Positions 1 through 64,000 of a DNA stretch of 64,000 bases are shown in pieces (positions within the stretch are counted from its first letter, which is position 1; each line of letters begins with the position of its first letter). Below the pieces are notes generated by a model. The model made no database searches, had not been told where the DNA came from, and was given only the letters and a program-made list of their open reading frames with translations. The position numbers were made by a program, and so were the translations under genes. This stretch comes from Saprospiraceae bacterium (GTDB lineage: Bacteria; Bacteroidota; Bacteroidia; Chitinophagales; Saprospiraceae): contig JALSPK010000174.1 in NCBI GenBank assembly GCA_026986005.1, positions 1 to 64,000 of the forward strand, read 5' to 3'.

Positions 1-36
1 CGGTAAATATTGTAAAAGAACAAAACAAAAAATAAA

Positions 37-112
37 AATGAACGGCGACTAACAGTAGATAAGATGAAGACTTGCTATCGCTGCGTCCTCCTCTTATCAT
101 TGACCGTTGTGC
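37..112 (+). other. attC-like recombination site (left, eroded)
   Basis: A strong hairpin is formed by 58-71 and 85-98 (12 of 14 pairs) around a 13-nt loop. Outside it, AACGG (41-45) can pair with CCGTT (104-108). The site ends in GTTGTGC at 106-112, the same box that ends the site at 1863-1869. The left box is diverged (AATGAAC at 37-43, where GCACAAC would be expected). The layout fits an integron attC whose 3' core box opens the next cassette. It is shorter (76 nt) and less perfect than the two sites downstream, so the assignment is weaker. Confidence 0.5.
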
Positions 113-134
113 ATAATGTAAAACAGAATATTAA

Positions 135-653
135 ATGACAGAAGAACAGATAAAAGAAAAACTTTCGAATGCATTTGTTGCTGTTGTAGCTAATTATAAT
201 GGTTACAAATTACAAGTACCTGATGATACTGGAGGAGTTGATTTTTCTGTTACTTATGATAAAATTCTATCAAGAAATGGAAAAATAAGACATATTCATT
301 CAGGTCAGTACATAGAATTACAGTTAAAAGCCACAGAGGAACATCGAATTATTTTCAATGAAGATCATTTAAAATTTGACTTGGAAGCAAAAACATATAA
401 TGATTTAATAGAAAGGTTTAATGATGGAAATGCACCACTTGTTTTGATTTTAGCCATACTACCTAATGACAGAAATCAATGGGCTGAAATAGGAGAAGTA
501 AATTTAAATATGAATCAGCGTGTTTACTACTTCTATCCATCTGATGAAATGGTAGAAACACAAAATCAAAATACAATAAGAATAAACATTCCTTATGAAA
601 ACAAAATTGGAATGGATTTTTTTCATACTTTATTTGCTCAACATTACAGATGA
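135..653 (+). CDS. DUF4365 domain-containing protein
   Basis: This 172-residue protein matches the DUF4365 pattern: an N-terminal helix with Glu residues (3, 4, 8), a Gly-Val-Asp-Phe strand (Asp36), a strand with Glu61-Leu-Gln63-Leu-Lys65, then a Tyr-Asn-Asp-Leu helix near 87-92. The Asp and Gln-x-Lys spacing resembles the PD-(D/E)XK nuclease core, with Gln where (D/E) usually sits, as often in this family. DUF4365 proteins are common in mobile and defence regions, but no reaction is established here. The ATG lies 22 nt after the GTTGTGC box. Its stop overlaps the next start (ATGA), so the two genes are probably translated together. Confidence 0.8.
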   Translation: MTEEQIKEKLSNAFVAVVANYNGYKLQVPDDTGGVDFSVTYDKILSRNGKIRHIHSGQYIELQLKATEEHRIIFNEDHLKFDLEAKTYNDLIERFNDGNAPLVLILAILPNDRNQWAEIGEVNLNMNQRVYYFYPSDEMVETQNQNTIRINIPYENKIGMDFFHTLFAQHYR

Positions 654-1729
654 TAACAAATACGAAAATAATATCATACATTCAGAATCGTGGATGGATT
701 CAAAGTAGAGAAACTGAAAAGTTTCAATATTTTCGTGCACCTGATTCATTAGGGTTTGAAGAAGAATATGAACTTCCCATTCCCAGTAATCCTGATAGTT
801 CAGATTATACTAAATTTTTGAAAAACACATTATTTCTATTAGCGGACATCTATGAAATATCTAATGAGGAACTTGAAATAATAATTGAAGAAGATAATAC
901 CATTTTATCTATTAGAATTCACGATAACCAAACCAAAGATGGGAAAATTGGATTCAAAAGATTTGAAGAATTAATAGATGGACTTAAAGACCTTTTACTT
1001 GATACAGCTTCATTTGTAATGCATCCTGATATTCAAATTAAATCAAGTCCAGCAGAAGCATATAGATACTTAAATTATTGTAATTTTTTACAAACAGAAG
1101 TGGGAAGTTTCATAGCCAAAGTAGAGTTACCTTCCAATGAAGTTATAAGGGAACCTCAATTATTTGATGAAGAAATAAGGGCTAATCAAATAAATGCAAA
1201 ATTGAAATCAGTTATAAGATATGTTAAAAATTCCGTTTTTGATTCTAATGGGCAATTTGATGAAATCCATTTAGAAGAAAATCTATCTAACATTAACTTA
1301 AATATTTTAAAAGATATTGAAAAGATTTACGATAAAACAGAAAGTAGGAATATCGAATTTTATTTTAGCGACATTGAAGATTCGATAAAGATAAATACAG
1401 AAAATATTTATAATGAAAACCTTATAAAGTTATCTAACTTGATTCAAAGCATTAATGAAACGCTAAATGAAGAAAATGAAAGAACTCTAATCGGTAGAAT
1501 TATAACTTTAAAATCTACTGATCCTGATGGAGAGAGAAATGAAATTACTTTTGCTAGTATTTTAGATAATATGCCTATCAAAGTAAAGGCTCGTTTAAAT
1601 AGTGCAAATTATCAAGATGCTGTTAATGCACATATTCTTAAAAAAAATATTCAAATTAAAGGAATTTTAAAAAAATTAAAAACAATATATAGGTTTATTG
1701 AAATACAAGAATTTGATGTTCCCGAATAA
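650..1729 (+). CDS. uncharacterised protein with OB-fold-like C-terminus
   Basis: I do not recognise a named family over most of this 359-residue protein. It starts inside the stop of the DUF4365 gene (ATGA overlap) and ends 9 nt before the attC-like site, so it is the second gene of cassette 1. It is acidic and cytosolic, with no signal peptide or membrane segment. Residues about 281-359 alternate short beta strands (Gly-Arg-Ile-Ile-Thr-Leu, Ile-Lys-Val-Lys-Ala, Ile-Gln-Ile-Lys-Gly-Ile-Leu) in a way that suggests an OB-fold nucleic-acid-binding domain; this is inferred from pattern only. It could be the partner or target-binding subunit of the DUF4365 protein. Confidence 0.75.
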   Translation: MITNTKIISYIQNRGWIQSRETEKFQYFRAPDSLGFEEEYELPIPSNPDSSDYTKFLKNTLFLLADIYEISNEELEIIIEEDNTILSIRIHDNQTKDGKIGFKRFEELIDGLKDLLLDTASFVMHPDIQIKSSPAEAYRYLNYCNFLQTEVGSFIAKVELPSNEVIREPQLFDEEIRANQINAKLKSVIRYVKNSVFDSNGQFDEIHLEENLSNINLNILKDIEKIYDKTESRNIEFYFSDIEDSIKINTENIYNENLIKLSNLIQSINETLNEENERTLIGRIITLKSTDPDGERNEITFASILDNMPIKVKARLNSANYQDAVNAHILKKNIQIKGILKKLKTIYRFIEIQEFDVPE

Positions 1730-1738
1730 AAACACTAT

Positions 1739-1869
1739 GCACAACAAAAAATATAGTGCATTTGGCAGATAGTGCTAAAAATGAAGATGATAGTAATAAA
1801 TAAACATAGTGCAAAATTGAAACTTTGGAGCGTTAAAATGCCAAACGCACCATATTCAAATCGTTGTGC
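1739..1869 (+). other. attC-like recombination site (middle, well preserved)
   Basis: This 131-bp site lies between the two cassettes. It opens with GCACAAC (1739-1745) and closes with its complement GTTGTGC (1863-1869). Inside, 1751-1767 pairs with 1839-1855 over 15 of 17 positions, separated by a few unpaired bases from the end boxes. This is the R''-L''-...-L'-R' layout of integron attC sites, which recombine as a folded single strand. The site resembles the one at 7387-7517 in length (131 bp), in the first 17 bases and in an internal GTGCTAAA. Confidence 0.75.
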
Positions 1870-1872
1870 CTA

Positions 1873-4800
1873 ATGCCAGAAAAAAAACGAAAAAAATCTA
1901 TGATAAACATACTGAACAACTATTGCAATAAGGAAAATGGATTATTGTTGTTCAATCCACCAACTGGCTCTGGAAAAACACACAATGTATTAAAGTGGAT
2001 ATTTGAAAACTACAAAGACTATTGCAAAGAAAATAGAAAAATATTTTTTATCACCAACTTAAAGAAGAACTTACCTTTTGACGAATTAAAAACAGATTTT
2101 TTTGTTCCAAATGGAAAAGAACACGAATTTGACAAGCACGTTACATTTCTAGACTCTAATTCTGAAAATTTACTAAAACGCTTTCATTTAGTTGATGATT
2201 CAATAGACAAATATTTTAAAAATCATAAAGTTTATTACACAATTGTTTCAATTCTAAATAAAATTAAGAAACACGAAACTAACCCTGAATTTAAAGGTAT
2301 TGTTAAAGAAATGAAGGATAAGTTAAGAAACGAACTTGAACCTCAATTCAGGCGGATAATTGAAAAATTTTTAAAAGAAAATTACAGTAATAGAAATGAA
2401 AGAATAAAAGCAATACAAACAGACAACAAAATAAAATGGATAGGAGAATTATATCCAGCAGTTTATTCTTCAAAAAGAAAAGTATTCTTTTTAAGTATTG
2501 ACAAATTCTATTTTAAAAACAGTACATTAGTTGAACCTTCATATTCATTCCTTGAAAATGATATAACTAAAGATGCTATAATATTCATTGATGAATTTGA
2601 TGCTACAAAAGACAATCTACTAAAGAACATAATCGAAAAAGGGAGAAAACAAAGAATAGATTTTATTCATTTATTTACTGAGATCTATTGGGCATTATCT
2701 AAAAACATATTTCCTCAAAAATTTGTAACTCATTCTGAGAAAAGAAAAGAATTGATTGAAAAAGGATATAATCTTAATCTAGAAAATATCCAAGAAATTC
2801 TACTAAAAAAAGCTGAAGAAATTGTACAAAGATATAATCTTAATTATAGTTTCAAAACAAATAACAAAGATGATGAAAATGAAAATCAAAGAAATTTATT
2901 ATTTCACGATTTTCAATATCACTCTGTTTATAGAAATAACAAACGATTTATAAGGCTTAACACCAACAATAGTTCAAAAATAAATGAAATTATTTTTGAA
3001 ACTGAACGTCCTAATTCGGGAGAAAACATTGTTGCCTTGCTTAATCAAATTAAAGGTTTTGTAAATTATTTTAGTGGTATAATTAAAAGTATTTCAGAAA
3101 ACTACCAACAGCTTGAAATGCAAGAAAGACAAGAAAATCCGAATAGAATAGAATTCACGTTTGACCTTGCTTTAAGTTCCGTTATTGAAGAATTTGGTTT
3201 AGATAGCAGATATAAATCCTTCATCATTGAAAATATATTAAGTGCAAGAGAAAGAACTAAAAAAGATAAATTTGAATTAAATTATGATTTAAGTGTTTAT
3301 GAAAACGGATTTAGATATTATGATTTTGTTGATGATGATTCACATCAATCAAAAACAAAAATTTTTATTTACAACTTTCAAAATACACCTGAAAAATTCA
3401 TTTTAAAACTTGCTGAAAAATCTAAAATTATTGGAATTTCAGCAACCGCAAAGGTAAAAACGGTTACTGGAAACTATGATGTGTCATATTTTAAAAGACA
3501 ACTAGGTAATAGTTTTTTTGAATTAAACAAAAATGAGAAGGGACTTCTTTCTAATTTATTCAATCAACAAAATAAGTATTACAACAAAGTTAAAATTGAA
3601 ACTAAATGGCTTTCTTTCTCAAATTACGAATCAGATTTCGAAAAACTTTTTGAAGATAAAGAACTAGCACTTGACATCATAGGGGAACTTAAAAATAATA
3701 ATCCAAAAATAACAGATTACCTTTTTTATCGTTATTTGAAAATTGGTTTTTCATTTAAACAATTCTTATTAAAGGATAAAATAAAAGGATTTTTGTGTTT
3801 ACTTAATAAAGAGCCAAAATATTTTGATAAGAATTTAAACTTGAAAATTCTAGAAGAAATATTTTCAATTTTAATTGAAAATACAACTAATACTATTGAA
3901 TTGTTTTCAGAAGAAAACGAAAAAGGAAAATTGAAATATAATGTAAAGAATGCTTACGCAATAATCAATAGCAATGATTTTGATAACAAAAAACAATCTT
4001 TCATTTCTAGATTAGAAGATGATAAAAAAGTTTTTATTATCTCTATGTATCAAACAATGGGGGCTGGTCAAAACTTACAATACACTGCACCAAACCCCAA
4101 AGAACTAGTTGATGTTAAAGATGAAGATTTATTTAATTGGAATAAAGAGAATAAAACAGATATAAATGCAATCTATCTTGACAAACCAACACATCTTATT
4201 CAACAGATAAGCAAAGATTTGAATGAAGAAGGATTTATTAGATATTTATTTCAACTTGAATTTCTAGCACAAGCAGGTAAAATATCAATTAAACAATTAA
4301 ATAGACAAGTTACTATTGCCTTTAAGCACCTTTTAGCATCATTTAACAACACAAAAAAACTAGAAAATCCAAATAATGGGTTTCTTTATCAAGATGAAAA
4401 TATAAAGCAACATTTTGCTAAATATATAATTCAAGCAATTGGTAGGATTTGTAGAACAAATCTAAAATCATCAAATATTTATATTTACGCAGATGAAGAA
4501 CTTGATAAACTTATTTGTGATTTTGATGTGGATAACAACATCGTTTTAAATGAGTTTAAAGCACTTGTAAAATCTTCAAAACAAAAGAACAGATTAAACT
4601 CAATTGACGATAAACAATTTGTTAATTTAGCAAATTCAACAAATAGGAAGATAACATCTTTAATAAAGAAATTTATTTCTTCAGATTGGAATTGGAAAGA
4701 AAATCAAAAAAAAGAATGGGAATCTTTAAGAAATATGTGTTTATGTTTCCCTACTATTTCTACGGATGATATTTCAAAACTAGGTCTTAATAGAATTTTA

Positions 4801-5403
4801 GATTTATATATAGAATTACCTTTGGCAAATGATAATTATTCATATAATCAAGAAGAAGATTATGCTAGTATTGAAGTATCATTCAATGATTCTTTGACTT
4901 TTAAAGTTTCTGAAAAATCCGCAAGGTTAAAAGAGTTGATGGAAATAGAAGGTGTTGAAAGTTATTTTAAAAAGAATAATTGGGCTACTAGTTTTAAAAA
5001 GAATAAATTCATTTTACCACCTGAATTATTTAATAACATATACAAAGGAGCATTGGGAGAACAAATTGGAAAATTTATTATTGAAACACAATACAAGGTT
5101 GAATTAGAAGAGTTGTCATTAGAAAATTACGAACTTTTTGATTTTAAAATAAAGAATAAAGACATTTATATTGATTTTAAACATTGGAAAGAAAACACCA
5201 AAATTGATGCTAAAAAACAACTCAAAAAGATTAGCGAAAAACTTGATACAACAAAAGGGTACAAAGTATTTATCATTAACATTTTATCCTCAGTAGAAAG
5301 AAAATCAATTCCTACAACAGATAAAAGGATTATAGAAATTCCTTTTTTATGGAATACAGAAACAAAAAAATTCAACCAAGAAATAATAAAATTGCTTCCA
5401 TAA
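1873..5403 (+). CDS. ddmD: DdmD-like SF2 helicase / PD-(D/E)XK nuclease fusion
   Basis: This 1,176-residue protein has a superfamily 2 helicase core followed by a C-terminal nuclease. Visible helicase motifs are Walker A (Pro-Thr-Gly-Ser-Gly-Lys-Thr, 30-36), Walker B DEFD (240-243), SAT (523-525), a Gln-Thr-Met-Gly-Ala-Gly-Gln motif V (727-733) and QAIGRICRT motif VI (854-862). The nuclease has Glu1063, Asp1090 and Asp1101-Phe-Lys1103, a complete PD-(D/E)XK set. Length, domain order and the adjacent Argonaute-like gene match DdmD of the Vibrio cholerae DdmDE plasmid-elimination system, where DdmD unwinds and degrades DNA marked by DdmE. I chose the ATG at 1873; a TTG at 1864 is in frame but lies inside the attC core box. 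No methyltransferase is nearby, which argues against a restriction enzyme. Confidence 0.8.
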   Translation: MPEKKRKKSMINILNNYCNKENGLLLFNPPTGSGKTHNVLKWIFENYKDYCKENRKIFFITNLKKNLPFDELKTDFFVPNGKEHEFDKHVTFLDSNSENLLKRFHLVDDSIDKYFKNHKVYYTIVSILNKIKKHETNPEFKGIVKEMKDKLRNELEPQFRRIIEKFLKENYSNRNERIKAIQTDNKIKWIGELYPAVYSSKRKVFFLSIDKFYFKNSTLVEPSYSFLENDITKDAIIFIDEFDATKDNLLKNIIEKGRKQRIDFIHLFTEIYWALSKNIFPQKFVTHSEKRKELIEKGYNLNLENIQEILLKKAEEIVQRYNLNYSFKTNNKDDENENQRNLLFHDFQYHSVYRNNKRFIRLNTNNSSKINEIIFETERPNSGENIVALLNQIKGFVNYFSGIIKSISENYQQLEMQERQENPNRIEFTFDLALSSVIEEFGLDSRYKSFIIENILSARERTKKDKFELNYDLSVYENGFRYYDFVDDDSHQSKTKIFIYNFQNTPEKFILKLAEKSKIIGISATAKVKTVTGNYDVSYFKRQLGNSFFELNKNEKGLLSNLFNQQNKYYNKVKIETKWLSFSNYESDFEKLFEDKELALDIIGELKNNNPKITDYLFYRYLKIGFSFKQFLLKDKIKGFLCLLNKEPKYFDKNLNLKILEEIFSILIENTTNTIELFSEENEKGKLKYNVKNAYAIINSNDFDNKKQSFISRLEDDKKVFIISMYQTMGAGQNLQYTAPNPKELVDVKDEDLFNWNKENKTDINAIYLDKPTHLIQQISKDLNEEGFIRYLFQLEFLAQAGKISIKQLNRQVTIAFKHLLASFNNTKKLENPNNGFLYQDENIKQHFAKYIIQAIGRICRTNLKSSNIYIYADEELDKLICDFDVDNNIVLNEFKALVKSSKQKNRLNSIDDKQFVNLANSTNRKITSLIKKFISSDWNWKENQKKEWESLRNMCLCFPTISTDDISKLGLNRILDLYIELPLANDNYSYNQEEDYASIEVSFNDSLTFKVSEKSARLKELMEIEGVESYFKKNNWATSFKKNKFILPPELFNNIYKGALGEQIGKFIIETQYKVELEELSLENYELFDFKIKNKDIYIDFKHWKENTKIDAKKQLKKISEKLDTTKGYKVFIINILSSVERKSIPTTDKRIIEIPFLWNTETKKFNQEIIKLLP

Positions 5404-5404
5404 A

Positions 5405-7408
5405 ATGAAATATTGCAAAATAAATACCTTGAAAATTGATTTGAAATTTGCTAATATTTTAAATGATTTTTCTATTGTACAATTCTCATCAACTGATAAT
5501 TATATAAAATATGGAGCATTATTTTTAGACGAAATTAATCTAACATTAAAAACCAAAAGTATTGTCTTTGAACAAGGTAAATCTTTTTTTGCATTATTTG
5601 ACAAATATGATTTTGAAAAAATAGATTTATCATTAAAATTAAAATCTTTAAAATTTAGCGAAACTCTAGTATATAAAATTATAGATTCAGAAAATGAGTT
5701 AAATAAAATACCTAGACACTTATTATCACAATTACTAATCAACTCAATATCTACACCCAAACATAAACGTCTTTCATTTAATAATTTGACTGGGAAGTTA
5801 TATTTATTTAATACCAATCATTTCAAAATAAGTAAAACCAGAGAGAAAGAACAAATATTTAAAATAGTAGGATTAGAATTTAAAATAAATAAGTCATTAT
5901 CGTTAGAGTTAAATGTAAGAACATTTTCAAATGTTTTGCTTTTTAAAAAAATGGATTTTTCTAAAAAGAAATTTAGAGATTATGCAAAATATACTTTTGT
6001 TCACGCTACAAATACATTAAAACGTGTATTGAATTCAGATGAAAAAGTAGAAAACCAGTTTATATTAAAACAAACTCAAAAAAACGGAAAACTTGAGAAA
6101 AATAATATTCCTTTTTTAGATTTTAAAAATTTAGAAGATTTTAAAATTACCAAATTAGGTCTATTAAATGATGTAATGTTAAGTATTGAAAATAAACTTT
6201 CAAATTACATAAATATTTCATTTAACAAAGTAAGTATTAGTAATGTAATTAGGTTTAATAATTCCCTTAAAATTGAAAAACAATCTTTCAAAATCACTCT
6301 TATTGATAGCATAAATGATGATGATTCATTAGAAGTGATAAATGATTTGATAAAGGAAATAAATTTAATATCACCTTTGAGTAAATTGAAAATTTCAAAA
6401 AAGGAAAGTAAAAATGGGTTTAACATTAAACTTATTCAGAATAGAGCATATTATTCAAGATATAACTTGATTGATCCGTACAAATCAAGTTCAAATATTC
6501 AACATATTACTTTGCAAGATTTTAAAATTAATTCAAAAGCATCAATAAAGGCCATTATAAAAGAACTGATAATAAAAAATGATATTCAAAGTAATCAAAT
6601 CAGCATAATTGATTGGAAAAAGTACAGTTTTAATGATAAGTGGATTTTTGGAAATAAAGTTGAAGATGATTTTTTCTTTGTTACTGTATATCCAAATGGT
6701 AAACTTGAATTTGAACAATTTGAAAGACATTTGTTTAACCAAAATGAGTATGATGAACTTTGCAATATTTTTGATGAAGATTCAAATACTGAATTTATAT
6801 TAAAAGACGATAAAGGAAATATCAACAGCATCAAGAAAACAGAAAATTTTTCTTTACCAGAATTTGAATCTATTTATGAGATATTGTCAAAAGAGAGTGA
6901 AAATATAAAGATAAATAAACAGCAAGTAATTTCTTATGTAGAAGAAGTATTTGAACTTCCAAAACAAAACGAATTCATCCAAAAAATAAATTCGCTTGAA
7001 AAATGGAATAAACTCTCTTTATTAAATTGTTTTCCTAGCAGAACTGATAAGAAAAAAATAACTGAAATCATAAAGGATAAAACATCTGAAGTTTTAAAAT
7101 CGTACTTGCGAGATAAAACACGTTATGAAATTTTAGATAGTCAATTAGATATTCATCACTATGTAGAAAATGAAAGACAGTTTTATTTTGTTGGAATTAA
7201 AGGTGCAGGTATTCAACAACAAATATCAAGAGCATCTGTCATAAGGGAAATCGAAAAAATAAATGAATCTGAATTTATATTTGAAGAATTATTACCACTT
7301 ATGAATGTTGATTTTGTGAAGAATGGAGATTTAACAGTAATGCCCTTTCCTCTGAAATATTTAAGAGAATGGATAAAATACACTAGGCACAACAAAAAAT
7401 ATACGTAA
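5405..7408 (+). CDS. ddmE: DdmE-like divergent prokaryotic Argonaute
   Basis: This 667-residue protein starts one base after the helicase stop, so the two are co-translated. It is AT-rich and divergent; I see no DEDX catalytic tetrad, consistent with the inactive PIWI domain of DdmE. The C-terminal third has a Phe-Tyr-Phe-Val-Gly-Ile-Lys stretch with a following Arg-Ala-x-x-x-Arg helix (about 596-615), and a Pro-Phe-Pro-Leu-Lys-Tyr-Leu segment close to the end, like the PIWI end of Argonautes. In V. cholerae, DdmE uses a short guide to find plasmid DNA and recruits DdmD. Size (about 670 versus about 690 residues) and position support the call more than sequence, which I cannot align here. The last eight residues are encoded by the attC-like site. 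Confidence 0.7.
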   Translation: MKYCKINTLKIDLKFANILNDFSIVQFSSTDNYIKYGALFLDEINLTLKTKSIVFEQGKSFFALFDKYDFEKIDLSLKLKSLKFSETLVYKIIDSENELNKIPRHLLSQLLINSISTPKHKRLSFNNLTGKLYLFNTNHFKISKTREKEQIFKIVGLEFKINKSLSLELNVRTFSNVLLFKKMDFSKKKFRDYAKYTFVHATNTLKRVLNSDEKVENQFILKQTQKNGKLEKNNIPFLDFKNLEDFKITKLGLLNDVMLSIENKLSNYINISFNKVSISNVIRFNNSLKIEKQSFKITLIDSINDDDSLEVINDLIKEINLISPLSKLKISKKESKNGFNIKLIQNRAYYSRYNLIDPYKSSSNIQHITLQDFKINSKASIKAIIKELIIKNDIQSNQISIIDWKKYSFNDKWIFGNKVEDDFFFVTVYPNGKLEFEQFERHLFNQNEYDELCNIFDEDSNTEFILKDDKGNINSIKKTENFSLPEFESIYEILSKESENIKINKQQVISYVEEVFELPKQNEFIQKINSLEKWNKLSLLNCFPSRTDKKKITEIIKDKTSEVLKSYLRDKTRYEILDSQLDIHHYVENERQFYFVGIKGAGIQQQISRASVIREIEKINESEFIFEELLPLMNVDFVKNGDLTVMPFPLKYLREWIKYTRHNKKYT

Positions 7409-7517
7409 TTGCGGTTTTGTGCTAAATTCAAAGTTTGTACCTTTGGAAAAAGTACAGTACTAGACCGAAAAGTAAGTGCTTTAAAGTCCGCAACTACGCA
7501 TATACAAACCGTCAGAC
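7387..7517 (+). other. attC-like recombination site (last in array)
   Basis: This site is 131 bp, the same length as the middle site. GCACAAC is at 7387-7393. The arm 7400-7414 pairs with 7488-7504, with one mismatch and a two-base bulge, the kind of extrahelical bases typical of attC. The closing box is GTCAGAC (7511-7517) instead of GTTGTGC; it is one base from the canonical GTTAGAC. No further cassette follows: the next gene is a minus-strand housekeeping gene. The ddmE stop codon (7406-7408) lies inside the left arm. Confidence 0.7.
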
Positions 7518-7593
7518 TGTAAAGTTACCTACAAAAGCCAATTATTTTAGATTATTTGCTAATTCACGAAATTAAAAAACATGATCTATTTCG

Positions 7594-8808
7594 CTACCAG
7601 TAATGGCTCTTGTACGGATATCTGACCATGTATTTTTCTTCTATCAGAACTCCAAGTTTTTCTCTAAAAGTATTGATATTTTCTTTGCTTAGGGCTGAAA
7701 CAAAAATCACATTTTCGCCATAATTGTTACGCAGTTTTTCTTCGAGTTGAGTGATTATTTGAGTTTTAGTTTCTTGATCAAGTAAGTCATCAAAGTAATT
7801 TTTTCTATATAGATCTATTTTATTAAAAACATAAAATGTAGTTTTGTCTATTGCCCCTATGTCTTTTAGTGTACGATTGACGGTATTTATTTGGTCTTCG
7901 AATTGAGGGTGTGAAATGTCAACAACATGCAGTAAAATATCGCTTTCTTTAGCTTCATCCAATGTTGATTTAAAACTTTCAATTAAGTGATGAGGCAATT
8001 TTCTGATGAACCCAACTGTATCCGAAAGCAAAAAAGGCATACGTCCAATAACCATTTTTCTTACAGTCGTGTCTAAGGTTGCAAATAGTTTGTTTTCAAC
8101 AAAAACATCTGACTTGGTAAGTTGATTCATCAATGTTGACTTACCGACATTAGTATAGCCTACAAGAGAAACTCTAATCATCTCGTCCCTGCGTTTTCTG
8201 CGAGTTTGGTCTTGCTTGTCAATGACAATGAGTTTGTCTTTGAGTTTCTTTATCTTGTCTTTGACGATACGTCTATCTGTTTCGATTTCCATCTCTCCTG
8301 GACCTCTCATCCCAATACCGCCACGTTGTCTTTCAAGGTGAGTCCACAGCCCTCTAAGTCTAGGGAGAAGGTATTGCAACTGTGCTAATTCTACCTGAGC
8401 TTTGGCTTGAGCTTTTTGGGCTCTTTTGGCAAATATATCCAGGATAAGCGTACTACGATCTACGATTTTTACTTCTAATGCTTCTTCAAGATTGATAGTT
8501 TGTTTGCCGGTTAGGTCATCGTCAAAAATAACCATATCGATATCCCCTCTTTTTTCAATATATTCTTTTATTTCTTCAACTTTACCTTTCCCTATGAAAA
8601 ACCGCTTATCAGGTTGATTCATTTTTTGTGTATATATTTTTTCGGTTGTAGCTCCTGCTGTTTTAGCTAGAAAATCTAATTCATCCAAATATATCTTTAC
8701 TTCTTCTACTGTGTTTTTATAGATTACACCTACTAAAATTGCTTTTTCAAGTTCTTGCTTTATGTATGTTTTTTTGCTTTTTTTTCCTAACTGCCAATGG
8801 TCACTCAT
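7594..8808 (-). CDS. hflX: GTPase HflX
   Basis: HflX is a ribosome-associated GTPase that splits stalled 70S ribosomes under stress. The 404-residue protein has the HflX N-terminal domain with a Gly-Lys-Gly-Lys motif (about 73-76) and an Arg-Gly-Pro-Gly-Glu turn (168-172). The G domain shows G1 GYTNVGKS (217-224), G3 DTVG (263-266), G4 NKID (329-332) and G5 SAL (371-373). Length is normal. It is the last gene of a minus-strand run with the EnvC-like gene (3-bp gap) and the DUF4292 gene. There is no gene between it and the last attC-like site. Confidence 0.95.
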   Translation of the reverse strand: MSDHWQLGKKSKKTYIKQELEKAILVGVIYKNTVEEVKIYLDELDFLAKTAGATTEKIYTQKMNQPDKRFFIGKGKVEEIKEYIEKRGDIDMVIFDDDLTGKQTINLEEALEVKIVDRSTLILDIFAKRAQKAQAKAQVELAQLQYLLPRLRGLWTHLERQRGGIGMRGPGEMEIETDRRIVKDKIKKLKDKLIVIDKQDQTRRKRRDEMIRVSLVGYTNVGKSTLMNQLTKSDVFVENKLFATLDTTVRKMVIGRMPFLLSDTVGFIRKLPHHLIESFKSTLDEAKESDILLHVVDISHPQFEDQINTVNRTLKDIGAIDKTTFYVFNKIDLYRKNYFDDLLDQETKTQIITQLEEKLRNNYGENVIFVSALSKENINTFREKLGVLIEEKYMVRYPYKSHYW

Positions 8809-8811
8809 ATA

Positions 8812-9990
8812 TTAAATTTTAATAATCCATTTTTCAGGATCTAGTTTAGTTTTCTCTTTCCATATTTCAAAATGAAGTATTCCACTATTTCCAATATTGC
8901 CTAAAGTTTGATTTTTATTAACCATATCCCCTTTTGATACTGTTACTTTTTCCAGTTTTGAATATACAGTATAATACTTGCCATGTTTTACAATAATCAT
9001 CCAATTATATCCCGTAATGTGCATCAGTCCCACAATTTTACCCTCTAAAACAGATTTAACTTCACTATATGGTTCTGCCCTTATATCAATTCCATTATTG
9101 AAATTATACACTCCTTTTATAGTAGGGTGGTGATGCTTACCAAAGTGTGATGAAATATAACCATTACTTACAGGCCATCTTAATTCTGTTTTATTATTTT
9201 CAAAGGAATCTGATGCAATTTTTGTTTCACTCTTTGCAATAACAGAATTACCACCACTTAGGTTGTTCAAAATAATACTTTCTATACTTTTATTAAGCTT
9301 TTCGCGTTGTTTTTTTTGTTTTTTAAGAGCTAGTAGTAGATTTTTCCTTTCTTTCTTCAATTTTTTTAATACTTTATCTTTTTGCGCGGACTCTTCTTTA
9401 AGTTTAAAAATATTTTCTTTTTCTTCTTTTACTAGTGATTCATAATTTTTCTTTTCGAGATTAATTTTATAAAGCAACTCTTTTAGTTGGATTTCTTTTT
9501 CCCTTAGCTCTTTTATCCTTTTTTTAGTATATAGGTTGAACTGTTTTAAATATCTTTTCCTATCCATAAAATTTTCCCAATCAGTAGATGAGAGTAGAAA
9601 AAGAAATTTATTTTTTGATAAACTATGAATGTAACTTGATCTTAATATTAGTGAGAAATTATTTTTTATCCTTGATTTTTTATTTAGCAGTTGTTCATGT
9701 CTATTAACCATTTGCTCAATTTCTTTATTGATCTGCTTTACTTGGGTATTCAAATTTTTAATAATTTTTTTTCTATTACTTATTTGACTTTGCAGAGAGT
9801 TTAAAAAATCAATAGTTGCTGTCTTGTCTTTTTCTGTTTTCTTCAATATATTGGAAGTAAACTCTATCTTGTCAATAATACGCATTCGTTCCGCTTCAAG
9901 TGTTTTTCTATCTTGAGCAGTAATGTAAAAAGAAAGGAAGATAAATATAGTAAGTAAACTACATCTTGGTATATTTCTTAGGTATTTCAA
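8812..9990 (-). CDS. EnvC-like murein hydrolase activator (degenerate LytM/M23)
   Basis: The 392-residue protein has a signal peptide (about 1-26), a long Lys/Glu-rich coiled coil (about 30-255) and a C-terminal LytM/M23 domain (about 280-390). This is the EnvC layout; such proteins activate cell-wall amidases at the division septum rather than cut peptidoglycan. The zinc site is incomplete: the usual His-x-Gly-x-Asp is Asn-x-Gly-x-Asp here, although the later His-Phe-Glu is kept, so it is probably not an enzyme. Its start overlaps the end of the DUF4292 gene by 32 bp, which points to one operon. Confidence 0.85.
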   Translation of the reverse strand: MKYLRNIPRCSLLTIFIFLSFYITAQDRKTLEAERMRIIDKIEFTSNILKKTEKDKTATIDFLNSLQSQISNRKKIIKNLNTQVKQINKEIEQMVNRHEQLLNKKSRIKNNFSLILRSSYIHSLSKNKFLFLLSSTDWENFMDRKRYLKQFNLYTKKRIKELREKEIQLKELLYKINLEKKNYESLVKEEKENIFKLKEESAQKDKVLKKLKKERKNLLLALKKQKKQREKLNKSIESIILNNLSGGNSVIAKSETKIASDSFENNKTELRWPVSNGYISSHFGKHHHPTIKGVYNFNNGIDIRAEPYSEVKSVLEGKIVGLMHITGYNWMIIVKHGKYYTVYSKLEKVTVSKGDMVNKNQTLGNIGNSGILHFEIWKEKTKLDPEKWIIKI

Positions 9991-10711
9991 ATTTTATTTT
10001 TTGAACTTTGTTTTTGTTAATATCTTTAATCTTCAAATTTAAAAAATATTTTGGATTTGTACTATTTGGGAAACTATATTTTCTTCGATAAGGAATTTCT
10101 TTTCCTTTTTTTAATTTGAAATTTGAAAAATCTATTTCAAGACTTTTATCATTTTTATTTTTGAATTTTGTTTTTAGTACTTTGTATTTAGAATCCATTT
10201 GGTATAAAATACTTATGTCTTGGCCTCGGGTCTTTAAGGTGTAAATTTGATCTTTGATTTCACCTACTACCGGTTTTTGCCCTTTAATAATACTATTAGC
10301 AACTAATAATTCTTGGAGAGTGTTAAAATCAACCGGAATATCATATTGATTCTTAAATTTATCAAAAGACTTAGTCATGTATTTACCATTAAATCTATCT
10401 ATTATAAATACGGAATCCGGTCTGATTAATACTCTTGCAATTTCAAAACCAAACTTTTTTACACTCATCCATATAACTTCATCCTTTTTTATTCTTATTT
10501 CAAGCATACCACCAATTGTAGTTCCTTCATAAAAAACTGTGGCACTAGATTTGTAACTATACCAATCATAGTCAATATTAGACTTTTCTATTTTTTTAAA
10601 GAGTTTTGAACTTTTGTAATTTTTGCCGGTTCCAATAACTGTTTTTTTTGTCTTACAAGAAGATGTGACAAAGAGTGTTGATATAAGTGTATAATATATT
10701 AAGTTTTTCAT
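9959..10711 (-). CDS. DUF4292 family lipoprotein
   Basis: The 250-residue protein starts with a lipoprotein signal ending in Ser-Ser-Cys (Cys19). The rest fits DUF4292, a beta-rich family of Bacteroidota envelope proteins with a LolA/LolB-like fold. It is typically encoded beside an EnvC-like peptidase, as here, where the genes overlap by 32 bp. It is likely anchored in a membrane and faces the periplasm; a lipid- or lipoprotein-carrier role is inference from the fold. It is the first gene of the minus-strand run ending with hflX. Confidence 0.8.
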   Translation of the reverse strand: MKNLIYYTLISTLFVTSSCKTKKTVIGTGKNYKSSKLFKKIEKSNIDYDWYSYKSSATVFYEGTTIGGMLEIRIKKDEVIWMSVKKFGFEIARVLIRPDSVFIIDRFNGKYMTKSFDKFKNQYDIPVDFNTLQELLVANSIIKGQKPVVGEIKDQIYTLKTRGQDISILYQMDSKYKVLKTKFKNKNDKSLEIDFSNFKLKKGKEIPYRRKYSFPNSTNPKYFLNLKIKDINKNKVQKIKFEIPKKYTKM

Positions 10712-10787
10712 ATTGTATTTCTATTATCCCTAATAATAATCGTAGAATTGTTGCTTTTATTATGAAACAAGTGTTTTATTAACTAAA

Positions 10788-10848
10788 TAGTATCTGTCTA
10801 TAAAGTGCTTGATTTTTGAGAAATAAAGATTTTTGATGATATTTTTAT
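10788..10848. repeat. partial copy of TA-flanked palindromic repeat
   Basis: These 61 bases match the left part of the repeat at 17123-17286 at 58 of 61 positions, beginning with the terminal sequence GTATCTGTCTATAAAGT after a TA. No right end is visible, so the copy is truncated. It sits in the 526-bp gap between the DUF4292 gene and the susC-like gene. The rest of that gap (10712-10787, 10849-11237) is very AT-rich and holds no convincing gene; it should contain the divergent promoters of the two flanking transcripts. Confidence 0.7.
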
Positions 10849-11237
10849 TTTATTACAATAATTTAAAGGTAAAAAAATATGTCTAGAGTTTATATATCGT
10901 GGTAATAACAAAGTAAATTTTCCAATAAATACTACATTAATATGATAATCAATGAGCGCTATGTTTATAATTATTATTTTTTGTTTAGACTGTATTTGAG
11001 TTAACAAAAAAAAACCATTTTTTTTGTGGTTTATTATTTTTTTTCGTACCTATGCGGGATATATTATATTCTGTCAAAGTAAAATGTTCGACAATAGAAT
11101 AGTATGTTTTTTGTATTTATGAATTTGATTTAAATTGTAAATGACTGAATGTAAGAATATAATTTTTTAGTAGGAAACGATTGATGATGGGGTTTTCACC
11201 TTTCATCGCTATTATATAATTTTTTAAAAAAGAGTCT

Positions 11238-14200
11238 ATGAAAAAAAATCAATTTTTACTAATTGTCCTGTTGATGTTTTTTGCGCAAATAGCTTTTTCG
11301 CAGATAAACATAGAAGGAGTCTTAACCGATTCGGATTCAGGTGAGCCTTTAATTGGCGCATCGGTTCGTGTTGATGAATCTACTATCGGAACGATTACAG
11401 ACCTAGATGGTAAATTTTCTTTGAATGTTCCTTCAAAGAAATCTATTATCGTGTTTTCGTACATCGGTTATGTGACACAAAAAATTACTGTTGGGGAACA
11501 GAGCAATTTTAACATTGCACTTAAGTCAGATAATGTATCTCTAGAGGAAATCGTAATGGTTGGCTATGGCGGCAAAAAGAAGGAAAATCTTTCCGGAGCG
11601 GTATCAACTGTTGATGTAGCAAAGACATTAGAGGGTAAGCCAATTCAAGATATCACCAGAAATATAAAAGGTGTTGTTCCGGGTTTGACAATTACACATG
11701 CTACAGGTAAACTAAATCAAGAAGCTAATATCAAATTGAGAGGATACGGTTCTGTTAATGGTGCCAGTAATCCACTTGTTTTGATTGATGGTGTTGAAGG
11801 TAGGTTATCTGATGTCAATCCGGAAGCAGTTAGCAGTTTTTCTGTTTTAAAAGATGCTGCATCTACTTCAATATATGGGGTAAGAGCGGCATTTGGAGTT
11901 ATCCTTATTAGTACAAAAAAAGGAAAGAAAGGTAAGCCTGTTGTTACTTATTCCAATAATATTTCTTTTAATAAACCTATTTGGAATATTAAACATGCTC
12001 CTATGGAGTTTCTTATGGATGCCATTCATACAGCAAAGGAAAGGAATAATGGTGGAGCACCATTTGCTTTTGGTATGGGCGGTCAGGAATGGCGTGATAA
12101 GAGTATTCAATGGGAAAAAGATTATGGTTATTTAGGTAGTAAATTGAACGATGATGTCATGAAAGAAAAGCGTGATTTTGAGGTGAAAGACGGTCAGTTT
12201 TACGGGTATAGGAGTTGGGATGTATTTGGTCAGATATTGAATGACAAGGCAGTTAATACAACACACAATATATCCGTGAGCGGTGGTAGCGATAACATTA
12301 CTTACAATATTTCTTTTGGACATAATTCAAATGAAGGATTATTGAAAGTGAATACGGAGACTTTGTCAAAGAATGTGTTGAATTCAAATTTTTCAGCTAA
12401 ACTGAATAGTTGGGCAACATTGAATTACCGAGGAGCTTTTGCTAAAAGTACATATGAAGAACCATTTAGTTATAGAGCCGGTTCAAGACTTGGTGAATTG
12501 TTTTATGCATTGAGATGGCCAAACAATTTTCCATATGGGGTATCAGATGGTACATATTTTGGAGCACCTGCAGGAGCTAGTTTCATAGGTCCTATAGGTT
12601 TTATTAGAAATGCCAACAGGTCTGTAACTGATAGAGATTATTCAAGACATACTATTGAAACAGTATTGAATTTGCTTGATCGAGGTACTCAAAAGTTAGA
12701 TTTTACTACAAACTTTTCTTATTCAAAAACGGATAAAGAGTTGCATGTAAAAGGAGGGTCTGTGCCTCTTATCAATTGGTGGAGTAGTGGTCATACGCCT
12801 AAGTTTGATCCTGTTTATTATGCTTCTTCTACATCAAGAAACAAGACAAGCTATGATATTTTCAAGAATAAGTTGTATTCTTTTAATGCATTTGCAAGGT
12901 ATACCAATACATCAATGGAGAATCATACTTTTTCATTGCTTGGAGGTACCAATGTAGAGCAGAATAATTATTCTTTTCTTACAGCAGGAAGACCATTCTT
13001 ATTGGATCCTAATTTGCCTGAAATAGCAACTGCGATTGGAGACGCTTTTGCAGACAATTCTAAAAGTAGTTGGAGAGTTTTAGGTTTCTTTTCCAGATTT
13101 AATTACAATTTTAAAGAAAAAATATTATTGGAGTTGAATGGAAGAATAGATGGATCTTCCAGATTTCCTAAAAACGACCGTTTTGCTTTCTTCCCATCTG
13201 CTTCTATAGCATATAGATTGTCGCAGGAAGAGTTTGCACAAGACTTTTTAGAAAAGATAAAAGTATCAAATTTGAAATTTAGAGCTTCTTGGGGTCAAAT
13301 TGGATATCAGGATGTTGGAAAATTTGTATTTGTACCTACTCTTAATAATTATGATGCAAACTGGATTACCAAATCTCAGAAAGAAAAAACCTTTCAAAAC
13401 CCAAAAGTGGTATCTTCTACACTTACATGGGAAACAATTGAGACAAAGAACTTTGGAGTTGATTTGGGATTGTTTGACGGTAAAATTGATGTCGGGTTTG
13501 ACTTGTTCCAAAGAAAAAATAAGAATATGTTAGGACCCGGAGAGCAATTACCTGTCGTTTTGGGTGCTGATGTACCAAAGGTAAATACCGGAGAGATGAC
13601 AACAAACGGATGGGAACTATCTGTTGGTTATAGAAATTATTCAAATAAAGATTTTGGTTATTATGTTACAGGAATCTTAGCTGATGCACAAGCAAAAATA
13701 ACCAAGTGGAGTAATGAATCAGGTATACTTTCAGATTTTTACGAAGGTATGAATATAGGTGAGATATGGGGTTTTGAAACAGATAGACTGTTTCAATCTT
13801 CTGATTTCGATGGTGATGGTAATCTCAAAGAGGGTATTCCGGTTCAGGATAAAAATATATATACTTCCGGATTTAACTTAGGCGCAGGAGATGTAAAATA
13901 CAAAGACTTAAATGGTGATGGAGTAGTGAATAAAGGAAAATTCACTAAAGATGACCATGGAGATTTAAAAGTTATAGGTAATACAACACCAAGATACGAA
14001 TATAGTATTAGAGCAGGATTAAACTATAAAGCAATAGATTTTGGTATTTTCTTACAAGGAGTTGGTAAAAGAGAGTATTGGGGAACAGGTAATGTGGCAT
14101 TAGCTGATTATCATTATGATGTATTATATGATTATCAAACAGATTATTGGAGAGAAGATAATACTGATGCTTTTTATCCTAGACCATTTGCTTCTAATGC

Positions 14201-14552
14201 AGGAACTTATTTGCCAAACACTAAAAATGTAGGACGTTTGCTAAATGGAGGAAAGATGTTAATGTATGGTAGAAATAATTATGTACCACAGACTAAATAC
14301 CTTCAGAATTTGGCATATTTGCGTCTTAAAGAAATCAGTTTGGGCTACACTATTCCTACTAGTTTTACTGAAAAATATTCTATTAATAAGTTTAGATTAT
14401 ACTTTTCAGCATTTAACGTAATGGAATGGACAAAGTCTTTCATTCCTGTTGATCCTGAATCGACAATTAATTATTATGGCTCATTGTCTTTTTACGGCAC
14501 ACAGTTGCCACAGACGAGGAGCTTTTCATTTGGTTTACAAATAACATTATAA
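11238..14552 (+). CDS. SusC/RagA-type TonB-dependent outer-membrane transporter
   Basis: SusC proteins import glycans or peptides across the outer membrane with a SusD lid and TonB energy. The 1,104-residue protein has a signal peptide (about 1-22), a carboxypeptidase-regulatory-like beta domain (about 23-110), a plug (about 115-235, with Val-Leu-Ile-Asp-Gly-Val-Glu and the Ser-Ile-Tyr-Gly-Val-Arg-Ala-Ala-Phe-Gly-Val motif) and a long beta barrel ending in Phe. The SusD gene follows after 4 bp. No glycosidase, sigma or anti-sigma gene is next to the pair, so the substrate is unknown. Confidence 0.95.
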   Translation: MKKNQFLLIVLLMFFAQIAFSQINIEGVLTDSDSGEPLIGASVRVDESTIGTITDLDGKFSLNVPSKKSIIVFSYIGYVTQKITVGEQSNFNIALKSDNVSLEEIVMVGYGGKKKENLSGAVSTVDVAKTLEGKPIQDITRNIKGVVPGLTITHATGKLNQEANIKLRGYGSVNGASNPLVLIDGVEGRLSDVNPEAVSSFSVLKDAASTSIYGVRAAFGVILISTKKGKKGKPVVTYSNNISFNKPIWNIKHAPMEFLMDAIHTAKERNNGGAPFAFGMGGQEWRDKSIQWEKDYGYLGSKLNDDVMKEKRDFEVKDGQFYGYRSWDVFGQILNDKAVNTTHNISVSGGSDNITYNISFGHNSNEGLLKVNTETLSKNVLNSNFSAKLNSWATLNYRGAFAKSTYEEPFSYRAGSRLGELFYALRWPNNFPYGVSDGTYFGAPAGASFIGPIGFIRNANRSVTDRDYSRHTIETVLNLLDRGTQKLDFTTNFSYSKTDKELHVKGGSVPLINWWSSGHTPKFDPVYYASSTSRNKTSYDIFKNKLYSFNAFARYTNTSMENHTFSLLGGTNVEQNNYSFLTAGRPFLLDPNLPEIATAIGDAFADNSKSSWRVLGFFSRFNYNFKEKILLELNGRIDGSSRFPKNDRFAFFPSASIAYRLSQEEFAQDFLEKIKVSNLKFRASWGQIGYQDVGKFVFVPTLNNYDANWITKSQKEKTFQNPKVVSSTLTWETIETKNFGVDLGLFDGKIDVGFDLFQRKNKNMLGPGEQLPVVLGADVPKVNTGEMTTNGWELSVGYRNYSNKDFGYYVTGILADAQAKITKWSNESGILSDFYEGMNIGEIWGFETDRLFQSSDFDGDGNLKEGIPVQDKNIYTSGFNLGAGDVKYKDLNGDGVVNKGKFTKDDHGDLKVIGNTTPRYEYSIRAGLNYKAIDFGIFLQGVGKREYWGTGNVALADYHYDVLYDYQTDYWREDNTDAFYPRPFASNAGTYLPNTKNVGRLLNGGKMLMYGRNNYVPQTKYLQNLAYLRLKEISLGYTIPTSFTEKYSINKFRLYFSAFNVMEWTKSFIPVDPESTINYYGSLSFYGTQLPQTRSFSFGLQITL

Positions 14553-14556
14553 AATT

Positions 14557-16236
14557 ATGAAAAAATTAACATATTTATTAGCTGTTCTATTTGTTTTTGC
14601 AACCGTAGGTTGTGAAAAGTATTTAGATGTACAGCCTGAGACAGAATTTACAAACGATAACTTCTGGACCAGCGAATCAAACGTACAATCATTTACATAC
14701 GGTTTGTATAGCGCCTTCAAAGGATATGGTAATGGAGGCTTTTTTGGAGGAGATCACTTCTTTTCAGTTAACAATGATGATGTAATAGCCTTGGATCAAA
14801 GGCTAGAATTGGACTTTCCGACTACAGTTCCAGCTACTGCAGCGGGTACCAATTGGAGTTGGTCTAGTATTCGTAAAGCCAATGTTCTTATCAAACAAAC
14901 AGCAAATTCTTCTTTAGACGAATCGGTGAAAAAGAGATATATAGCTGCCGGTAAATTTTTTAGAGCGCTTTTGTATTGGGATAAGGTTAGACGTTTTGGA
15001 GATGTTCCTTATTATGATGAACCTGTTGATCCAACAGATAATGATGCATTATACGCTAAAAGAGACTCTAGAGTGTTTGTAGTAGATAAAATAGTTGAAG
15101 ATCTTGATTATGCTATTGAAAATCTAAGCAGTAGTCAAAGTAAAGTTGAAGTTACTAAATGGACTGCTTTAGCATTAAAGTCAAGAGTATGTTTAGCAGC
15201 AGCAACTACATTCAAATACCACAATGAGTCTGGTGCAGATATCAATAAATTATTAAACGCAAGTGTTGATGCATCAACTCAATTGATGAATGCTCATTTT
15301 AGCTTGAGTGACGATTATTCAGGATTATTTGCGAGCGAGGACTTGTCTTCAAACTCTGAGATTATTTTGGCGAAGAAATACAATGAGAATATGAGACATA
15401 GTATCCTTAGTTTTATTTTTCACGAACCATTTTTTGGTTTTTCCAACTCTGCTGTATCTTCATTTCTAATGGCTGATGGAAAACCAATCAAATACGATGG
15501 AGCTACTCATCCCGGATATGCGGAATGGGCTTTTAATACAACAGATACTATCAGAACATCTCAAAATGGATTTAACACTGAAGTTGGTATTGCTGTCGGT
15601 AGAGATAAAAGGATGAATATGATTATTGATACTAGTAGACTGGTAGCATTATTTAGCAAAGGGATTCCGATGTTTTCTCCTATAAAGTACGCGACTTATG
15701 ATATTGTGAAAAGTCAGCCTACTCAAGGCGTAGAAGCTACAACAGATGCACCTATATTTAGATTTGGCGAAGTCCTTCTTAATTATGCCGAAGCTAAATT
15801 CGAACTTGGTAATATTACTCAGGAAGATCTTGATAAAAGTATAAATCTTTTAAGAGCAAGAGCCGGAGTAGCACCTTTGTCAATGGGCGTTGGTTTTAAT
15901 GCCGATGATAGAGACTCTGATGTCGATCCATTATTGTGGGAGATCAGAAGAGAAAGAAGGGTCGAGCTTATGTTGGAACCATTCAGAAAATGGGACTTAA
16001 TCAGATGGGCTAAAGGAAGCTACTATGATAAAGACAATAGCTTTTATGGCGTAAAAGTAGATCCTAATGTACCGTTTGATTCATCTATAACAGTATTGAA
16101 AACAGATGATGGTCATCTATATGCTCAAAAACCGGGCGATAGAAGAACACCTTGGGATGATAAGAAATACTTAGAGCCAATTCCTCTAGATCAAATGACT
16201 TTAAATACCAATCTTACACAAAATCCGGGTTGGTAA
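14557..16236 (+). CDS. SusD/RagB-type nutrient-binding lipoprotein
   Basis: The 559-residue protein begins with a lipoprotein signal ending Val-Gly-Cys (Cys19) and is expected on the outer-membrane surface as the lid of the SusC-like transporter directly upstream. The N-terminal half has the TPR-like helices of SusD. The C-terminal half has the family hallmark Arg-Arg-Glu-Arg-Arg-Val-Glu-Leu followed by Arg-Lys-Trp-Asp-Leu-Ile-Arg-Trp. Length is normal. The 4-bp gap shows the pair is co-transcribed, and a clear terminator follows at 16258. Confidence 0.95.
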   Translation: MKKLTYLLAVLFVFATVGCEKYLDVQPETEFTNDNFWTSESNVQSFTYGLYSAFKGYGNGGFFGGDHFFSVNNDDVIALDQRLELDFPTTVPATAAGTNWSWSSIRKANVLIKQTANSSLDESVKKRYIAAGKFFRALLYWDKVRRFGDVPYYDEPVDPTDNDALYAKRDSRVFVVDKIVEDLDYAIENLSSSQSKVEVTKWTALALKSRVCLAAATTFKYHNESGADINKLLNASVDASTQLMNAHFSLSDDYSGLFASEDLSSNSEIILAKKYNENMRHSILSFIFHEPFFGFSNSAVSSFLMADGKPIKYDGATHPGYAEWAFNTTDTIRTSQNGFNTEVGIAVGRDKRMNMIIDTSRLVALFSKGIPMFSPIKYATYDIVKSQPTQGVEATTDAPIFRFGEVLLNYAEAKFELGNITQEDLDKSINLLRARAGVAPLSMGVGFNADDRDSDVDPLLWEIRRERRVELMLEPFRKWDLIRWAKGSYYDKDNSFYGVKVDPNVPFDSSITVLKTDDGHLYAQKPGDRRTPWDDKKYLEPIPLDQMTLNTNLTQNPGW

Positions 16237-16257
16237 TACTATAACTTAATTTGTACT

Positions 16258-16290
16258 AAGCCACTGTTTTTTTAAGCGGTGGCTTTTTTA
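16258..16290 (+). terminator. rho-independent terminator after susC/susD
   Basis: A stem of nine pairs (16258-16266 with 16277-16285, one T-G pair) is followed by a T run. It lies 22 bp after the susD stop. Confidence 0.8.
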
Positions 16291-16395
16291 TTTAGTTTTT
16301 GTCCGTTTATTGTTTATTTTGATACATTATTTAAAAATATTGTTTATTAAGCCTATTTTTACCAATTTACAAAGTAATAGCAAAAAAATAATTTT

Positions 16396-17007
16396 ATGAA
16401 ATCTGATAAAAAAGACTTATTCTATGGAAAAGCAAGAGATTATGATAAAGGGAAAGCTCAAATAGATAATGTAACAAATATTGCAAATCTTATATTAACA
16501 GAAATAAAATATGATAAAAATCAAAGTATATTGGATTTTGGCTCAGGAACAGGACTATTGTTGTCTAAAGTAGCGCCTTATGTTGGAAAAATAACTGCTG
16601 TTGATATTTCAAAATCAATGAATGATGTATTGGATGAAAAAAGGAGTATGATAGATTGTGAAATTGATATAGTAGAAATAGACATAACTAAGAATAAATT
16701 AAATCAAAAATTTGATGGTATTTTATCATCAATGACTATTCATCATTTGAAAGACACATTAAATCTCTTTGAAAGTTTTTATGAATTGTTAAACAATGGC
16801 GGGACGATTGCATTAGCTGATTTGGATAAAGAAAATGGCACTTTCCACAAATCAAATAAGGGTGTCTATCATTTTGGATTTGATAGAGAAGATTTTTTGA
16901 ATACAGCAAAAAAAGCCGGGTTTAAAAATTTGAAAATTCAAACGGTTGGAGTTGTTGAAAAACCATATGGCAGTTATGGTGTTTTTTTACTTACAGGAAT
17001 TAAATAG
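16396..17007 (+). CDS. class I SAM-dependent methyltransferase
   Basis: The 203-residue protein has a Rossmann methyltransferase core: motif I Leu-Asp-Phe-Gly-Ser-Gly-Thr-Gly (46-53), an acidic motif II Ala-Val-Asp-Ile-Ser, and Asp-Gly-Ile-Leu-Ser-Ser-Met-Thr-Ile-His-His (motif IV region). It resembles UbiE/Methyltransf_11-type enzymes that act on small molecules, but the substrate cannot be read from the sequence. It stands alone between the susD terminator and a repeat-rich gap. Confidence 0.85.
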   Translation: MKSDKKDLFYGKARDYDKGKAQIDNVTNIANLILTEIKYDKNQSILDFGSGTGLLLSKVAPYVGKITAVDISKSMNDVLDEKRSMIDCEIDIVEIDITKNKLNQKFDGILSSMTIHHLKDTLNLFESFYELLNNGGTIALADLDKENGTFHKSNKGVYHFGFDREDFLNTAKKAGFKNLKIQTVGVVEKPYGSYGVFLLTGIK

Positions 17008-17070
17008 TAGTTTGTTTTCCCAATTCCAAATGTGTTTATACCAAAATGATTCTATCTGTGTAGTTACATT

Positions 17071-17119
17071 ATATCGCAAAAAGATTATTTTTAAATTTTA
17101 TTGACTTTATAGACAGACA
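17071..17119. repeat. truncated right end of palindromic repeat
   Basis: These 49 bases are identical to 17235-17283, the right end of the full repeat just downstream. The copy stops at the terminal inverted repeat and lies directly left of the full element, so two outward-facing ends almost touch. Confidence 0.8.
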
Positions 17120-17122
17120 ATT

Positions 17123-17286
17123 TAGTGTCTGTCTATAAAGTGCTTGATTTTTGAAAAATAAAGATTTTTGATGAGATTTTTATCTTTCTGAGGATTAGTG
17201 ATGCCTTAGCATCAGTAATTTGAATAAAGTAAAAATATCGCAAAAAGATTATTTTTAAATTTTATTGACTTTATAGACAGACACTA
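17123..17286. repeat. complete MITE-like element with 19-bp inverted ends
   Basis: TAGTGTCTGTCTATAAAGT (17123-17141) is the perfect inverse of 17268-17286. The outermost TA on both sides could be the duplicated TA target of IS630/Tc1-mariner-like transposases. The roughly 160-bp interior has no coding capacity. With the partial copy at 17071 it accounts for most of the 349-bp gap 17008-17356; the rest shows no gene. Confidence 0.75.
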
Positions 17287-17356
17287 TTAAATGCAAGAGG
17301 TTACTTTTAGTATAATTGGCTATATATAGATATAGCTTCAGTAAAAATATTTAAAT

Positions 17357-20300
17357 ATGTTTAATAAAGTAAAACCTTTCCTCAGTTTGTTTTTCCCTTA
17401 TTTATTCTTTGCATTTGTATCAATTTTAATGTTGGTTTTTGCTAAATTGTTTAGTCAAGAAACATTGATTGGACACCCACAATTTGGTTTGGATCCAAAG
17501 TACTTTGATGATTTGTACTCAATTGCTCAAAGTTCTCCAAGTTATAAGTATTTTTTTGTTGCCGATATGCTTTTTACAATTTCTATAGTCATAATTATTA
17601 GAGCCCTTTATAATAATACAAAAGCAAGAGAGGATATTTGGCCTAATAAAGGGTTTTTTAAAAGGACATTTGTGATTCTTGCTCTTGCAAGTGTTTTCTT
17701 TGATTTTTGGGAAAATTACATCTATCTTTGGGGGTGTAAAGGAAATTTTCATTCTGTTGAAATAGGGAAGTCAATTGCTATTGCAGCTATGATAGGAATG
17801 TTTGTTTATTATTTTACTGTTGCTAAGATTCTTCCAAATTGGAAAAAAATTAGTGATGTTTTGAGTTCTTCACTTTTGAGTATTCTTATTCTTGTTATTA
17901 TTGGTTTTGGTTTGACATTTATGCCGCAGGGAGCTTCGCTGATTGTCCATTTGCTAGACGAAACGGATTCTTTTTTGATACTAAACTTAATAATTTCTTT
18001 TGTTTTAGTCAATATATTAGTATTGTTTATCTCACACTTTCCGATTTATATCAATTTTGCAATTAATAAAACAGAAAAAAGAGATGATAACGGGAAAGTG
18101 GATTCTCGTGTAAAATGGTATCTTGATAATACGATTGGAGGTCTAGGCGTCATTACTTATCATTACGAGGGAGAAACAAGTACATGGAAAAAATACATGA
18201 GACACTCTTTGGGCGTTTTGACATATGCTGTGTGGTTTTATGTCATAGTAAAAGCTTTTGATTTATATCATTTGACTCATGTTGATGCTTTTTCTGCAAC
18301 ATTGATTGTCACTGTAGGTATTTTAGCTATTTATGCCTTCTTGTTTCATAAATCTAATGATACATATCTTTTATTTATGGATTCATTTTACAATAAAAGA
18401 GAAAATGTTGGCAAATATTTTACTAGCATAACCAGATGGAGTAATACATACCTTTTTAGTTTGATATCAACAATTGTATATGCATTTGCCTATTTTATTA
18501 TCATATATACTTATCATATTGGATGGTCATATCAAGGGCTGATATTGATACTTATTTTAATGTTGATGAATACTTGGACATATATATTATTCAGGTTAAC
18601 AAAAGGAATGTGGAAATACGTGTGGGGCGATGATACTTTACTAAATAAATTGAAAACGAGCGATCATCAAAATGACAAAATTTATGGTGTAAACGATTTG
18701 TCAAATATGCCCTCTATTAATCAAGGGACGAATTGGCTGGATTGGTTGAAAAAAATGCTGGTAAAAATCAACAGTAGTGTTTTTTATGTTAAATCCTTAA
18801 GAGGATTAGGAATATTTGCTTTGTCCATATTATTGGTTTCTTTCATTCTCATGGGCATTGGTAAGGTGACGATGATGAGCGCTGTGATTATACTTTTGGC
18901 TTTTATTATAAATGTTTATGCTTTGATTACTGTTTCCTTAAAACACATCCTTTTTTATAAAAATTTTAGACCGGATACGCATTTTGTGTTTAAAAATAGC
19001 CTTGTTCTTTCTCTTGAAAAAGCGGAAAATTTTAGCAAAGTGTTTTTACCGGTATCGTTTGCTATTGTGTTATTGCTAGCCATTGGCTCACAAGTATTAA
19101 GGAGTAAAGATAATATCTATAGACTTGATTTTGTAAAAAAAGGAAATGTAATTACCCTTAAAGATTATGAGAAAAATTTGAAAGAGCATATTGACTCTAT
19201 GAAAGCAAAAAAAATGATTAAAATCGCCTCCTTTGGTGGTGGACTAAAATCAAACCTATGGAATCTGTTAATACTGAATGAAATCAAAAAGAAATCTAAA
19301 AACAATTCGGCTGTATTGGACAAATGCATTAGCCTTTCGGGTGTGTCGGGTGGTGCTGTCGGGTTAAGTAATTTTCTTGCTTTGGACTATTTTTATAGGG
19401 AAGACACTAGCAAACTTGATAGTATAATTCAAGATATCGGTGAGCTAAATATTTTGGCAATTGATATGAGTGGAATATTGATTAATGATTTTGTGAGAAA
19501 CCATTTTTCTCAATTTACTAAAAAGGGTGAAAATAGGAAAGATAGAGCATATTTTGCAATGAGAGAATATATCGGTTTGGTATCGGAAATAAAAACTAAT
19601 AGGTTGGTCTTGGAGCAGTCACAACAGACACTATGGAGAGATATGTATGAAAAGCACGGCTATTTGCCGGCGCTAATAATCAATACGGCATCTACCGGAT
19701 TAAAACCGGGTGTTGCATTCTCATTGGATATGGGGGATAAGATTATTTTTCCCGGTTATATGGTTTTGAGTGATGACAAAATGGATTTAAGATATTACGA
19801 TGCTGTCAGTACTTCAAACAGATTCCCGGTGATGAGTCCTGCTGCTCAAGTAGAGCAAAAAGGTTTCTTTTTGGATGGAGGTTATTTTGAAAATTCCGGT
19901 TTGCTGACAACTAAGTATTTTTGCGATGTTTTGAAGAAGGACTCTGTCTTGAATGATGTCCAATTGCTAACAATAAATATACAAAATAGCAAAGGGGGTT
20001 ATATAAGAAAATTTATCGATTCATTTGATATACAAATTGATAGTATTGATTTTACAACCAATGCTAAGGCTATAATATCAGGAATTACCAATATAGATAA
20101 GTTGCCCAATGTGTTGGCAAAAGCACAAAAATGGTATGGTGACAAAGACAACCAATTTTGTTCGGTTTTTATGCCTCATTGGATAACCGTAGGTGATATT
20201 GAAAAAACAATAGGGGGAAGAATTAAACTGACAAAATATATCCATAAGCAGATTGTACTCAATAATCAAAAAATTACCGATGCTCTTAGAGAAAGTAAAA

Positions 20301-20446
20301 TCGACTATGAAAGAACCGGTATCGTTGAACCACCATTGGCAAGAACATTATCTAGCCCAGCTGTGAAATACGAACAAGCTATGATAAAATATCATATAGA
20401 TTGTAGAAAAGAAATTGAAAGAATAGTCGATTTTATTGATGAGTAA
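17357..20446 (+). CDS. patatin-like phospholipase with large N-terminal membrane domain
   Basis: The 1,029-residue protein has roughly a dozen hydrophobic segments in its first 600 residues and a patatin domain from about 615. The patatin hallmarks are complete: oxyanion Gly627-Gly-Gly629, nucleophile Ser664 in Gly-Val-Ser-Gly-Gly, and Asp840-Gly-Gly. Patatins are Ser-Asp dyad acyl hydrolases of membrane lipids. The membrane part would place the lipase at the inner membrane. I do not recognise the membrane domain. The gene is monocistronic; a weak stem at 20523-20569 separates it from the convergent cca gene. Confidence 0.85.
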   Translation: MFNKVKPFLSLFFPYLFFAFVSILMLVFAKLFSQETLIGHPQFGLDPKYFDDLYSIAQSSPSYKYFFVADMLFTISIVIIIRALYNNTKAREDIWPNKGFFKRTFVILALASVFFDFWENYIYLWGCKGNFHSVEIGKSIAIAAMIGMFVYYFTVAKILPNWKKISDVLSSSLLSILILVIIGFGLTFMPQGASLIVHLLDETDSFLILNLIISFVLVNILVLFISHFPIYINFAINKTEKRDDNGKVDSRVKWYLDNTIGGLGVITYHYEGETSTWKKYMRHSLGVLTYAVWFYVIVKAFDLYHLTHVDAFSATLIVTVGILAIYAFLFHKSNDTYLLFMDSFYNKRENVGKYFTSITRWSNTYLFSLISTIVYAFAYFIIIYTYHIGWSYQGLILILILMLMNTWTYILFRLTKGMWKYVWGDDTLLNKLKTSDHQNDKIYGVNDLSNMPSINQGTNWLDWLKKMLVKINSSVFYVKSLRGLGIFALSILLVSFILMGIGKVTMMSAVIILLAFIINVYALITVSLKHILFYKNFRPDTHFVFKNSLVLSLEKAENFSKVFLPVSFAIVLLLAIGSQVLRSKDNIYRLDFVKKGNVITLKDYEKNLKEHIDSMKAKKMIKIASFGGGLKSNLWNLLILNEIKKKSKNNSAVLDKCISLSGVSGGAVGLSNFLALDYFYREDTSKLDSIIQDIGELNILAIDMSGILINDFVRNHFSQFTKKGENRKDRAYFAMREYIGLVSEIKTNRLVLEQSQQTLWRDMYEKHGYLPALIINTASTGLKPGVAFSLDMGDKIIFPGYMVLSDDKMDLRYYDAVSTSNRFPVMSPAAQVEQKGFFLDGGYFENSGLLTTKYFCDVLKKDSVLNDVQLLTINIQNSKGGYIRKFIDSFDIQIDSIDFTTNAKAIISGITNIDKLPNVLAKAQKWYGDKDNQFCSVFMPHWITVGDIEKTIGGRIKLTKYIHKQIVLNNQKITDALRESKIDYERTGIVEPPLARTLSSPAVKYEQAMIKYHIDCRKEIERIVDFIDE

Positions 20447-20522
20447 AAATTATTCAAAAACGCTAATAATTTGAAACTGAATACAGGTAGTGTGTAATAA
20501 AAGTAAATATTATAAAATATCC

Positions 20523-20569
20523 ATTAAACCGTTTAGTTTTTGTGATTTCATCGTTGAAAATGGTTTAAT
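20523..20569. terminator. possible bidirectional stem-loop between convergent genes
   Basis: A 12-pair stem (20523-20534 with 20558-20569, one G-T pair) sits between the ends of the patatin-like gene and cca. It lacks a good T run on either side, so its role as a terminator is uncertain. Confidence 0.4.
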
Positions 20570-21974
20570 ATAAATTCATTTTTTCCCCGATTTCTTGCAT
20601 GTATTTATAAGCATCATCATAACTGTTTGGTATTTTACCGTCCAATATTGCTTCGCGTATTTCTGTTTTGATGATACCTACTTCCTTGGATGGTTTCAGT
20701 CCAAAAGTTTCCATTATTTCTTCACCTGAAATTGGGGGTTGCCAGTTGCGCAGTTTATCTTTCTCTTCTACTTCCTTGAGTTTTTCGATTACAACTTCAT
20801 AATTCTTTAAAAAAGTCTTAATCTTTTTCTCATTTTTTGAAGTGATATCAGCTTTAGCCAAGAGCATTAAATCGTCAATGTGATCTCCTGATTCAAACAA
20901 TAAGCGTCTTATTGCACTATCCGTTACTTCTTCTTTTACTAGAGCCATAGGGCGAAGATGTAGCCTTATAAGCTTTTGAATGTACTTCATTTTTTGATCT
21001 AAAGGGAGTCTCATTCGTTTGAATATATGATGCACCATATTTGCGCCAACGACTTCATGTCCATGAAAAGTCCATCCCTCTTTATTGTTGAATCGCTTAG
21101 TTTTTGCTTTGCCTATATCATGGAGTATTGCAGCCCACCTCAACCAAATATCTTCAGACTTCAATGCAAGATTGTCCAATACTTGAATTGTATGATAAAA
21201 ATTGTCTTTATGGGACATGCCGTTTTTTGTCTCTACTCCTGCTAATTGGACTAATTCAGGAAAGATGATATGTAGTAGTCCGGAATCAAAAAGCAGCTTG
21301 AATCCTTTTGAAGGAATTTTGGAGGCGATTATTTTTTGTAATTCGTCACTGATTCTTTCAGGTGAAACGATTTTAATCCTTTCTTTATTTTTATTAATTG
21401 CATTGAACGTTGATTCTTCTATTTCAAAATCTAATTGTGTAGCAAATCGAATCGCTCGCATCATTCTCAGGGGGTCATCGGAGAAAGTGGTATCCGGATC
21501 AAGTGGAGTTTTTATTATTTTTTTACTAATATGCTCAAGTCCATCGAAAGTATCAATTATATTATAAGTATCTGATCGTTTTAATTCAATGGCAAGGGTG
21601 TTAATCGTAAAATCCCTTCTGTTTAGATCATCCTTAAAACTACCGGGTTTCACTTGTGGTTTTCTGCTGTCACGAGTATAAGATTCTTTTCTAGCTCCGA
21701 CAAACTCTACCTCAAGTTTATTGTATTTGATCATAGCAGTACCAAATCGTTTGAATATAGCGATTTCTCTTTTTATTCCCAAAAGTTTTGAAACCTCTTT
21801 TGCCAATGCAATACCATCACCAATACAGACAATATCAATGTCTTTGGATGGTCGATCCAGTACTTTGTCTCGTACATATCCACCTATTATATACGCATCA
21901 AGCTTTAGGTTTCTTGCAGCTTGAGCAATTTTTTTAACAATCTGTTTTTCACTATCACTAATCAATAATTCCAT
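20565..21974 (-). CDS. cca: CCA tRNA nucleotidyltransferase with HD domain
   Basis: The enzyme adds or repairs the 3' CCA end of tRNAs, which the organism needs because the tRNA-Ser in this window has no encoded CCA. The 469-residue protein has the class II motif Gly-Gly-Tyr-Val-Arg-Asp (31-36) and the catalytic Asp45-Ile-Asp47, the Arg-Arg-Asp-Phe-Thr-Ile-Asn motif, and a C-terminal HD domain (Leu-His-Asp-Ile-Gly-Lys). The HD part may give phosphohydrolase activity as in some relatives. It lies 30 bp downstream of dusB in the same direction, so both tRNA genes may share a transcript. Confidence 0.92.
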   Translation of the reverse strand: MELLISDSEKQIVKKIAQAARNLKLDAYIIGGYVRDKVLDRPSKDIDIVCIGDGIALAKEVSKLLGIKREIAIFKRFGTAMIKYNKLEVEFVGARKESYTRDSRKPQVKPGSFKDDLNRRDFTINTLAIELKRSDTYNIIDTFDGLEHISKKIIKTPLDPDTTFSDDPLRMMRAIRFATQLDFEIEESTFNAINKNKERIKIVSPERISDELQKIIASKIPSKGFKLLFDSGLLHIIFPELVQLAGVETKNGMSHKDNFYHTIQVLDNLALKSEDIWLRWAAILHDIGKAKTKRFNNKEGWTFHGHEVVGANMVHHIFKRMRLPLDQKMKYIQKLIRLHLRPMALVKEEVTDSAIRRLLFESGDHIDDLMLLAKADITSKNEKKIKTFLKNYEVVIEKLKEVEEKDKLRNWQPPISGEEIMETFGLKPSKEVGIIKTEIREAILDGKIPNSYDDAYKYMQEIGEKMNLY

Positions 21975-22004
21975 TAAATTTCACTTTAGTTTCACTTGTT
22001 ATAC

Positions 22005-22982
22005 TTAAGAATATCGCTCTGCGATTTCATCCATTATACTAAACAACAATTCCGGTTCATAAGTTGTGACAAGAGCCATCCTATATTGTTTTATATCCTT
22101 TAATCCTTTAAAATAATTGGAATAGTGTTTGCGCATTTCGAGTACAGCAAGTCTTTCTCCTTTCCACTCTATACTGTATTTCAGATGGGCTTTGACTGCA
22201 TCTACTTTCTCTTTTATAGTAGGAGGTTCTAGCAATTCTCCGGTTTTGAAAAAATGCTTTACTTCTCTGAATATCCATGGGTTTCCAATGCTTGCCCTGC
22301 CTATCATTATACCATCTACATTGTATTTGGTTTTGTATTCCATTGCTTTTTGTGGCGAATCAATATCACCGTTCCCAAATATGGGTATGATTATCCTCTT
22401 GTTATCTTTTACTTCTCTTATATACTCCCAGTCAGCATCTCCTTTATACATTTGAGCTCTTGTCCTTGCATGGATAGATATTGCTTTTATGCCGACATCC
22501 TGCAACCTTTCTACCACTTCAGATATTTTTATGGATTGATGATCCCAGCCTAGCCTCGTTTTTACAGTTACAGGTAGCTTTGTTGCCCTTACTATTGCCG
22601 AAGCCATGCTGACCATCTTATCAATGTCCTTGAGTAGGGCAGCTCCGGAACCTTTATTTACGACTTTTTTTACAGGACAACCAAAATTGATGTCAATTAC
22701 ATCCGGGTTGTAAGGTGAAATAGCCTTTGTAGCTTTTATCATAGATTCTATCTCTGCACCGAATATTTGCACCCCTATTGGTCTTTCTTCAGGTAGAAAT
22801 TCTAATTTTTTGAGACTTTTATCTGCATTTCTGATCAACCCTTCTACCGATATGAATTCTGTGTACATCATATCACATCCATTTTGCTTGCAGAGAAGTC
22901 TGAAAGGGGGATCGCTCACATCCTCCATTGGTGCAAGTAAAAGTGGTTTTTCTCCTATTTCAATATCTCCGATTTTCACCAT
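22005..22982 (-). CDS. dusB: tRNA dihydrouridine synthase DusB
   Basis: This flavoenzyme reduces uridine in the tRNA D loop. The 325-residue protein has the Dus barrel start (Leu-Ala-Pro-Met-Glu-Asp-Val), the catalytic Cys102 in Asn-Phe-Gly-Cys-Pro, the Lys-Thr-Arg-Leu-Gly-Trp motif, His-Ala-Arg-Thr-Arg and Gly-Asn-Gly-Asp-Ile for FMN binding. Length is normal. Its promoter is probably the TTTG/TATTTTTG pair at 23000-23033, and cca follows 30 bp downstream. Confidence 0.92.
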   Translation of the reverse strand: MVKIGDIEIGEKPLLLAPMEDVSDPPFRLLCKQNGCDMMYTEFISVEGLIRNADKSLKKLEFLPEERPIGVQIFGAEIESMIKATKAISPYNPDVIDINFGCPVKKVVNKGSGAALLKDIDKMVSMASAIVRATKLPVTVKTRLGWDHQSIKISEVVERLQDVGIKAISIHARTRAQMYKGDADWEYIREVKDNKRIIIPIFGNGDIDSPQKAMEYKTKYNVDGIMIGRASIGNPWIFREVKHFFKTGELLEPPTIKEKVDAVKAHLKYSIEWKGERLAVLEMRKHYSNYFKGLKDIKQYRMALVTTYEPELLFSIMDEIAERYS

Positions 22983-22999
22983 TTTTTACAATTTGGCAG

Positions 23000-23033
23000 C
23001 AAAAATAGTTATATTCTTTAAAGCTATGGCAAA
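23000..23033 (-). promoter_or_regulatory. Bacteroidota-type promoter for dusB-cca
   Basis: On the minus strand, TTTG (23033-23030) is followed after 22 bases by an exact TAnnTTTG box, TATTTTTG (23007-23000). The start codon of dusB is 18 bases further. Confidence 0.45.
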
Positions 23034-23089
23034 TTTGTTTTGTTTTTGATTAATTCTTTGTACCTTGCCTCAGGTTTTTAAATACAATA

Positions 23090-24160
23090 ATGAAACAAAA
23101 GACAGGATATCTATTAAAAAACATTTGGAAATTCACCTCTTCAGAAGGTTATAGTCATTTGCCCGATAATAATATTAGTAAAAAAATATTTTTTATGACA
23201 TTTAAATATTTTTTATCACTATTGTACGTGTATAGTATGCTGAGTGCCGTTTCTCTAAATGCACAGAATATTGTCCCAAATTCATTGTATGCTTTTGATA
23301 AATATATGACAAATAGTGGATATGCCGGATTGAATCGAGGGAAAGTTTTAGTATTTGACATCAGAGAACAATGGCTTGGACTCGAAGCATCTCCAAAAAG
23401 TTATTCGTTGTCTTTTACAAGTCCAATTTATGAACTTCATGGATCTTATGGTGTGAAAGTCGCTTCAATAAGCTCCGGTATCAGTAAAAAGACCGGCTTT
23501 GATTTGTCATACAATTACGTTTTCCAATCAGTTTCCGGTCTTTTTTCATTTGGAATGGGAGCTGGAATGTATAGCATGAAATTAAAAAATGACGGTATTA
23601 TTACTCCCGGAGGATTTTATTCAAAAGGAGAGGTTGATCACAATGACCCTTTCCTATCTTCATTATTGGCATCAAATATTTATTTAAGCAAAATTAGTCT
23701 TTTTGGCGTGTATTATTACAATGATGTTGAATTTGGAATAATATTTGATAAGGAAATAAATGTATCTGATAAGTCAGTATATGAAGTGAGAGATATTCTT
23801 AGATTAAATTGGCAGTATTTATATAGATTTAATCAAAATATTTCGGTTAAAGCATTTGGGTTGATATATTCGGATTTTGTCTTGTGGCAAAATGATATTG
23901 GTGTCGCAGGCCTGTATAAAAATAATTATTTGACCGGTTTCAATCTCAGAGGGTATTCAAATAAAACAATTGACTCCATGTCTTTTTTGATCGGTGGAAA
24001 TGTCAATTACAAATTAAGATTGATTTATTCTTACGATTTCACTATATCCGGTCTTCGAAAAGTTGAAGACGGAACACATGAAATAAAAATAATATACAAT
24101 TTTGGAAAAAAAAATATAAAAAGAAGTTTGCCGCCTCTGATAAATAATCCTAGATTGTAA
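23090..24160 (+). CDS. porP: PorP/SprF family T9SS membrane protein
   Basis: PorP/SprF proteins are outer-membrane beta barrels that act with the T9SS. The protein has the family start after the signal peptide (Ala-Gln-Asn-Ile-Val-Pro, then a Tyr-Met-x-Asn-x-Gly-Tyr-Ala-Gly region) and ends in barrel strands. An ATG at 23195 fits better than the first one at 23090, because it puts a normal signal peptide (ending Leu-Asn-Ala-Gln) at the N-terminus and gives 321 residues. Its place before gldK gives the order P-K-L-M-N known from the Porphyromonas por operon. Confidence 0.85.
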   Translation: MKQKTGYLLKNIWKFTSSEGYSHLPDNNISKKIFFMTFKYFLSLLYVYSMLSAVSLNAQNIVPNSLYAFDKYMTNSGYAGLNRGKVLVFDIREQWLGLEASPKSYSLSFTSPIYELHGSYGVKVASISSGISKKTGFDLSYNYVFQSVSGLFSFGMGAGMYSMKLKNDGIITPGGFYSKGEVDHNDPFLSSLLASNIYLSKISLFGVYYYNDVEFGIIFDKEINVSDKSVYEVRDILRLNWQYLYRFNQNISVKAFGLIYSDFVLWQNDIGVAGLYKNNYLTGFNLRGYSNKTIDSMSFLIGGNVNYKLRLIYSYDFTISGLRKVEDGTHEIKIIYNFGKKNIKRSLPPLINNPRL

Positions 24161-24334
24161 AAGTATTTTAGTGTTTTTTTTTTGAGATTATTTCTATTAA
24201 TATTATTAAATACAATAGAATAATGTATCAGTATTTTTTTAATATGTTAAATTTTAAAAAGATATAAAATAAAAATCAAAAAAAACTGTTAAGATATTGG
24301 CAATGATTTTTTAATAATATTTTGCGTAAATTTT

Positions 24335-24364
24335 TTTGTTAGTAAAAAAAACGATTTATCTTTA
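24335..24364 (+). promoter_or_regulatory. probable promoter of gldKLMN
   Basis: TTTG at 24335-24338 and TATCTTTA at 24357-24364 are 18 bases apart and resemble the Bacteroidota TTTG/TAnnTTTG promoter with one mismatch. gldK starts 43 bases downstream. The rest of the 247-bp gap is AT-rich with no gene. Confidence 0.45.
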
Positions 24365-24407
24365 CGCTCGTTTTAAAAATTTTTGAGTTAAACTTATTGA
24401 ATTAACT

Positions 24408-25637
24408 ATGAAAAAGACAGTAATTTCTTTATTGGGGGTAACTATGTTTATCCTTCTCTTAGCATCTTGTGGTAAGAGAGAAACAGGACAACTTACCGGA
24501 GTTCAAGACAGACCTGCGTGGAGAGGTATTAATCCTTATGGAATGGTGTATATACCATCCGGCTTCATGCATATCGGTCAGGATGATAACGATATGTTTC
24601 ATCAGTACATCAAGAGAGCAAAATCAGTTTCAATTCAAGGATTCTTTATGGATGATACCGAAATCACTAACAATGAGTATCGCCAATTTGTAAATCATGT
24701 CAGAGATTCAATTGCACATGTGATAATGGGAGATGTTGACGAGAATGATAAAGTAGACTGGGAAGTAGAATTGGATTGGGAGCCGGAAGGAGGATTGGAT
24801 GAGATGTTCTATGAAGGCGATATGATGATCAATGGTAAAAGAGAACTTAATACCAGCAATCTTATCTACAAATATCAATGGATTGATTGGCAAAGAGCAG
24901 CCAATTCAAGAGATGTCGTACGTTCATCACTAATCCACAAGGAAGAAGTCCCCGTTTATCCAGACACACTTGTTTGGATTAGAGACTTTGGTTATTCATA
25001 CAATGAGCCTTTTACAAGAAATTATTATTGGCATCCGGCTTATGATGATTATCCTGTAGTGGGCGTAAATTGGAAAATGGCAAATGCTTTCAATTTTTGG
25101 AGAACACAGTTCTGGAATAGTTTTGACGGTAATACTGTCAATACAGAAGAATTTAGACTTCCTATAGAAGCAGAATGGGAATGGGCAGCACGTGCTGGTC
25201 ATGAGAGAGGTGCTTATCCTTGGGGGTCATATTATGTGAGAAATGCAAAAGGATGTCCATTGGCAAACTTTAAGCCCGGTAGAGGTAACTACGGCGAAGA
25301 TGGAGGTATGATTACGGTTAAAGCCGATGCTTATTTTCCAAATGAATACGGTTTGTACAATATGGCAGGTAATGTTTCCGAATGGACAAGTACTGCATAT
25401 TATCCTTATGGATACGAAACAGAACATGACTTGAATCCGAATATTACCTACAATGCTAGTGACGATGATGCTGATGCGCTAAAGCGTAAAGTAATCAGAG
25501 GAGGATCATGGAAAGATATTTATTATTATCTCCAGAATTCAACTAGAGATTTTGAATTTCAAGATACTACAAAATCATATATTGGATATAGATCAGTATT
25601 GACATACCTAGGTAGATCAATCAATGATTTTAATTAA
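24408..25637 (+). CDS. gldK: T9SS ring lipoprotein GldK/PorK
   Basis: GldK and GldN form the periplasmic ring of the type IX secretion system under the outer membrane. The 409-residue protein has a lipoprotein signal (Cys21) and a formylglycine-generating-enzyme-like (SUMF1) fold, with Phe-Phe-Met-Asp-Asp-Thr-Glu-Ile-Thr-Asn, Glu-Trp-Glu-Trp-Ala-Ala-Arg and Met-Ala-Gly-Asn-Val-Ser-Glu-Trp motifs and a closing Arg-Gly-Gly-Ser-Trp. The fold is structural here, not enzymatic. It is the first gene of gldKLMN. Confidence 0.95.
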   Translation: MKKTVISLLGVTMFILLLASCGKRETGQLTGVQDRPAWRGINPYGMVYIPSGFMHIGQDDNDMFHQYIKRAKSVSIQGFFMDDTEITNNEYRQFVNHVRDSIAHVIMGDVDENDKVDWEVELDWEPEGGLDEMFYEGDMMINGKRELNTSNLIYKYQWIDWQRAANSRDVVRSSLIHKEEVPVYPDTLVWIRDFGYSYNEPFTRNYYWHPAYDDYPVVGVNWKMANAFNFWRTQFWNSFDGNTVNTEEFRLPIEAEWEWAARAGHERGAYPWGSYYVRNAKGCPLANFKPGRGNYGEDGGMITVKADAYFPNEYGLYNMAGNVSEWTSTAYYPYGYETEHDLNPNITYNASDDDADALKRKVIRGGSWKDIYYYLQNSTRDFEFQDTTKSYIGYRSVLTYLGRSINDFN

Positions 25638-25706
25638 GAATTAACTATATTTATTATTATATTTAGCAACGAAAATTTTATTTATTAATCAAAAAAAAAT
25701 TGTATT

Positions 25707-26288
25707 ATGAGTTTCTTACACGCAAAATGGTTTAAATATTTGAAAAATTTCATTATCGGTGTAGCTGCGTCGGTTGTGATGATGGGAGCACTTGGTAAAT
25801 TAACAAGTAAACCTTGGGGTAACTTAGCGATTACTTGGGGTTTGGGTACTGAGGCATTTATATTTTTATTACTAGGGGTTTTAGGACCGGAAAAAGATTA
25901 CTACTGGGAGAAATTATACCCTGGATTGGATAAGCACAACGCTAGATTACAACCCTTGGCAGGTGGTGAAGTAAGTGATGATTTCAGACCACTTAATGCA
26001 GAAGCAGTTGAAGCAAAATTGGGAGGTATGCTAGAAGAACTCCAGTCTATGTCAAAAAGTCTTGGTTCATTGAAAGCTCTCCAAGAGATTGATTTCACTG
26101 AAACAGCAGAAAATGCAAAGTCTATGCACAATTTCTATAAGAGAATCAATGAAGCTATGGCTACATTGAGTGAAACAGCGGACGATACAGTAAAATATAA
26201 AGAACATATGGCTTCACTGAACAAAAACTTGTCTCAGTTGAATGGAGTATATGGAAATGTATTATCAGCATTTCAAGTAAACAGTTAA
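25707..26288 (+). CDS. gldL: T9SS motor protein GldL
   Basis: GldL is the inner-membrane part of the proton-driven T9SS/gliding motor and binds GldM. The 193-residue protein has two membrane helices (about 15-33 and 42-60) and a cytoplasmic coiled-coil tail. Glu49 in the second helix (Gly-Thr-Glu-Ala-Phe) corresponds to the conserved acidic residue linked to proton flow in Flavobacterium. It lies 69 bp after gldK. Confidence 0.95.
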   Translation: MSFLHAKWFKYLKNFIIGVAASVVMMGALGKLTSKPWGNLAITWGLGTEAFIFLLLGVLGPEKDYYWEKLYPGLDKHNARLQPLAGGEVSDDFRPLNAEAVEAKLGGMLEELQSMSKSLGSLKALQEIDFTETAENAKSMHNFYKRINEAMATLSETADDTVKYKEHMASLNKNLSQLNGVYGNVLSAFQVNS

Positions 26289-26343
26289 TCATAATTTGGA
26301 TTAACCCTTTAAATTTTATTGTTAACAATTAAAAAAATAAATT

Positions 26344-27930
26344 ATGTCTATACCAAAGGAACCGCGGCAGTTGATGATCAATGTGATGTATCTAGTACTG
26401 ACTGCTCTCCTTGCTCTTAACGTTTCGGCTGCAGTGTTTAACGCATTTGAAATGGTGGATAAAAGTTTGAAAAGCGCAAGTGTTTCATTAGAAGATTCAA
26501 ACGCTAAACTGCCTGCTGCTATCGAAGAAGGAGCATTGAAAAAAGATGAATATAAAGTATATGCTGAAAGAGCTCCACTAGCTCGTCAGTATGCAAAAGA
26601 ATTTACAGATTATGTACAAGCTATCAGAGATGAACTGGTAGACGAATCAGGAAACAGAGACGGTAAAGTTGATGATGGTGATTATCTTGATATGAACGGA
26701 ATGAAGCAATTGATTGGAAAAAGAGATTACTCTGCTGTAACAAGAATAATGGTGGAAGAAGGAAAAGGGAATGAATTGGAAGAAAAAATATCAGAGTATA
26801 AACAAAAGTTTTTGTCTCTTATCAATGAAGATGAAAGACAAGGATTTGCAGCTAATATTCCATTGGAAATTGATAATGAAGCGTGGAAACACGATTTGAT
26901 GAAGAGAAAAAATTGGGCTGACTTTACATTTAACCACATGCCTTTGACTGCAACATTGCCTATATTTAGCAAATTTCAGAATGATGCTAAATCGGCTGAA
27001 GCTGCTGTTTTGAATTATTTGTTGGGTAAGGTTGGTACGACCAAGGAGATTATTATGGATAAGTATGCTGTTGTATCTTCACCTAGTAAAACCTATATCA
27101 TAAAAGGAGAGAAATTTGAGACAGAGTTGATGTTGAGTACCTATGCCTCTGATAAAGTAAATACTGGGCTTTCTATTGCTGTAAATGGAAGAAATGTCCC
27201 ATTAAAAGATGGGGTTGCTAAGTTTGTTACCACTGGTACTACACTTGGTAAAAAAGTATACAATGTTGTTGCTACTCTTACTAATCCGACCACCCATGAG
27301 GTAAGTAAGTATTCTAAAAAATTCGAGTATGAAGTAGGTGAAAGGTCTGTAGCGATTTCTGCGATAAAGATGAATGTATTTTATATTGGAGTTAATAATC
27401 CGGTTGAAGTATCTGCTTCGGGTATATCAAGTAATAAAATGACTGTAGGTATGACAGGTGGTGGTGGTACTATTAGCAAGAATGCCGATGGTACATACAA
27501 TGTAAAAGTAACCCGTCCTACAAAGAAAGGAGAATTTGCCTATGTGACAGTTAGTGCCCCGGGTATTGAGACTTCTAAAAAAGCATTTAGAGTAAAAAGA
27601 ATACCTACTCCTACCGTTAAGTTGGGTAGATCATTAGGTGGTGGTATCAATAATGGCGAGTTTAAAGTAAACAGAGGCCTAATTCCATTTTTGGAAGGAT
27701 TTGATTTTGATGCAAGATGTAATGTTGTTGGGTTTAGAATGGTCTATGCACCTAAGAGAAATGATCCTAGGGTTGCTAAAAATAGAGGAGGAAAGTTTGG
27801 AGCGGAAACCATGGCATTAGTTAATAAAGCAAAACCTGGAGATAGATATTTCTTTGAAGAAGTAAAATGTAAATGTCCCGGTGACAAGTATGCACGTGAA
27901 GTGAATACATTGTCTTTCTTGATAAAATAA
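26344..27930 (+). CDS. gldM: T9SS motor/periplasmic shaft protein GldM
   Basis: GldM crosses the inner membrane once and spans the periplasm to touch the GldKN ring, passing motor energy outward. The 528-residue protein has the family start (Pro-Lys-Glu-Pro-Arg-Gln-Leu-Met-Ile-Asn-Met-like), an N-terminal membrane helix (about 14-32), and several periplasmic domains, the last ones beta-rich with a Cys-Lys-Cys near the end. It sits between gldL and gldN as usual. Confidence 0.95.
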   Translation: MSIPKEPRQLMINVMYLVLTALLALNVSAAVFNAFEMVDKSLKSASVSLEDSNAKLPAAIEEGALKKDEYKVYAERAPLARQYAKEFTDYVQAIRDELVDESGNRDGKVDDGDYLDMNGMKQLIGKRDYSAVTRIMVEEGKGNELEEKISEYKQKFLSLINEDERQGFAANIPLEIDNEAWKHDLMKRKNWADFTFNHMPLTATLPIFSKFQNDAKSAEAAVLNYLLGKVGTTKEIIMDKYAVVSSPSKTYIIKGEKFETELMLSTYASDKVNTGLSIAVNGRNVPLKDGVAKFVTTGTTLGKKVYNVVATLTNPTTHEVSKYSKKFEYEVGERSVAISAIKMNVFYIGVNNPVEVSASGISSNKMTVGMTGGGGTISKNADGTYNVKVTRPTKKGEFAYVTVSAPGIETSKKAFRVKRIPTPTVKLGRSLGGGINNGEFKVNRGLIPFLEGFDFDARCNVVGFRMVYAPKRNDPRVAKNRGGKFGAETMALVNKAKPGDRYFFEEVKCKCPGDKYAREVNTLSFLIK

Positions 27931-27942
27931 TAAAATTGTATT

Positions 27943-28818
27943 ATGAAAATTATGTTCAAATTTTTAATCGCGCTTAGTCTTGTCTTTTTTGCAGTAAATA
28001 TGCAAGCACAAAAGAATGATGATGAAGTGACAGAATCAAGTACTCCTGATGATACTAAGTATCTTGACGATATAGTTGAGAGAACATTGACTTTGGAGTC
28101 TAAGGTACTCCCTTATGAATCATTGAGAGAATCGGATCTGCCTTGGTCAAAAAAGGTATGGAGAATTATAGAAACTAGAGAAAAGGTTAATATACCTTTT
28201 AGAAATCCCGTGAGAGCATTTTTTACTATTTTGGTAGATAAAATCAATGAAGGTAAGATTGCAGCTTTCAAAGACGATATGTTCAAAGAGCGAATGTCAC
28301 AAGAAGATGTCAGGGGTGAGATTTTCAGAATAGATTCAGTACCATTTTATGATCCTGAGACTTATGAAGAAACCATTAAAATTACAGAAAGTGAAATTAA
28401 TCCTGAGGATATAAAAAGATTTAGGATTAAAGAAGTATGGTACTTTGATAAGGAAGCATCTGTATTTAAAGTTAGAATACTAGGTATTTCTCCTTTGCGA
28501 GAGGTTATGGATGATGCAACAGGTGAATTGAAGTATGAGATGCCTTTGTTTTGGGTGTATTATCCTGAATTGAGAGAGTATTTGTCAAGTGAGGCAGTGC
28601 CTAGTGATTACAATGACAGTTATCCAATGACCTGGTATGATTTATTTGAGAATAGAATGTTTTCAAGTTATATTATGAAGATCAACAATGTTCTTGATTT
28701 AAGAATTGAGCATAACTTTGATCAAAATAGTGATACATACCACATGGATATTCTGCTTGAATCGGAGAGAATAAAAGAAGAATTATTTAATTTTGAACAT
28801 GATTTATGGAGCTACTAG
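27943..28818 (+). CDS. gldN: T9SS ring protein GldN/PorN
   Basis: GldN is the periplasmic partner of GldK in the T9SS ring. The 291-residue protein has a signal peptide ending Met-Gln-Ala-Gln (about 1-23) and the GldN family body with Trp-Ser-Lys-Lys-Val-Trp-Arg, Phe-Arg-Asn-Pro and Glu-Val-Trp-Tyr-Phe-Asp segments. It starts 12 bp after gldM. A strong terminator at 28839 closes the operon. Confidence 0.95.
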   Translation: MKIMFKFLIALSLVFFAVNMQAQKNDDEVTESSTPDDTKYLDDIVERTLTLESKVLPYESLRESDLPWSKKVWRIIETREKVNIPFRNPVRAFFTILVDKINEGKIAAFKDDMFKERMSQEDVRGEIFRIDSVPFYDPETYEETIKITESEINPEDIKRFRIKEVWYFDKEASVFKVRILGISPLREVMDDATGELKYEMPLFWVYYPELREYLSSEAVPSDYNDSYPMTWYDLFENRMFSSYIMKINNVLDLRIEHNFDQNSDTYHMDILLESERIKEELFNFEHDLWSY

Positions 28819-28838
28819 TTTTAGTATAAATAGTATAT

Positions 28839-28876
28839 AATGCTGTCTTGGTTGATGCCTAGACAGCATTTTTTTT
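28839..28876 (+). terminator. rho-independent terminator of gldKLMN
   Basis: A perfect 10-pair stem (28839-28848 with 28861-28870) with a 12-base loop is followed by a run of T. It lies 20 bp after the gldN stop and just before panC. Confidence 0.88.
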
Positions 28877-28891
28877 ACCTAAATATTAATT

Positions 28892-29734
28892 ATGCAAGTA
28901 TTTGTAACAGAAAAAGCATTAAAAAACAGAATTTCTTTTCTTAAAAAAAAAGGATTAAGTATTGGATTTGTACCTACGATGGGAGCATTGCATGCCGGAC
29001 ATATGCAATTGATTAAAGCTTCCAAGAGAAAGTGTGATATAACGGTTTGTAGTGTATTTGTCAATCCCACACAGTTCAATAATAAAGAGGATCTCATTAA
29101 ATATCCAAGAACAATTGAAAAGGATAAACAGATGCTAAAAGAAAATGATGTGGATATTGTATTTTTTCCAACAAAAGAGGTCATTTATCCGGAAGGTATG
29201 GATTTGAATGTAGATATTGATTTGGAAGGACTTGATGAGTTATGGGAGGGAGAATTTCGACCTGGGCATTTCAAAGGGGTCGTGCAGGTAGTTAAAAGAT
29301 TGTTGGATTTGGTATCTCCTGAGTACTTGTTTATGGGACAAAAAGATTTTCAACAATTTACAATTGTAAATATGATGTTGAAGAAAATGCAGATTGATAC
29401 AGAGTTAGTAGTAGTCCCTATTCACCGGGAAAAATCGGGGCTTGCCATGAGTTCTCGCAATGTTAGATTGACAGTTGAGTACAGGAGAAAAGCGTTGGTA
29501 TTAAGTAGAATGTTGAAATATGTAAAAAATAATTATAGCTTTGAAAATATCAATTCATTGGAAGATTATGTATTGAAGCAAATAAAAAAAGAAGGGTTGA
29601 GGCCTGAATATTTTAAGATTGTGGAAGGTAAATATCTTAAAGAAGTATCATCGGTTAATGAAGACTCAGTAATTGCGATTGTGGCAGCATGGGCAGGGAA
29701 GATTAGATTGATAGATAACATTATTATTAAATAA
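28892..29734 (+). CDS. panC: pantothenate synthetase
   Basis: PanC joins pantoate and beta-alanine with ATP to make pantothenate, the precursor of coenzyme A. The 280-residue protein has Pro-Thr-Met-Gly-Ala-Leu-His-Ala-Gly-His (HIGH-like motif), the Phe-Val-Asn-Pro-Thr-Gln-Phe motif, Gly-Gln-Lys-Asp-Phe-Gln and the Ser-Gly-Leu-Ala-Met-Ser-Ser-Arg-Asn loop. Length is normal. It starts 15 bp after the gld terminator. Confidence 0.96.
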   Translation: MQVFVTEKALKNRISFLKKKGLSIGFVPTMGALHAGHMQLIKASKRKCDITVCSVFVNPTQFNNKEDLIKYPRTIEKDKQMLKENDVDIVFFPTKEVIYPEGMDLNVDIDLEGLDELWEGEFRPGHFKGVVQVVKRLLDLVSPEYLFMGQKDFQQFTIVNMMLKKMQIDTELVVVPIHREKSGLAMSSRNVRLTVEYRRKALVLSRMLKYVKNNYSFENINSLEDYVLKQIKKEGLRPEYFKIVEGKYLKEVSSVNEDSVIAIVAAWAGKIRLIDNIIIK

Positions 29735-29807
29735 CTTTGAAATAATTTACATATATTATGTTTTATTGTCATATATAATATGTACATTTGCATAAAAGTT
29801 TGCTTTT

Positions 29808-32558
29808 GTGTTTAAAAAGATAATTCGAAATAAATTAATTTATATTATAGCGGGATTAATTATTTCCTCACTGTTTGCACACTGGGGTTTTCTCTCTGAT
29901 TTGTTTGTTTTTAGTTCGGTAAGACGAGGTACATACGGTTTTATTTCTCCCTTATCTATCAGTTTTGCGATATTGTCAATTGATAGTATAATACTCAGCT
30001 TTTTGTCTAAAACTAGGAGGTTTGATGGTTTTAGCTGTTTTAAATCTGAGATAATTTGCGCAATCTGTCGGTATTTTTTGATTTTTGGTAGTGGGATTAT
30101 CACCATATTTATTATAAGGCATCTTTATATTTTTCTTGGATTGGATTTTAAGGTTGATGCTTTGTTTGAGATTAGATATAAAGAGATTTACTGGTTTTTA
30201 TTATTTATTAATATATTTATTGGTTTTTTGCTTTTTTCTCTTTTAAATTATAGGCGTATTTCCCTTTTGTTTTTATCATTGAGAGAAAAGATGATAATTG
30301 TGTTTGGTATAATTTTAGTACTCGTAATTGTATCTCTACTTTTTAGTGTGGTCCTATTTTTAATTCCATTGTTGCTTTCCTTTCTTATATATATATTTGT
30401 TTTGGATATTTACATGGATAGGAAAATGCTAAATTCAACTTGGGTTTTTACTTTTATGATTATTATTGCAGGATTTACTGCTTTGATACTTTTTTCCGGA
30501 TATTCAGAAGTAAGGCAGAAAAGTAGAGTTGATATATTGAAAAGATCATTGTTTTATCCTGATAAGAAAATAGAAGAATTTGTAATTGGAAAAGGATTAG
30601 GAAATGTGGATAATGATAGTTTTTATATTGTTCAAGATACCGTAGTCAAGAGTTATTTTTTGGAGCAGATAAATGATGGATTTTATAATATTTCAAACAC
30701 ACTGTACTTTAATCCTAGATTAGGTGATTATATATATTTATTGGGAAAATTTAGTCCAAAGTCTAATTATATAATTAGGCATTTATACAATAGGAAGCCG
30801 GACATGGGAATAAAAAGTATTATTTTTATTGGTGATAGGGTTTTATCAAATAACACTTTTTATAATACTATACCTATTGATGAAGATATCTCTAAAGATT
30901 ATACTAAATTGAAAGAATATTTTGTTGATGGTTTGTCTTATTTGAAATATCAAGTCGATAATGATATTACGGTTATCCATATTGAAAAAGTCCCCGGAAT
31001 ACTAATTCCGTTTTCATTGTTTTCAATGCTTTTCGTCTTGACCGGTATTTTTTTATTTTTTGTATCAGTGATAAATTCAAGGTTTCACTTTCTACCGGAA
31101 ATTGTTAAAATCTCATTTGATGGTATTGTTTATCTTCGGGACAAAATTCAGGTAAGTATTATTGGGTTGGTAGTGGTTTCATTTTTTATACTGGGAATGA
31201 TTACATTTTATTATATCATAAATTTTTCAGAAAATAATCATAGAAAAGCTGCAATCGAGTATACAAATAATTTTTTAGATAAAACTAAGCTCAAGAGTTT
31301 ATCAAATATTGATATTGCGACAGAGCTTTTTGAAGTGAATAGGGTTAATAAGGCAAAATTTTATTTATATGATAGTGTGGGCAACTTGGTTCAGGACAAA
31401 CGTAATAAGTTTAATTCCGATAAAAGTATACCTTGGAAAAGAATAGATAAAGATGTTTTCAGAATGGCACGGAAGGGTAATCATTTGATTAAAGAGGATA
31501 GGATCTTACTTTCGATATTTCCTTTATTAAATAATAGAAAAAGCTTTGTAGTAGGATATTTTATCGATCGAAATTCGGTGCTTGAAGCCTCAGCAATCCT
31601 TTCAAATTTCTTAAATGTGTATGTTTTATTATTTTTGATTGCTGGGGCAATAGCAATTGCACTTGCTAATTCAATATCAAGACCGATTGATATACTGGGA
31701 GAAAAACTTGAGATTTTGAATTTAAGTAAAAATAATGAATTGTTGAAATGGGATACACAGGACGAAATTGGAAAATTGATTTCTATTTATAATAGGACTG
31801 TAAAAAAACTAGAGGAGAGTGCAAAAATAATAACCAAGATAGAGAGGGATTCAGCCTGGAGAGAAATGGCGAAACAAGTTGCACATGAAATCAAGAATCC
31901 GCTTACGCCTTTGAAACTTAATATACAATATATGCAGGGAGTTGTTTCGCGGACACCGGAGCGTGCAGCTGATATGGTAAAGCAATTAGCACCCGGATTG
32001 CTAGAACAGATAAATAACCTTGACAAAATAGCTTCTGAATTTGCTGACTTTGCAAAGATGCCTAGTGCCAGCAACGAGAAAGTAAAACTAAATGAAATAG
32101 TAAAAGCAGTACATGATTTTTTTAGAAAAAGGGAGGATTTGGATATTCAACTTTATGTGCCAATAAATGATCTGATAGTTTTTGCTGATAAAAACCATTT
32201 AGTAAGTATTCTTAATAATATTTTGAAAAATGCAATTCAAGCTATTCCAACAGAAAAAGAGGGCAAGATAGTCATTGAGTTATATAAAAATAACAATGAA
32301 GCAATTGTTAAGATTACTGATAATGGTATCGGAATACCGGAAGAAATGATTTCAAAAGTTTTTTCACCCAATTTTACTACTAAAAATTCCGGTACGGGAT
32401 TGGGATTAGCTATTTCTACCAATATGATACAGGCATTTAATGGTAAAATTTATTTTGAAACAGAAGTTGGCAAAGGAACATCTTTTTTTGTCGAAATTCC
32501 TTTGATGAGGATACAGGACAATTACCCTGAACAAAAACGTGTTTTGTTGGACGATTAG
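29808..32558 (+). CDS. NtrY-like membrane sensor histidine kinase
   Basis: The 916-residue protein starts with GTG. It has several N-terminal membrane helices in the first 230 residues, a periplasmic or linker region, more helices near 400-480, a sensor loop, a HAMP-like linker (about 620-680), a HisKA domain with phospho-His693 (Ala-His-Glu-Ile-Lys-Asn-Pro-Leu-Thr-Pro-Leu), and an ATPase domain with Asn-Ala, Asp-Asn-Gly-Ile-Gly-Ile-Pro and Gly-Thr-Gly-Leu-Gly-Leu boxes. The HisKA sequence is of the NtrY/NtrB type. No response regulator is beside it, so its partner and signal are unknown. Confidence 0.88.
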   Translation: MFKKIIRNKLIYIIAGLIISSLFAHWGFLSDLFVFSSVRRGTYGFISPLSISFAILSIDSIILSFLSKTRRFDGFSCFKSEIICAICRYFLIFGSGIITIFIIRHLYIFLGLDFKVDALFEIRYKEIYWFLLFINIFIGFLLFSLLNYRRISLLFLSLREKMIIVFGIILVLVIVSLLFSVVLFLIPLLLSFLIYIFVLDIYMDRKMLNSTWVFTFMIIIAGFTALILFSGYSEVRQKSRVDILKRSLFYPDKKIEEFVIGKGLGNVDNDSFYIVQDTVVKSYFLEQINDGFYNISNTLYFNPRLGDYIYLLGKFSPKSNYIIRHLYNRKPDMGIKSIIFIGDRVLSNNTFYNTIPIDEDISKDYTKLKEYFVDGLSYLKYQVDNDITVIHIEKVPGILIPFSLFSMLFVLTGIFLFFVSVINSRFHFLPEIVKISFDGIVYLRDKIQVSIIGLVVVSFFILGMITFYYIINFSENNHRKAAIEYTNNFLDKTKLKSLSNIDIATELFEVNRVNKAKFYLYDSVGNLVQDKRNKFNSDKSIPWKRIDKDVFRMARKGNHLIKEDRILLSIFPLLNNRKSFVVGYFIDRNSVLEASAILSNFLNVYVLLFLIAGAIAIALANSISRPIDILGEKLEILNLSKNNELLKWDTQDEIGKLISIYNRTVKKLEESAKIITKIERDSAWREMAKQVAHEIKNPLTPLKLNIQYMQGVVSRTPERAADMVKQLAPGLLEQINNLDKIASEFADFAKMPSASNEKVKLNEIVKAVHDFFRKREDLDIQLYVPINDLIVFADKNHLVSILNNILKNAIQAIPTEKEGKIVIELYKNNNEAIVKITDNGIGIPEEMISKVFSPNFTTKNSGTGLGLAISTNMIQAFNGKIYFETEVGKGTSFFVEIPLMRIQDNYPEQKRVLLDD

Positions 32559-32583
32559 TATAGCGTGTTTTTGAAGATGCTGT

Positions 32584-34008
32584 TTATTTCCCTTTTCCTT
32601 TTAAAAGTACTAATAGAGTATATAATAGGATTTTAAAATCTAATGAGATAGACATGTTTTCAAGATAAAGGAGGTCAAACTTCATTCTTTGAAGCATTTC
32701 CTCCACAGTCGAAGCATATCCGTATTTGACTTGTCCCCATGAGGTAATGCCCGGTCTTACATTCAAAAGTCTTTTATAATGAGGAGCTTTCAATGCAATT
32801 TTATCTATAAAATATTTTCTTTCCGGTCTTGGACCTACCAAGGACATTTCACCAAGTATTACATTCCAGAATTGAGGCAATTCATCCAATCTGTATTTTC
32901 GCATTATAGCACCCCATTTGGTGACTCTTTCATCATTCTCATGAGACAGTTGTGGATCTCCTTTTTCAGCACCTACTATCATTGATCTAAATTTGATTAT
33001 ATCAAAAGGTTTACCTCTAAGCCCAATTCTTTCCTGACGGTAAAAAATTGGACCGGGGGAAGATAGTTTTACTCTAAGAATAATGAATAAATATACAGGT
33101 ATTAGTATAATTATTGCGACCAAACTTATTGAGAAATCAATTGCTCTTTTTAGCTTTCTTTCCCATTTTGGCATCAATTCTCTGTCTATTTCCAGCAAAA
33201 CAGCACCATAAACGTGGTTCATCTTCACATTACCCAAAAGAATATGATACATATCAGGGATGATTTTAATAAGTATATTATCTTCAAAATCAAAAAGGAT
33301 GTTAATAATTTGGTTCACTTTGGAGTGCTCTGAAGATTCAACGGCAATAATCACTTCTTCTATTTCTTGTTCCTCAATGATTTTGGCAATATCGTTGATC
33401 TTTCCAAGTTTTTCGAGATACACATTCAATTCATTTTTGCTTTTTCCGTTTGTATCAATGAAACCCACAAAATTATATCCTAATTTATATGGCATTGAAG
33501 TCAATTCTTCATAAAGTTTCAAACTGTTATTGTTGCCTCCGATTATCAAGGTTTTAAAACCTACCTCACCGGTTTTAATCTGCTTTTTGAAGTTTGTTAG
33601 GACTATTGTTCTTATCAGTGATGTGGTGAAGAAGTGTATAATAAATAATACAATAAACAATTGAAATGTACTGATATATCTCAGTACAAAATCATCTCCT
33701 AACAATACAAAAGTAATAATAGATGCACCCAAAGCCGAGAGCCAAAATGTCCTTCTAACTGTCGCAAATCTGGAAAATCTGTAGATGTCTTTGTACTTAT
33801 CAAGTATTCCGTAAAGCAATATCCAAAAAACAGGAATGCCTAGTATTCCTATATAAAACTTTTGGTCATGAAAAATTGAGTTAAAAGAGAAATGCTCTGT
33901 TTCAATATATTTTCTGAAAGCAAAGAAAAGAGCCCATGATATCGCAGCTGCGATCAAATCCCAGATTATGTATTTAATTTGTCCTTTTGTCTGTTGATCA
34001 ATTCTCAT
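32584..34008 (-). CDS. polyprenyl-phosphate sugar phosphotransferase (WcaJ-like)
   Basis: The enzyme is expected to move a sugar-phosphate from a UDP-sugar to undecaprenyl phosphate, the first step of a surface polysaccharide. The 474-residue protein has about four N-terminal membrane helices, a nucleotide-binding-like middle domain, a further helix near 290-310, and the bacterial sugar-transferase domain with Lys-Phe-Arg-Ser-Met, Arg-Leu-Asp-Glu-Leu-Pro-Gln-Phe-Trp-Asn and Gly-Pro-Arg-Pro-Glu. Its start overlaps the stop of the lipoprotein gene by 4 bp. Confidence 0.9.
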   Translation of the reverse strand: MRIDQQTKGQIKYIIWDLIAAAISWALFFAFRKYIETEHFSFNSIFHDQKFYIGILGIPVFWILLYGILDKYKDIYRFSRFATVRRTFWLSALGASIITFVLLGDDFVLRYISTFQLFIVLFIIHFFTTSLIRTIVLTNFKKQIKTGEVGFKTLIIGGNNNSLKLYEELTSMPYKLGYNFVGFIDTNGKSKNELNVYLEKLGKINDIAKIIEEQEIEEVIIAVESSEHSKVNQIINILFDFEDNILIKIIPDMYHILLGNVKMNHVYGAVLLEIDRELMPKWERKLKRAIDFSISLVAIIILIPVYLFIILRVKLSSPGPIFYRQERIGLRGKPFDIIKFRSMIVGAEKGDPQLSHENDERVTKWGAIMRKYRLDELPQFWNVILGEMSLVGPRPERKYFIDKIALKAPHYKRLLNVRPGITSWGQVKYGYASTVEEMLQRMKFDLLYLENMSISLDFKILLYTLLVLLKGKGK

Positions 34009-34886
34009 CTATTCAAGTATACCAGTTTAAGATTATCCAGAAAAACCTTTGATTTATCCATTTTTGTTGGGTTTGTTACTTTTAAGTACACTCTGTATGA
34101 TTCTAATTCAGCCCTTTTTATAGGGTAAGTTAGATCCAAATATAGTTTGTTCCAAGTGTCTTTCTTCTTTAGAATAATTATATCCTCTTTGTATTCATTT
34201 TGTAGCTTGTCTTTTCCTGATATTCCTATTACAAATTCAGTGTCACAAGTATAATCAGCCTCAAAAAAAATTTTGTTTCCTTCTGAAGGTAGATCATAAA
34301 AATCTTCTTTTGTTGTCACATTGATATAGTTGTTTTCAGTATCTAAAGCAATTAAGCCACATTTTTTTCCGTAAATAGCATTTTCTCCGGTGACTTTAAT
34401 TTGAGTATTCAAATTTCCATCAATATCTTTATTAAAAATATTTCCATTTTCAAAGCCCTCTGCAAAAACGAACTTGGCATAATCGTCGTACTTGAAGATA
34501 GCATTTATAGTATCTATTTCTCCTTGTTTTATTGATTTTGTCAAATCAACGCTGTTGTAAAGAAAATATATCTCAATATTATTTGTTTGTCCATTGCTCC
34601 TAATTCCTGCAAATATTTCGATTTTAATGTTGAAATAGTCTTCTGCAAGTATAGGTATTAGTTCATCCTTATTGAAGACTCCTATAGGTTTTTCATCTAC
34701 GTATACCCACAAATCAGTTATATCGTGCGAAGATTCGCCCTGTATATTGATATCTGTTGATAACCCGACAGAGTCAATATATATATATGCAGGAATTTCA
34801 GCTTCTCCGTTTTTTTCACAGGAATTGAAAATAATTGATTGCAATAAGATCAGTAATAATATTGAAATAGTTGAATAGGTTTTCAT
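34005..34886 (-). CDS. uncharacterised lipoprotein in a polysaccharide operon
   Basis: I do not recognise the family. The 293-residue protein has a lipoprotein signal ending Asn-Ser-Cys (Cys23) and a beta-rich body. The first half has a PEGA-like or Ig-like region that mentions no known motif; the second half (about 150-290) resembles a carbohydrate-binding-type jelly roll with Trp and Tyr strands near the end, which is inference. It overlaps both neighbours by 4 bp, so it is co-translated with an oxidoreductase and a sugar transferase. Confidence 0.75.
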   Translation of the reverse strand: MKTYSTISILLLILLQSIIFNSCEKNGEAEIPAYIYIDSVGLSTDINIQGESSHDITDLWVYVDEKPIGVFNKDELIPILAEDYFNIKIEIFAGIRSNGQTNNIEIYFLYNSVDLTKSIKQGEIDTINAIFKYDDYAKFVFAEGFENGNIFNKDIDGNLNTQIKVTGENAIYGKKCGLIALDTENNYINVTTKEDFYDLPSEGNKIFFEADYTCDTEFVIGISGKDKLQNEYKEDIIILKKKDTWNKLYLDLTYPIKRAELESYRVYLKVTNPTKMDKSKVFLDNLKLVYLNR

Positions 34887-35818
34887 CTGTTGTGTATTGT
34901 TTTAAGTATATCTTCTGCTAATTTTACTGTGTCATATCCGTCTTTGACACTTACTCTCGTCTTTGTATTATTAACAATAGAATAATAAAACCCATTTAAC
35001 TCATCAAATATTGAATTATTTGTATCTTTTTTTAAAATAATTTCATTATCAATAATCTTATTGTCCTTTTTCGGGCTATCGAGATACTCAATTATTTTTA
35101 TTTTCTTAGTTGCTAAGTCAAGTTCTATGAATCTTCTATCTGTCCATATTTTCATTGTTCTTTCAAGATACGGATGAATTATACTTGAGGTTAATGAGGC
35201 AGTAGTTCCATTTTCAAACAATATATTTGTAGTTGCAAATTCTAAATTAGTACCATATTTATTTATTCCGGATGCATTGATTGTTGCAACTTTGCCTTTA
35301 ATAAAATACAGGATAAGATCAATATCGTGTATCATAAGGTCAAATATTACCGATACATCAGTACCACGCGGATTGTAAGTAGAAAGTCGATTTGCTTCAA
35401 TATGGATAATCGTTTCATTTTCTAGTCCCAAATCTTGAGTCACCGGATTATATCTTTCAATATGTCCTACTTGTAGCTTGAGATTCGTACCTGAAACAAG
35501 CTGTAATATTTCTTTTGCCTGAGTCGTATCAAAGGTCATAGGTTTTTCAACAAACACATGTTTGCCCAAAGATAAAGCCTTCTTTATAAGTTGAAAATGT
35601 GAAGAAGTGGGTGTTGTTATATCAATAGCATCACAATCCAGCATCAATTTTGTTGGGTCTGAATAGCTTTTAACATTATATGTTTTTTCAATCTCTGCAG
35701 ATCTTTTCTCATCTGCATCAAAAAAACCTATTACATCAAATGGTGTATTTAATAGATTGTTGAGATGGAAATTTCCAAAGTATCCTGCCCCAAATAATCC
35801 AATTTTTATATCATTCAT
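34883..35818 (-). CDS. Gfo/Idh/MocA family oxidoreductase
   Basis: The 311-residue protein has an N-terminal Rossmann fold with Gly10-x-Gly-x-x-Gly15, the Val-Glu-Lys-Pro motif that carries the family's catalytic Lys, and a C-terminal alpha/beta domain. Family members oxidise or reduce sugars and sugar nucleotides with NAD(P). As the first gene of a three-gene minus-strand operon with a sugar phosphotransferase, it probably makes an activated sugar for a surface glycan; the exact substrate is unknown. Confidence 0.88.
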   Translation of the reverse strand: MNDIKIGLFGAGYFGNFHLNNLLNTPFDVIGFFDADEKRSAEIEKTYNVKSYSDPTKLMLDCDAIDITTPTSSHFQLIKKALSLGKHVFVEKPMTFDTTQAKEILQLVSGTNLKLQVGHIERYNPVTQDLGLENETIIHIEANRLSTYNPRGTDVSVIFDLMIHDIDLILYFIKGKVATINASGINKYGTNLEFATTNILFENGTTASLTSSIIHPYLERTMKIWTDRRFIELDLATKKIKIIEYLDSPKKDNKIIDNEIILKKDTNNSIFDELNGFYYSIVNNTKTRVSVKDGYDTVKLAEDILKTIHNR

Positions 35819-36134
35819 ATTATATCATTTTTCAAGAATGACAATATTATAAAAAAAATAAATTAATACCTATTAATATACTTTGTTTTTTTTGTTTTTA
35901 TAATTAATCTTAATGATCCATTGATTAGAGTCTACAATAAATCAAAGAAATATTTACTGTATTTTAGTTATGAAACCGATGGAACATATTGCTAAATAAA
36001 ATATGTCAAATCGTAATGTATTGTAAATCAGCACCGAAAATTATTTGTGTTATTTTTGGCATTCTATTTGTATATAAGAAGTTGAGAAACCATATTTTTA
36101 TTGGATTTTCATAAAACTTAACTTAATTTTTTAA
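35819..36134. other. divergent intergenic region
   Basis: This 316-bp gap separates the minus-strand oxidoreductase from the plus-strand LuxR-type regulator. It is very AT-rich and holds no coding frame I would support. An exact TAnnTTTG box (TATTTTTG, 36051-36058) could belong to the regulator's promoter, but no well-spaced upstream TTG is present. Confidence 0.4.
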
Positions 36135-36842
36135 ATGGCAGATTATAAAATAGCAATAGCAGATGAACATGAGATGTTCTTAGAAGGACTTAAAGTTCTT
36201 CTTGAAGCTAATGAGTACCCCGGCTATTCAGTAACAGCCAAAATTAAATCAGGTAAAGACCTGATTTCACTAATTGAAAATGAAAATTTCGATGCTCTTA
36301 TTTTTGAAATTAACTTTGTAGATATTGAACCGGAAGAGTTGATAACTGAATTAAAAAAACGAAACAGTAATGTTAAGCTTTTTGTATTGAGTGCTTACGG
36401 AGATATGAACTTGGTTAAAACATGCTTTAGGTTAGGCGCTGATGGATACTTGCTTAAGTCAAGTAATTCTTCATTGCTTTTTTCAGGCTTGGATACTATT
36501 TTTAGAGATGATATTTTTATAGGAGAAAACCTTAAGGTTGCACCTGTAAAAAATAGCATTGATAAAAACAATATAGAGAAGACTGAAAAAAAAAAGTTTC
36601 CTATTGATAGATTTTTAATACGGCAGAAGCTGACTAAAAGAGAGAAAGAGATTTTAGAGCTTATTTGCAGAGGTATGAGTAATAGGATGATAGCTAAAAA
36701 GTTGTTTATAAGTGATCATACTGTTGGAGTACATAGGAAACACATAATGAAAAAAATGAATGTTTCCAGTACTGCAAATCTGTTAAGCTTTGTTTCAAAA
36801 TACGAAATATTAGTAAAAAAAATAGAAATGGTAGAGAGCTGA
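36135..36842 (+). CDS. LuxR/NarL-type regulator with atypical receiver
   Basis: The 235-residue protein has a CheY-like receiver (1-125) and a LuxR-type helix-turn-helix (about 165-230, Leu-Thr-Lys-Arg-Glu-Lys-Glu-Ile-Leu). The acidic pair is Asp10-Glu11 and the conserved Lys108 is kept, but the phospho-acceptor position is Glu58 (Phe-Glu-Ile-Asn, where NarL has Leu-Asp-Leu-Asn). It therefore may act without phosphorylation, as Glu can mimic phospho-Asp. It precedes two T9SS cargo genes, which it may control; this is inference from position. Confidence 0.85.
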   Translation: MADYKIAIADEHEMFLEGLKVLLEANEYPGYSVTAKIKSGKDLISLIENENFDALIFEINFVDIEPEELITELKKRNSNVKLFVLSAYGDMNLVKTCFRLGADGYLLKSSNSSLLFSGLDTIFRDDIFIGENLKVAPVKNSIDKNNIEKTEKKKFPIDRFLIRQKLTKREKEILELICRGMSNRMIAKKLFISDHTVGVHRKHIMKKMNVSSTANLLSFVSKYEILVKKIEMVES

Positions 36843-36956
36843 AGGCTTTCTAAAGATATATAAAATTAACCTTCATGAGTATTCTGTATTAATCCATCTG
36901 ATTCGTGTGATTAAATATTGAAATAAATTTCGTAATCAATAAATTTTTAAATACTC

Positions 36957-39900
36957 ATGAAAAACAAGAATTTTACAAGTGAATTAGGTGCTGCTGTAAG
37001 AAAATCTTACTTAGCATTTATGTTTTTATTTGTGTTATTTACAATACAAAATGTAGATGCACAGTGTCCTTTGAGTAGTAATGATTTGGTACAAGTGTCA
37101 TTAGATGATAATTGTATTGCTGTTGTTACTCCTGAAATGATTATTGAAGGGGAAGATGATAATACCGTTTGCGGGTATGAAATCCTCACAATTACCGATG
37201 ATGGCGTAGAAGTAGGTCATGCTGAAGCCGGAGGAACCGGAAACTGGATTTTGGATAACGTGGCTCCTTACTATGGTCATACTCTAATGGCTACTGTTAG
37301 CTTTTTGGGAGATCATCATAATTCAACAATGGGAGGTTTGTATGTGGAAGATAAGATTGCTCCAACATTAAGGTGCTTGGATACAGCTTATGTGTCATGT
37401 TCAGAGGATTTGTCAGATTATTTGACAACCAAGTCCCATGGGCCTTATGTTGTGGAGTATGCTGCTGTTGTGGAAAATACAGTTGGTCCAAATTATACGA
37501 ATTTTCCTACAAATCCGATTGTCATAGCATCCGGAGATGATGCAAGAATCCCGGTTGTTGTTGATAATAAGGCTAATCAGTCTGAGATTATTAAATATGT
37601 AAAAGCTAATTTAGGCTTTACCGGATCTTCATCAGGTGTGGTTGTTAGAATTGAATCTCCATCGGAGGTTTCTCCTAATACCGGATTTGGTAATGACTAT
37701 TTTTTCAAGGATAAACAAGCTTTGGATTCATATGTAAATGGAACATGGTATATCGTTGTTCAAAACAATAGTGGTAGTACAAGAACTGTCAATTCAGCAA
37801 GCTTGACTATAGAGAGTGAAAGTTTCTTGACAATAGGAGGTGGCGTAATAGTTAGTGATAACTGCTACAATGATAAGACAACTATCGCTGTTTTATCTGA
37901 TATCACTAGACCGAATGATGATATGTGTGGAGATTATTTCCAAGAAAGAAAAATTGTATATCAAGGAACAGACTGGAGAGGAATGAAAACTCCTGTGTGT
38001 GAACATGTGATAAGATGGGAGCACAAAGGTCTTAACGATATGCAATGGCCTACAAATTATGATGGCCTTGCGGGATCAGAACCACCTTTGTCCTGTTCAG
38101 GTAAATTTATGGAGGCAGACATAAGTGGAGATTTTACAGAGACAAATATAGTTTGGGATACTAATCACGATGGTTACCCACAACCGGGTGAAGTCGAAGT
38201 TCCCACAATAGATGGTAATCCCATATATCCGGATCCTGCATATTGTATGATTAATGTGACATATTCAGATGAAGTATTTGATAAGTGCCCCGGTTCATAT
38301 AAGATATTAAGAAAATGGATAGCATACGATATGTGTGAACAAGGTCAAACCGGAGTAAATCCTAGTATACATTATCAAATCATATTAGTAATTGATAATA
38401 CTCCGATGGTGTTGTTTTCAAATGTATTACAAACAATAGAAGTTGGAGCAGATCCATTTAAGTGTTCAGCTGATAATATAGTGCTTCCGATACCTCATAT
38501 CGTAGACTATGGATGTAGTGAAGGGTATGATTATGTTGTAGGATATTGCGATACAGGAAATGGTATATTTGAATATTTTGAAAATATCTCATCAAGAATA
38601 GTACCGGATCCTTATGGACAAGAGCATTTGAATACTTTAGAGTATACAATTGATGGTTTGCCGGTAGGAGAAACTTGTATAAGATATATTATTACTGATG
38701 CGTGTGGTAACAAAACATATGCTACATTGACAGTTAGAGTAGTTGATGATGTTGCTCCAATTCCAATTTGTGATGAACATACAGTAGTTACTGTTTCCTC
38801 AGATTGTACAGCTAGAATTAACGCTGAGACATTTGATGATGGAAGTTTTGATAACTGTTCAACTGTTGACTTTACAGTCGCGAGAATGTATGGTAATAGT
38901 GTTGGAACATTTAAGCCGTATGTAGATTTTGGAGGAAGTGATGTTGGCAATGATCGACAAGTAGTTCTTAAAGTAACAGATAAAGAAGGAAACGAAAATA
39001 CTTGTATGGTTTGGGTAAGTATAGACAACAAATTTAAGGCTCAAATATATTGTCCAAAACCTAGGTATGTAGATTGTGGTACTGATTTGGAAGCTTTGAG
39101 CTTAGGTACTCCTGATGTAATATACAACTGTGAGTATGACTTGGAAGAAGGAGATATAGTAGAAAATCTTAATAATTGTGGAGTAGGTAATGCTACTAAG
39201 ACTTGGAAAGTATTAGTAGGAGGCCATGTAGTTAAAACATGTACTCAAAGAATTTATGTTAGTAATGATACTCCTTTTACAATGAGAAATAGGGATTGGC
39301 CAAGAGATAGAACGAATCTTGTAGGCTGTAGTGATGCAGATACTGATCCAAGTAATACAGGAGAGCCTGATTTAAGTCATGATGATGCCTGTAGTATGGT
39401 AGCATCTACATACTCAGATAGAGTGTTCAATGTGGTAGAAGGAGCTTGTTATAAGATTTTAAGAGATTGGACAGTGATTGACTGGTGCAATTACAATGAT
39501 AATAACCCTTATTATATAGGATTACCGGGACATCCTTATGAAGGAATGTGGACACATACACAAGTGATCATGGTAAATGATAATAATGCACCGGTAATAA
39601 CAACATCTTGTGCGACACAAACAATATGTGCTTACAATGCTGATTGCTCGGGAGATGTTACATTGGTAGCAGAAGCAGATGATACATGTACTCCTGACGA
39701 TGAGTTGGCTTGGAGTTATAGAGTAGAGAACAATGACGGTGGATTTTATGCTAATGGTAATAGCAATACATTTTCAAAGAATGGAATGGAACTTGGTACT
39801 TACCATATATATTGGACAGTAGAAGATAAATGTGGAAATATAGATGAGTGTGATTATGTATTTATTGTTAAAGACTGTAAGAAGCCTACACCATTGTGTT

Positions 39901-41417
39901 ATACAGAGATTACTACAGTAGTAATGCCAACTACAGAGCCAAGAATGGTTGTTGTGAAAGCGAGAGACTTTGATAGAGGTAGTGATGATAACTGTACTCC
40001 GGGTGCGACATGTGGAGATTGTGATACAGAATTGCATTTTTCATTCGACTCATTAGGATATGAGGTACAAAAGACATTTACTGAAGCTCATGTAGGTCTT
40101 CAAACCCTTAAAATGTGGGTTAGAGATAAGGCAGGAAATAGAGATTACTGTACAGTGACTCTTCATGTACAAGATAATGTACCTGGAGGAGCACTTATAG
40201 CAGGAAGTTTAGTGACAGAAGACGATAAAACACTTGAGCATGCTAATGTTGAGGTAGAGGATATGGTTGCACATGAGACTTTGGTAACACAATCAAATGC
40301 AAATGGATTTTTCCAGTTCAATGTTGAGGGTAATTCAAACTATCAATTGACATCAGAAATGGAGGGTAACTACCTTAACGGATTGACTACACTTGACATT
40401 GTGATTATACAAAAACATTTGTTGGGTATCAAAAAGATTTCCAGTCCATACAAATTGTTGGCTGCTGATGCTAATCAGGATAAAAAAGTGACGGCAAGTG
40501 ATATATTGGCATTGAGAAAATTGATTTTGGGTTCTACTGACAAATTGGAGAAAACAAAAGCGTGGTCATTTATTGATGCGAGCACACAATTTGATGATGC
40601 TAAAAACCCTTGGGCCGGTAATGAAGAAATGCATTCTATTAATCTGGAAAATGTACTTGAAGATAATATCAACAATAAGTTTATAGGATTGAAGATAGGA
40701 GATGTTAACAATTCAGTAGTAGTAAACTCTTCAGGCAATATTCATCCTAGAGGAATAGTAAGTCTGGATATTGATAATGTTGAGTACAAAGCAGGACAAA
40801 TAGTTAAAGTTCCTGTGTATGCAAGCGGATTTGATAATGTCGCAGGTATGCAGATAGGAATTAAATATAACAATGCTAATCTTGATATAGCAAAAGTTGA
40901 AGCTGGTAAAATGAGTATTGCCAAAGACAATTATGCTGTAAAAGACGGAGTATTATACATGAGTTGGAATTCAACAAAAGGATATACATATAATGAAGAC
41001 GAAATTTTATTTACTATCTATTTTACAGCTAAAGATGCTGGACAATTGATAAACCAATTAGCTGTTGCAAACAAAATTAGCCCTGAGGCTTATAGCGACG
41101 ACTTAGAAGTGTATGGAATTGAGTTGAATTACAGAAATTCGGAGAATGGAGGATTTGCGTTATACCAAAATACTCCAAACCCATTCAGTAATGAAACAGA
41201 AATATCGTTTCAATTACCTGAAGCAGGTATGGTCACAACAACTGTTTACGATGTAGCGGGTAAAGTGATCGTACAAAAATCAAGTATCTTTGAAAAAGGT
41301 AATAATTCTGTTAAAATGAGTAAAAATGATTTGAATAATGTTTCCGGAGTACTATACTATAAAGTAGAATTCAAAGGAAATGTTGCTATCAAGAAGATGA
41401 TTCTTCTAAAGAAATAG
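36957..41417 (+). CDS. giant T9SS type A cargo protein with P-domain, dockerin and cohesin modules
   Basis: This 1,486-residue secreted protein has a signal peptide (about 1-35), a proprotein-convertase P-like domain (about 170-290), several Cys-rich HYR/Ig-like modules each opening with an Asp-x-x-Ala-Pro linker (for example near 598 and 874), a carboxypeptidase-regulatory-like domain (about 1078-1140), a dockerin-like pair of Ca-binding repeats (about 1140-1195), a cohesin-like domain (about 1266-1390) and a T9SS type A sorting domain (about 1404-1486). It is expected on the cell surface as an adhesin or scaffold; no catalytic domain is visible. A terminator follows at 41439. Confidence 0.85.
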   Translation: MKNKNFTSELGAAVRKSYLAFMFLFVLFTIQNVDAQCPLSSNDLVQVSLDDNCIAVVTPEMIIEGEDDNTVCGYEILTITDDGVEVGHAEAGGTGNWILDNVAPYYGHTLMATVSFLGDHHNSTMGGLYVEDKIAPTLRCLDTAYVSCSEDLSDYLTTKSHGPYVVEYAAVVENTVGPNYTNFPTNPIVIASGDDARIPVVVDNKANQSEIIKYVKANLGFTGSSSGVVVRIESPSEVSPNTGFGNDYFFKDKQALDSYVNGTWYIVVQNNSGSTRTVNSASLTIESESFLTIGGGVIVSDNCYNDKTTIAVLSDITRPNDDMCGDYFQERKIVYQGTDWRGMKTPVCEHVIRWEHKGLNDMQWPTNYDGLAGSEPPLSCSGKFMEADISGDFTETNIVWDTNHDGYPQPGEVEVPTIDGNPIYPDPAYCMINVTYSDEVFDKCPGSYKILRKWIAYDMCEQGQTGVNPSIHYQIILVIDNTPMVLFSNVLQTIEVGADPFKCSADNIVLPIPHIVDYGCSEGYDYVVGYCDTGNGIFEYFENISSRIVPDPYGQEHLNTLEYTIDGLPVGETCIRYIITDACGNKTYATLTVRVVDDVAPIPICDEHTVVTVSSDCTARINAETFDDGSFDNCSTVDFTVARMYGNSVGTFKPYVDFGGSDVGNDRQVVLKVTDKEGNENTCMVWVSIDNKFKAQIYCPKPRYVDCGTDLEALSLGTPDVIYNCEYDLEEGDIVENLNNCGVGNATKTWKVLVGGHVVKTCTQRIYVSNDTPFTMRNRDWPRDRTNLVGCSDADTDPSNTGEPDLSHDDACSMVASTYSDRVFNVVEGACYKILRDWTVIDWCNYNDNNPYYIGLPGHPYEGMWTHTQVIMVNDNNAPVITTSCATQTICAYNADCSGDVTLVAEADDTCTPDDELAWSYRVENNDGGFYANGNSNTFSKNGMELGTYHIYWTVEDKCGNIDECDYVFIVKDCKKPTPLCYTEITTVVMPTTEPRMVVVKARDFDRGSDDNCTPGATCGDCDTELHFSFDSLGYEVQKTFTEAHVGLQTLKMWVRDKAGNRDYCTVTLHVQDNVPGGALIAGSLVTEDDKTLEHANVEVEDMVAHETLVTQSNANGFFQFNVEGNSNYQLTSEMEGNYLNGLTTLDIVIIQKHLLGIKKISSPYKLLAADANQDKKVTASDILALRKLILGSTDKLEKTKAWSFIDASTQFDDAKNPWAGNEEMHSINLENVLEDNINNKFIGLKIGDVNNSVVVNSSGNIHPRGIVSLDIDNVEYKAGQIVKVPVYASGFDNVAGMQIGIKYNNANLDIAKVEAGKMSIAKDNYAVKDGVLYMSWNSTKGYTYNEDEILFTIYFTAKDAGQLINQLAVANKISPEAYSDDLEVYGIELNYRNSENGGFALYQNTPNPFSNETEISFQLPEAGMVTTTVYDVAGKVIVQKSSIFEKGNNSVKMSKNDLNNVSGVLYYKVEFKGNVAIKKMILLKK

Positions 41418-41438
41418 AAAAAATCGTTAAAAAATTTA

Positions 41439-41478
41439 GCCTTTATTCGCAATTTTGCAGCGGATAAAGGCTTTTTTG
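41439..41478 (+). terminator. rho-independent terminator
   Basis: A 13-pair stem (41439-41451 with 41461-41473, one T-G pair) is followed by a T run, 21 bp after the stop of the type A cargo gene. Confidence 0.88.
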
Positions 41479-41552
41479 TATCTTTATTTTGAAATATTAT
41501 ATTAAATATTGATATAAAATGATTTTTGGCACAGTTATTACTATTAATAAAG

Positions 41553-41582
41553 TTGAACTTATAAATATAATTCATACTTTTG
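41553..41582 (+). promoter_or_regulatory. Bacteroidota-type promoter
   Basis: TTG (41553-41555) and an exact TAnnTTTG box, TACTTTTG (41575-41582), are 19 bases apart. It would drive the type B cargo gene that starts at 41662 and probably the PorP/SprF gene after it. Confidence 0.55.
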
Positions 41583-41661
41583 TGAAATTATTTTGTTTGT
41601 TTGCTTTGAATGTTTTAATGAAGCTCGATTTGATTAATTAAGAAATTAAAATTTTATAAAG

Positions 41662-44600
41662 ATGAAAAGATACATAATTGTTGTATTACTGTTTTTTAGC
41701 CAATTAGCTTTGTATAGTCAAAGTAACGATTTGAATATTTATTTTGAGACAAAAACTTCTGGTTCTGATTATGTCGAAGTCAATGTAAAAGCAGACGGTT
41801 ATACCCAAGTCGAATCATTTCAAATGTATTTTCAATGGGATTCTACCGTTTTTGAGTATGATACGGTAAGCAGTTACAATCATTTATTGGATGATAGTGA
41901 TACTAAGACTATTGACTTTTTTAATGGTGGTTTTATTGGAGAAGGAATTTTGTCCGCTCAATGGTTTGTTTTTTCAAAAGTGGATTTATCACTTGATGAT
42001 GGTACTACTCTGTTTACTATTAGATTTAAATACAAAGGAGATCCTTGCGATGAAACATCGCTTAGATTGGTAGATCCTTTGGTAGATTCTGCTCAAAGAT
42101 ATACATACGTTACTTACTCATGGAGTAATGATGCAAGTGGGCTTCCTATTGCATTTGATGAAGGCAATTTTAAAATACCTGGAGATAATTGTGGAGAAGG
42201 CGGTAATAATTGTAAAGGCTTTACACTAAATATAGAGAAAAAATGCGCTAAACAAAATGATGAAGTTTGCGTGAAATTCGTAGTTGATAGCTTTATCAAT
42301 ATTTCAGCATTGAATTTTTCAGTTTCATGGGATACTACTATAGTTTCATGGGTTAAAATAGGTGATAACTCAAATTGGGCCAGATCTCATGGAGGACATG
42401 TTACAACATTTAATCCCCATAGCAATACTTTTAGATATCTTATGGATGCTGACCCACCACTAAACTTAGCTAAAGGAGGTTCCTTGATTGATTTGTGCTT
42501 TAAAGTGAATCCTGATGCAGCTGAAGGGGATTTAAGTTTTCTCAGTTTTACTGATAGTTTACCCTTTGATGTAGAGAGCACCACAGAAGATTTTGCAAAC
42601 TTTTGCCTTGGTGACGGAAGTATTCTAGTAGGAGATTGTAAAGAAGCGGTAACATTTACTGCCTCAGAGGAAGAGGCCGATTTATCAGAAGAAACATGTG
42701 TAAGTATTACAGCAAAACAATTTATAGATATTTCTGGTTTTCAGATGTATGTCAAATGGGATCCTTCTGTCATAAACTATAAAGGAATCGGGAATGTAAA
42801 TAAAATTGATATCCAAGAGGGTACAAGTGGAAATATTGAAAAAGATGGTAACGATGCTTTGACTATAACTTGGAATAATGTTAATACTGTATCTATTGCG
42901 GATAATGATACTTTATTCCAGTTGTGCTATACCACAATAGGTGAATGTGGTGATAAATCTTCAATAGAAATTAAAGATGGTCCTGAGCTTAAGATTGAGG
43001 TTACCAGTGAGGTAAACTTAAATTCAGTTGAACTGGAACACATTGAAGTCCCGGGTAGTGTTGAGATAGTCTGCGCTGTGGAAATAGAAAAAATAACTGT
43101 TAATAATGTTGAATGCAACGGGGGGTCTGACGGAAGCATATATGTAAAAATGGCTTGTGGTACATGTAATTATACTTACAAGTGGAATGACGGTGCATCA
43201 GGAGCATCTAGAAATGCAATAGGAGCAGGTAATTATATCGTTACAATTACGGATACGGATTCAGGAGATTTTGTGGTTAAAACTATAACTGTTACTGAAC
43301 CTAGTCCATTGACTGCTTCCGGATCTGTCACAAATGAAGATTGTGATAATGAAGGAGCGATTACATTAACAGCTGTTAGTGGGGAGACTTCACCGTATTC
43401 TTATTTGTGGAGCAATGGAGCAATAACAAAAGATATTTCCGGAGTTACGGCCGGATCATATACTGTTAAGATCACGGATTCAAAAGGTTGTTCGGAGCTG
43501 AATAAATCGTTTACTGTAGGTAGTGATATTGATGAGCTTACTGTAAATAAAGGAGAAACTCAGAATGTGAATTGCTTTGGTGATTCAGATGGTAGCGTAT
43601 CTATTTTGGTTGCCGGAGGTTGTAGCCCGTACAGTATTAGTTGGAGTAATGGTGCAAAAGATAAAAATGTATTAACAGGGCTTATAGCCGGAGATTATTC
43701 AGTAACTGTGACAGATGCAAAAGGAAAAGCTAAAATTACCCAATTTACCGTGTCTGGACCTACTTCTAAAATTACAGTAGCGGGGGTCGTCACAGGAGGT
43801 TCAAATGCCGGTATTGATATTACTGCTACAGGAGGTACTGGCGCGTATACATATAGCTGGACAGGCCCTACGGGATTTGCAGGCAGTACAGATGAAGATC
43901 TTACAGGATTGACTATAGGAGGGACATATTCTGTTGAGGTGACAGATGCCAATGGATGTAAAGAGACAAAGTCTTTTGAGGTGGTTGTAGTTATAGATCC
44001 GATATCAATCTCGGATGTCGAAGTGAGTGACTTCAATGGATTTGGAGTGAAGTGTAACGGAGATTGTACAGGTACGGTTAGCGCAAAAGTTGTAGCCAAT
44101 CCACCTTGGGAAGTATTTTTAAATGGTGATAAAATCACTTTGCCCTATTCAGGTCTATGTGCCGGTTCTTATACATTGAAAATAGTCGATAACGAAGGAT
44201 TGACCACACAAGCTACTTTTGAAATAACCGAACCTGATGAATTATCAGTATCGGCTGATGAAATTAATTGTACCGATAGTGGCAAAGAAGAAGGAAGTGT
44301 AAGCGTGATAGTTAATGGAGGTATATCACCTTTCAAATATTATTGGGGCAAAGGGTTTGATGATTCAGCTGAGATTACTGATCTGCCTAAAGGAAAATAT
44401 TCTGTGGAGGTGACAGATGCAAATGGCTGTAAGGTGTTGTCTGAAGATTTGAAGGTCGATGATTGCGACAGAAGTGACTGTTATAAAGGTTCCACAATAA
44501 TATCTCCAAATGGGGACGAATTCAATGAATATTTCTTAATCAAGTGTTTTGAAGATTTTCCAACTAGTGAACTTAATGTTTATGATAGGTTGGGAAATAA

Positions 44601-44754
44601 GGTTTATAGCCAATCCAATTACGATGGTAAATGGAATGGACTTGATTTGAATGGCACTCCTCTGTTGGAAGGTAGTTATATGTGGGTATTTTTAGGATAT
44701 GATGAAAATAATAATAAGAGTATATATAAAGGTACTGTTACTATTTTAAGATAA
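41662..44754 (+). CDS. T9SS type B cargo protein with cohesin-like and SprB-type repeats
   Basis: The 1,030-residue secreted protein has a signal peptide ending Tyr-Ser-Gln (about 1-20), three cohesin-like beta domains (about 24-170, 185-315, 330-470), several SprB-type repeats with the pattern Gly-x-Tyr-x-Val-x-Ile/Val-Thr-Asp-x-x-Gly-Cys (about 475-930), and a gliding-motility-associated C-terminal domain (about 940-1030, Ser-Pro-Asn-Gly-Asp start). This C-terminal type B signal usually works with a PorP/SprF protein, and such a gene follows 26 bp later. It is probably a surface adhesin or filament. Confidence 0.88.
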   Translation: MKRYIIVVLLFFSQLALYSQSNDLNIYFETKTSGSDYVEVNVKADGYTQVESFQMYFQWDSTVFEYDTVSSYNHLLDDSDTKTIDFFNGGFIGEGILSAQWFVFSKVDLSLDDGTTLFTIRFKYKGDPCDETSLRLVDPLVDSAQRYTYVTYSWSNDASGLPIAFDEGNFKIPGDNCGEGGNNCKGFTLNIEKKCAKQNDEVCVKFVVDSFINISALNFSVSWDTTIVSWVKIGDNSNWARSHGGHVTTFNPHSNTFRYLMDADPPLNLAKGGSLIDLCFKVNPDAAEGDLSFLSFTDSLPFDVESTTEDFANFCLGDGSILVGDCKEAVTFTASEEEADLSEETCVSITAKQFIDISGFQMYVKWDPSVINYKGIGNVNKIDIQEGTSGNIEKDGNDALTITWNNVNTVSIADNDTLFQLCYTTIGECGDKSSIEIKDGPELKIEVTSEVNLNSVELEHIEVPGSVEIVCAVEIEKITVNNVECNGGSDGSIYVKMACGTCNYTYKWNDGASGASRNAIGAGNYIVTITDTDSGDFVVKTITVTEPSPLTASGSVTNEDCDNEGAITLTAVSGETSPYSYLWSNGAITKDISGVTAGSYTVKITDSKGCSELNKSFTVGSDIDELTVNKGETQNVNCFGDSDGSVSILVAGGCSPYSISWSNGAKDKNVLTGLIAGDYSVTVTDAKGKAKITQFTVSGPTSKITVAGVVTGGSNAGIDITATGGTGAYTYSWTGPTGFAGSTDEDLTGLTIGGTYSVEVTDANGCKETKSFEVVVVIDPISISDVEVSDFNGFGVKCNGDCTGTVSAKVVANPPWEVFLNGDKITLPYSGLCAGSYTLKIVDNEGLTTQATFEITEPDELSVSADEINCTDSGKEEGSVSVIVNGGISPFKYYWGKGFDDSAEITDLPKGKYSVEVTDANGCKVLSEDLKVDDCDRSDCYKGSTIISPNGDEFNEYFLIKCFEDFPTSELNVYDRLGNKVYSQSNYDGKWNGLDLNGTPLLEGSYMWVFLGYDENNNKSIYKGTVTILR

Positions 44755-44780
44755 ATTTGATTAAAGTATAAAGAAAAAAA

Positions 44781-45674
44781 ATGACAATGAAAAAGATATT
44801 ATTATCAATAGTTTTTGTTTTTGTGTTTGCTTACATAGGAAAAACACAGAGCAGATATATTTATACACAGTATTTTGTCAATCCTGTATTGATTAATCCG
44901 GGAGCAACCGGTTTTAATGGAGGACAAAGCTTATTGGCAAATTACAGGAATACTTGGGCTACTTTCCCGGGTTCTCCAAGGACATTCAGCTTCTCTTATG
45001 ATGGATTAGTAACAGAAAAAGTTGGTTTGGGTGCATTTGTGATGAGTGATACATATGGTTCATTACAGACTACTAAGGGACAATTGTCCTATTCATACAA
45101 TCTGAAAGGGAAGGACTATAACTTTGGTCTTGGATTTACAACAGAATACTCAAAGTACAATCTTACTGGAGGTGGCTTTGGATCAAATGCAAATGATCCC
45201 ATGATTGTCAAAAGAAGAGATGGAGATAAATTCTTTGAGGTGGCAGTAGGAGCTCATGGAACATTGCAGGATAGATTTATGGTAAGCGTTGTCTTCCCGG
45301 GCTTGGTAAGATCAAAAATCAATGCTGATGAAAATGAAGTGAAAGAAGAAAAACAGTTCAATTATATTATTGGTCTTGGCTATATCTATAAAATTCCTGA
45401 GTATGAAATGGGAATTTACCCAAGTCTTTATGTAAAGAAGTTGAGAAATATCAAGACTTTGATTGATGCCAATCTTTTATTGACATTTTATGACAATATG
45501 TTATCAGGTGGAGTTACTTATGGATTTGGGGATGACAATAGATTAGGTTTTATCATTGGGGCAAAATTGAATAAGTTAAGTTTTAACTATTCCTACGATT
45601 TTTCTTTCAAAGGATTTCAAGGGTACAACAACGGTTCTCATGAATTTACAATTGGATATTATTTTAAAAGATAA
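44781..45674 (+). CDS. PorP/SprF family protein paired with the type B cargo
   Basis: The 297-residue protein has a signal peptide and the PorP/SprF barrel, with the early Tyr-Thr-Gln-Tyr-Phe-Val-Asn-Pro-Val-Leu-Ile-Asn-Pro-Gly-Ala-Thr-Gly motif and a C-terminal strand ending Tyr-Phe-Lys-Arg. Genes like this lie next to type B T9SS cargo and help its secretion or attachment. It follows the cargo gene by 26 bp and is a second copy beside the one upstream of gldK. Confidence 0.92.
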   Translation: MTMKKILLSIVFVFVFAYIGKTQSRYIYTQYFVNPVLINPGATGFNGGQSLLANYRNTWATFPGSPRTFSFSYDGLVTEKVGLGAFVMSDTYGSLQTTKGQLSYSYNLKGKDYNFGLGFTTEYSKYNLTGGGFGSNANDPMIVKRRDGDKFFEVAVGAHGTLQDRFMVSVVFPGLVRSKINADENEVKEEKQFNYIIGLGYIYKIPEYEMGIYPSLYVKKLRNIKTLIDANLLLTFYDNMLSGGVTYGFGDDNRLGFIIGAKLNKLSFNYSYDFSFKGFQGYNNGSHEFTIGYYFKR

Positions 45675-45692
45675 TAGTAATATGTGAAATAT

Positions 45693-45725
45693 AAAAAGCG
45701 ATATCAAAAATTGGTATCGCTTTTT
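45693..45725. terminator. bidirectional terminator between convergent genes
   Basis: An 11-pair stem (45693-45703 with 45715-45725) has A-rich and T-rich flanks, so it can end transcripts from both sides. Its right half overlaps the last codons of the glycosyltransferase gene on the minus strand. Confidence 0.75.
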
Positions 45726-46846
45726 TTATTTGCTACAGACTCAATAATCCGATATGTCTTTTGTGCCGAGTTGTCCCAAGAAAAGTTTTTTAACCTTTCA
45801 AATCCTTTTTTGATAAGAGTATGTCTTAGTTCTTCACTTTCCGAAATTTTATGCATCGCTTGTGATATTGATTCTATTGATTTGGGATCGACCAAAATAG
45901 CTGCATCACCAGCAACTTCAGGCATACTAGATGTGTTGGACGTAACAACAGGAATACCTGCTTCAAAACCTTCTAAGATAGGTATTCCAAAACCTTCAAA
46001 TAACGATACGTAAAACATTGCATCTGCACTACCAATAACCTCAGGTAATTTTTCTCTTTGAAGCTGTTTTGTAATTATACTGTCCCTGAAAGGTGAATCA
46101 TTAAGCGTTTTGTAATACTCTTCGGTTTTCCAGGCAGGTCGACCTATAATAGCAAGGTGGTAATTGTTGTCAGTCCTGCTCTTGAATAAGTCAAAAGCTT
46201 TTATAAGGTTTACAATGTTCTTCCTGGGATGAATTGAACCTAAGTATACGAAATATGGATTTCCTCTTGTTAAATGCTCTCTTATTTTATTACGCTTTAT
46301 TTGCGAGACAGGTTTAAAATGACCATTTGCTGCGTTGTGCACTACATCTATTTTATCTTTGTTAATACCATATTTGTCCTCGATGTCATTTTTTGTAAAT
46401 TGGGAAACAGCGATTATTTTTTTTGCTTCATTGTGAAATTTAGGAAAAAAATAATGATAATACTTTTTATTAAAATAATCTACATTATTTGTACAATGAA
46501 GAAATGCCAGATCATGACTTACTATTATCGTAGGTACTCCGGGTTTCAAAGGCATATAGGTGTCTCCAGAGAAGAAAATATCAGGTTTAATCTTTTTTAG
46601 TTGTCTTTTGATCATTATTTCCATCCAAATAATTAAAAGTAACGGATGTCTTGTGGGAGGAGATACAATAATCGGAGTTACGTTTTCAGCAAAAATAAAA
46701 CTTTTACTAAATGGTCTGTCAAAAAAGAAAAAGAATTGATCTTCAGGATGGTTAATAACTATTCGTTTTAAGATTTCAAAGTTAAATCTGGCAATCCCCT
46801 CCATCCGGTGCTCCAACAACAACCTTGTATTAACCGCTATCTTCAT
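45704..46846 (-). CDS. GT4-family glycosyltransferase
   Basis: The 380-residue protein has the GT-B fold of glycosyltransferase family 4: an N-terminal acceptor domain, a Tyr-Leu-Gly-Ser-Ile-His-Pro-Arg-Lys-Asn linker, and the nucleotide-sugar site Glu-Gly-Phe-Gly-Ile-Pro-x-x-Glu (the E-x7-E motif) followed by Pro-Glu-Val-Ala-Gly-Asp-Ala. It likely adds a hexose to a surface glycan; the acceptor is unknown. Its start overlaps the stop of the DUF4837 gene upstream by 4 bp. Confidence 0.92.
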   Translation of the reverse strand: MKIAVNTRLLLEHRMEGIARFNFEILKRIVINHPEDQFFFFFDRPFSKSFIFAENVTPIIVSPPTRHPLLLIIWMEIMIKRQLKKIKPDIFFSGDTYMPLKPGVPTIIVSHDLAFLHCTNNVDYFNKKYYHYFFPKFHNEAKKIIAVSQFTKNDIEDKYGINKDKIDVVHNAANGHFKPVSQIKRNKIREHLTRGNPYFVYLGSIHPRKNIVNLIKAFDLFKSRTDNNYHLAIIGRPAWKTEEYYKTLNDSPFRDSIITKQLQREKLPEVIGSADAMFYVSLFEGFGIPILEGFEAGIPVVTSNTSSMPEVAGDAAILVDPKSIESISQAMHKISESEELRHTLIKKGFERLKNFSWDNSAQKTYRIIESVANKKSDTNF

Positions 46847-47940
46847 TTAGTGTGTTTTTCAAATTGTAAAGTGTTAGCAATAATCATGAGCTGTTGCAAA
46901 TATTCTTTTTTGTCCTTACCGGGAGCAAATACAAAACCTAAAATAAAAGCTAGATCGTTTGAATTTTTATTTTTCACAAGATATGCTATAAAAGGCCCAC
47001 CCATGAAGTCGTCTGTCATTTCCCATATCCCTCTGAGTTCAATAGCAGTATTTTCATTTATTGTTCTAGAGAAAGACAAAACAGGCAAATCTTTATCATT
47101 TACTACTAATTTAGATTTTTCAGTATCTGAAGACACATATTTGCCGAAGTTGTTTATCAAATTGATAATATATTTTTTAGTAAATTGAGACGTATCTTTG
47201 TATTCAAGAGTCTTTACTATAATATTGCTGATAGCTTTTTTTGTATCTCGTCTACCCCAAAGCAATTTTTCGTCATCTTTGAATAATGCTTGAATATAGT
47301 CTTTCGGAATTTTGATGTTTATACCAAGCACTTCTTTTGCCCTTACTCCCATTATACCATTTACCCCTTGAAAATAAGTGGCGGATTTTATTTGAGGTTC
47401 GTCGTGAAGATGAATTTTATCGGTAATAATACTGAAATTATTTCTGATGGCATTTATGAGGTCATCAGCATTTTTACCTGCGATGTAGATTATTAGCTGG
47501 TCTCTAGCCCATTTATCTCTAGTATAAATTACATTGTACCCATCATTGTCTAGGATTTTTTGTACCCTTGACTTTCCCAGGTCTTTGTAGAACAATTTAG
47601 TTACTTTTGATGCGGTATCTTGCAAGTTGACGAGTATGATGTATGATCTCAATTGTCTTCTTAGTGGCTGAGCATCTATCTCTCGATATGTGAAGTACCT
47701 TGTATGAAACAAAGGTTCGGGATTAGGAGTAATAGGAAAAGCAGATTCAAAGAAATACTTAAAAGTATCGCCAATCTCGCTTTTTATAATTGACTTATCA
47801 GCTATTACAACTACATCATTTGATTTTGAAATAGCAATGGGCTTACTCATAGAGGCTTTTCCTGAATTGTTCATACAAGAAAAAATAGTAGTCAGACCCA
47901 ATAAAATTATTACTAAATAAATGAACCTAAATTTTATCAT
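46843..47940 (-). CDS. DUF4837 family lipoprotein
   Basis: The 365-residue protein has a lipoprotein signal ending Phe-Ser-Cys (Cys22) and a body that matches DUF4837, a Bacteroidota envelope family of unknown role, including the Phe-x-x-Ala-Phe-Pro-x-Thr-Pro-x-Pro-Glu segment and a Gly-Gly-Pro-Phe turn. It is co-translated with the glycosyltransferase (4-bp overlap), but a functional link is not established. Confidence 0.82.
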   Translation of the reverse strand: MIKFRFIYLVIILLGLTTIFSCMNNSGKASMSKPIAISKSNDVVVIADKSIIKSEIGDTFKYFFESAFPITPNPEPLFHTRYFTYREIDAQPLRRQLRSYIILVNLQDTASKVTKLFYKDLGKSRVQKILDNDGYNVIYTRDKWARDQLIIYIAGKNADDLINAIRNNFSIITDKIHLHDEPQIKSATYFQGVNGIMGVRAKEVLGINIKIPKDYIQALFKDDEKLLWGRRDTKKAISNIIVKTLEYKDTSQFTKKYIINLINNFGKYVSSDTEKSKLVVNDKDLPVLSFSRTINENTAIELRGIWEMTDDFMGGPFIAYLVKNKNSNDLAFILGFVFAPGKDKKEYLQQLMIIANTLQFEKHTK

Positions 47941-48040
47941 AATGCAAATATATTAATTTATTTGAATAGTAGTGAATTTACGCATGATACGCTTCAACTA
48001 TAAGATGCATTTTGTATTAATTTAGTTGTGTAGATATCTG

Positions 48041-49111
48041 CTATAAATGTAAAATATGATTTAAAATGTCATTCGATTTTGTATGCATTTTATTTAAAAG
48101 TTTTAATTGAACTTTGCTTCTGTTTAGATTTTGTTCAGGATAATCAACTTGATAATAAATATCATTTTCCAGATAATCGGTATAAAACCTGATTATTTGT
48201 TCAAATGTGATTATCAATGGGAATATCGTTAACCCATGAATTTCTTTACGAGTCAAATAGTCTTTCATTATCATCAAATACGCTGAAGCAAACCTTTGAA
48301 ATGAAGAAAAGTCAAAGTCAACTTTCTCAAGGTTTGTCTCATTTTCATCAGAAGTGTTGCACAATGATCTTACAGCATCTCCAAAATCTACCGGAATAAA
48401 CCCCGGCATTATAGTGTCATGGTCGATTAAACTTATAGCTGTATTGTTTTGAAAAAGAATATTTGATAATTTTGGGTCATTATGAACTACTCTATTAGGT
48501 AATGATTGGTTTTTTGTGATATTATCATATTTGTCAATGAGATATTCGTATTTGTGAAGTTTTGAAAATATATTTTTGGTATGCTTTAGTCTTTTAGGAT
48601 TTTTATTTACTATTCTGATTAGATTTTCCCATCTTAATTTAATATTGTGAAAATCGGGAATAGTTTCATTTATAATGTTAATAGGTAAATCTAGTGTAAA
48701 CAGATGAAATTTTGCAATAATCTTACCGGATTCAGTTGATATTGTTTTTTCGTCCAATAAATTTGGAGGCGTATTGGGAATATAATCCGATAAACGCCAA
48801 ATTGAGTTGAACACATCTTTATAATAAGGCGTGCCTTGTGATGAAAAATAAATTTTAGAGTTTTTATACCCCTTGAATTTATTACTTTTTAGTTTTTTGT
48901 CAATATGTTCCGATACATTAATGATATTGGTCATAAGTTTTTTGTAATCTGGAAAAATATCAGTATTTATTTTTTGAAGAATAAATGATTTTTTATTTGC
49001 TTTTAGCTCCAACTTGAATGTTTTGTTGATAAGTCCGCTATTCAATTCCATAAAAAGCAGTTCACTATCTAAAACTTCAAATTGTTTAATTATATGATTC
49101 AAAATTTCCAT
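48041..49111 (-). CDS. aminoglycoside-phosphotransferase-fold kinase, NahK-like
   Basis: The 356-residue protein has an APH-type kinase fold: an N-terminal ATP-binding lobe, the catalytic loop His-Asn-Asp-Pro-Lys-x-x-Asn (about residue 210) and the metal site Ile-Asp-His-Asp (DFG position). The sequence around it resembles N-acetylhexosamine 1-kinases and related sugar or amino-alcohol kinases. Its start shares one base with the tatD-family stop, so both are one transcript. The substrate is uncertain. Confidence 0.82.
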   Translation of the reverse strand: MEILNHIIKQFEVLDSELLFMELNSGLINKTFKLELKANKKSFILQKINTDIFPDYKKLMTNIINVSEHIDKKLKSNKFKGYKNSKIYFSSQGTPYYKDVFNSIWRLSDYIPNTPPNLLDEKTISTESGKIIAKFHLFTLDLPINIINETIPDFHNIKLRWENLIRIVNKNPKRLKHTKNIFSKLHKYEYLIDKYDNITKNQSLPNRVVHNDPKLSNILFQNNTAISLIDHDTIMPGFIPVDFGDAVRSLCNTSDENETNLEKVDFDFSSFQRFASAYLMIMKDYLTRKEIHGLTIFPLIITFEQIIRFYTDYLENDIYYQVDYPEQNLNRSKVQLKLLNKMHTKSNDILNHILHL

Positions 49112-49875
49112 TATTTATCAAATACTTTTGAAGCATTTTTTGTAGTTATATCAGCAACATCTTTGATTGATATGTTTTTCAAATCTGCTAATTCTGCAGC
49201 TATGTGTATTAAGTAAGAGCTTTCATTTCTCTTCCCTCTAAAAGGAACAGGGGGGAGATAAGGGGCATCAGTTTCCAACAAAAGGAATTCCATAGGTATT
49301 TGGGAGACTATTTCTTTTAATCCACTATTTTTATAGGTTAAAATCCCTCCTATCCCCATATGAAAACCGAGTTTCATTATTTTAAAGGCTTGATTGATGT
49401 TTCCGGTAAAGCAGTGAAAAATACCTTTGAGACTTCCATCTTGATATTTATCTATTATATCAATAGTAAGGTCTATGGCATCTCTAGCATGGATAATTAC
49501 AGGCAAATTTAATTCTTTTGCCCACTGGATTTGTTTACTAAAGGCATCTGTTTGTTCCTTTTTATACGTCTTGTCCCAATACAAATCAATACCTACTTCA
49601 CCCACACCGGCATAATCTCCTTCAGATAACTCTTTTTCAATTACAAGCAATGACTTTTTATAATTTTCATCAACAGAACCGGGATGAAGCCCCATCATCA
49701 TTTTGAAATACTCAGAATCTTTCTCCTCTAAAACTTTCATTCTTTCAATACTATCCAAATCGATATTGGGTAAATATATTTTTGATATATTATTTGATTT
49801 TGCAGAGGCGATGACTTTGTCAATGTCTTTATCAAACTGATGAGAATAAAGATGAGAGTGTGTATCTATAAACAT
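49111..49875 (-). CDS. TatD family metal-dependent DNase
   Basis: The 254-residue protein has all metal ligands of TatD: Asp4-x-His6-x-His8, Gly-Glu-Val-Gly-Ile-Asp, His-Ala-Arg-Asp, His-Cys-Phe-Thr-Gly and Glu-Thr-Asp-Ala-Pro. TatD enzymes are 3'-5' DNases involved in DNA repair and clearance. Length is typical. It is the first gene of a minus-strand pair with the kinase-like gene. Confidence 0.93.
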   Translation of the reverse strand: MFIDTHSHLYSHQFDKDIDKVIASAKSNNISKIYLPNIDLDSIERMKVLEEKDSEYFKMMMGLHPGSVDENYKKSLLVIEKELSEGDYAGVGEVGIDLYWDKTYKKEQTDAFSKQIQWAKELNLPVIIHARDAIDLTIDIIDKYQDGSLKGIFHCFTGNINQAFKIMKLGFHMGIGGILTYKNSGLKEIVSQIPMEFLLLETDAPYLPPVPFRGKRNESSYLIHIAAELADLKNISIKDVADITTKNASKVFDK

Positions 49876-50198
49876 ACTATATATTAATTTGAAATTGGAC
49901 TATATTAAGCTGGCAAAAAATTTTGTATTTAATAATATAAAACTTAATCACAATTTAGTTTAAAATGGGCAAATATAAATTAAAGCACTGGACAAATTAG
50001 TAATCTGATGAAAATATTTTTTATTGGCATACAACCAAAATCTTCATACAATCATCTTAATATTATCAAATGTCTAATTTTTAGTCTAAAACACATTAAC
50101 TAATAATAAATCTATTTTTCAATGCAAAGAGAATTTGAAAAATATTATGAAAAACTGATTTTTTTTATGATTTTTGCGTTCACGTAATGCAAGACTTT
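49876..50198. other. intergenic region upstream of tRNA-Ser
   Basis: This 323-bp stretch is strongly AT-rich and has no supported gene. It must hold the minus-strand promoter of the TatD gene and the plus-strand promoter of the tRNA; I cannot place either with confidence. Confidence 0.4.
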
Positions 50199-50286
50199 GG
50201 AGAGTTGGCCGAGCGGCTTAAGGCGCACGCTTGGAAAGCGTGTGTACCCCAAAAGGGTACCAAGGGTTCAAATCCCTTACTCTCCG
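50199..50286 (+). tRNA. trnS(gga): tRNA-Ser(GGA)
   Basis: The 88-nt gene folds into a class II tRNA with a long variable arm. The acceptor stem GGAGAGT pairs with ACTCTCC (50279-50285), the anticodon loop contains TTGGAAA (anticodon GGA, reading UCC/UCU), the variable arm is the GTACCCC...GGGTACC hairpin, and the T loop is GGTTCAAATCC. The 3' CCA is not encoded, so the cca product must add it. Confidence 0.95.
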
Positions 50287-50505
50287 CAAATTGCTTTTTA
50301 GAAGATAAATCTTAAAGAAGATTTGAGAAAATGTAAATGAAAAGTATTACGAGAATTGCAAGGATTATTTATAGCTTTTTCATAAATTTAGCATAAAAAT
50401 TGTTAAAAAGTGTGATAAATTTTAGGAAATATAAATATTGTTTGTATTTTTAAAGCTTGAAAGTAAATTTATAATTAAAATTATTCAAAAGAAAACAAAG
50501 AGATT

Positions 50506-51222
50506 ATGCGAAAATTACTAGTATTTTTAGGTGTTTTTATCAGTACAGCTTACTTCAATGCTGTAAATTTAATGGCAGGAGATGGTGTATCATCATTTCA
50601 AATTTTGAAAGAAAAATTTATTGAAGGGGATTGGAGATTTATGAGTTTGGTATTGGTTGTTTTGATATTGGGTCTTGCATTCAGTATTGAGAGGATTATC
50701 ACATTAAACTTAGCAACTGTTAATGTTAATAAGTTGATGAAGAAGGTTGATGATAAATTGGCAGAAGGGGATATGGAAGGTGCGATGGAGATATGTAAAT
50801 CAACTCCCGGACCTACTTCAGCAGTAGTATATGAAGGATTGAAAAATGCAAAATATGGTCCGGAAGCTGTTGAAAAGTCAATAGTATCTTTTGGTTCTGT
50901 GCAAATGGGACATTTAGAAAAAGGATTGGTTTGGATTTCACTTTTTATTGCAATTGCACCGATGTTGGGATTCCTTGGTACTGTAATTGGTATGATTCAG
51001 GCATTTGATACTATCCAACAAGTAGGGGATATTTCTCCCACTGTTGTTGCCGGTGGTATTAAGGTAGCGCTTTTGACAACCGTATTCGGTTTGATTTCAG
51101 CTATTATACTTCAAATATTCTACAACTATATTGTAACAAAGATCGATGGTATCGTGATCAGTATGGAAGAAGCTTCTATCACATTTTTGGATATGTTGAT
51201 AGAAAGAGGTGTTTTTAAATAA
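50506..51222 (+). CDS. exbB: ExbB/TolQ/MotA-family proton channel protein
   Basis: ExbB forms the pentameric inner-membrane proton channel that energises TonB. The 238-residue protein has an N-terminal hydrophobic stretch, a membrane helix near 48-66 and two more near 138-160 and 180-205, with the family segment Pro-Met-Leu-Gly-Phe-Leu-Gly-Thr-Val-x-Gly-Met-Ile and the Thr-Thr-Val-Phe-Gly-Leu motif. It opens a four-gene operon with a small membrane protein and two ExbD proteins. It could power the SusC-type transporter in this window. Confidence 0.93.
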   Translation: MRKLLVFLGVFISTAYFNAVNLMAGDGVSSFQILKEKFIEGDWRFMSLVLVVLILGLAFSIERIITLNLATVNVNKLMKKVDDKLAEGDMEGAMEICKSTPGPTSAVVYEGLKNAKYGPEAVEKSIVSFGSVQMGHLEKGLVWISLFIAIAPMLGFLGTVIGMIQAFDTIQQVGDISPTVVAGGIKVALLTTVFGLISAIILQIFYNYIVTKIDGIVISMEEASITFLDMLIERGVFK

Positions 51223-51240
51223 AAAGTAAAAAATAAAATT

Positions 51241-51753
51241 ATGAATAAAGTCTATAATTTTTTCATGAAATATGGAGGTCTGCTCGCATTGGTGATTTCT
51301 GTGTTGATACTAGTGGTATACTTTTTTAGTATTACCGGTGGTTTCTCAAGTACAGAAGGTATCGATTCCGGTACGGATCTTGCAAAATACATTCACGAGA
51401 AGGATGCTCAGCCGATTAATTTTTTCAACTTTGGTCTGAAGGCAGCTATTTTTATGACGTTCTTAGCTGCTATTGCATGGATTCTTTTCGGTTTGTTTGG
51501 GTTGGTATTAGACCCAAAAGGTTCGCTTAAGTTTTTGTTGAGCTTCGGTGTTGTTGTGGTGTTGTTCTTTATATTCAAAGGCTCGTCAGATAATGAAACA
51601 ACAGGAAGACTGGGTGAGCTATTGGTAGACCCTGAATATCACGTTGGTGACTGGGGTCCAACTATTACTGCCGGACTTAAGACTATGTTAAGTTTGTTCG
51701 GATTGTCCGTAGTGACATTGATAGTAAGTGAATTGTTAAGTATGTTTAAATAA
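51241..51753 (+). CDS. uncharacterised four-helix membrane protein in the exb operon
   Basis: The 170-residue protein has about four hydrophobic helices (about 12-32, 66-90, 96-112 and 145-168) and a periplasmic loop after the first. I do not know a named family, but a gene of this size sits between exbB and exbD in other Bacteroidota. The spacings (18 bp before, 6 bp after) show it belongs to the operon; it may be an extra subunit of the proton channel. Confidence 0.8.
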   Translation: MNKVYNFFMKYGGLLALVISVLILVVYFFSITGGFSSTEGIDSGTDLAKYIHEKDAQPINFFNFGLKAAIFMTFLAAIAWILFGLFGLVLDPKGSLKFLLSFGVVVVLFFIFKGSSDNETTGRLGELLVDPEYHVGDWGPTITAGLKTMLSLFGLSVVTLIVSELLSMFK

Positions 51754-51759
51754 TTTATT

Positions 51760-52320
51760 ATGGCTAGAAAAAGTTCAAAAGATAGGGTGAGTAATGAAGT
51801 GAATGCCGGTTCTATGGCCGATATTGCTTTCTTGCTTTTGATTTTCTTCCTTGTAACTACTACAATGGATCAGGATAAAGGATTGCTTGTGAAGTTGCCA
51901 CCATGGGATGATAACCCCGTAAAGCAGGAAGTTAAAATTAAAAAGAGGAATGTTTTTTCTGTTTTGGTTAATGCTAATGACGAGCTTTTGGTTAGAGGTA
52001 CGCCTGTAGATATAAATATTTTAAGATTAAAAACGAAAGAGTTTTTGATGAATCCTAAAGGAGCAGAGGATATGGCAGAATCTCCTACAAAAGCTATTAT
52101 TTCATTAAAGAATGATAGGGGGACTCATTATTCAAAATATCTTGCTGTATATAATGAGCTGAAAGCGGCTTATAATGAATTGCGTAATGAAGAATCACAG
52201 AAAAGATATGGAAAACCATTGGATAAATTGCCAAGAGCAAAACAGAAAATAATTTTAGCTCAGATACCTTTAATCCTTTCGGAAGCTGAGTCTACAAATT
52301 ATGGAGAGGAAGATAAGTAG
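51760..52320 (+). CDS. exbD: ExbD/TolR-family protein (first copy)
   Basis: ExbD has one membrane helix with a key Asp and a periplasmic domain. This 186-residue protein has the Asn-Ala-Gly-Ser-Met-Ala-Asp-Ile-Ala-Phe-Leu-Leu-Leu-Ile-Phe-Phe segment (about 15-32) carrying the Asp. The C-terminal part is longer than in classic ExbD and contains Lys/Glu-rich helices. It starts 6 bp after the small membrane protein and is followed by a second ExbD. Confidence 0.92.
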   Translation: MARKSSKDRVSNEVNAGSMADIAFLLLIFFLVTTTMDQDKGLLVKLPPWDDNPVKQEVKIKKRNVFSVLVNANDELLVRGTPVDINILRLKTKEFLMNPKGAEDMAESPTKAIISLKNDRGTHYSKYLAVYNELKAAYNELRNEESQKRYGKPLDKLPRAKQKIILAQIPLILSEAESTNYGEEDK

Positions 52321-52345
52321 TTTTAATATTTAAATAAAGAATAAT

Positions 52346-52825
52346 ATGTCAAAATTTGAAAAAAAACGAGGAAAAACCTCACCGGCTATATCTACAGCAT
52401 CATTACCGGATATTATTTTTATGTTGTTGTTCTTTTTTATGACAGTGACAGTTATGAGAAATAGTTCGCTCAAGGTGGATGTAAATATACCTGAAGCGAC
52501 AGAGTTGACAAAATTGGAGAAGAAGTCCTTAGTTAATTTTGTTTTTATCGGCAAACCAATGGTACAATATCAGGCTGTAAGAGGTACTAGTCCACAATTG
52601 CAACTTGGAGATAAGTTTTCTAATATTAATGATATTCCTGTGTTTTTAGAAAAACACAGAGCCAAGGTTCCGGAAAAGCAAAGGTCAATGATTATTTCTT
52701 CATTGAAAATAGATAGCAAAGTCACTATGGGCATTGTATCTGATGTAAAAGATCAATTGAGAAAATCAGAGCAGCTCAAAGTTAACTATTCTGCCAAAGC
52801 AAGAGCAGGTGATAAATTCAAATAA
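52346..52825 (+). CDS. exbD: ExbD/TolR-family protein (second copy)
   Basis: The 159-residue protein has the ExbD helix with Thr-Ala-Ser-Leu-Pro-Asp-Ile-Ile-Phe-Met-Leu-Leu-Phe-Phe-Phe (about 16-31), including the functional Asp, and a periplasmic domain. It differs clearly from the first copy and probably forms a heteromer with it. A terminator at 52889 ends the operon. Confidence 0.92.
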   Translation: MSKFEKKRGKTSPAISTASLPDIIFMLLFFFMTVTVMRNSSLKVDVNIPEATELTKLEKKSLVNFVFIGKPMVQYQAVRGTSPQLQLGDKFSNINDIPVFLEKHRAKVPEKQRSMIISSLKIDSKVTMGIVSDVKDQLRKSEQLKVNYSAKARAGDKFK

Positions 52826-52888
52826 TATCAAATTTACAAAGGTTTATGATATAAAATAGATATAAATACAATAGATGAATTATGAATT

Positions 52889-52920
52889 AAAAGGGATTGA
52901 ATTTATTCAGTCCCTTTTTT
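52889..52920 (+). terminator. rho-independent terminator of the exb operon
   Basis: An inverted repeat (52889-52902 with 52905-52918, one T-G pair) is followed by T residues, 64 bp after the last exbD stop. The rest of the 399-bp gap 52826-53224 holds the short palindromic repeat at 52941 and a likely promoter at 53114, but no gene. Confidence 0.75.
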
Positions 52921-52940
52921 ATTGCGATGGTATAAATATT

Positions 52941-52997
52941 GTCTGTCTATAAATTGCTTTATTTTTCAAAAATCAAGTACTTTATGGACAGACACTA
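52941..52997. repeat. mini palindromic repeat (same family as 17123-17286)
   Basis: The 19-base ends (52941-52959 and 52975-52993) match as inverted repeats at 16 positions and share the GTCTGTCTATAAA core with the larger element. Only about 15 bases separate them. The right side ends in ACTA, keeping the TA flank seen elsewhere. Confidence 0.7.
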
Positions 52998-53113
52998 AAT
53001 AAAATCTTTTTTATTTATTCTATTTCCAAATAAAATAAATTGCTATTAATAATCAGACTTATAAATATAATACATTTATTTGTTGTTTAATTTAGTTTGT
53101 TTTAACTAAAATA

Positions 53114-53121
53114 TAATTTTG
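53114..53121 (+). promoter_or_regulatory. -7 box of a likely promoter for the EF-G-like gene
   Basis: TAATTTTG is an exact TAnnTTTG box, 103 bases before the start codon. The upstream TTTG at 53096-53099 is only 14 bases away, so the spacing is not ideal. Confidence 0.35.
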
Positions 53122-53224
53122 TGGGTAAATAAAAAGTTCGTAAATTCATGCCTTGTTTAAAACGATACCAATTTTAAGATACAATTGGTTAAGCGTAATT
53201 GTGATACTATAAAATAAAAATATT

Positions 53225-55351
53225 ATGAGCTTAGAAACGAAAAACATTAGAAACATTGTTTTATTAGGGCATTCAGGATGTGGTAAGACCACAATGATAG
53301 AGGCCATGCTATTTGAAGCAAAAGGAATTTCAAGAATTGGAAGTATTGAAGGAAAGTCAACGACTTCTGATTTCACAAATATTGAAAAGGATAAAGGTAA
53401 TTCTATTTTCAGTACTTTGGTGCATGCAAAGTGGAAGGACTCTAAAATTAATATAATCGATACTCCCGGATTGGATGATTTTGTAGGGGAAGTAGTTTCT
53501 TCAATGAAAATTGCTGATACCGCAGGTATCGTTTTGAATAGTACAAGCGGTGTAGAAGTAGGTACGGAATTAGTGTGGGAGAATATTGAAAAATATGGTA
53601 CTCCGGCCTTTTTTGTTATTAATCAAATGGATCACGACAAGTCTGATTACGATAAAACCTTGGAACAGGCAATAGATCGATTCGGAAAGAATGTTTTGCC
53701 TTTGCAGTTTCCATATAATCAGGGAACCGGTTTTGATAGTATAGTGGATGCCTTGAGAATGGTGATGTATGTATTTCCGGAAGGTGGAGGAAAACCGGAA
53801 AAGAAAGAAATTCCCGCTGATGTATTGGAGAGAGCACAAGAGATGCATAATGCAATAGTTGAAGCTGCTGCTGAAGAAGATGAAGCATTGATGGAAAAAT
53901 TCTTTGAAGATGGTTCTTTGAGTGAGGAAGATTTGACACAAGGTCTTAAAATTGCACTTATCAATCAGGATATTTATCCATTGTTTATAACTTCATCCAA
54001 AAATAATATGGGAACAGGTAGAGTAATGGGATTTATAAATGACATTGTTCCTTCACCTGCTGATAGAGCTCCTGCCAAACTTGAGGATGGTGGCACATTG
54101 GAATGTAAAACAGATGGACCTAATGCCTTGTTCATATTTAAGACAATGTCTGAACCACAAGTTGGGTTGGTATCATATTTCAAAGTCTATTCGGGTATAA
54201 TTAAATCAGGAGTAGATTTGGAGAATAAAGAAAATAGGACAATAGAAAGACTAAATCAGATTTTTGTTACCAATGGTAAAACAAGGGAGCAAGTTGATGA
54301 AATAGTAGCGGGAGATATTGGTGTAACTGTAAAATTAAAGAACTCTCATACAAACAATACACTTGCAGAAAAAGGTGTTGATTTCAAGATTGAGAAAATT
54401 TCATTTCCTGAACCACGAATTAGGGAGGCAATCATACCTCCCGGTAAGGCTGAAATGGAGAAGCTTATGAAAGCGTTGCATCAAATCGAAGAGGAAGATC
54501 CTACATTGAAATTGGAACAAAATGCTACACTGAAGCAAACAATAGTACATGGTCAGGGGCAACTTCACCTCGATATAATAAAGTATCGAATAGAAAAAAT
54601 GAATGGAATCTCAATGGATTTCACTAAGCCAAAAGTGCCATATCGTGAGACAATAACTAAAATGTCAGAAGGTAGTTACAGACATAAAAAACAATCAGGA
54701 GGAGCAGGACAATTTGCCGAAGTGCATATGAGAATAGAGCCATATATTGAAGGGATGTCAGATCCTGCAGGTTTGACAGTAAGAAATAAAGAAATGGAAG
54801 AATTAGATTGGGGAGGTAATTTGTCCTACTTGTGGTGTATCGTCGGAGGCTCTATTGATAAGAACTACTCCAATGCGATAAAAAAAGGTATTGTTCAAAG
54901 GATGGAAGAAGGTCCATTGACAGGATCAAATGTACAGGATATCAGAGTTAGTGTATTTGATGGTAAAATGCACCCTGTGGACTCATCAGATATGGCATTT
55001 ATGATAGCCACTTCATATTTATTTAAAGACTTGTTTGTAAAATCAGCACCTAAGCTTTTGGAACCAATATATGAAGTGTCAATTTTGTGTCCGGAAGAAT
55101 CTATGGGAGATATAATGAGTGATCTGCAAACGAGAAGAGCGATTATTCAGGGAATGGATAGTGAAGGCCATTACCAAAAGATAATAGCTAAAGTACCATT
55201 GGCTGAGTTGTATAAGTATTCGTCAATATTGCGTTCGTTGTCACAGGGTAGAGCCAAGTTCTCACGTGTGTTTTCAGATTATGCACCTGTTCCGCATGAA
55301 CTACAACAAGGTTTGATTGCAGAATACAAAGCTCAACAAGAAGAAGATTAG
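53225..55351 (+). CDS. elongation factor G-like GTPase
   Basis: The 708-residue protein has the EF-G domain order: G domain with G1 Gly15-His-Ser-Gly-Cys-Gly-Lys-Thr22, G3 Asp-Thr-Pro-Gly-Leu-Asp-Asp and G4 Asn-Gln-Met-Asp, then domains II-V. The canonical EF-G G1 is Ala-His-Ile-Asp-Ala-Gly-Lys-Thr, and G4 is Asn-Lys-Met-Asp, so this is an EF-G paralogue (FusA2-like), not the main translocase. Its role is probably in translation under particular conditions or recycling. Confidence 0.9.
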   Translation: MSLETKNIRNIVLLGHSGCGKTTMIEAMLFEAKGISRIGSIEGKSTTSDFTNIEKDKGNSIFSTLVHAKWKDSKINIIDTPGLDDFVGEVVSSMKIADTAGIVLNSTSGVEVGTELVWENIEKYGTPAFFVINQMDHDKSDYDKTLEQAIDRFGKNVLPLQFPYNQGTGFDSIVDALRMVMYVFPEGGGKPEKKEIPADVLERAQEMHNAIVEAAAEEDEALMEKFFEDGSLSEEDLTQGLKIALINQDIYPLFITSSKNNMGTGRVMGFINDIVPSPADRAPAKLEDGGTLECKTDGPNALFIFKTMSEPQVGLVSYFKVYSGIIKSGVDLENKENRTIERLNQIFVTNGKTREQVDEIVAGDIGVTVKLKNSHTNNTLAEKGVDFKIEKISFPEPRIREAIIPPGKAEMEKLMKALHQIEEEDPTLKLEQNATLKQTIVHGQGQLHLDIIKYRIEKMNGISMDFTKPKVPYRETITKMSEGSYRHKKQSGGAGQFAEVHMRIEPYIEGMSDPAGLTVRNKEMEELDWGGNLSYLWCIVGGSIDKNYSNAIKKGIVQRMEEGPLTGSNVQDIRVSVFDGKMHPVDSSDMAFMIATSYLFKDLFVKSAPKLLEPIYEVSILCPEESMGDIMSDLQTRRAIIQGMDSEGHYQKIIAKVPLAELYKYSSILRSLSQGRAKFSRVFSDYAPVPHELQQGLIAEYKAQQEED

Positions 55352-55376
55352 GAATATTTCCTGATTTTATGTAAGC

Positions 55377-55416
55377 ACTTTATAGACAGGCACTATCTAG
55401 TATCTGTCCATAAGGT
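55377..55416. repeat. two abutting ends of the palindromic repeat family
   Basis: ACTTTATAGACAGGCACTA (55377-55395) is a right end and 55398-55416 is an inverted left end; they match over 15 of 19 bases and are 2 bases apart. The same end-to-end layout is seen at 17104-17141. It lies 25 bp after the EF-G-like stop. Confidence 0.65.
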
Positions 55417-55429
55417 CAGGAGATTGAAA

Positions 55430-55533
55430 TAGAATGTTCGAGTCTGAGGCTTGATAAATGTTTGAAATCAAGGAGTTGATTTTCGTCGATGGCAGTTTCA
55501 AACACAAGTATAACGAAGGGATAGGACATTCTA
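55430..55533. other. unexplained structured intergenic stretch
   Basis: Nested inverted repeats can be read here: 55430-55439 with 55524-55533 (one G-T pair), TGTTTGAAA with TTTCAAACA further in, and an inner AAATCAA/TTGATTT hairpin. The stretch is less AT-rich than its surroundings and follows a left end of the palindromic repeat, so it may be the remnant of an insertion element or a non-coding RNA. It carries no coding frame. Confidence 0.4.
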
Positions 55534-55596
55534 GAAGGGCTCTGAACAGGGTGTCTTTTTTGTTAAAAAAATAGTATAGTATTAAAAATAATAATT

Positions 55597-56574
55597 ATGT
55601 CCATTGTAATAACCGGAGCCGCAGGATTTATTGGGTCCGGGATGATTTCTTATTTTAACCAAAAGTATTCTAGCAAATCAATTATTGCTATTGATGATTT
55701 TTCAAGGGAAGATAAAAACAGAAATCTTGAAGGTAAATCAATTGATGAATATGTGAATAGAGAAAGTTTTATCACAAAAGATGGTTTTAGTTTTAAGGAC
55801 GTTGAATTGATAGTGCATCTCGGAGCGAGGACAGATACTACTGAAATGAATGTTGATGTATTTAACATACTAAATCTAAATTATTCTAAAGATATTTGGA
55901 AAATTGCTGTTGCCAATAATATACCATTGATTTATGCCTCAAGTGCAGCGACTTATGGCGGCGGAGAACTGGGATATGATGATGATGAATCAATTATCCC
56001 AAATCTAAAACCTCTCAATCCTTATGGAGAATCTAAAAATGAATTTGACAAATGGGTGTTGATACAGGAAAATAGGCCACCATTTTGGGCAGGTCTGAAG
56101 TTTTTTAATGTATTTGGACCAAATGAATATCATAAAGGAAGAATGGCTTCGGTTATATTGCATGCTTTTAATCAAATAAATACAACAGGGCAGATGAATT
56201 TGTTTAGATCTCACAATCCCGATTTTAAAAATGGTGAGCAAATAAGAGATTTTGTTTATGTGAAAGATGTTTTTAAAGTCATTGATTTTTTAAGCAATAA
56301 TCAGGAAAAAGTCGATAGTGGTATTTATAATTTAGGTACGGCAAAGGCTAGGACATTTATGGATTTGACGAATAGTGTTTTTTACGCATTAGGCAAAAAG
56401 CCGGTAATCCGGTTTGTTGATACACCAATAGATATCAGAGATAAATATCAGTATTATACGCAGGCCAATATGGATAAACTAAGACGGCAGGGATATTTGG
56501 AAGCATTTTATTCATTGGAGAAAGGAGTTGTCGAGTATGTACAAGATTATCTGATAGGGGGAAAGTATTATTGA
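55597..56574 (+). CDS. hldD: ADP-L-glycero-D-manno-heptose 6-epimerase
   Basis: The enzyme makes ADP-L-glycero-D-manno-heptose for the lipopolysaccharide inner core. The 325-residue SDR-type protein has Gly-Ala-Ala-Gly-Phe-Ile-Gly near its start, the Asp-Asp-Phe-Ser cofactor segment, Gly-Ala-Arg-Thr-Asp-Thr-Thr, the Ser-Ser-Ala-Ala-Thr-Tyr-Gly loop and catalytic Tyr-Gly-Glu-Ser-Lys. Asn-Val-Phe-Gly-Pro-Asn-Glu-Tyr-His-Lys is typical of HldD. It is 9 bp upstream of nnrE. Confidence 0.93.
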   Translation: MSIVITGAAGFIGSGMISYFNQKYSSKSIIAIDDFSREDKNRNLEGKSIDEYVNRESFITKDGFSFKDVELIVHLGARTDTTEMNVDVFNILNLNYSKDIWKIAVANNIPLIYASSAATYGGGELGYDDDESIIPNLKPLNPYGESKNEFDKWVLIQENRPPFWAGLKFFNVFGPNEYHKGRMASVILHAFNQINTTGQMNLFRSHNPDFKNGEQIRDFVYVKDVFKVIDFLSNNQEKVDSGIYNLGTAKARTFMDLTNSVFYALGKKPVIRFVDTPIDIRDKYQYYTQANMDKLRRQGYLEAFYSLEKGVVEYVQDYLIGGKYY

Positions 56575-56583
56575 AAACAAATT

Positions 56584-57315
56584 ATGGGATATAATATACC
56601 GATTAGTAAAGGAGAAATACCGTTTATTACAACTAAACAAATGATTGAAGTGGATAGGCTGATGATTGAAAAGTACAATATCAATCTTGTTCAAATGATG
56701 GAAAATGCAGGCCGATGTCTTGCAATAGTAGTCAGGGATGCAATAATTTTGAATGATGGTAGTAAAGTGTTGATAATAGCAGGTGCAGGTGGCAATGGAG
56801 GTGGAGGTATGACTTCAGCTAGGAGACTATATAATTGGGGGTATGATGTAAATGTATTGATAACATCCGACAGGAATAAATATCAAGGAACAATCAAATC
56901 TCAGTTACGAATATTAGAGAATATTGGGGTTAGTATAGTGGAGCAAAAGGATTTTGCTTTTGAGCAACATTATGATGTAATTGTTGATGCAATGATAGGA
57001 TACAGTCTAAAAGGAGAGTTGCGTAAAAATGCGATTCGAATAGTAAATTGGGTCAATCAAAGCAAATCATTTGTAGTCTCACTTGATGTGCCTTCAGGTA
57101 TTGATTCTACTACAGGGGAGCTTCGACCTGTTTGTGTGAATGCAAATACAACTATCACACTGGCATTGCCTAAGATTGGATTCAGAAAAAGGGAGAGTGA
57201 GATAGGTAGACTTTTGCTTGCGGACATTAGTGTTCCTACCGGGCTTTACGAACAAGGTTTAGGAATAAAGGTTGATAGTATTTTTAGTAAAAGTGATATT
57301 GTTGAGCTGCGGTAG
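56584..57315 (+). CDS. nnrE: NAD(P)H-hydrate epimerase
   Basis: NnrE converts the R form of damaged NAD(P)H hydrate to the S form that can be repaired. The 243-residue protein is the YjeF N-terminal domain only, with Gln-Met-Met-Glu-Asn-Ala-Gly, the Gly-Ala-Gly-Gly-Asn-Gly-Gly-Gly-Gly loop, Asp-Ala-Met-Ile-Gly and Ser-Leu-Asp-Val-Pro-Ser-Gly-Ile-Asp. In many bacteria this domain is fused to the ADP-dependent dehydratase NnrD; that part is absent here and would have to be encoded elsewhere. Confidence 0.9.
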   Translation: MGYNIPISKGEIPFITTKQMIEVDRLMIEKYNINLVQMMENAGRCLAIVVRDAIILNDGSKVLIIAGAGGNGGGGMTSARRLYNWGYDVNVLITSDRNKYQGTIKSQLRILENIGVSIVEQKDFAFEQHYDVIVDAMIGYSLKGELRKNAIRIVNWVNQSKSFVVSLDVPSGIDSTTGELRPVCVNANTTITLALPKIGFRKRESEIGRLLLADISVPTGLYEQGLGIKVDSIFSKSDIVELR

Positions 57316-57387
57316 GCAATTAAGCTAAACCATCAAAGGGTTTTGTAATAATACAAAGATATTTTATAGCTTTTAATAAAACTTAGT

Positions 57388-57395
57388 TACTTTTG
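57388..57395 (+). promoter_or_regulatory. -7 box of a likely promoter for the DUF5606 gene
   Basis: TACTTTTG is an exact TAnnTTTG box located 25 bases before the start codon. I see no clear TTG at the usual distance upstream. Confidence 0.4.
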
Positions 57396-57419
57396 CGATT
57401 TAAATCAAATAAAAAATAG

Positions 57420-57824
57420 ATGAAACTTGATAAATATATTGCAGTAAGTGGTTTTCCCGGATTGTTTGAGTTAGTTAATACCCGAAGCAATGGGTTATTG
57501 ATTGGTGATTTGGATACCGGCAAAACGAGGTTTGTGTCTACTAGAAAACATCAATTTACGCCCTTAGGGACTATTGCTATTTATACTTATGATGATTCTA
57601 CAGAGTTGAGTGTTATTTTTAAGACAATGTTTGAAAAGAAAGAAGAGCATCCTATTGTTGCATACAACTCTGATTCTGCTACAATCAAGGAGTATTTTGG
57701 AAAAATATTACCTGATTATGACCCAGATAGAGTGCATACTAGTGATATGAAAAAAGTGATTAAGTGGTATGGTTTCTTAGACAAAAGGGGCTTGCTCACT
57801 TTTGAAAGCGATGAGGAAGAATAG
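57420..57824 (+). CDS. DUF5606 family protein
   Basis: The 134-residue protein matches DUF5606, a small Bacteroidota family of unknown role. It starts Met-Lys-Leu-Asp-Lys-Tyr-Ile-Ala-Val-Ser-Gly and has Gly-Leu-Phe-Glu-Leu-Val followed by small beta strands; the C-terminal part (about 85-134) is helical and acidic. It has no signal or membrane segment. It converges with mutS2, with one base between the stop codons. Confidence 0.85.
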   Translation: MKLDKYIAVSGFPGLFELVNTRSNGLLIGDLDTGKTRFVSTRKHQFTPLGTIAIYTYDDSTELSVIFKTMFEKKEEHPIVAYNSDSATIKEYFGKILPDYDPDRVHTSDMKKVIKWYGFLDKRGLLTFESDEEE

Positions 57825-57825
57825 A

Positions 57826-60207
57826 TTATTTTAATTTCACAAAAGTGATTCCATCTCCTCCTTGGTCTAAAGGCGGATGCCACAGTTCTTCAATGGTGTC
57901 GTATTGCTTGGAGATTTGTTTTACTGTATTGCGTAAGATACCATTTCCTTTGCCGTGCAATACTTTCAATAGACTAGCACTTGAAAGAAGAGCATTGTCA
58001 AAAAACTCTTGGAGAGTATCCATCGCCTCTGTTTTTGAGTAGCCTCTTATATCAATTGTCGTTTCAAATTTTGTGGACTTTGCAAATATTTTGGTTTTTA
58101 TGCTAGCAGAGCTATTCATTGCGATAGGTTTTTTAGAAGGAATCAGGTCATGAAGAGGAACTGTTATAGTCATATTGCCTGTTTCTATTTCTGCTTTATT
58201 TTTTGATATCTTCAGTAATTGTCCAAAAATATTTCCGGATTTTAATTTGACATAATCACCATTTTTAAGTTGTTTCCAGTCTTTTTCAGTTGCAACGATG
58301 ATGTTTTTACTTAGTTCTTTGGAGTCTTCGATTATATTTTTCTTTTTATCAGAAATATTTTGGGCTAGTTTTTTGGCATCTTCAATTTTCTGATTTTTTC
58401 TTAAGTCCCGTATCAAATTATGTACTTCTTTGCCGGATTTGTTGAGTTCGATTAGTTTCAATTGCTTTTTCTCCAGCTTAAGCTTCTTTTTTGCAAAGTC
58501 GAGTTCTTTTTGCATTGATTGATATTTAGCTGTAAGTTTATCCAATTGCAACTCTTTTTTCTTAAGAGTGAGTATCTTATTTTCAAGTTCAGCTTTATCA
58601 CTTTGCAAGTCAACTAAAAGCTCCTCTATTTTTTTTATATTTTTGCCGGCTTTAAATCTGGCATAGTTGAGTATTTTTTTAGGTAATCCTGTATTTTGAG
58701 CTATTTCGAATGCAAAAGAACTCCCCGGTTTTCCTAAAATCAATTGATATGTCGGATGCATTTTTTTCTTATCAAAATGCATTGCAGCATTAATTATGCC
58801 TTTTGTTTTAAAGGCATAAACTTTTATATTGCTATAATGTGTTGTTAATACTCCCCACGATTTGACAATATTGAGCTCCTTAAGAATAGCCTCAGCTATA
58901 GCACCCCCTATTTTTGGGTCTGTACCTGAACCAAATTCATCAATTAAGATTAATGACTCATTGTCTGAATTATTTAAAAAAGTTTTCATGTTTTTAAGTC
59001 TCGAACTATATGTGCTCAAGTCATCTTCTACTGATTGTTGATCACCTATATCAGCAAAAATCTTTTTAAAAATCCCTAATTTTGATTTGGCATCTGCAGG
59101 GATTAAAAATCCTGATTGTGCCATCATTTGAAGTAATCCTACCGCTTTTAATGTTATGGATTTGCCTCCGGCATTAGGTCCACTTATCACTAATATTCTA
59201 TTGCCTTTTTTTAAATGCAAATCAAATGGAATCGTTTTTGTTTCCGTATTTTTATTTTTAAGATACAATATAGGATGAAAAGCTTTTACAAAATATAGCC
59301 CGGGTTTTGGATCTAGTATTGGCTTATTGGCTTTCGTTTGAATTGCGATATGTGCTTTTGCAGAAATAACATCAAACTCTACCATGATATCAAGACTATT
59401 CCTTATTGTCTCAATGTAGGGACGAAGGTTATTGCTTAGTTTTTTAAGGATTTTGTAGATCTCTTTTTTTAATTCAGCATCTAGATTGAACAAATCATTG
59501 TTGAGACCAATTATCAATTCAGGTTCTATGTATACAGTTTTGCCTGTAGCAGATTCATCATGGATAATACCTTTGATTTTCCTTTTATTTTCTGCAGGAA
59601 GTATAAGGACTCTTCTTCCGTTTCTGTATGTTTCGATAGTTTCACTGAGCAATCCTTTGCTTTTGAGGTCAGTTGCAATGGTATTGAAAACCTTGTTTAT
59701 TTCAATTTGTTTGGATCTGATAGACCTTGATATTCGCATCAGTTCCGGTGAAGAATTTGGTTTTATCTCTCCGTTTTCATCCAATACTTCATCTATTATT
59801 GTATTAAGCTCTTGTGGTATATCAATGAGAAGTGATAATTCTCCAAGAGTAGGGTATTGTTCTTTGCGCAATGGAGTGAAGTATTTTTTTAAGTTGATAG
59901 CTCCTTTTATAATTGCGTTTATTTCCTGCAAGGTTTCAATAGATAATACAAAACCAATAATTCTCAAATTTTTCAAATGCTCTTCTACATCAGTATAGTT
60001 ATGAATAATAAGAGGAGAATCGCCGGAAATCGATGTTTTCATCTCATCTACTTGAAGAAGTTTAATTTCAAGTGAATCTATATCGGATATAAAGGGAGTA
60101 TTATCCAATTTTATTTTGCCTAAAAGTCCTGTGCAGTAAGATTTAGTAAGACTAATAATCTTATCATATTCAAGAGTATTTGTTATATTATTGGGATAAA
60201 GTTGCAT
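57826..60207 (-). CDS. mutS2: MutS2 family ATPase/endonuclease with Smr domain
   Basis: MutS2 binds branched DNA and, through its Smr domain, cuts nucleic acids; it also rescues collided ribosomes in some bacteria. The 793-residue protein has the MutS clamp helices, Walker A Gly-Pro-Asn-Ala-Gly-Gly-Lys-Ser, Walker B Leu-Ile-Asp-Glu-Phe-Gly-Ser-Gly-Thr-Asp-Pro, a long coiled coil (about 510-640) and a C-terminal Smr domain with Ile-Asp-Ile-Arg-Gly and His-Gly-Lys-Gly-Asn-Gly. All parts are complete. Confidence 0.94.
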   Translation of the reverse strand: MQLYPNNITNTLEYDKIISLTKSYCTGLLGKIKLDNTPFISDIDSLEIKLLQVDEMKTSISGDSPLIIHNYTDVEEHLKNLRIIGFVLSIETLQEINAIIKGAINLKKYFTPLRKEQYPTLGELSLLIDIPQELNTIIDEVLDENGEIKPNSSPELMRISRSIRSKQIEINKVFNTIATDLKSKGLLSETIETYRNGRRVLILPAENKRKIKGIIHDESATGKTVYIEPELIIGLNNDLFNLDAELKKEIYKILKKLSNNLRPYIETIRNSLDIMVEFDVISAKAHIAIQTKANKPILDPKPGLYFVKAFHPILYLKNKNTETKTIPFDLHLKKGNRILVISGPNAGGKSITLKAVGLLQMMAQSGFLIPADAKSKLGIFKKIFADIGDQQSVEDDLSTYSSRLKNMKTFLNNSDNESLILIDEFGSGTDPKIGGAIAEAILKELNIVKSWGVLTTHYSNIKVYAFKTKGIINAAMHFDKKKMHPTYQLILGKPGSSFAFEIAQNTGLPKKILNYARFKAGKNIKKIEELLVDLQSDKAELENKILTLKKKELQLDKLTAKYQSMQKELDFAKKKLKLEKKQLKLIELNKSGKEVHNLIRDLRKNQKIEDAKKLAQNISDKKKNIIEDSKELSKNIIVATEKDWKQLKNGDYVKLKSGNIFGQLLKISKNKAEIETGNMTITVPLHDLIPSKKPIAMNSSASIKTKIFAKSTKFETTIDIRGYSKTEAMDTLQEFFDNALLSSASLLKVLHGKGNGILRNTVKQISKQYDTIEELWHPPLDQGGDGITFVKLK

Positions 60208-60314
60208 TTAATCCTATTTGTTGGGTGCGAAGGTACATAAAGGAATGAAATGTAAAATTATTTCTTTGATTTTATTTTTAAACTATTTCGTGATAGAATT
60301 ATAATAAAATAAGT

Positions 60315-60322
60315 TATTTTTG
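60315..60322 (+). promoter_or_regulatory. -7 box of a likely promoter for holA
   Basis: TATTTTTG is an exact TAnnTTTG box, 17 bases before the TTG start of holA; the transcript leader would be very short. Confidence 0.4.
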
Positions 60323-60338
60323 CAAAAAATAAAGAAAG

Positions 60339-61337
60339 TTGACATTTGATAAAATTTTGGAAAGTATTAAAAAAAAGGATTTCTCGCCGGTGTATTTTTT
60401 ACATGGAGAGGAGGCATTTTTTATTGAGAAAATTGTAGAGGCTATTCAGGAAGGTGTGCTTTCAGAGCAAGAAAGAGATTTTAATCAAATGGTTTTCTAT
60501 GGCAAAGATGCATTAGCAAAAAGCATAATTGGAAGTGCAAGGCAATATCCTATGATGGCACAAAAGAGGGTAGTGATATTGAAGGAAGCACAGCAAATGC
60601 GAACTCTTCAGGATTTATTACCATATATTGAAAAGCCGGTCAATTCTACAGTTTTAGTTATTGCATATAAAGGGAAAAAAATGGATATGCGTAGTTCCTT
60701 TGCTAGAAAAATCAAAGAGAACGCAATTTTATTTGAATCAAAAAAGCTGTATGAAAATCAAGTAGGTAGTTGGATAAAGACCTATTCGAAAAGCAAGGGT
60801 ATGACGATGTCTAATGATGCATGTAGTCTTATGACGGTATTATTGGGAACGGAATTGTCAAAAATAGATAATGAACTGGATAAATTGAAAATTGCAGTTG
60901 GTATTGACAGAAAGGTAGAATTGATAGATGTAAAGAATAATATCGGACTGAGTAGGGAATATAATGTGTTTGAATTGAATAATGCCCTTGGGGCAAAAGA
61001 TGTAGCAAAAGTTTTTAGAATTATTGATGTATTCAGTACAAATATTAAGCAGTATCCTATTATTTACATAATTATCACGCTTTATGGATATTTTTCTAAG
61101 GTTCTGATAGTGTCAGAAAATATTAGGAAGTCAGACGATGAATTAAGCAAACTGGCAAAATTTAATAAGTTTTTTGCTAGGGATTATAGGTTGGCTGCAA
61201 AAAATTACTCGCGAAATAAATTGATTGAGATTATAAGTATTTTGAAAGAGTATGATTTGAAAGCAAAAGGAGTAGAAGTGAGGGCAGTAGATCAAATAGG
61301 GATTATGAAAGAGATGATGTTGAAAATATTATCATAA
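60339..61337 (+). CDS. holA: DNA polymerase III delta subunit
   Basis: HolA is the clamp-loader subunit that opens the sliding clamp. The 332-residue protein has Pro-Val-Tyr-Phe-Leu-His-Gly-Glu-Glu-Ala-Phe-Phe-Ile near the N-terminus, a typical delta signature, and an AAA-like body with Thr-Glu-Leu-Ser-Lys-Ile-Asp-Asn-Glu-Leu-Asp-Lys-Leu. The start is TTG at 60339; no ATG gives the full conserved N-terminus. It diverges from mutS2. Confidence 0.9.
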   Translation: MTFDKILESIKKKDFSPVYFLHGEEAFFIEKIVEAIQEGVLSEQERDFNQMVFYGKDALAKSIIGSARQYPMMAQKRVVILKEAQQMRTLQDLLPYIEKPVNSTVLVIAYKGKKMDMRSSFARKIKENAILFESKKLYENQVGSWIKTYSKSKGMTMSNDACSLMTVLLGTELSKIDNELDKLKIAVGIDRKVELIDVKNNIGLSREYNVFELNNALGAKDVAKVFRIIDVFSTNIKQYPIIYIIITLYGYFSKVLIVSENIRKSDDELSKLAKFNKFFARDYRLAAKNYSRNKLIEIISILKEYDLKAKGVEVRAVDQIGIMKEMMLKILS

Positions 61338-61449
61338 ATAATATTGCAAAACATAATATTTAATAATTTGTTTTGTTTATGATAGGTAGAATGTAAATGA
61401 TTTGAAAGATACGTATGTTTTAAAACATATTGATAAGAATAATTGATGT

Positions 61450-62262
61450 ATGCAAATTAAAAAGCTGTTTTTTGTTTTATTATTGATTGTGACTGTACAG
61501 TTGAATGTAAAATCACAAGGATACGAGTTAGGGGGATGGTTAGGTATTTCCAATTATTTTGGAGATTTGAACCCTACTTTTAATCTAAGAAAACCGGGTC
61601 TTGCTGGAGGTGTGAACTTAAGGGTTTTGTTTAATGATAGAATATCTTATAAATCAACAATAAGCCTTACTCGTTTTGGTGCCAATGATAAATACGCAAC
61701 GAATTCTTTTGATAAAAAAAGGAATCTGAGTTTTAAAACATTTATAGTAGACTTTAACAATCAGATTGAATTCAATTTTTTGCCTTATGTGCATGGTTCA
61801 TCTGATTATTTCACCCCGTATTTGGCTGGAGGGCTGAATGTGTTTTATTATGATCCGAAAGCAGAATATGAAGGGAAGTATTATAGTTTGAGAGAGTTGG
61901 GAACAGAAGGACAGGCGCTAGGTGAGGAGTATTTTCAGTATTCTGCGGGGTTATCTGTTGGAGGCGGTTTGAAATGGGATATTTCTACAACTTTGAGTAT
62001 GAATATTGAAATGAGTTACCGTTTTATTTTTACAGACTACTTGGATGATGTGAGTAAGTCGTATCCCAATGTTAGAGAATTGAGATCTCTAAGAGGTGAT
62101 ATCGCGGTTAAATTATCGGATAGATCGGGTATACCCGGATTTGCAATACAGGGAAAGCAAAGGGGTAATAGTAGGGATAATGACCGTTTTTCATTTATTC
62201 AACTGAGCATGATGTATTATTTTGGATCATTAACATGTCCTCCGATAAATAGATTTGATTAA
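61450..62262 (+). CDS. DUF6089 family outer-membrane protein
   Basis: The 270-residue protein has a signal peptide ending Val-Lys-Ser-Gln (about 1-23) and an OmpA-like eight-strand barrel pattern. It matches DUF6089: Glu-Leu-Gly-Gly-Trp-Leu-Gly-Ile-Ser-Asn-Tyr-Phe-Gly-Asp-Leu-Asn at the start and a Tyr-Phe-Gly-Ser strand near the end. The function is unknown; the family is common in the Bacteroidota outer membrane. Confidence 0.85.
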   Translation: MQIKKLFFVLLLIVTVQLNVKSQGYELGGWLGISNYFGDLNPTFNLRKPGLAGGVNLRVLFNDRISYKSTISLTRFGANDKYATNSFDKKRNLSFKTFIVDFNNQIEFNFLPYVHGSSDYFTPYLAGGLNVFYYDPKAEYEGKYYSLRELGTEGQALGEEYFQYSAGLSVGGGLKWDISTTLSMNIEMSYRFIFTDYLDDVSKSYPNVRELRSLRGDIAVKLSDRSGIPGFAIQGKQRGNSRDNDRFSFIQLSMMYYFGSLTCPPINRFD

Positions 62263-62297
62263 GGGTATTTTTTTTTAACACTAATTAAAATGTATTG

Positions 62298-62705
62298 ATG
62301 ATACAGCAAATAGAAATAAATTTGGCCGTACATAGCAGGGGTTTTCATCTAATTACCGAAGAAATATTAAGGCAGATAGAGTTGCCGGATGCAGGAATAA
62401 TGAATGTATTTATTAAGCATACATCAGCAAGCCTTACCATAAACGAAAACTTTGATTCGACAGTTTTAGATGATTTTGAAACAGTATTTAATTTGATGGT
62501 ACCGGAAGATATGCCTTATTATACTCATACAGTAGAAGGCTCTGATGATATGCCGGCGCATATTAAATCCAGTTTGACTGATAGTTCAATAAATATACCT
62601 ATTTCAGAAGGAAGGCTCAATCTTGGGGAATGGCAAGGTATTTATTTATGTGAATTTAGGAATAAAGCACGGTCTAGAAAACTTGTAATTACTATTTACT
62701 CATAG
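62298..62705 (+). CDS. YjbQ family protein (UPF0047)
   Basis: The protein has 135 residues from the ATG at 62298 (an in-frame TTG precedes it directly). It carries the family signature His-Thr-Ser-Ala-Ser-Leu-Thr-Ile-Asn-Glu-Asn near 45 and Gly-Glu-Trp-Gln-Gly-Ile-Tyr-Leu-Cys-Glu-Phe near the end. Some members have thiamine phosphate synthase activity in vitro, but the true role is not settled. Confidence 0.9.
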   Translation: MIQQIEINLAVHSRGFHLITEEILRQIELPDAGIMNVFIKHTSASLTINENFDSTVLDDFETVFNLMVPEDMPYYTHTVEGSDDMPAHIKSSLTDSSINIPISEGRLNLGEWQGIYLCEFRNKARSRKLVITIYS

Positions 62706-62744
62706 ACTTTTTTACATAGCTGTAAAAAGCCATAATGGATTTAT

Positions 62745-63794
62745 ATGGAAATTTTTAAAAGATATCGTTTTCTTTTTTTTATTGTTGTTTTGACTTCAAT
62801 TTTTGGTTGTGGAGGTAAAGGTTATGACCAAAAGAAAAGAGCTGTTGATATAATAAGATACGACAGGCTTATTTTTGGGATTGAAAAAAGTAATATAAAA
62901 CGAGAGTTTGAGGCGATAAAAACTGATTTTCCTGCAATGACAGATATTTACTTTGGAAAAGTTTTGGAAATGCCTGGTTATAAAACAAATGATTCTATTT
63001 TTTACAAAGAATTGAAGACATTTATTACTGACTCGTCCATGGTGAATTTGTTTGATTTATGTGAAAAAGAATTTGGGGAAATGGATGAAATAAAGCTTGA
63101 ATTTGCTAATATTTTTGCTAAAGCCAAGAAAATGTATAGTGGTATTGAGATTCCAAAAGTTTACTCTTGTATCTCCGGATTTGCAATACAACGATTTTTA
63201 TTTAATGATAATAGTGGAGAAGCTCTAGCTTTTAGTTTGGATATGTTTTTAGGTGATAGGTTTGATTATAGTAGGTTGGAAAGAGGGCAAGGGACTTTTT
63301 CAGATTATTTTGTAAGAACTTACAATAAGGATTATTTGGTGAAAAAGGTTTTGGAATTGTGGTTAGAGGATGTGATAGGAAGTGATGATAATGAACGCGC
63401 TATTGACAAGATGATAAATAAAGGTAAAAAAATATTTTTTATAAAGCAATTAATGCCGGATATACAAGACACTATTCTATTAGATTATTCAAAAGAGCAG
63501 CTTGAATGGTTGAAAAATAATGAGCAAGAACTATGGTCATATATGATAAAGAAAAACTTGTTTTATACTACTAGTGATTATGAAATTAAAAGGTTAATAA
63601 GTCCCGGGCCTAATTCTCAAGCTTTGGGTATGCCTAGAAAATCACCGGGTATGACTGGGGTGTATATTGGATACAGAATAGTAAGTTCTTATATGAACAG
63701 ATACAGAGAGAAAACGATAGAGGATCTTTTAAAAGATAAAAATGCGCAAAAGATAATGTCTAAATCAGGATTTAAACCTAAAAGAAGAAGCTAA
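62745..63794 (+). CDS. gldB: gliding motility lipoprotein GldB
   Basis: GldB is an envelope lipoprotein needed for gliding in Flavobacterium and is widely kept in Bacteroidota. The 349-residue protein has a lipoprotein signal ending Phe-Gly-Cys (Cys22) and the GldB body, with Arg-Tyr-Asp-Arg-Leu-Ile-Phe near 39-45 and a conserved Phe-Leu-Gly-Asp-Arg-Phe-Asp-Tyr. An 8-pair hairpin with a 4-base loop (62709-62728) lies in the gap before it. The stop is directly followed by the start of the transporter gene. Confidence 0.9.
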   Translation: MEIFKRYRFLFFIVVLTSIFGCGGKGYDQKKRAVDIIRYDRLIFGIEKSNIKREFEAIKTDFPAMTDIYFGKVLEMPGYKTNDSIFYKELKTFITDSSMVNLFDLCEKEFGEMDEIKLEFANIFAKAKKMYSGIEIPKVYSCISGFAIQRFLFNDNSGEALAFSLDMFLGDRFDYSRLERGQGTFSDYFVRTYNKDYLVKKVLELWLEDVIGSDDNERAIDKMINKGKKIFFIKQLMPDIQDTILLDYSKEQLEWLKNNEQELWSYMIKKNLFYTTSDYEIKRLISPGPNSQALGMPRKSPGMTGVYIGYRIVSSYMNRYREKTIEDLLKDKNAQKIMSKSGFKPKRRS

Positions 63795-64000
63795 TTGAAT
63801 AGTAATAATAGGATATTGAAATGGAATGATTGGTTTGCGTTTTTGGTGCTGAGCCTTATTTGGGGTACATCATTTATTTTGATAAAAAAATCATTAATTG
63901 CATTTGACAGCACTCAAGTTGCAAGTCTTAGGATTTTAATCGCTACAATAGCTTTTTTGCCTGTTGTGCTTGTAAATAGGAAAAAGATTGATTGGTCCAA
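63795..64000 (+). CDS. EamA/DMT-family transporter, 5' part only
   Basis: The gene begins with TTG directly after the gldB stop and runs off the window. The visible 68 residues include a first membrane helix with Leu-Ile-Trp-Gly-Thr-Ser-Phe-Ile-Leu-Ile-Lys-Lys, the usual start of EamA drug/metabolite transporters, and the beginning of the second helix after Ala-Ser-Leu-Arg. Substrate unknown. The zero-base spacing suggests it shares a transcript with gldB. Confidence 0.85.
   Translation, partial: MNSNNRILKWNDWFAFLVLSLIWGTSFILIKKSLIAFDSTQVASLRILIATIAFLPVVLVNRKKIDWS

Follow-up and report, generated by a model that had tools for sequence, protein, structure and literature searches.

The window, a stretch of 64,000 nucleotides, covers the first 64 kb of contig C174, which measures 80.7 kb and comes from a Saprospiraceae bacterium genome of 3.8 Mb (220 contigs, 96.9% complete). 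As listed in Table 1, it opens inside attC-like site A, the left end of the first cassette at the contig edge. This is followed by a PDC-M02A/B pair, a second attC-like site (B), ddmD, ddmE, a third attC-like site (C) and a 49-nt remnant of an insertion sequence (IS). Ordinary chromosome begins at 7594. The PDC-M02A/B pair forms a neighbouring candidate defence cassette, judging from its profile matches.

Table 1. Features at the left end of the window, with the attC sites bounding the related pair in Bacteroidales UBA6680.
Feature	Position	Strand	Evidence
attC-like site A, 66-nt class	47..112	+	17.6 bits, E 0.0077 (other-genome model); bottom-strand fold z -2.45
PDC-M02A-like gene (DUF4365)	135..653	+	PADLOC 6.5e-35; Pfam DUF4365 1.8e-11
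PDC-M02B-like gene, same cassette as PDC-M02A-like gene	650..1729	+	PADLOC 4.9e-32
attC-like site B, 131-nt class, left boundary of DdmDE cassette	1739..1869	+	56.5 bits, E 1.4e-12
DdmDE cassette, 5,648 bp	1864..7511	+	putative cut positions, integron rule G^TT
ddmD, SF2 helicase with C-terminal PD-(D/E)XK nuclease	1900..5403	+	PDB DdmD 9ix4 2.4e-61; PADLOC DdmD 2.6e-47; motif alignment
ddmE, divergent Argonaute-like guide-binding protein (predicted)	5405..7408	+	PDB DdmE 9iw3 1.6e-12; profile 2.7e-21
attC-like site C, 131-nt class, right boundary of DdmDE cassette	7387..7517	+	48.7 bits, E 1.2e-10
Left-end remnant of attC-targeting IS	7511..7559	+	49/49 nt identical to copy on C206
HflX-like GTPase gene (product presumed from reading its sequence), chromosomal, borders array	7594..8808	-	ORF listing
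UBA6680 left attC, 178 nt	5809-5986		39.2 bits
UBA6680 right attC, 80 nt	11542-11621		fold z -6.6

The ddmD and ddmE genes

DdmDE itself is an already known system. The ddmD reading frame runs from 1864 or 1873 to 5403 and encodes 1176 aa counted from the ATG at 1873, and the ATG at 1900 is the start common to its relatives. Among PADLOC models and PDB structures, the helicase matched only DdmD. Alignment with relatives showed that the Walker A, DEFD, SAT and QxxGRxxR (QAIGRICRTN) motifs and the nuclease motifs GE...FDF...DFK were all kept. Identity was 68% to the UBA6680 protein (69% from the shared start), 56% to that of Nonlabens (a truncated record without the nuclease end in the motif alignment), 37% to Nostoc and 22% to Persicobacter.

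The ddmE reading frame encodes 667 aa, follows ddmD on the same strand after a gap of 1 nt, and has its stop codon within attC site C. DdmE was the sole significant match of this protein among solved structures, and a profile built from four relatives also retrieved DdmE, with a list that reached no other protein family. In an alignment that took in UBA6680, Nostoc and Persicobacter, the window protein was 57% identical to the UBA6680 DdmE (also 667 aa) and 18-29% identical to the Nostoc and Persicobacter relatives. Because the AlphaFold model, made from a two-sequence alignment, was unusable (pLDDT 35), membership rests on sequence and operon structure, by which the protein is a divergent DdmE.

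The original prediction had described an SF2 helicase of 1,176 residues with a complete C-terminal PD-(D/E)XK nuclease, one base upstream of a 667-residue divergent Argonaute-like protein, and had recognised in the pair the size, order and domain set of DdmDE. Both reading frames were present with their motifs intact and conserved, and the profile search that it had proposed for both proteins gave the homologies listed in Table 1. The helicase matched DdmD and no restriction or Hachiman-type family, and the smaller protein matched solved DdmE. DdmDE identity is therefore well supported by homology. As in V. cholerae and the other solved systems, the genes form a two-gene operon, DdmD then DdmE, with like sizes and DdmD motifs. 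The V. cholerae pair belongs to the VPI-2 defence region (PMC12409362), whereas the window pair lies in a cassette and its DdmE has diverged far. No WYL regulator gene was found ahead of the pair within the DdmDE cassette.

Cassette boundaries and an insertion sequence

A covariance model was built from five attC-like sites, all from other genomes, and 12 kb of the window was scanned with filters off. The two boundary sites scored 56.5 and 48.7 bits, which bears out the predicted placement of the pair exactly between two attC-like sites. Both of these long sites were missed by cmsearch at default filters and recovered with filters off. They were also recovered by a whole-genome search with the same model (E 4.4e-10 for site B and 3.8e-8 for site C), which returned about eight further sites on other contigs. 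Site B has an R'' box (GCACAAC), an L''/L' stem and an R' box (GTTGTGC), with a bottom-strand fold z of -3.23. In site C, R'' and the L''/L' stem are intact and the last seven bases read GTCAGAC in place of R'. When arm pairing was scored at a fixed length of 131 nt, site B was flagged and site C was missed, because the latter lacks R'. The loop of site C also holds a promoter-like TTTG-N-TAnnTTTG match (7416-7445), for which the chance expectation is 4.7 per window.

Stem pairing was then scored on 27 attC sites. The named stem paired in 91% of cells, and 14 of the 16 inner-stem pairs showed changes on both sides. Double-change cells numbered 132, whereas shuffles gave 41 +/- 5, and pairing fell to 24-41% when the register was slid. 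This alignment was fitted to the model and therefore leans towards structure; the shuffle and slide controls were nonetheless far off. For the alignment of short sites, RNAalifold returned no base pairs, and model R1 for the short sites was therefore sequence-only and left unused.

An integron cassette opens with the remaining half of its own attC, and its start is therefore expected to mirror its own R''. The DdmDE cassette starts with GTTGTGCCTAATG, and its own R'' reversed reads GTTGTGCCTAGTG; the PDC-M02 cassette starts with GTTGTGCATAATG, to be compared with GTTGTGCATAGTG in its own R''. Of the 72 bases compared beyond GTT over eight cassettes from three genomes, 58 matched, a result equalled by only 2 of the 40,320 permutations of these cassettes. 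The mirroring of R'' by the DdmDE start is the signature of an inserted cassette, and the status of the pair as an integron-type cassette is well supported.

The damage to site C was traced to the IS. The sequence CGTCAGACTGT occurs at nine sites in the genome (eight besides the window) and at none in the reversed control, and most copies are joined to an attC at the same position. On contig C112, the sequence after the far end of the IS is GTTAGCATTT; this is the R' belonging to the next cassette, and it matches that cassette's own R''. These junctions and the attC-joined copies indicate that the IS inserts just 5' of R'. Since 7511-7559 is an IS end identical to the C206 copy, the right-hand DdmDE attC is without R'. 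The end sequence GTCAGACTGT had been considered as a conserved attI-derived array end, which was rejected when the C112 junctions showed it to be an IS end. An IS with this end lies just 5' of R' at many attC sites (C112, C140, C174, C193, C198, C206, C207 and C208; loci L093-L101), and every copy seen in the genome is either incomplete or interrupted in its reading frames. Insertion sequences of the IS1111-attC group, as cited in PMC12444791, likewise target attC sites. The IS described here differs in that it sits just 5' of R'; it has a broken transposase and is of uncertain family.

When the 3' attC of the window copy was examined for GTTRRRY, an intact R' was absent and the IS-derived GTCAGAC stood in its place. 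With R' lost to the IS, excision is predicted to be impaired, and this copy has probably become fixed where it is, because the R' half of its right-hand attC was replaced. The earlier suggestion that the pair could move as a single cassette thus fits how it arrived better than its present state.

DdmDE and attC arrays in other genomes

The proposed survey for the same pair between attC sites yielded a second genome, Bacteroidales UBA6680 (L012), which carries the DdmD and DdmE relatives compared above. Its cassette start is nearly identical to that in the window; the 3' attC, which reads GTTATGG at the R' position, and the neighbours differ, one neighbour being PD-Lambda-4. A recombinase search in UBA6680 returned an Xer-like match only. 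Most other DdmDE pairs found in Bacteroidota lie outside cassettes, and in three genomes of one genus (L118-L120) they lie directly 5' of brxA, brxB and brxC. In these three, DdmDE has an RtcR-like CARF regulator gene next to it on the opposite strand, a possible DdmDE-BREX combination. DdmDE-like pairs are also carried by plasmids, namely Persicobacter pPP11 (L092, beside parAB) and Nostoc pn2 (L091). No DdmD relatives were found in the phages or viral contigs searched, and none beyond this genome among 395 genomes of the phylum and 395 of the class.

No IntI above the curated cut-off was found in the genome. The best recombinase candidate, a 378-aa protein on contig C211, heads an attC cassette on a contig other than that of DdmDE. 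Its closest solved structure is IntI4 (1.6e-39), and alignment with IntI1 showed that the IntI-specific additional domain is absent. The gene is followed 3' by an attI-like junction, CGTTGGCATTC, an AriAB/PARIS-like gene (2.2e-33) and, where the contig ends, the first half of an attC. Among 120 genomes of the family, a C211-related recombinase occurred in 71, its contig mostly ending soon 3' of the gene, and attC sites occurred in 53. Both were present in 37 genomes, attC without recombinase (E 1e-40) in 16 and recombinase alone in 34, a modest association. Recombinase and attC shared one contig in five genomes (G445, G453, G481, G488 and G490), and on several contigs the recombinase preceded attC in one orientation. 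On a complete Parabacteroides plasmid, a recombinase 43.5% identical to that of C211 precedes Tdi1/SMI1 genes that are separated by palindromic spacers. In the tree, the C211 and Parabacteroides recombinases were sisters (0.82), and IntI1 was placed with weak support.

Origin of the cassette and its relation to known arrays

A genuine DdmDE anti-plasmid operon very probably arrived here as one large cassette in an integron-like array. Judged by its homology, DdmE would load a short DNA guide, find matching plasmid DNA and recruit DdmD, whose helicase and nuclease would destroy the plasmid. The anatomy of the locus suggests capture of the pair as a circular cassette of 5.6 kb. The folded bottom strand of its attC would have been recognised by a tyrosine recombinase from the IntI-like/rAID-recombinase group, with insertion at G^TT of an array; in this genome, the IS has since taken the place of R' in the right-hand attC. 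We infer expression of the pair and plasmid elimination by it, and we take the C211 recombinase to be the probable mover of these cassettes. Counting against this reading, the array is split over contigs, and the recombinase and DdmDE are for that reason not joined on one contig. The missing IntI domain of the recombinase, its modest association with attC, the Xer-like match alone in UBA6680 and the low confidence of the DdmE fold (pLDDT 35) also count against it.

The array may instead be a canonical chromosomal integron in which an ordinary IntI, missed by the assembly, moves DdmDE, and to which the C211 recombinase is unrelated. The integron-like attC sites and the fragmented, incomplete assembly favour this; however, the lack of an IntI above the cut-off, and the position of C211-type recombinases upstream of attC in several other genomes, usually at contig ends 3', make it improbable. 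DdmDE does occur outside cassettes, as beside brxABC and on the Nostoc and Persicobacter plasmids, and the pair could likewise be an ordinary defence-island operon flanked by palindromes that are unrelated repeats. This is most improbable in view of the exact attC placement, the cassette-end signature, the covariation and the UBA6680 copy.

Other alternatives concern what the cassette does. Its proteins may act mainly on phage or other elements rather than on plasmids, since the neighbouring cassettes (PDC-M02, AriAB and PD-Lambda-4) look anti-phage and DdmE is divergent from its Nostoc and Persicobacter relatives. We consider this fairly unlikely, because the DdmDE make-up is kept in both components and the catalytic motifs of DdmD are kept. 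It is quite improbable that the cassette is decayed and non-functional and was retained by chance: the right attC is indeed damaged by the IS, but both reading frames are full length with conserved motifs.

Assuming the preferred reading of a captured DdmDE cassette, the locus can be compared with known arrays. Defence cassettes have been described in chromosomal and mobile integrons by Darracq 2025, Kieffer 2025 and Getz 2025, as reviewed in PMC12409362, according to which integron-borne defence systems are streamlined and larger multi-gene systems absent. Like these, the present array has attC-bounded cassettes, the R''/R' rule and defence cargo. It differs in its 5.6-kb cassette, far larger than the streamlined ones described so far, and in a candidate integrase without the additional domain that is held to define IntI (PMC9668308); at this integrase the array appears to depart from a canonical integron. 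Complete integrons are rare in Bacteroidetes; IntegronFinder 2.0 found one in Salinibacter ruber, and earlier work had found In0 only (PMC9024848).

Recombinase-associated acquired interbacterial defence (rAID) arrays of Bacteroidales are defined by short orphan-immunity genes, and how they are built is an area of active research (PMC12247911). The Parabacteroides plasmid array fits the published description. The array studied here resembles rAID in its co-oriented genes and palindromic intergenic motifs; its tyrosine recombinase probably belongs with those of rAID, and a works-alike relation is plausible. Its cargo falls outside the rAID definition, however, consisting of large anti-plasmid and anti-phage systems with genes of 172-1176 codons, compared with 100-300 codons in rAID. 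On a broader proposal our judgement is evenly balanced: that rAID arrays and these attC arrays are one integron-like platform, widespread in Bacteroidota, whose IntI-like recombinase lacks the additional domain and which captures whole systems of DdmDE size as single cassettes. Integron-style capture by such a recombinase offers a testable answer to how rAID arrays build up. If the two are one platform, integron finders relying on the IntI domain would overlook it, and many Bacteroidota would hold defence arrays invisible to these tools.

DdmDE in cassette form had been thought undescribed, and no report of it as an integron cassette was found in the literature searched, which took in few subscription papers. 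Within that literature, a DdmDE cassette on a rAID-like or integron-like Bacteroidota platform appears to be new. It places an anti-plasmid system in a unit made for one-at-a-time capture and reshuffling, and suggests that such arrays trade entire defence systems as cassettes.

Two arrays outside the window genome gave side observations. In genome G162 (contig C45, 3328-16797), six 131-nt attC sites follow one another without a break on one strand, about 2-4 kb apart, forming an array of large cassettes. In a rAID-like array of a Parabacteroides distasonis plasmid (L102, 15571-20700), palindromic spacers separate T6SS-immunity-type genes, and the cassette starts appear to mirror their own R'', with CATTACC instead of CGTT.
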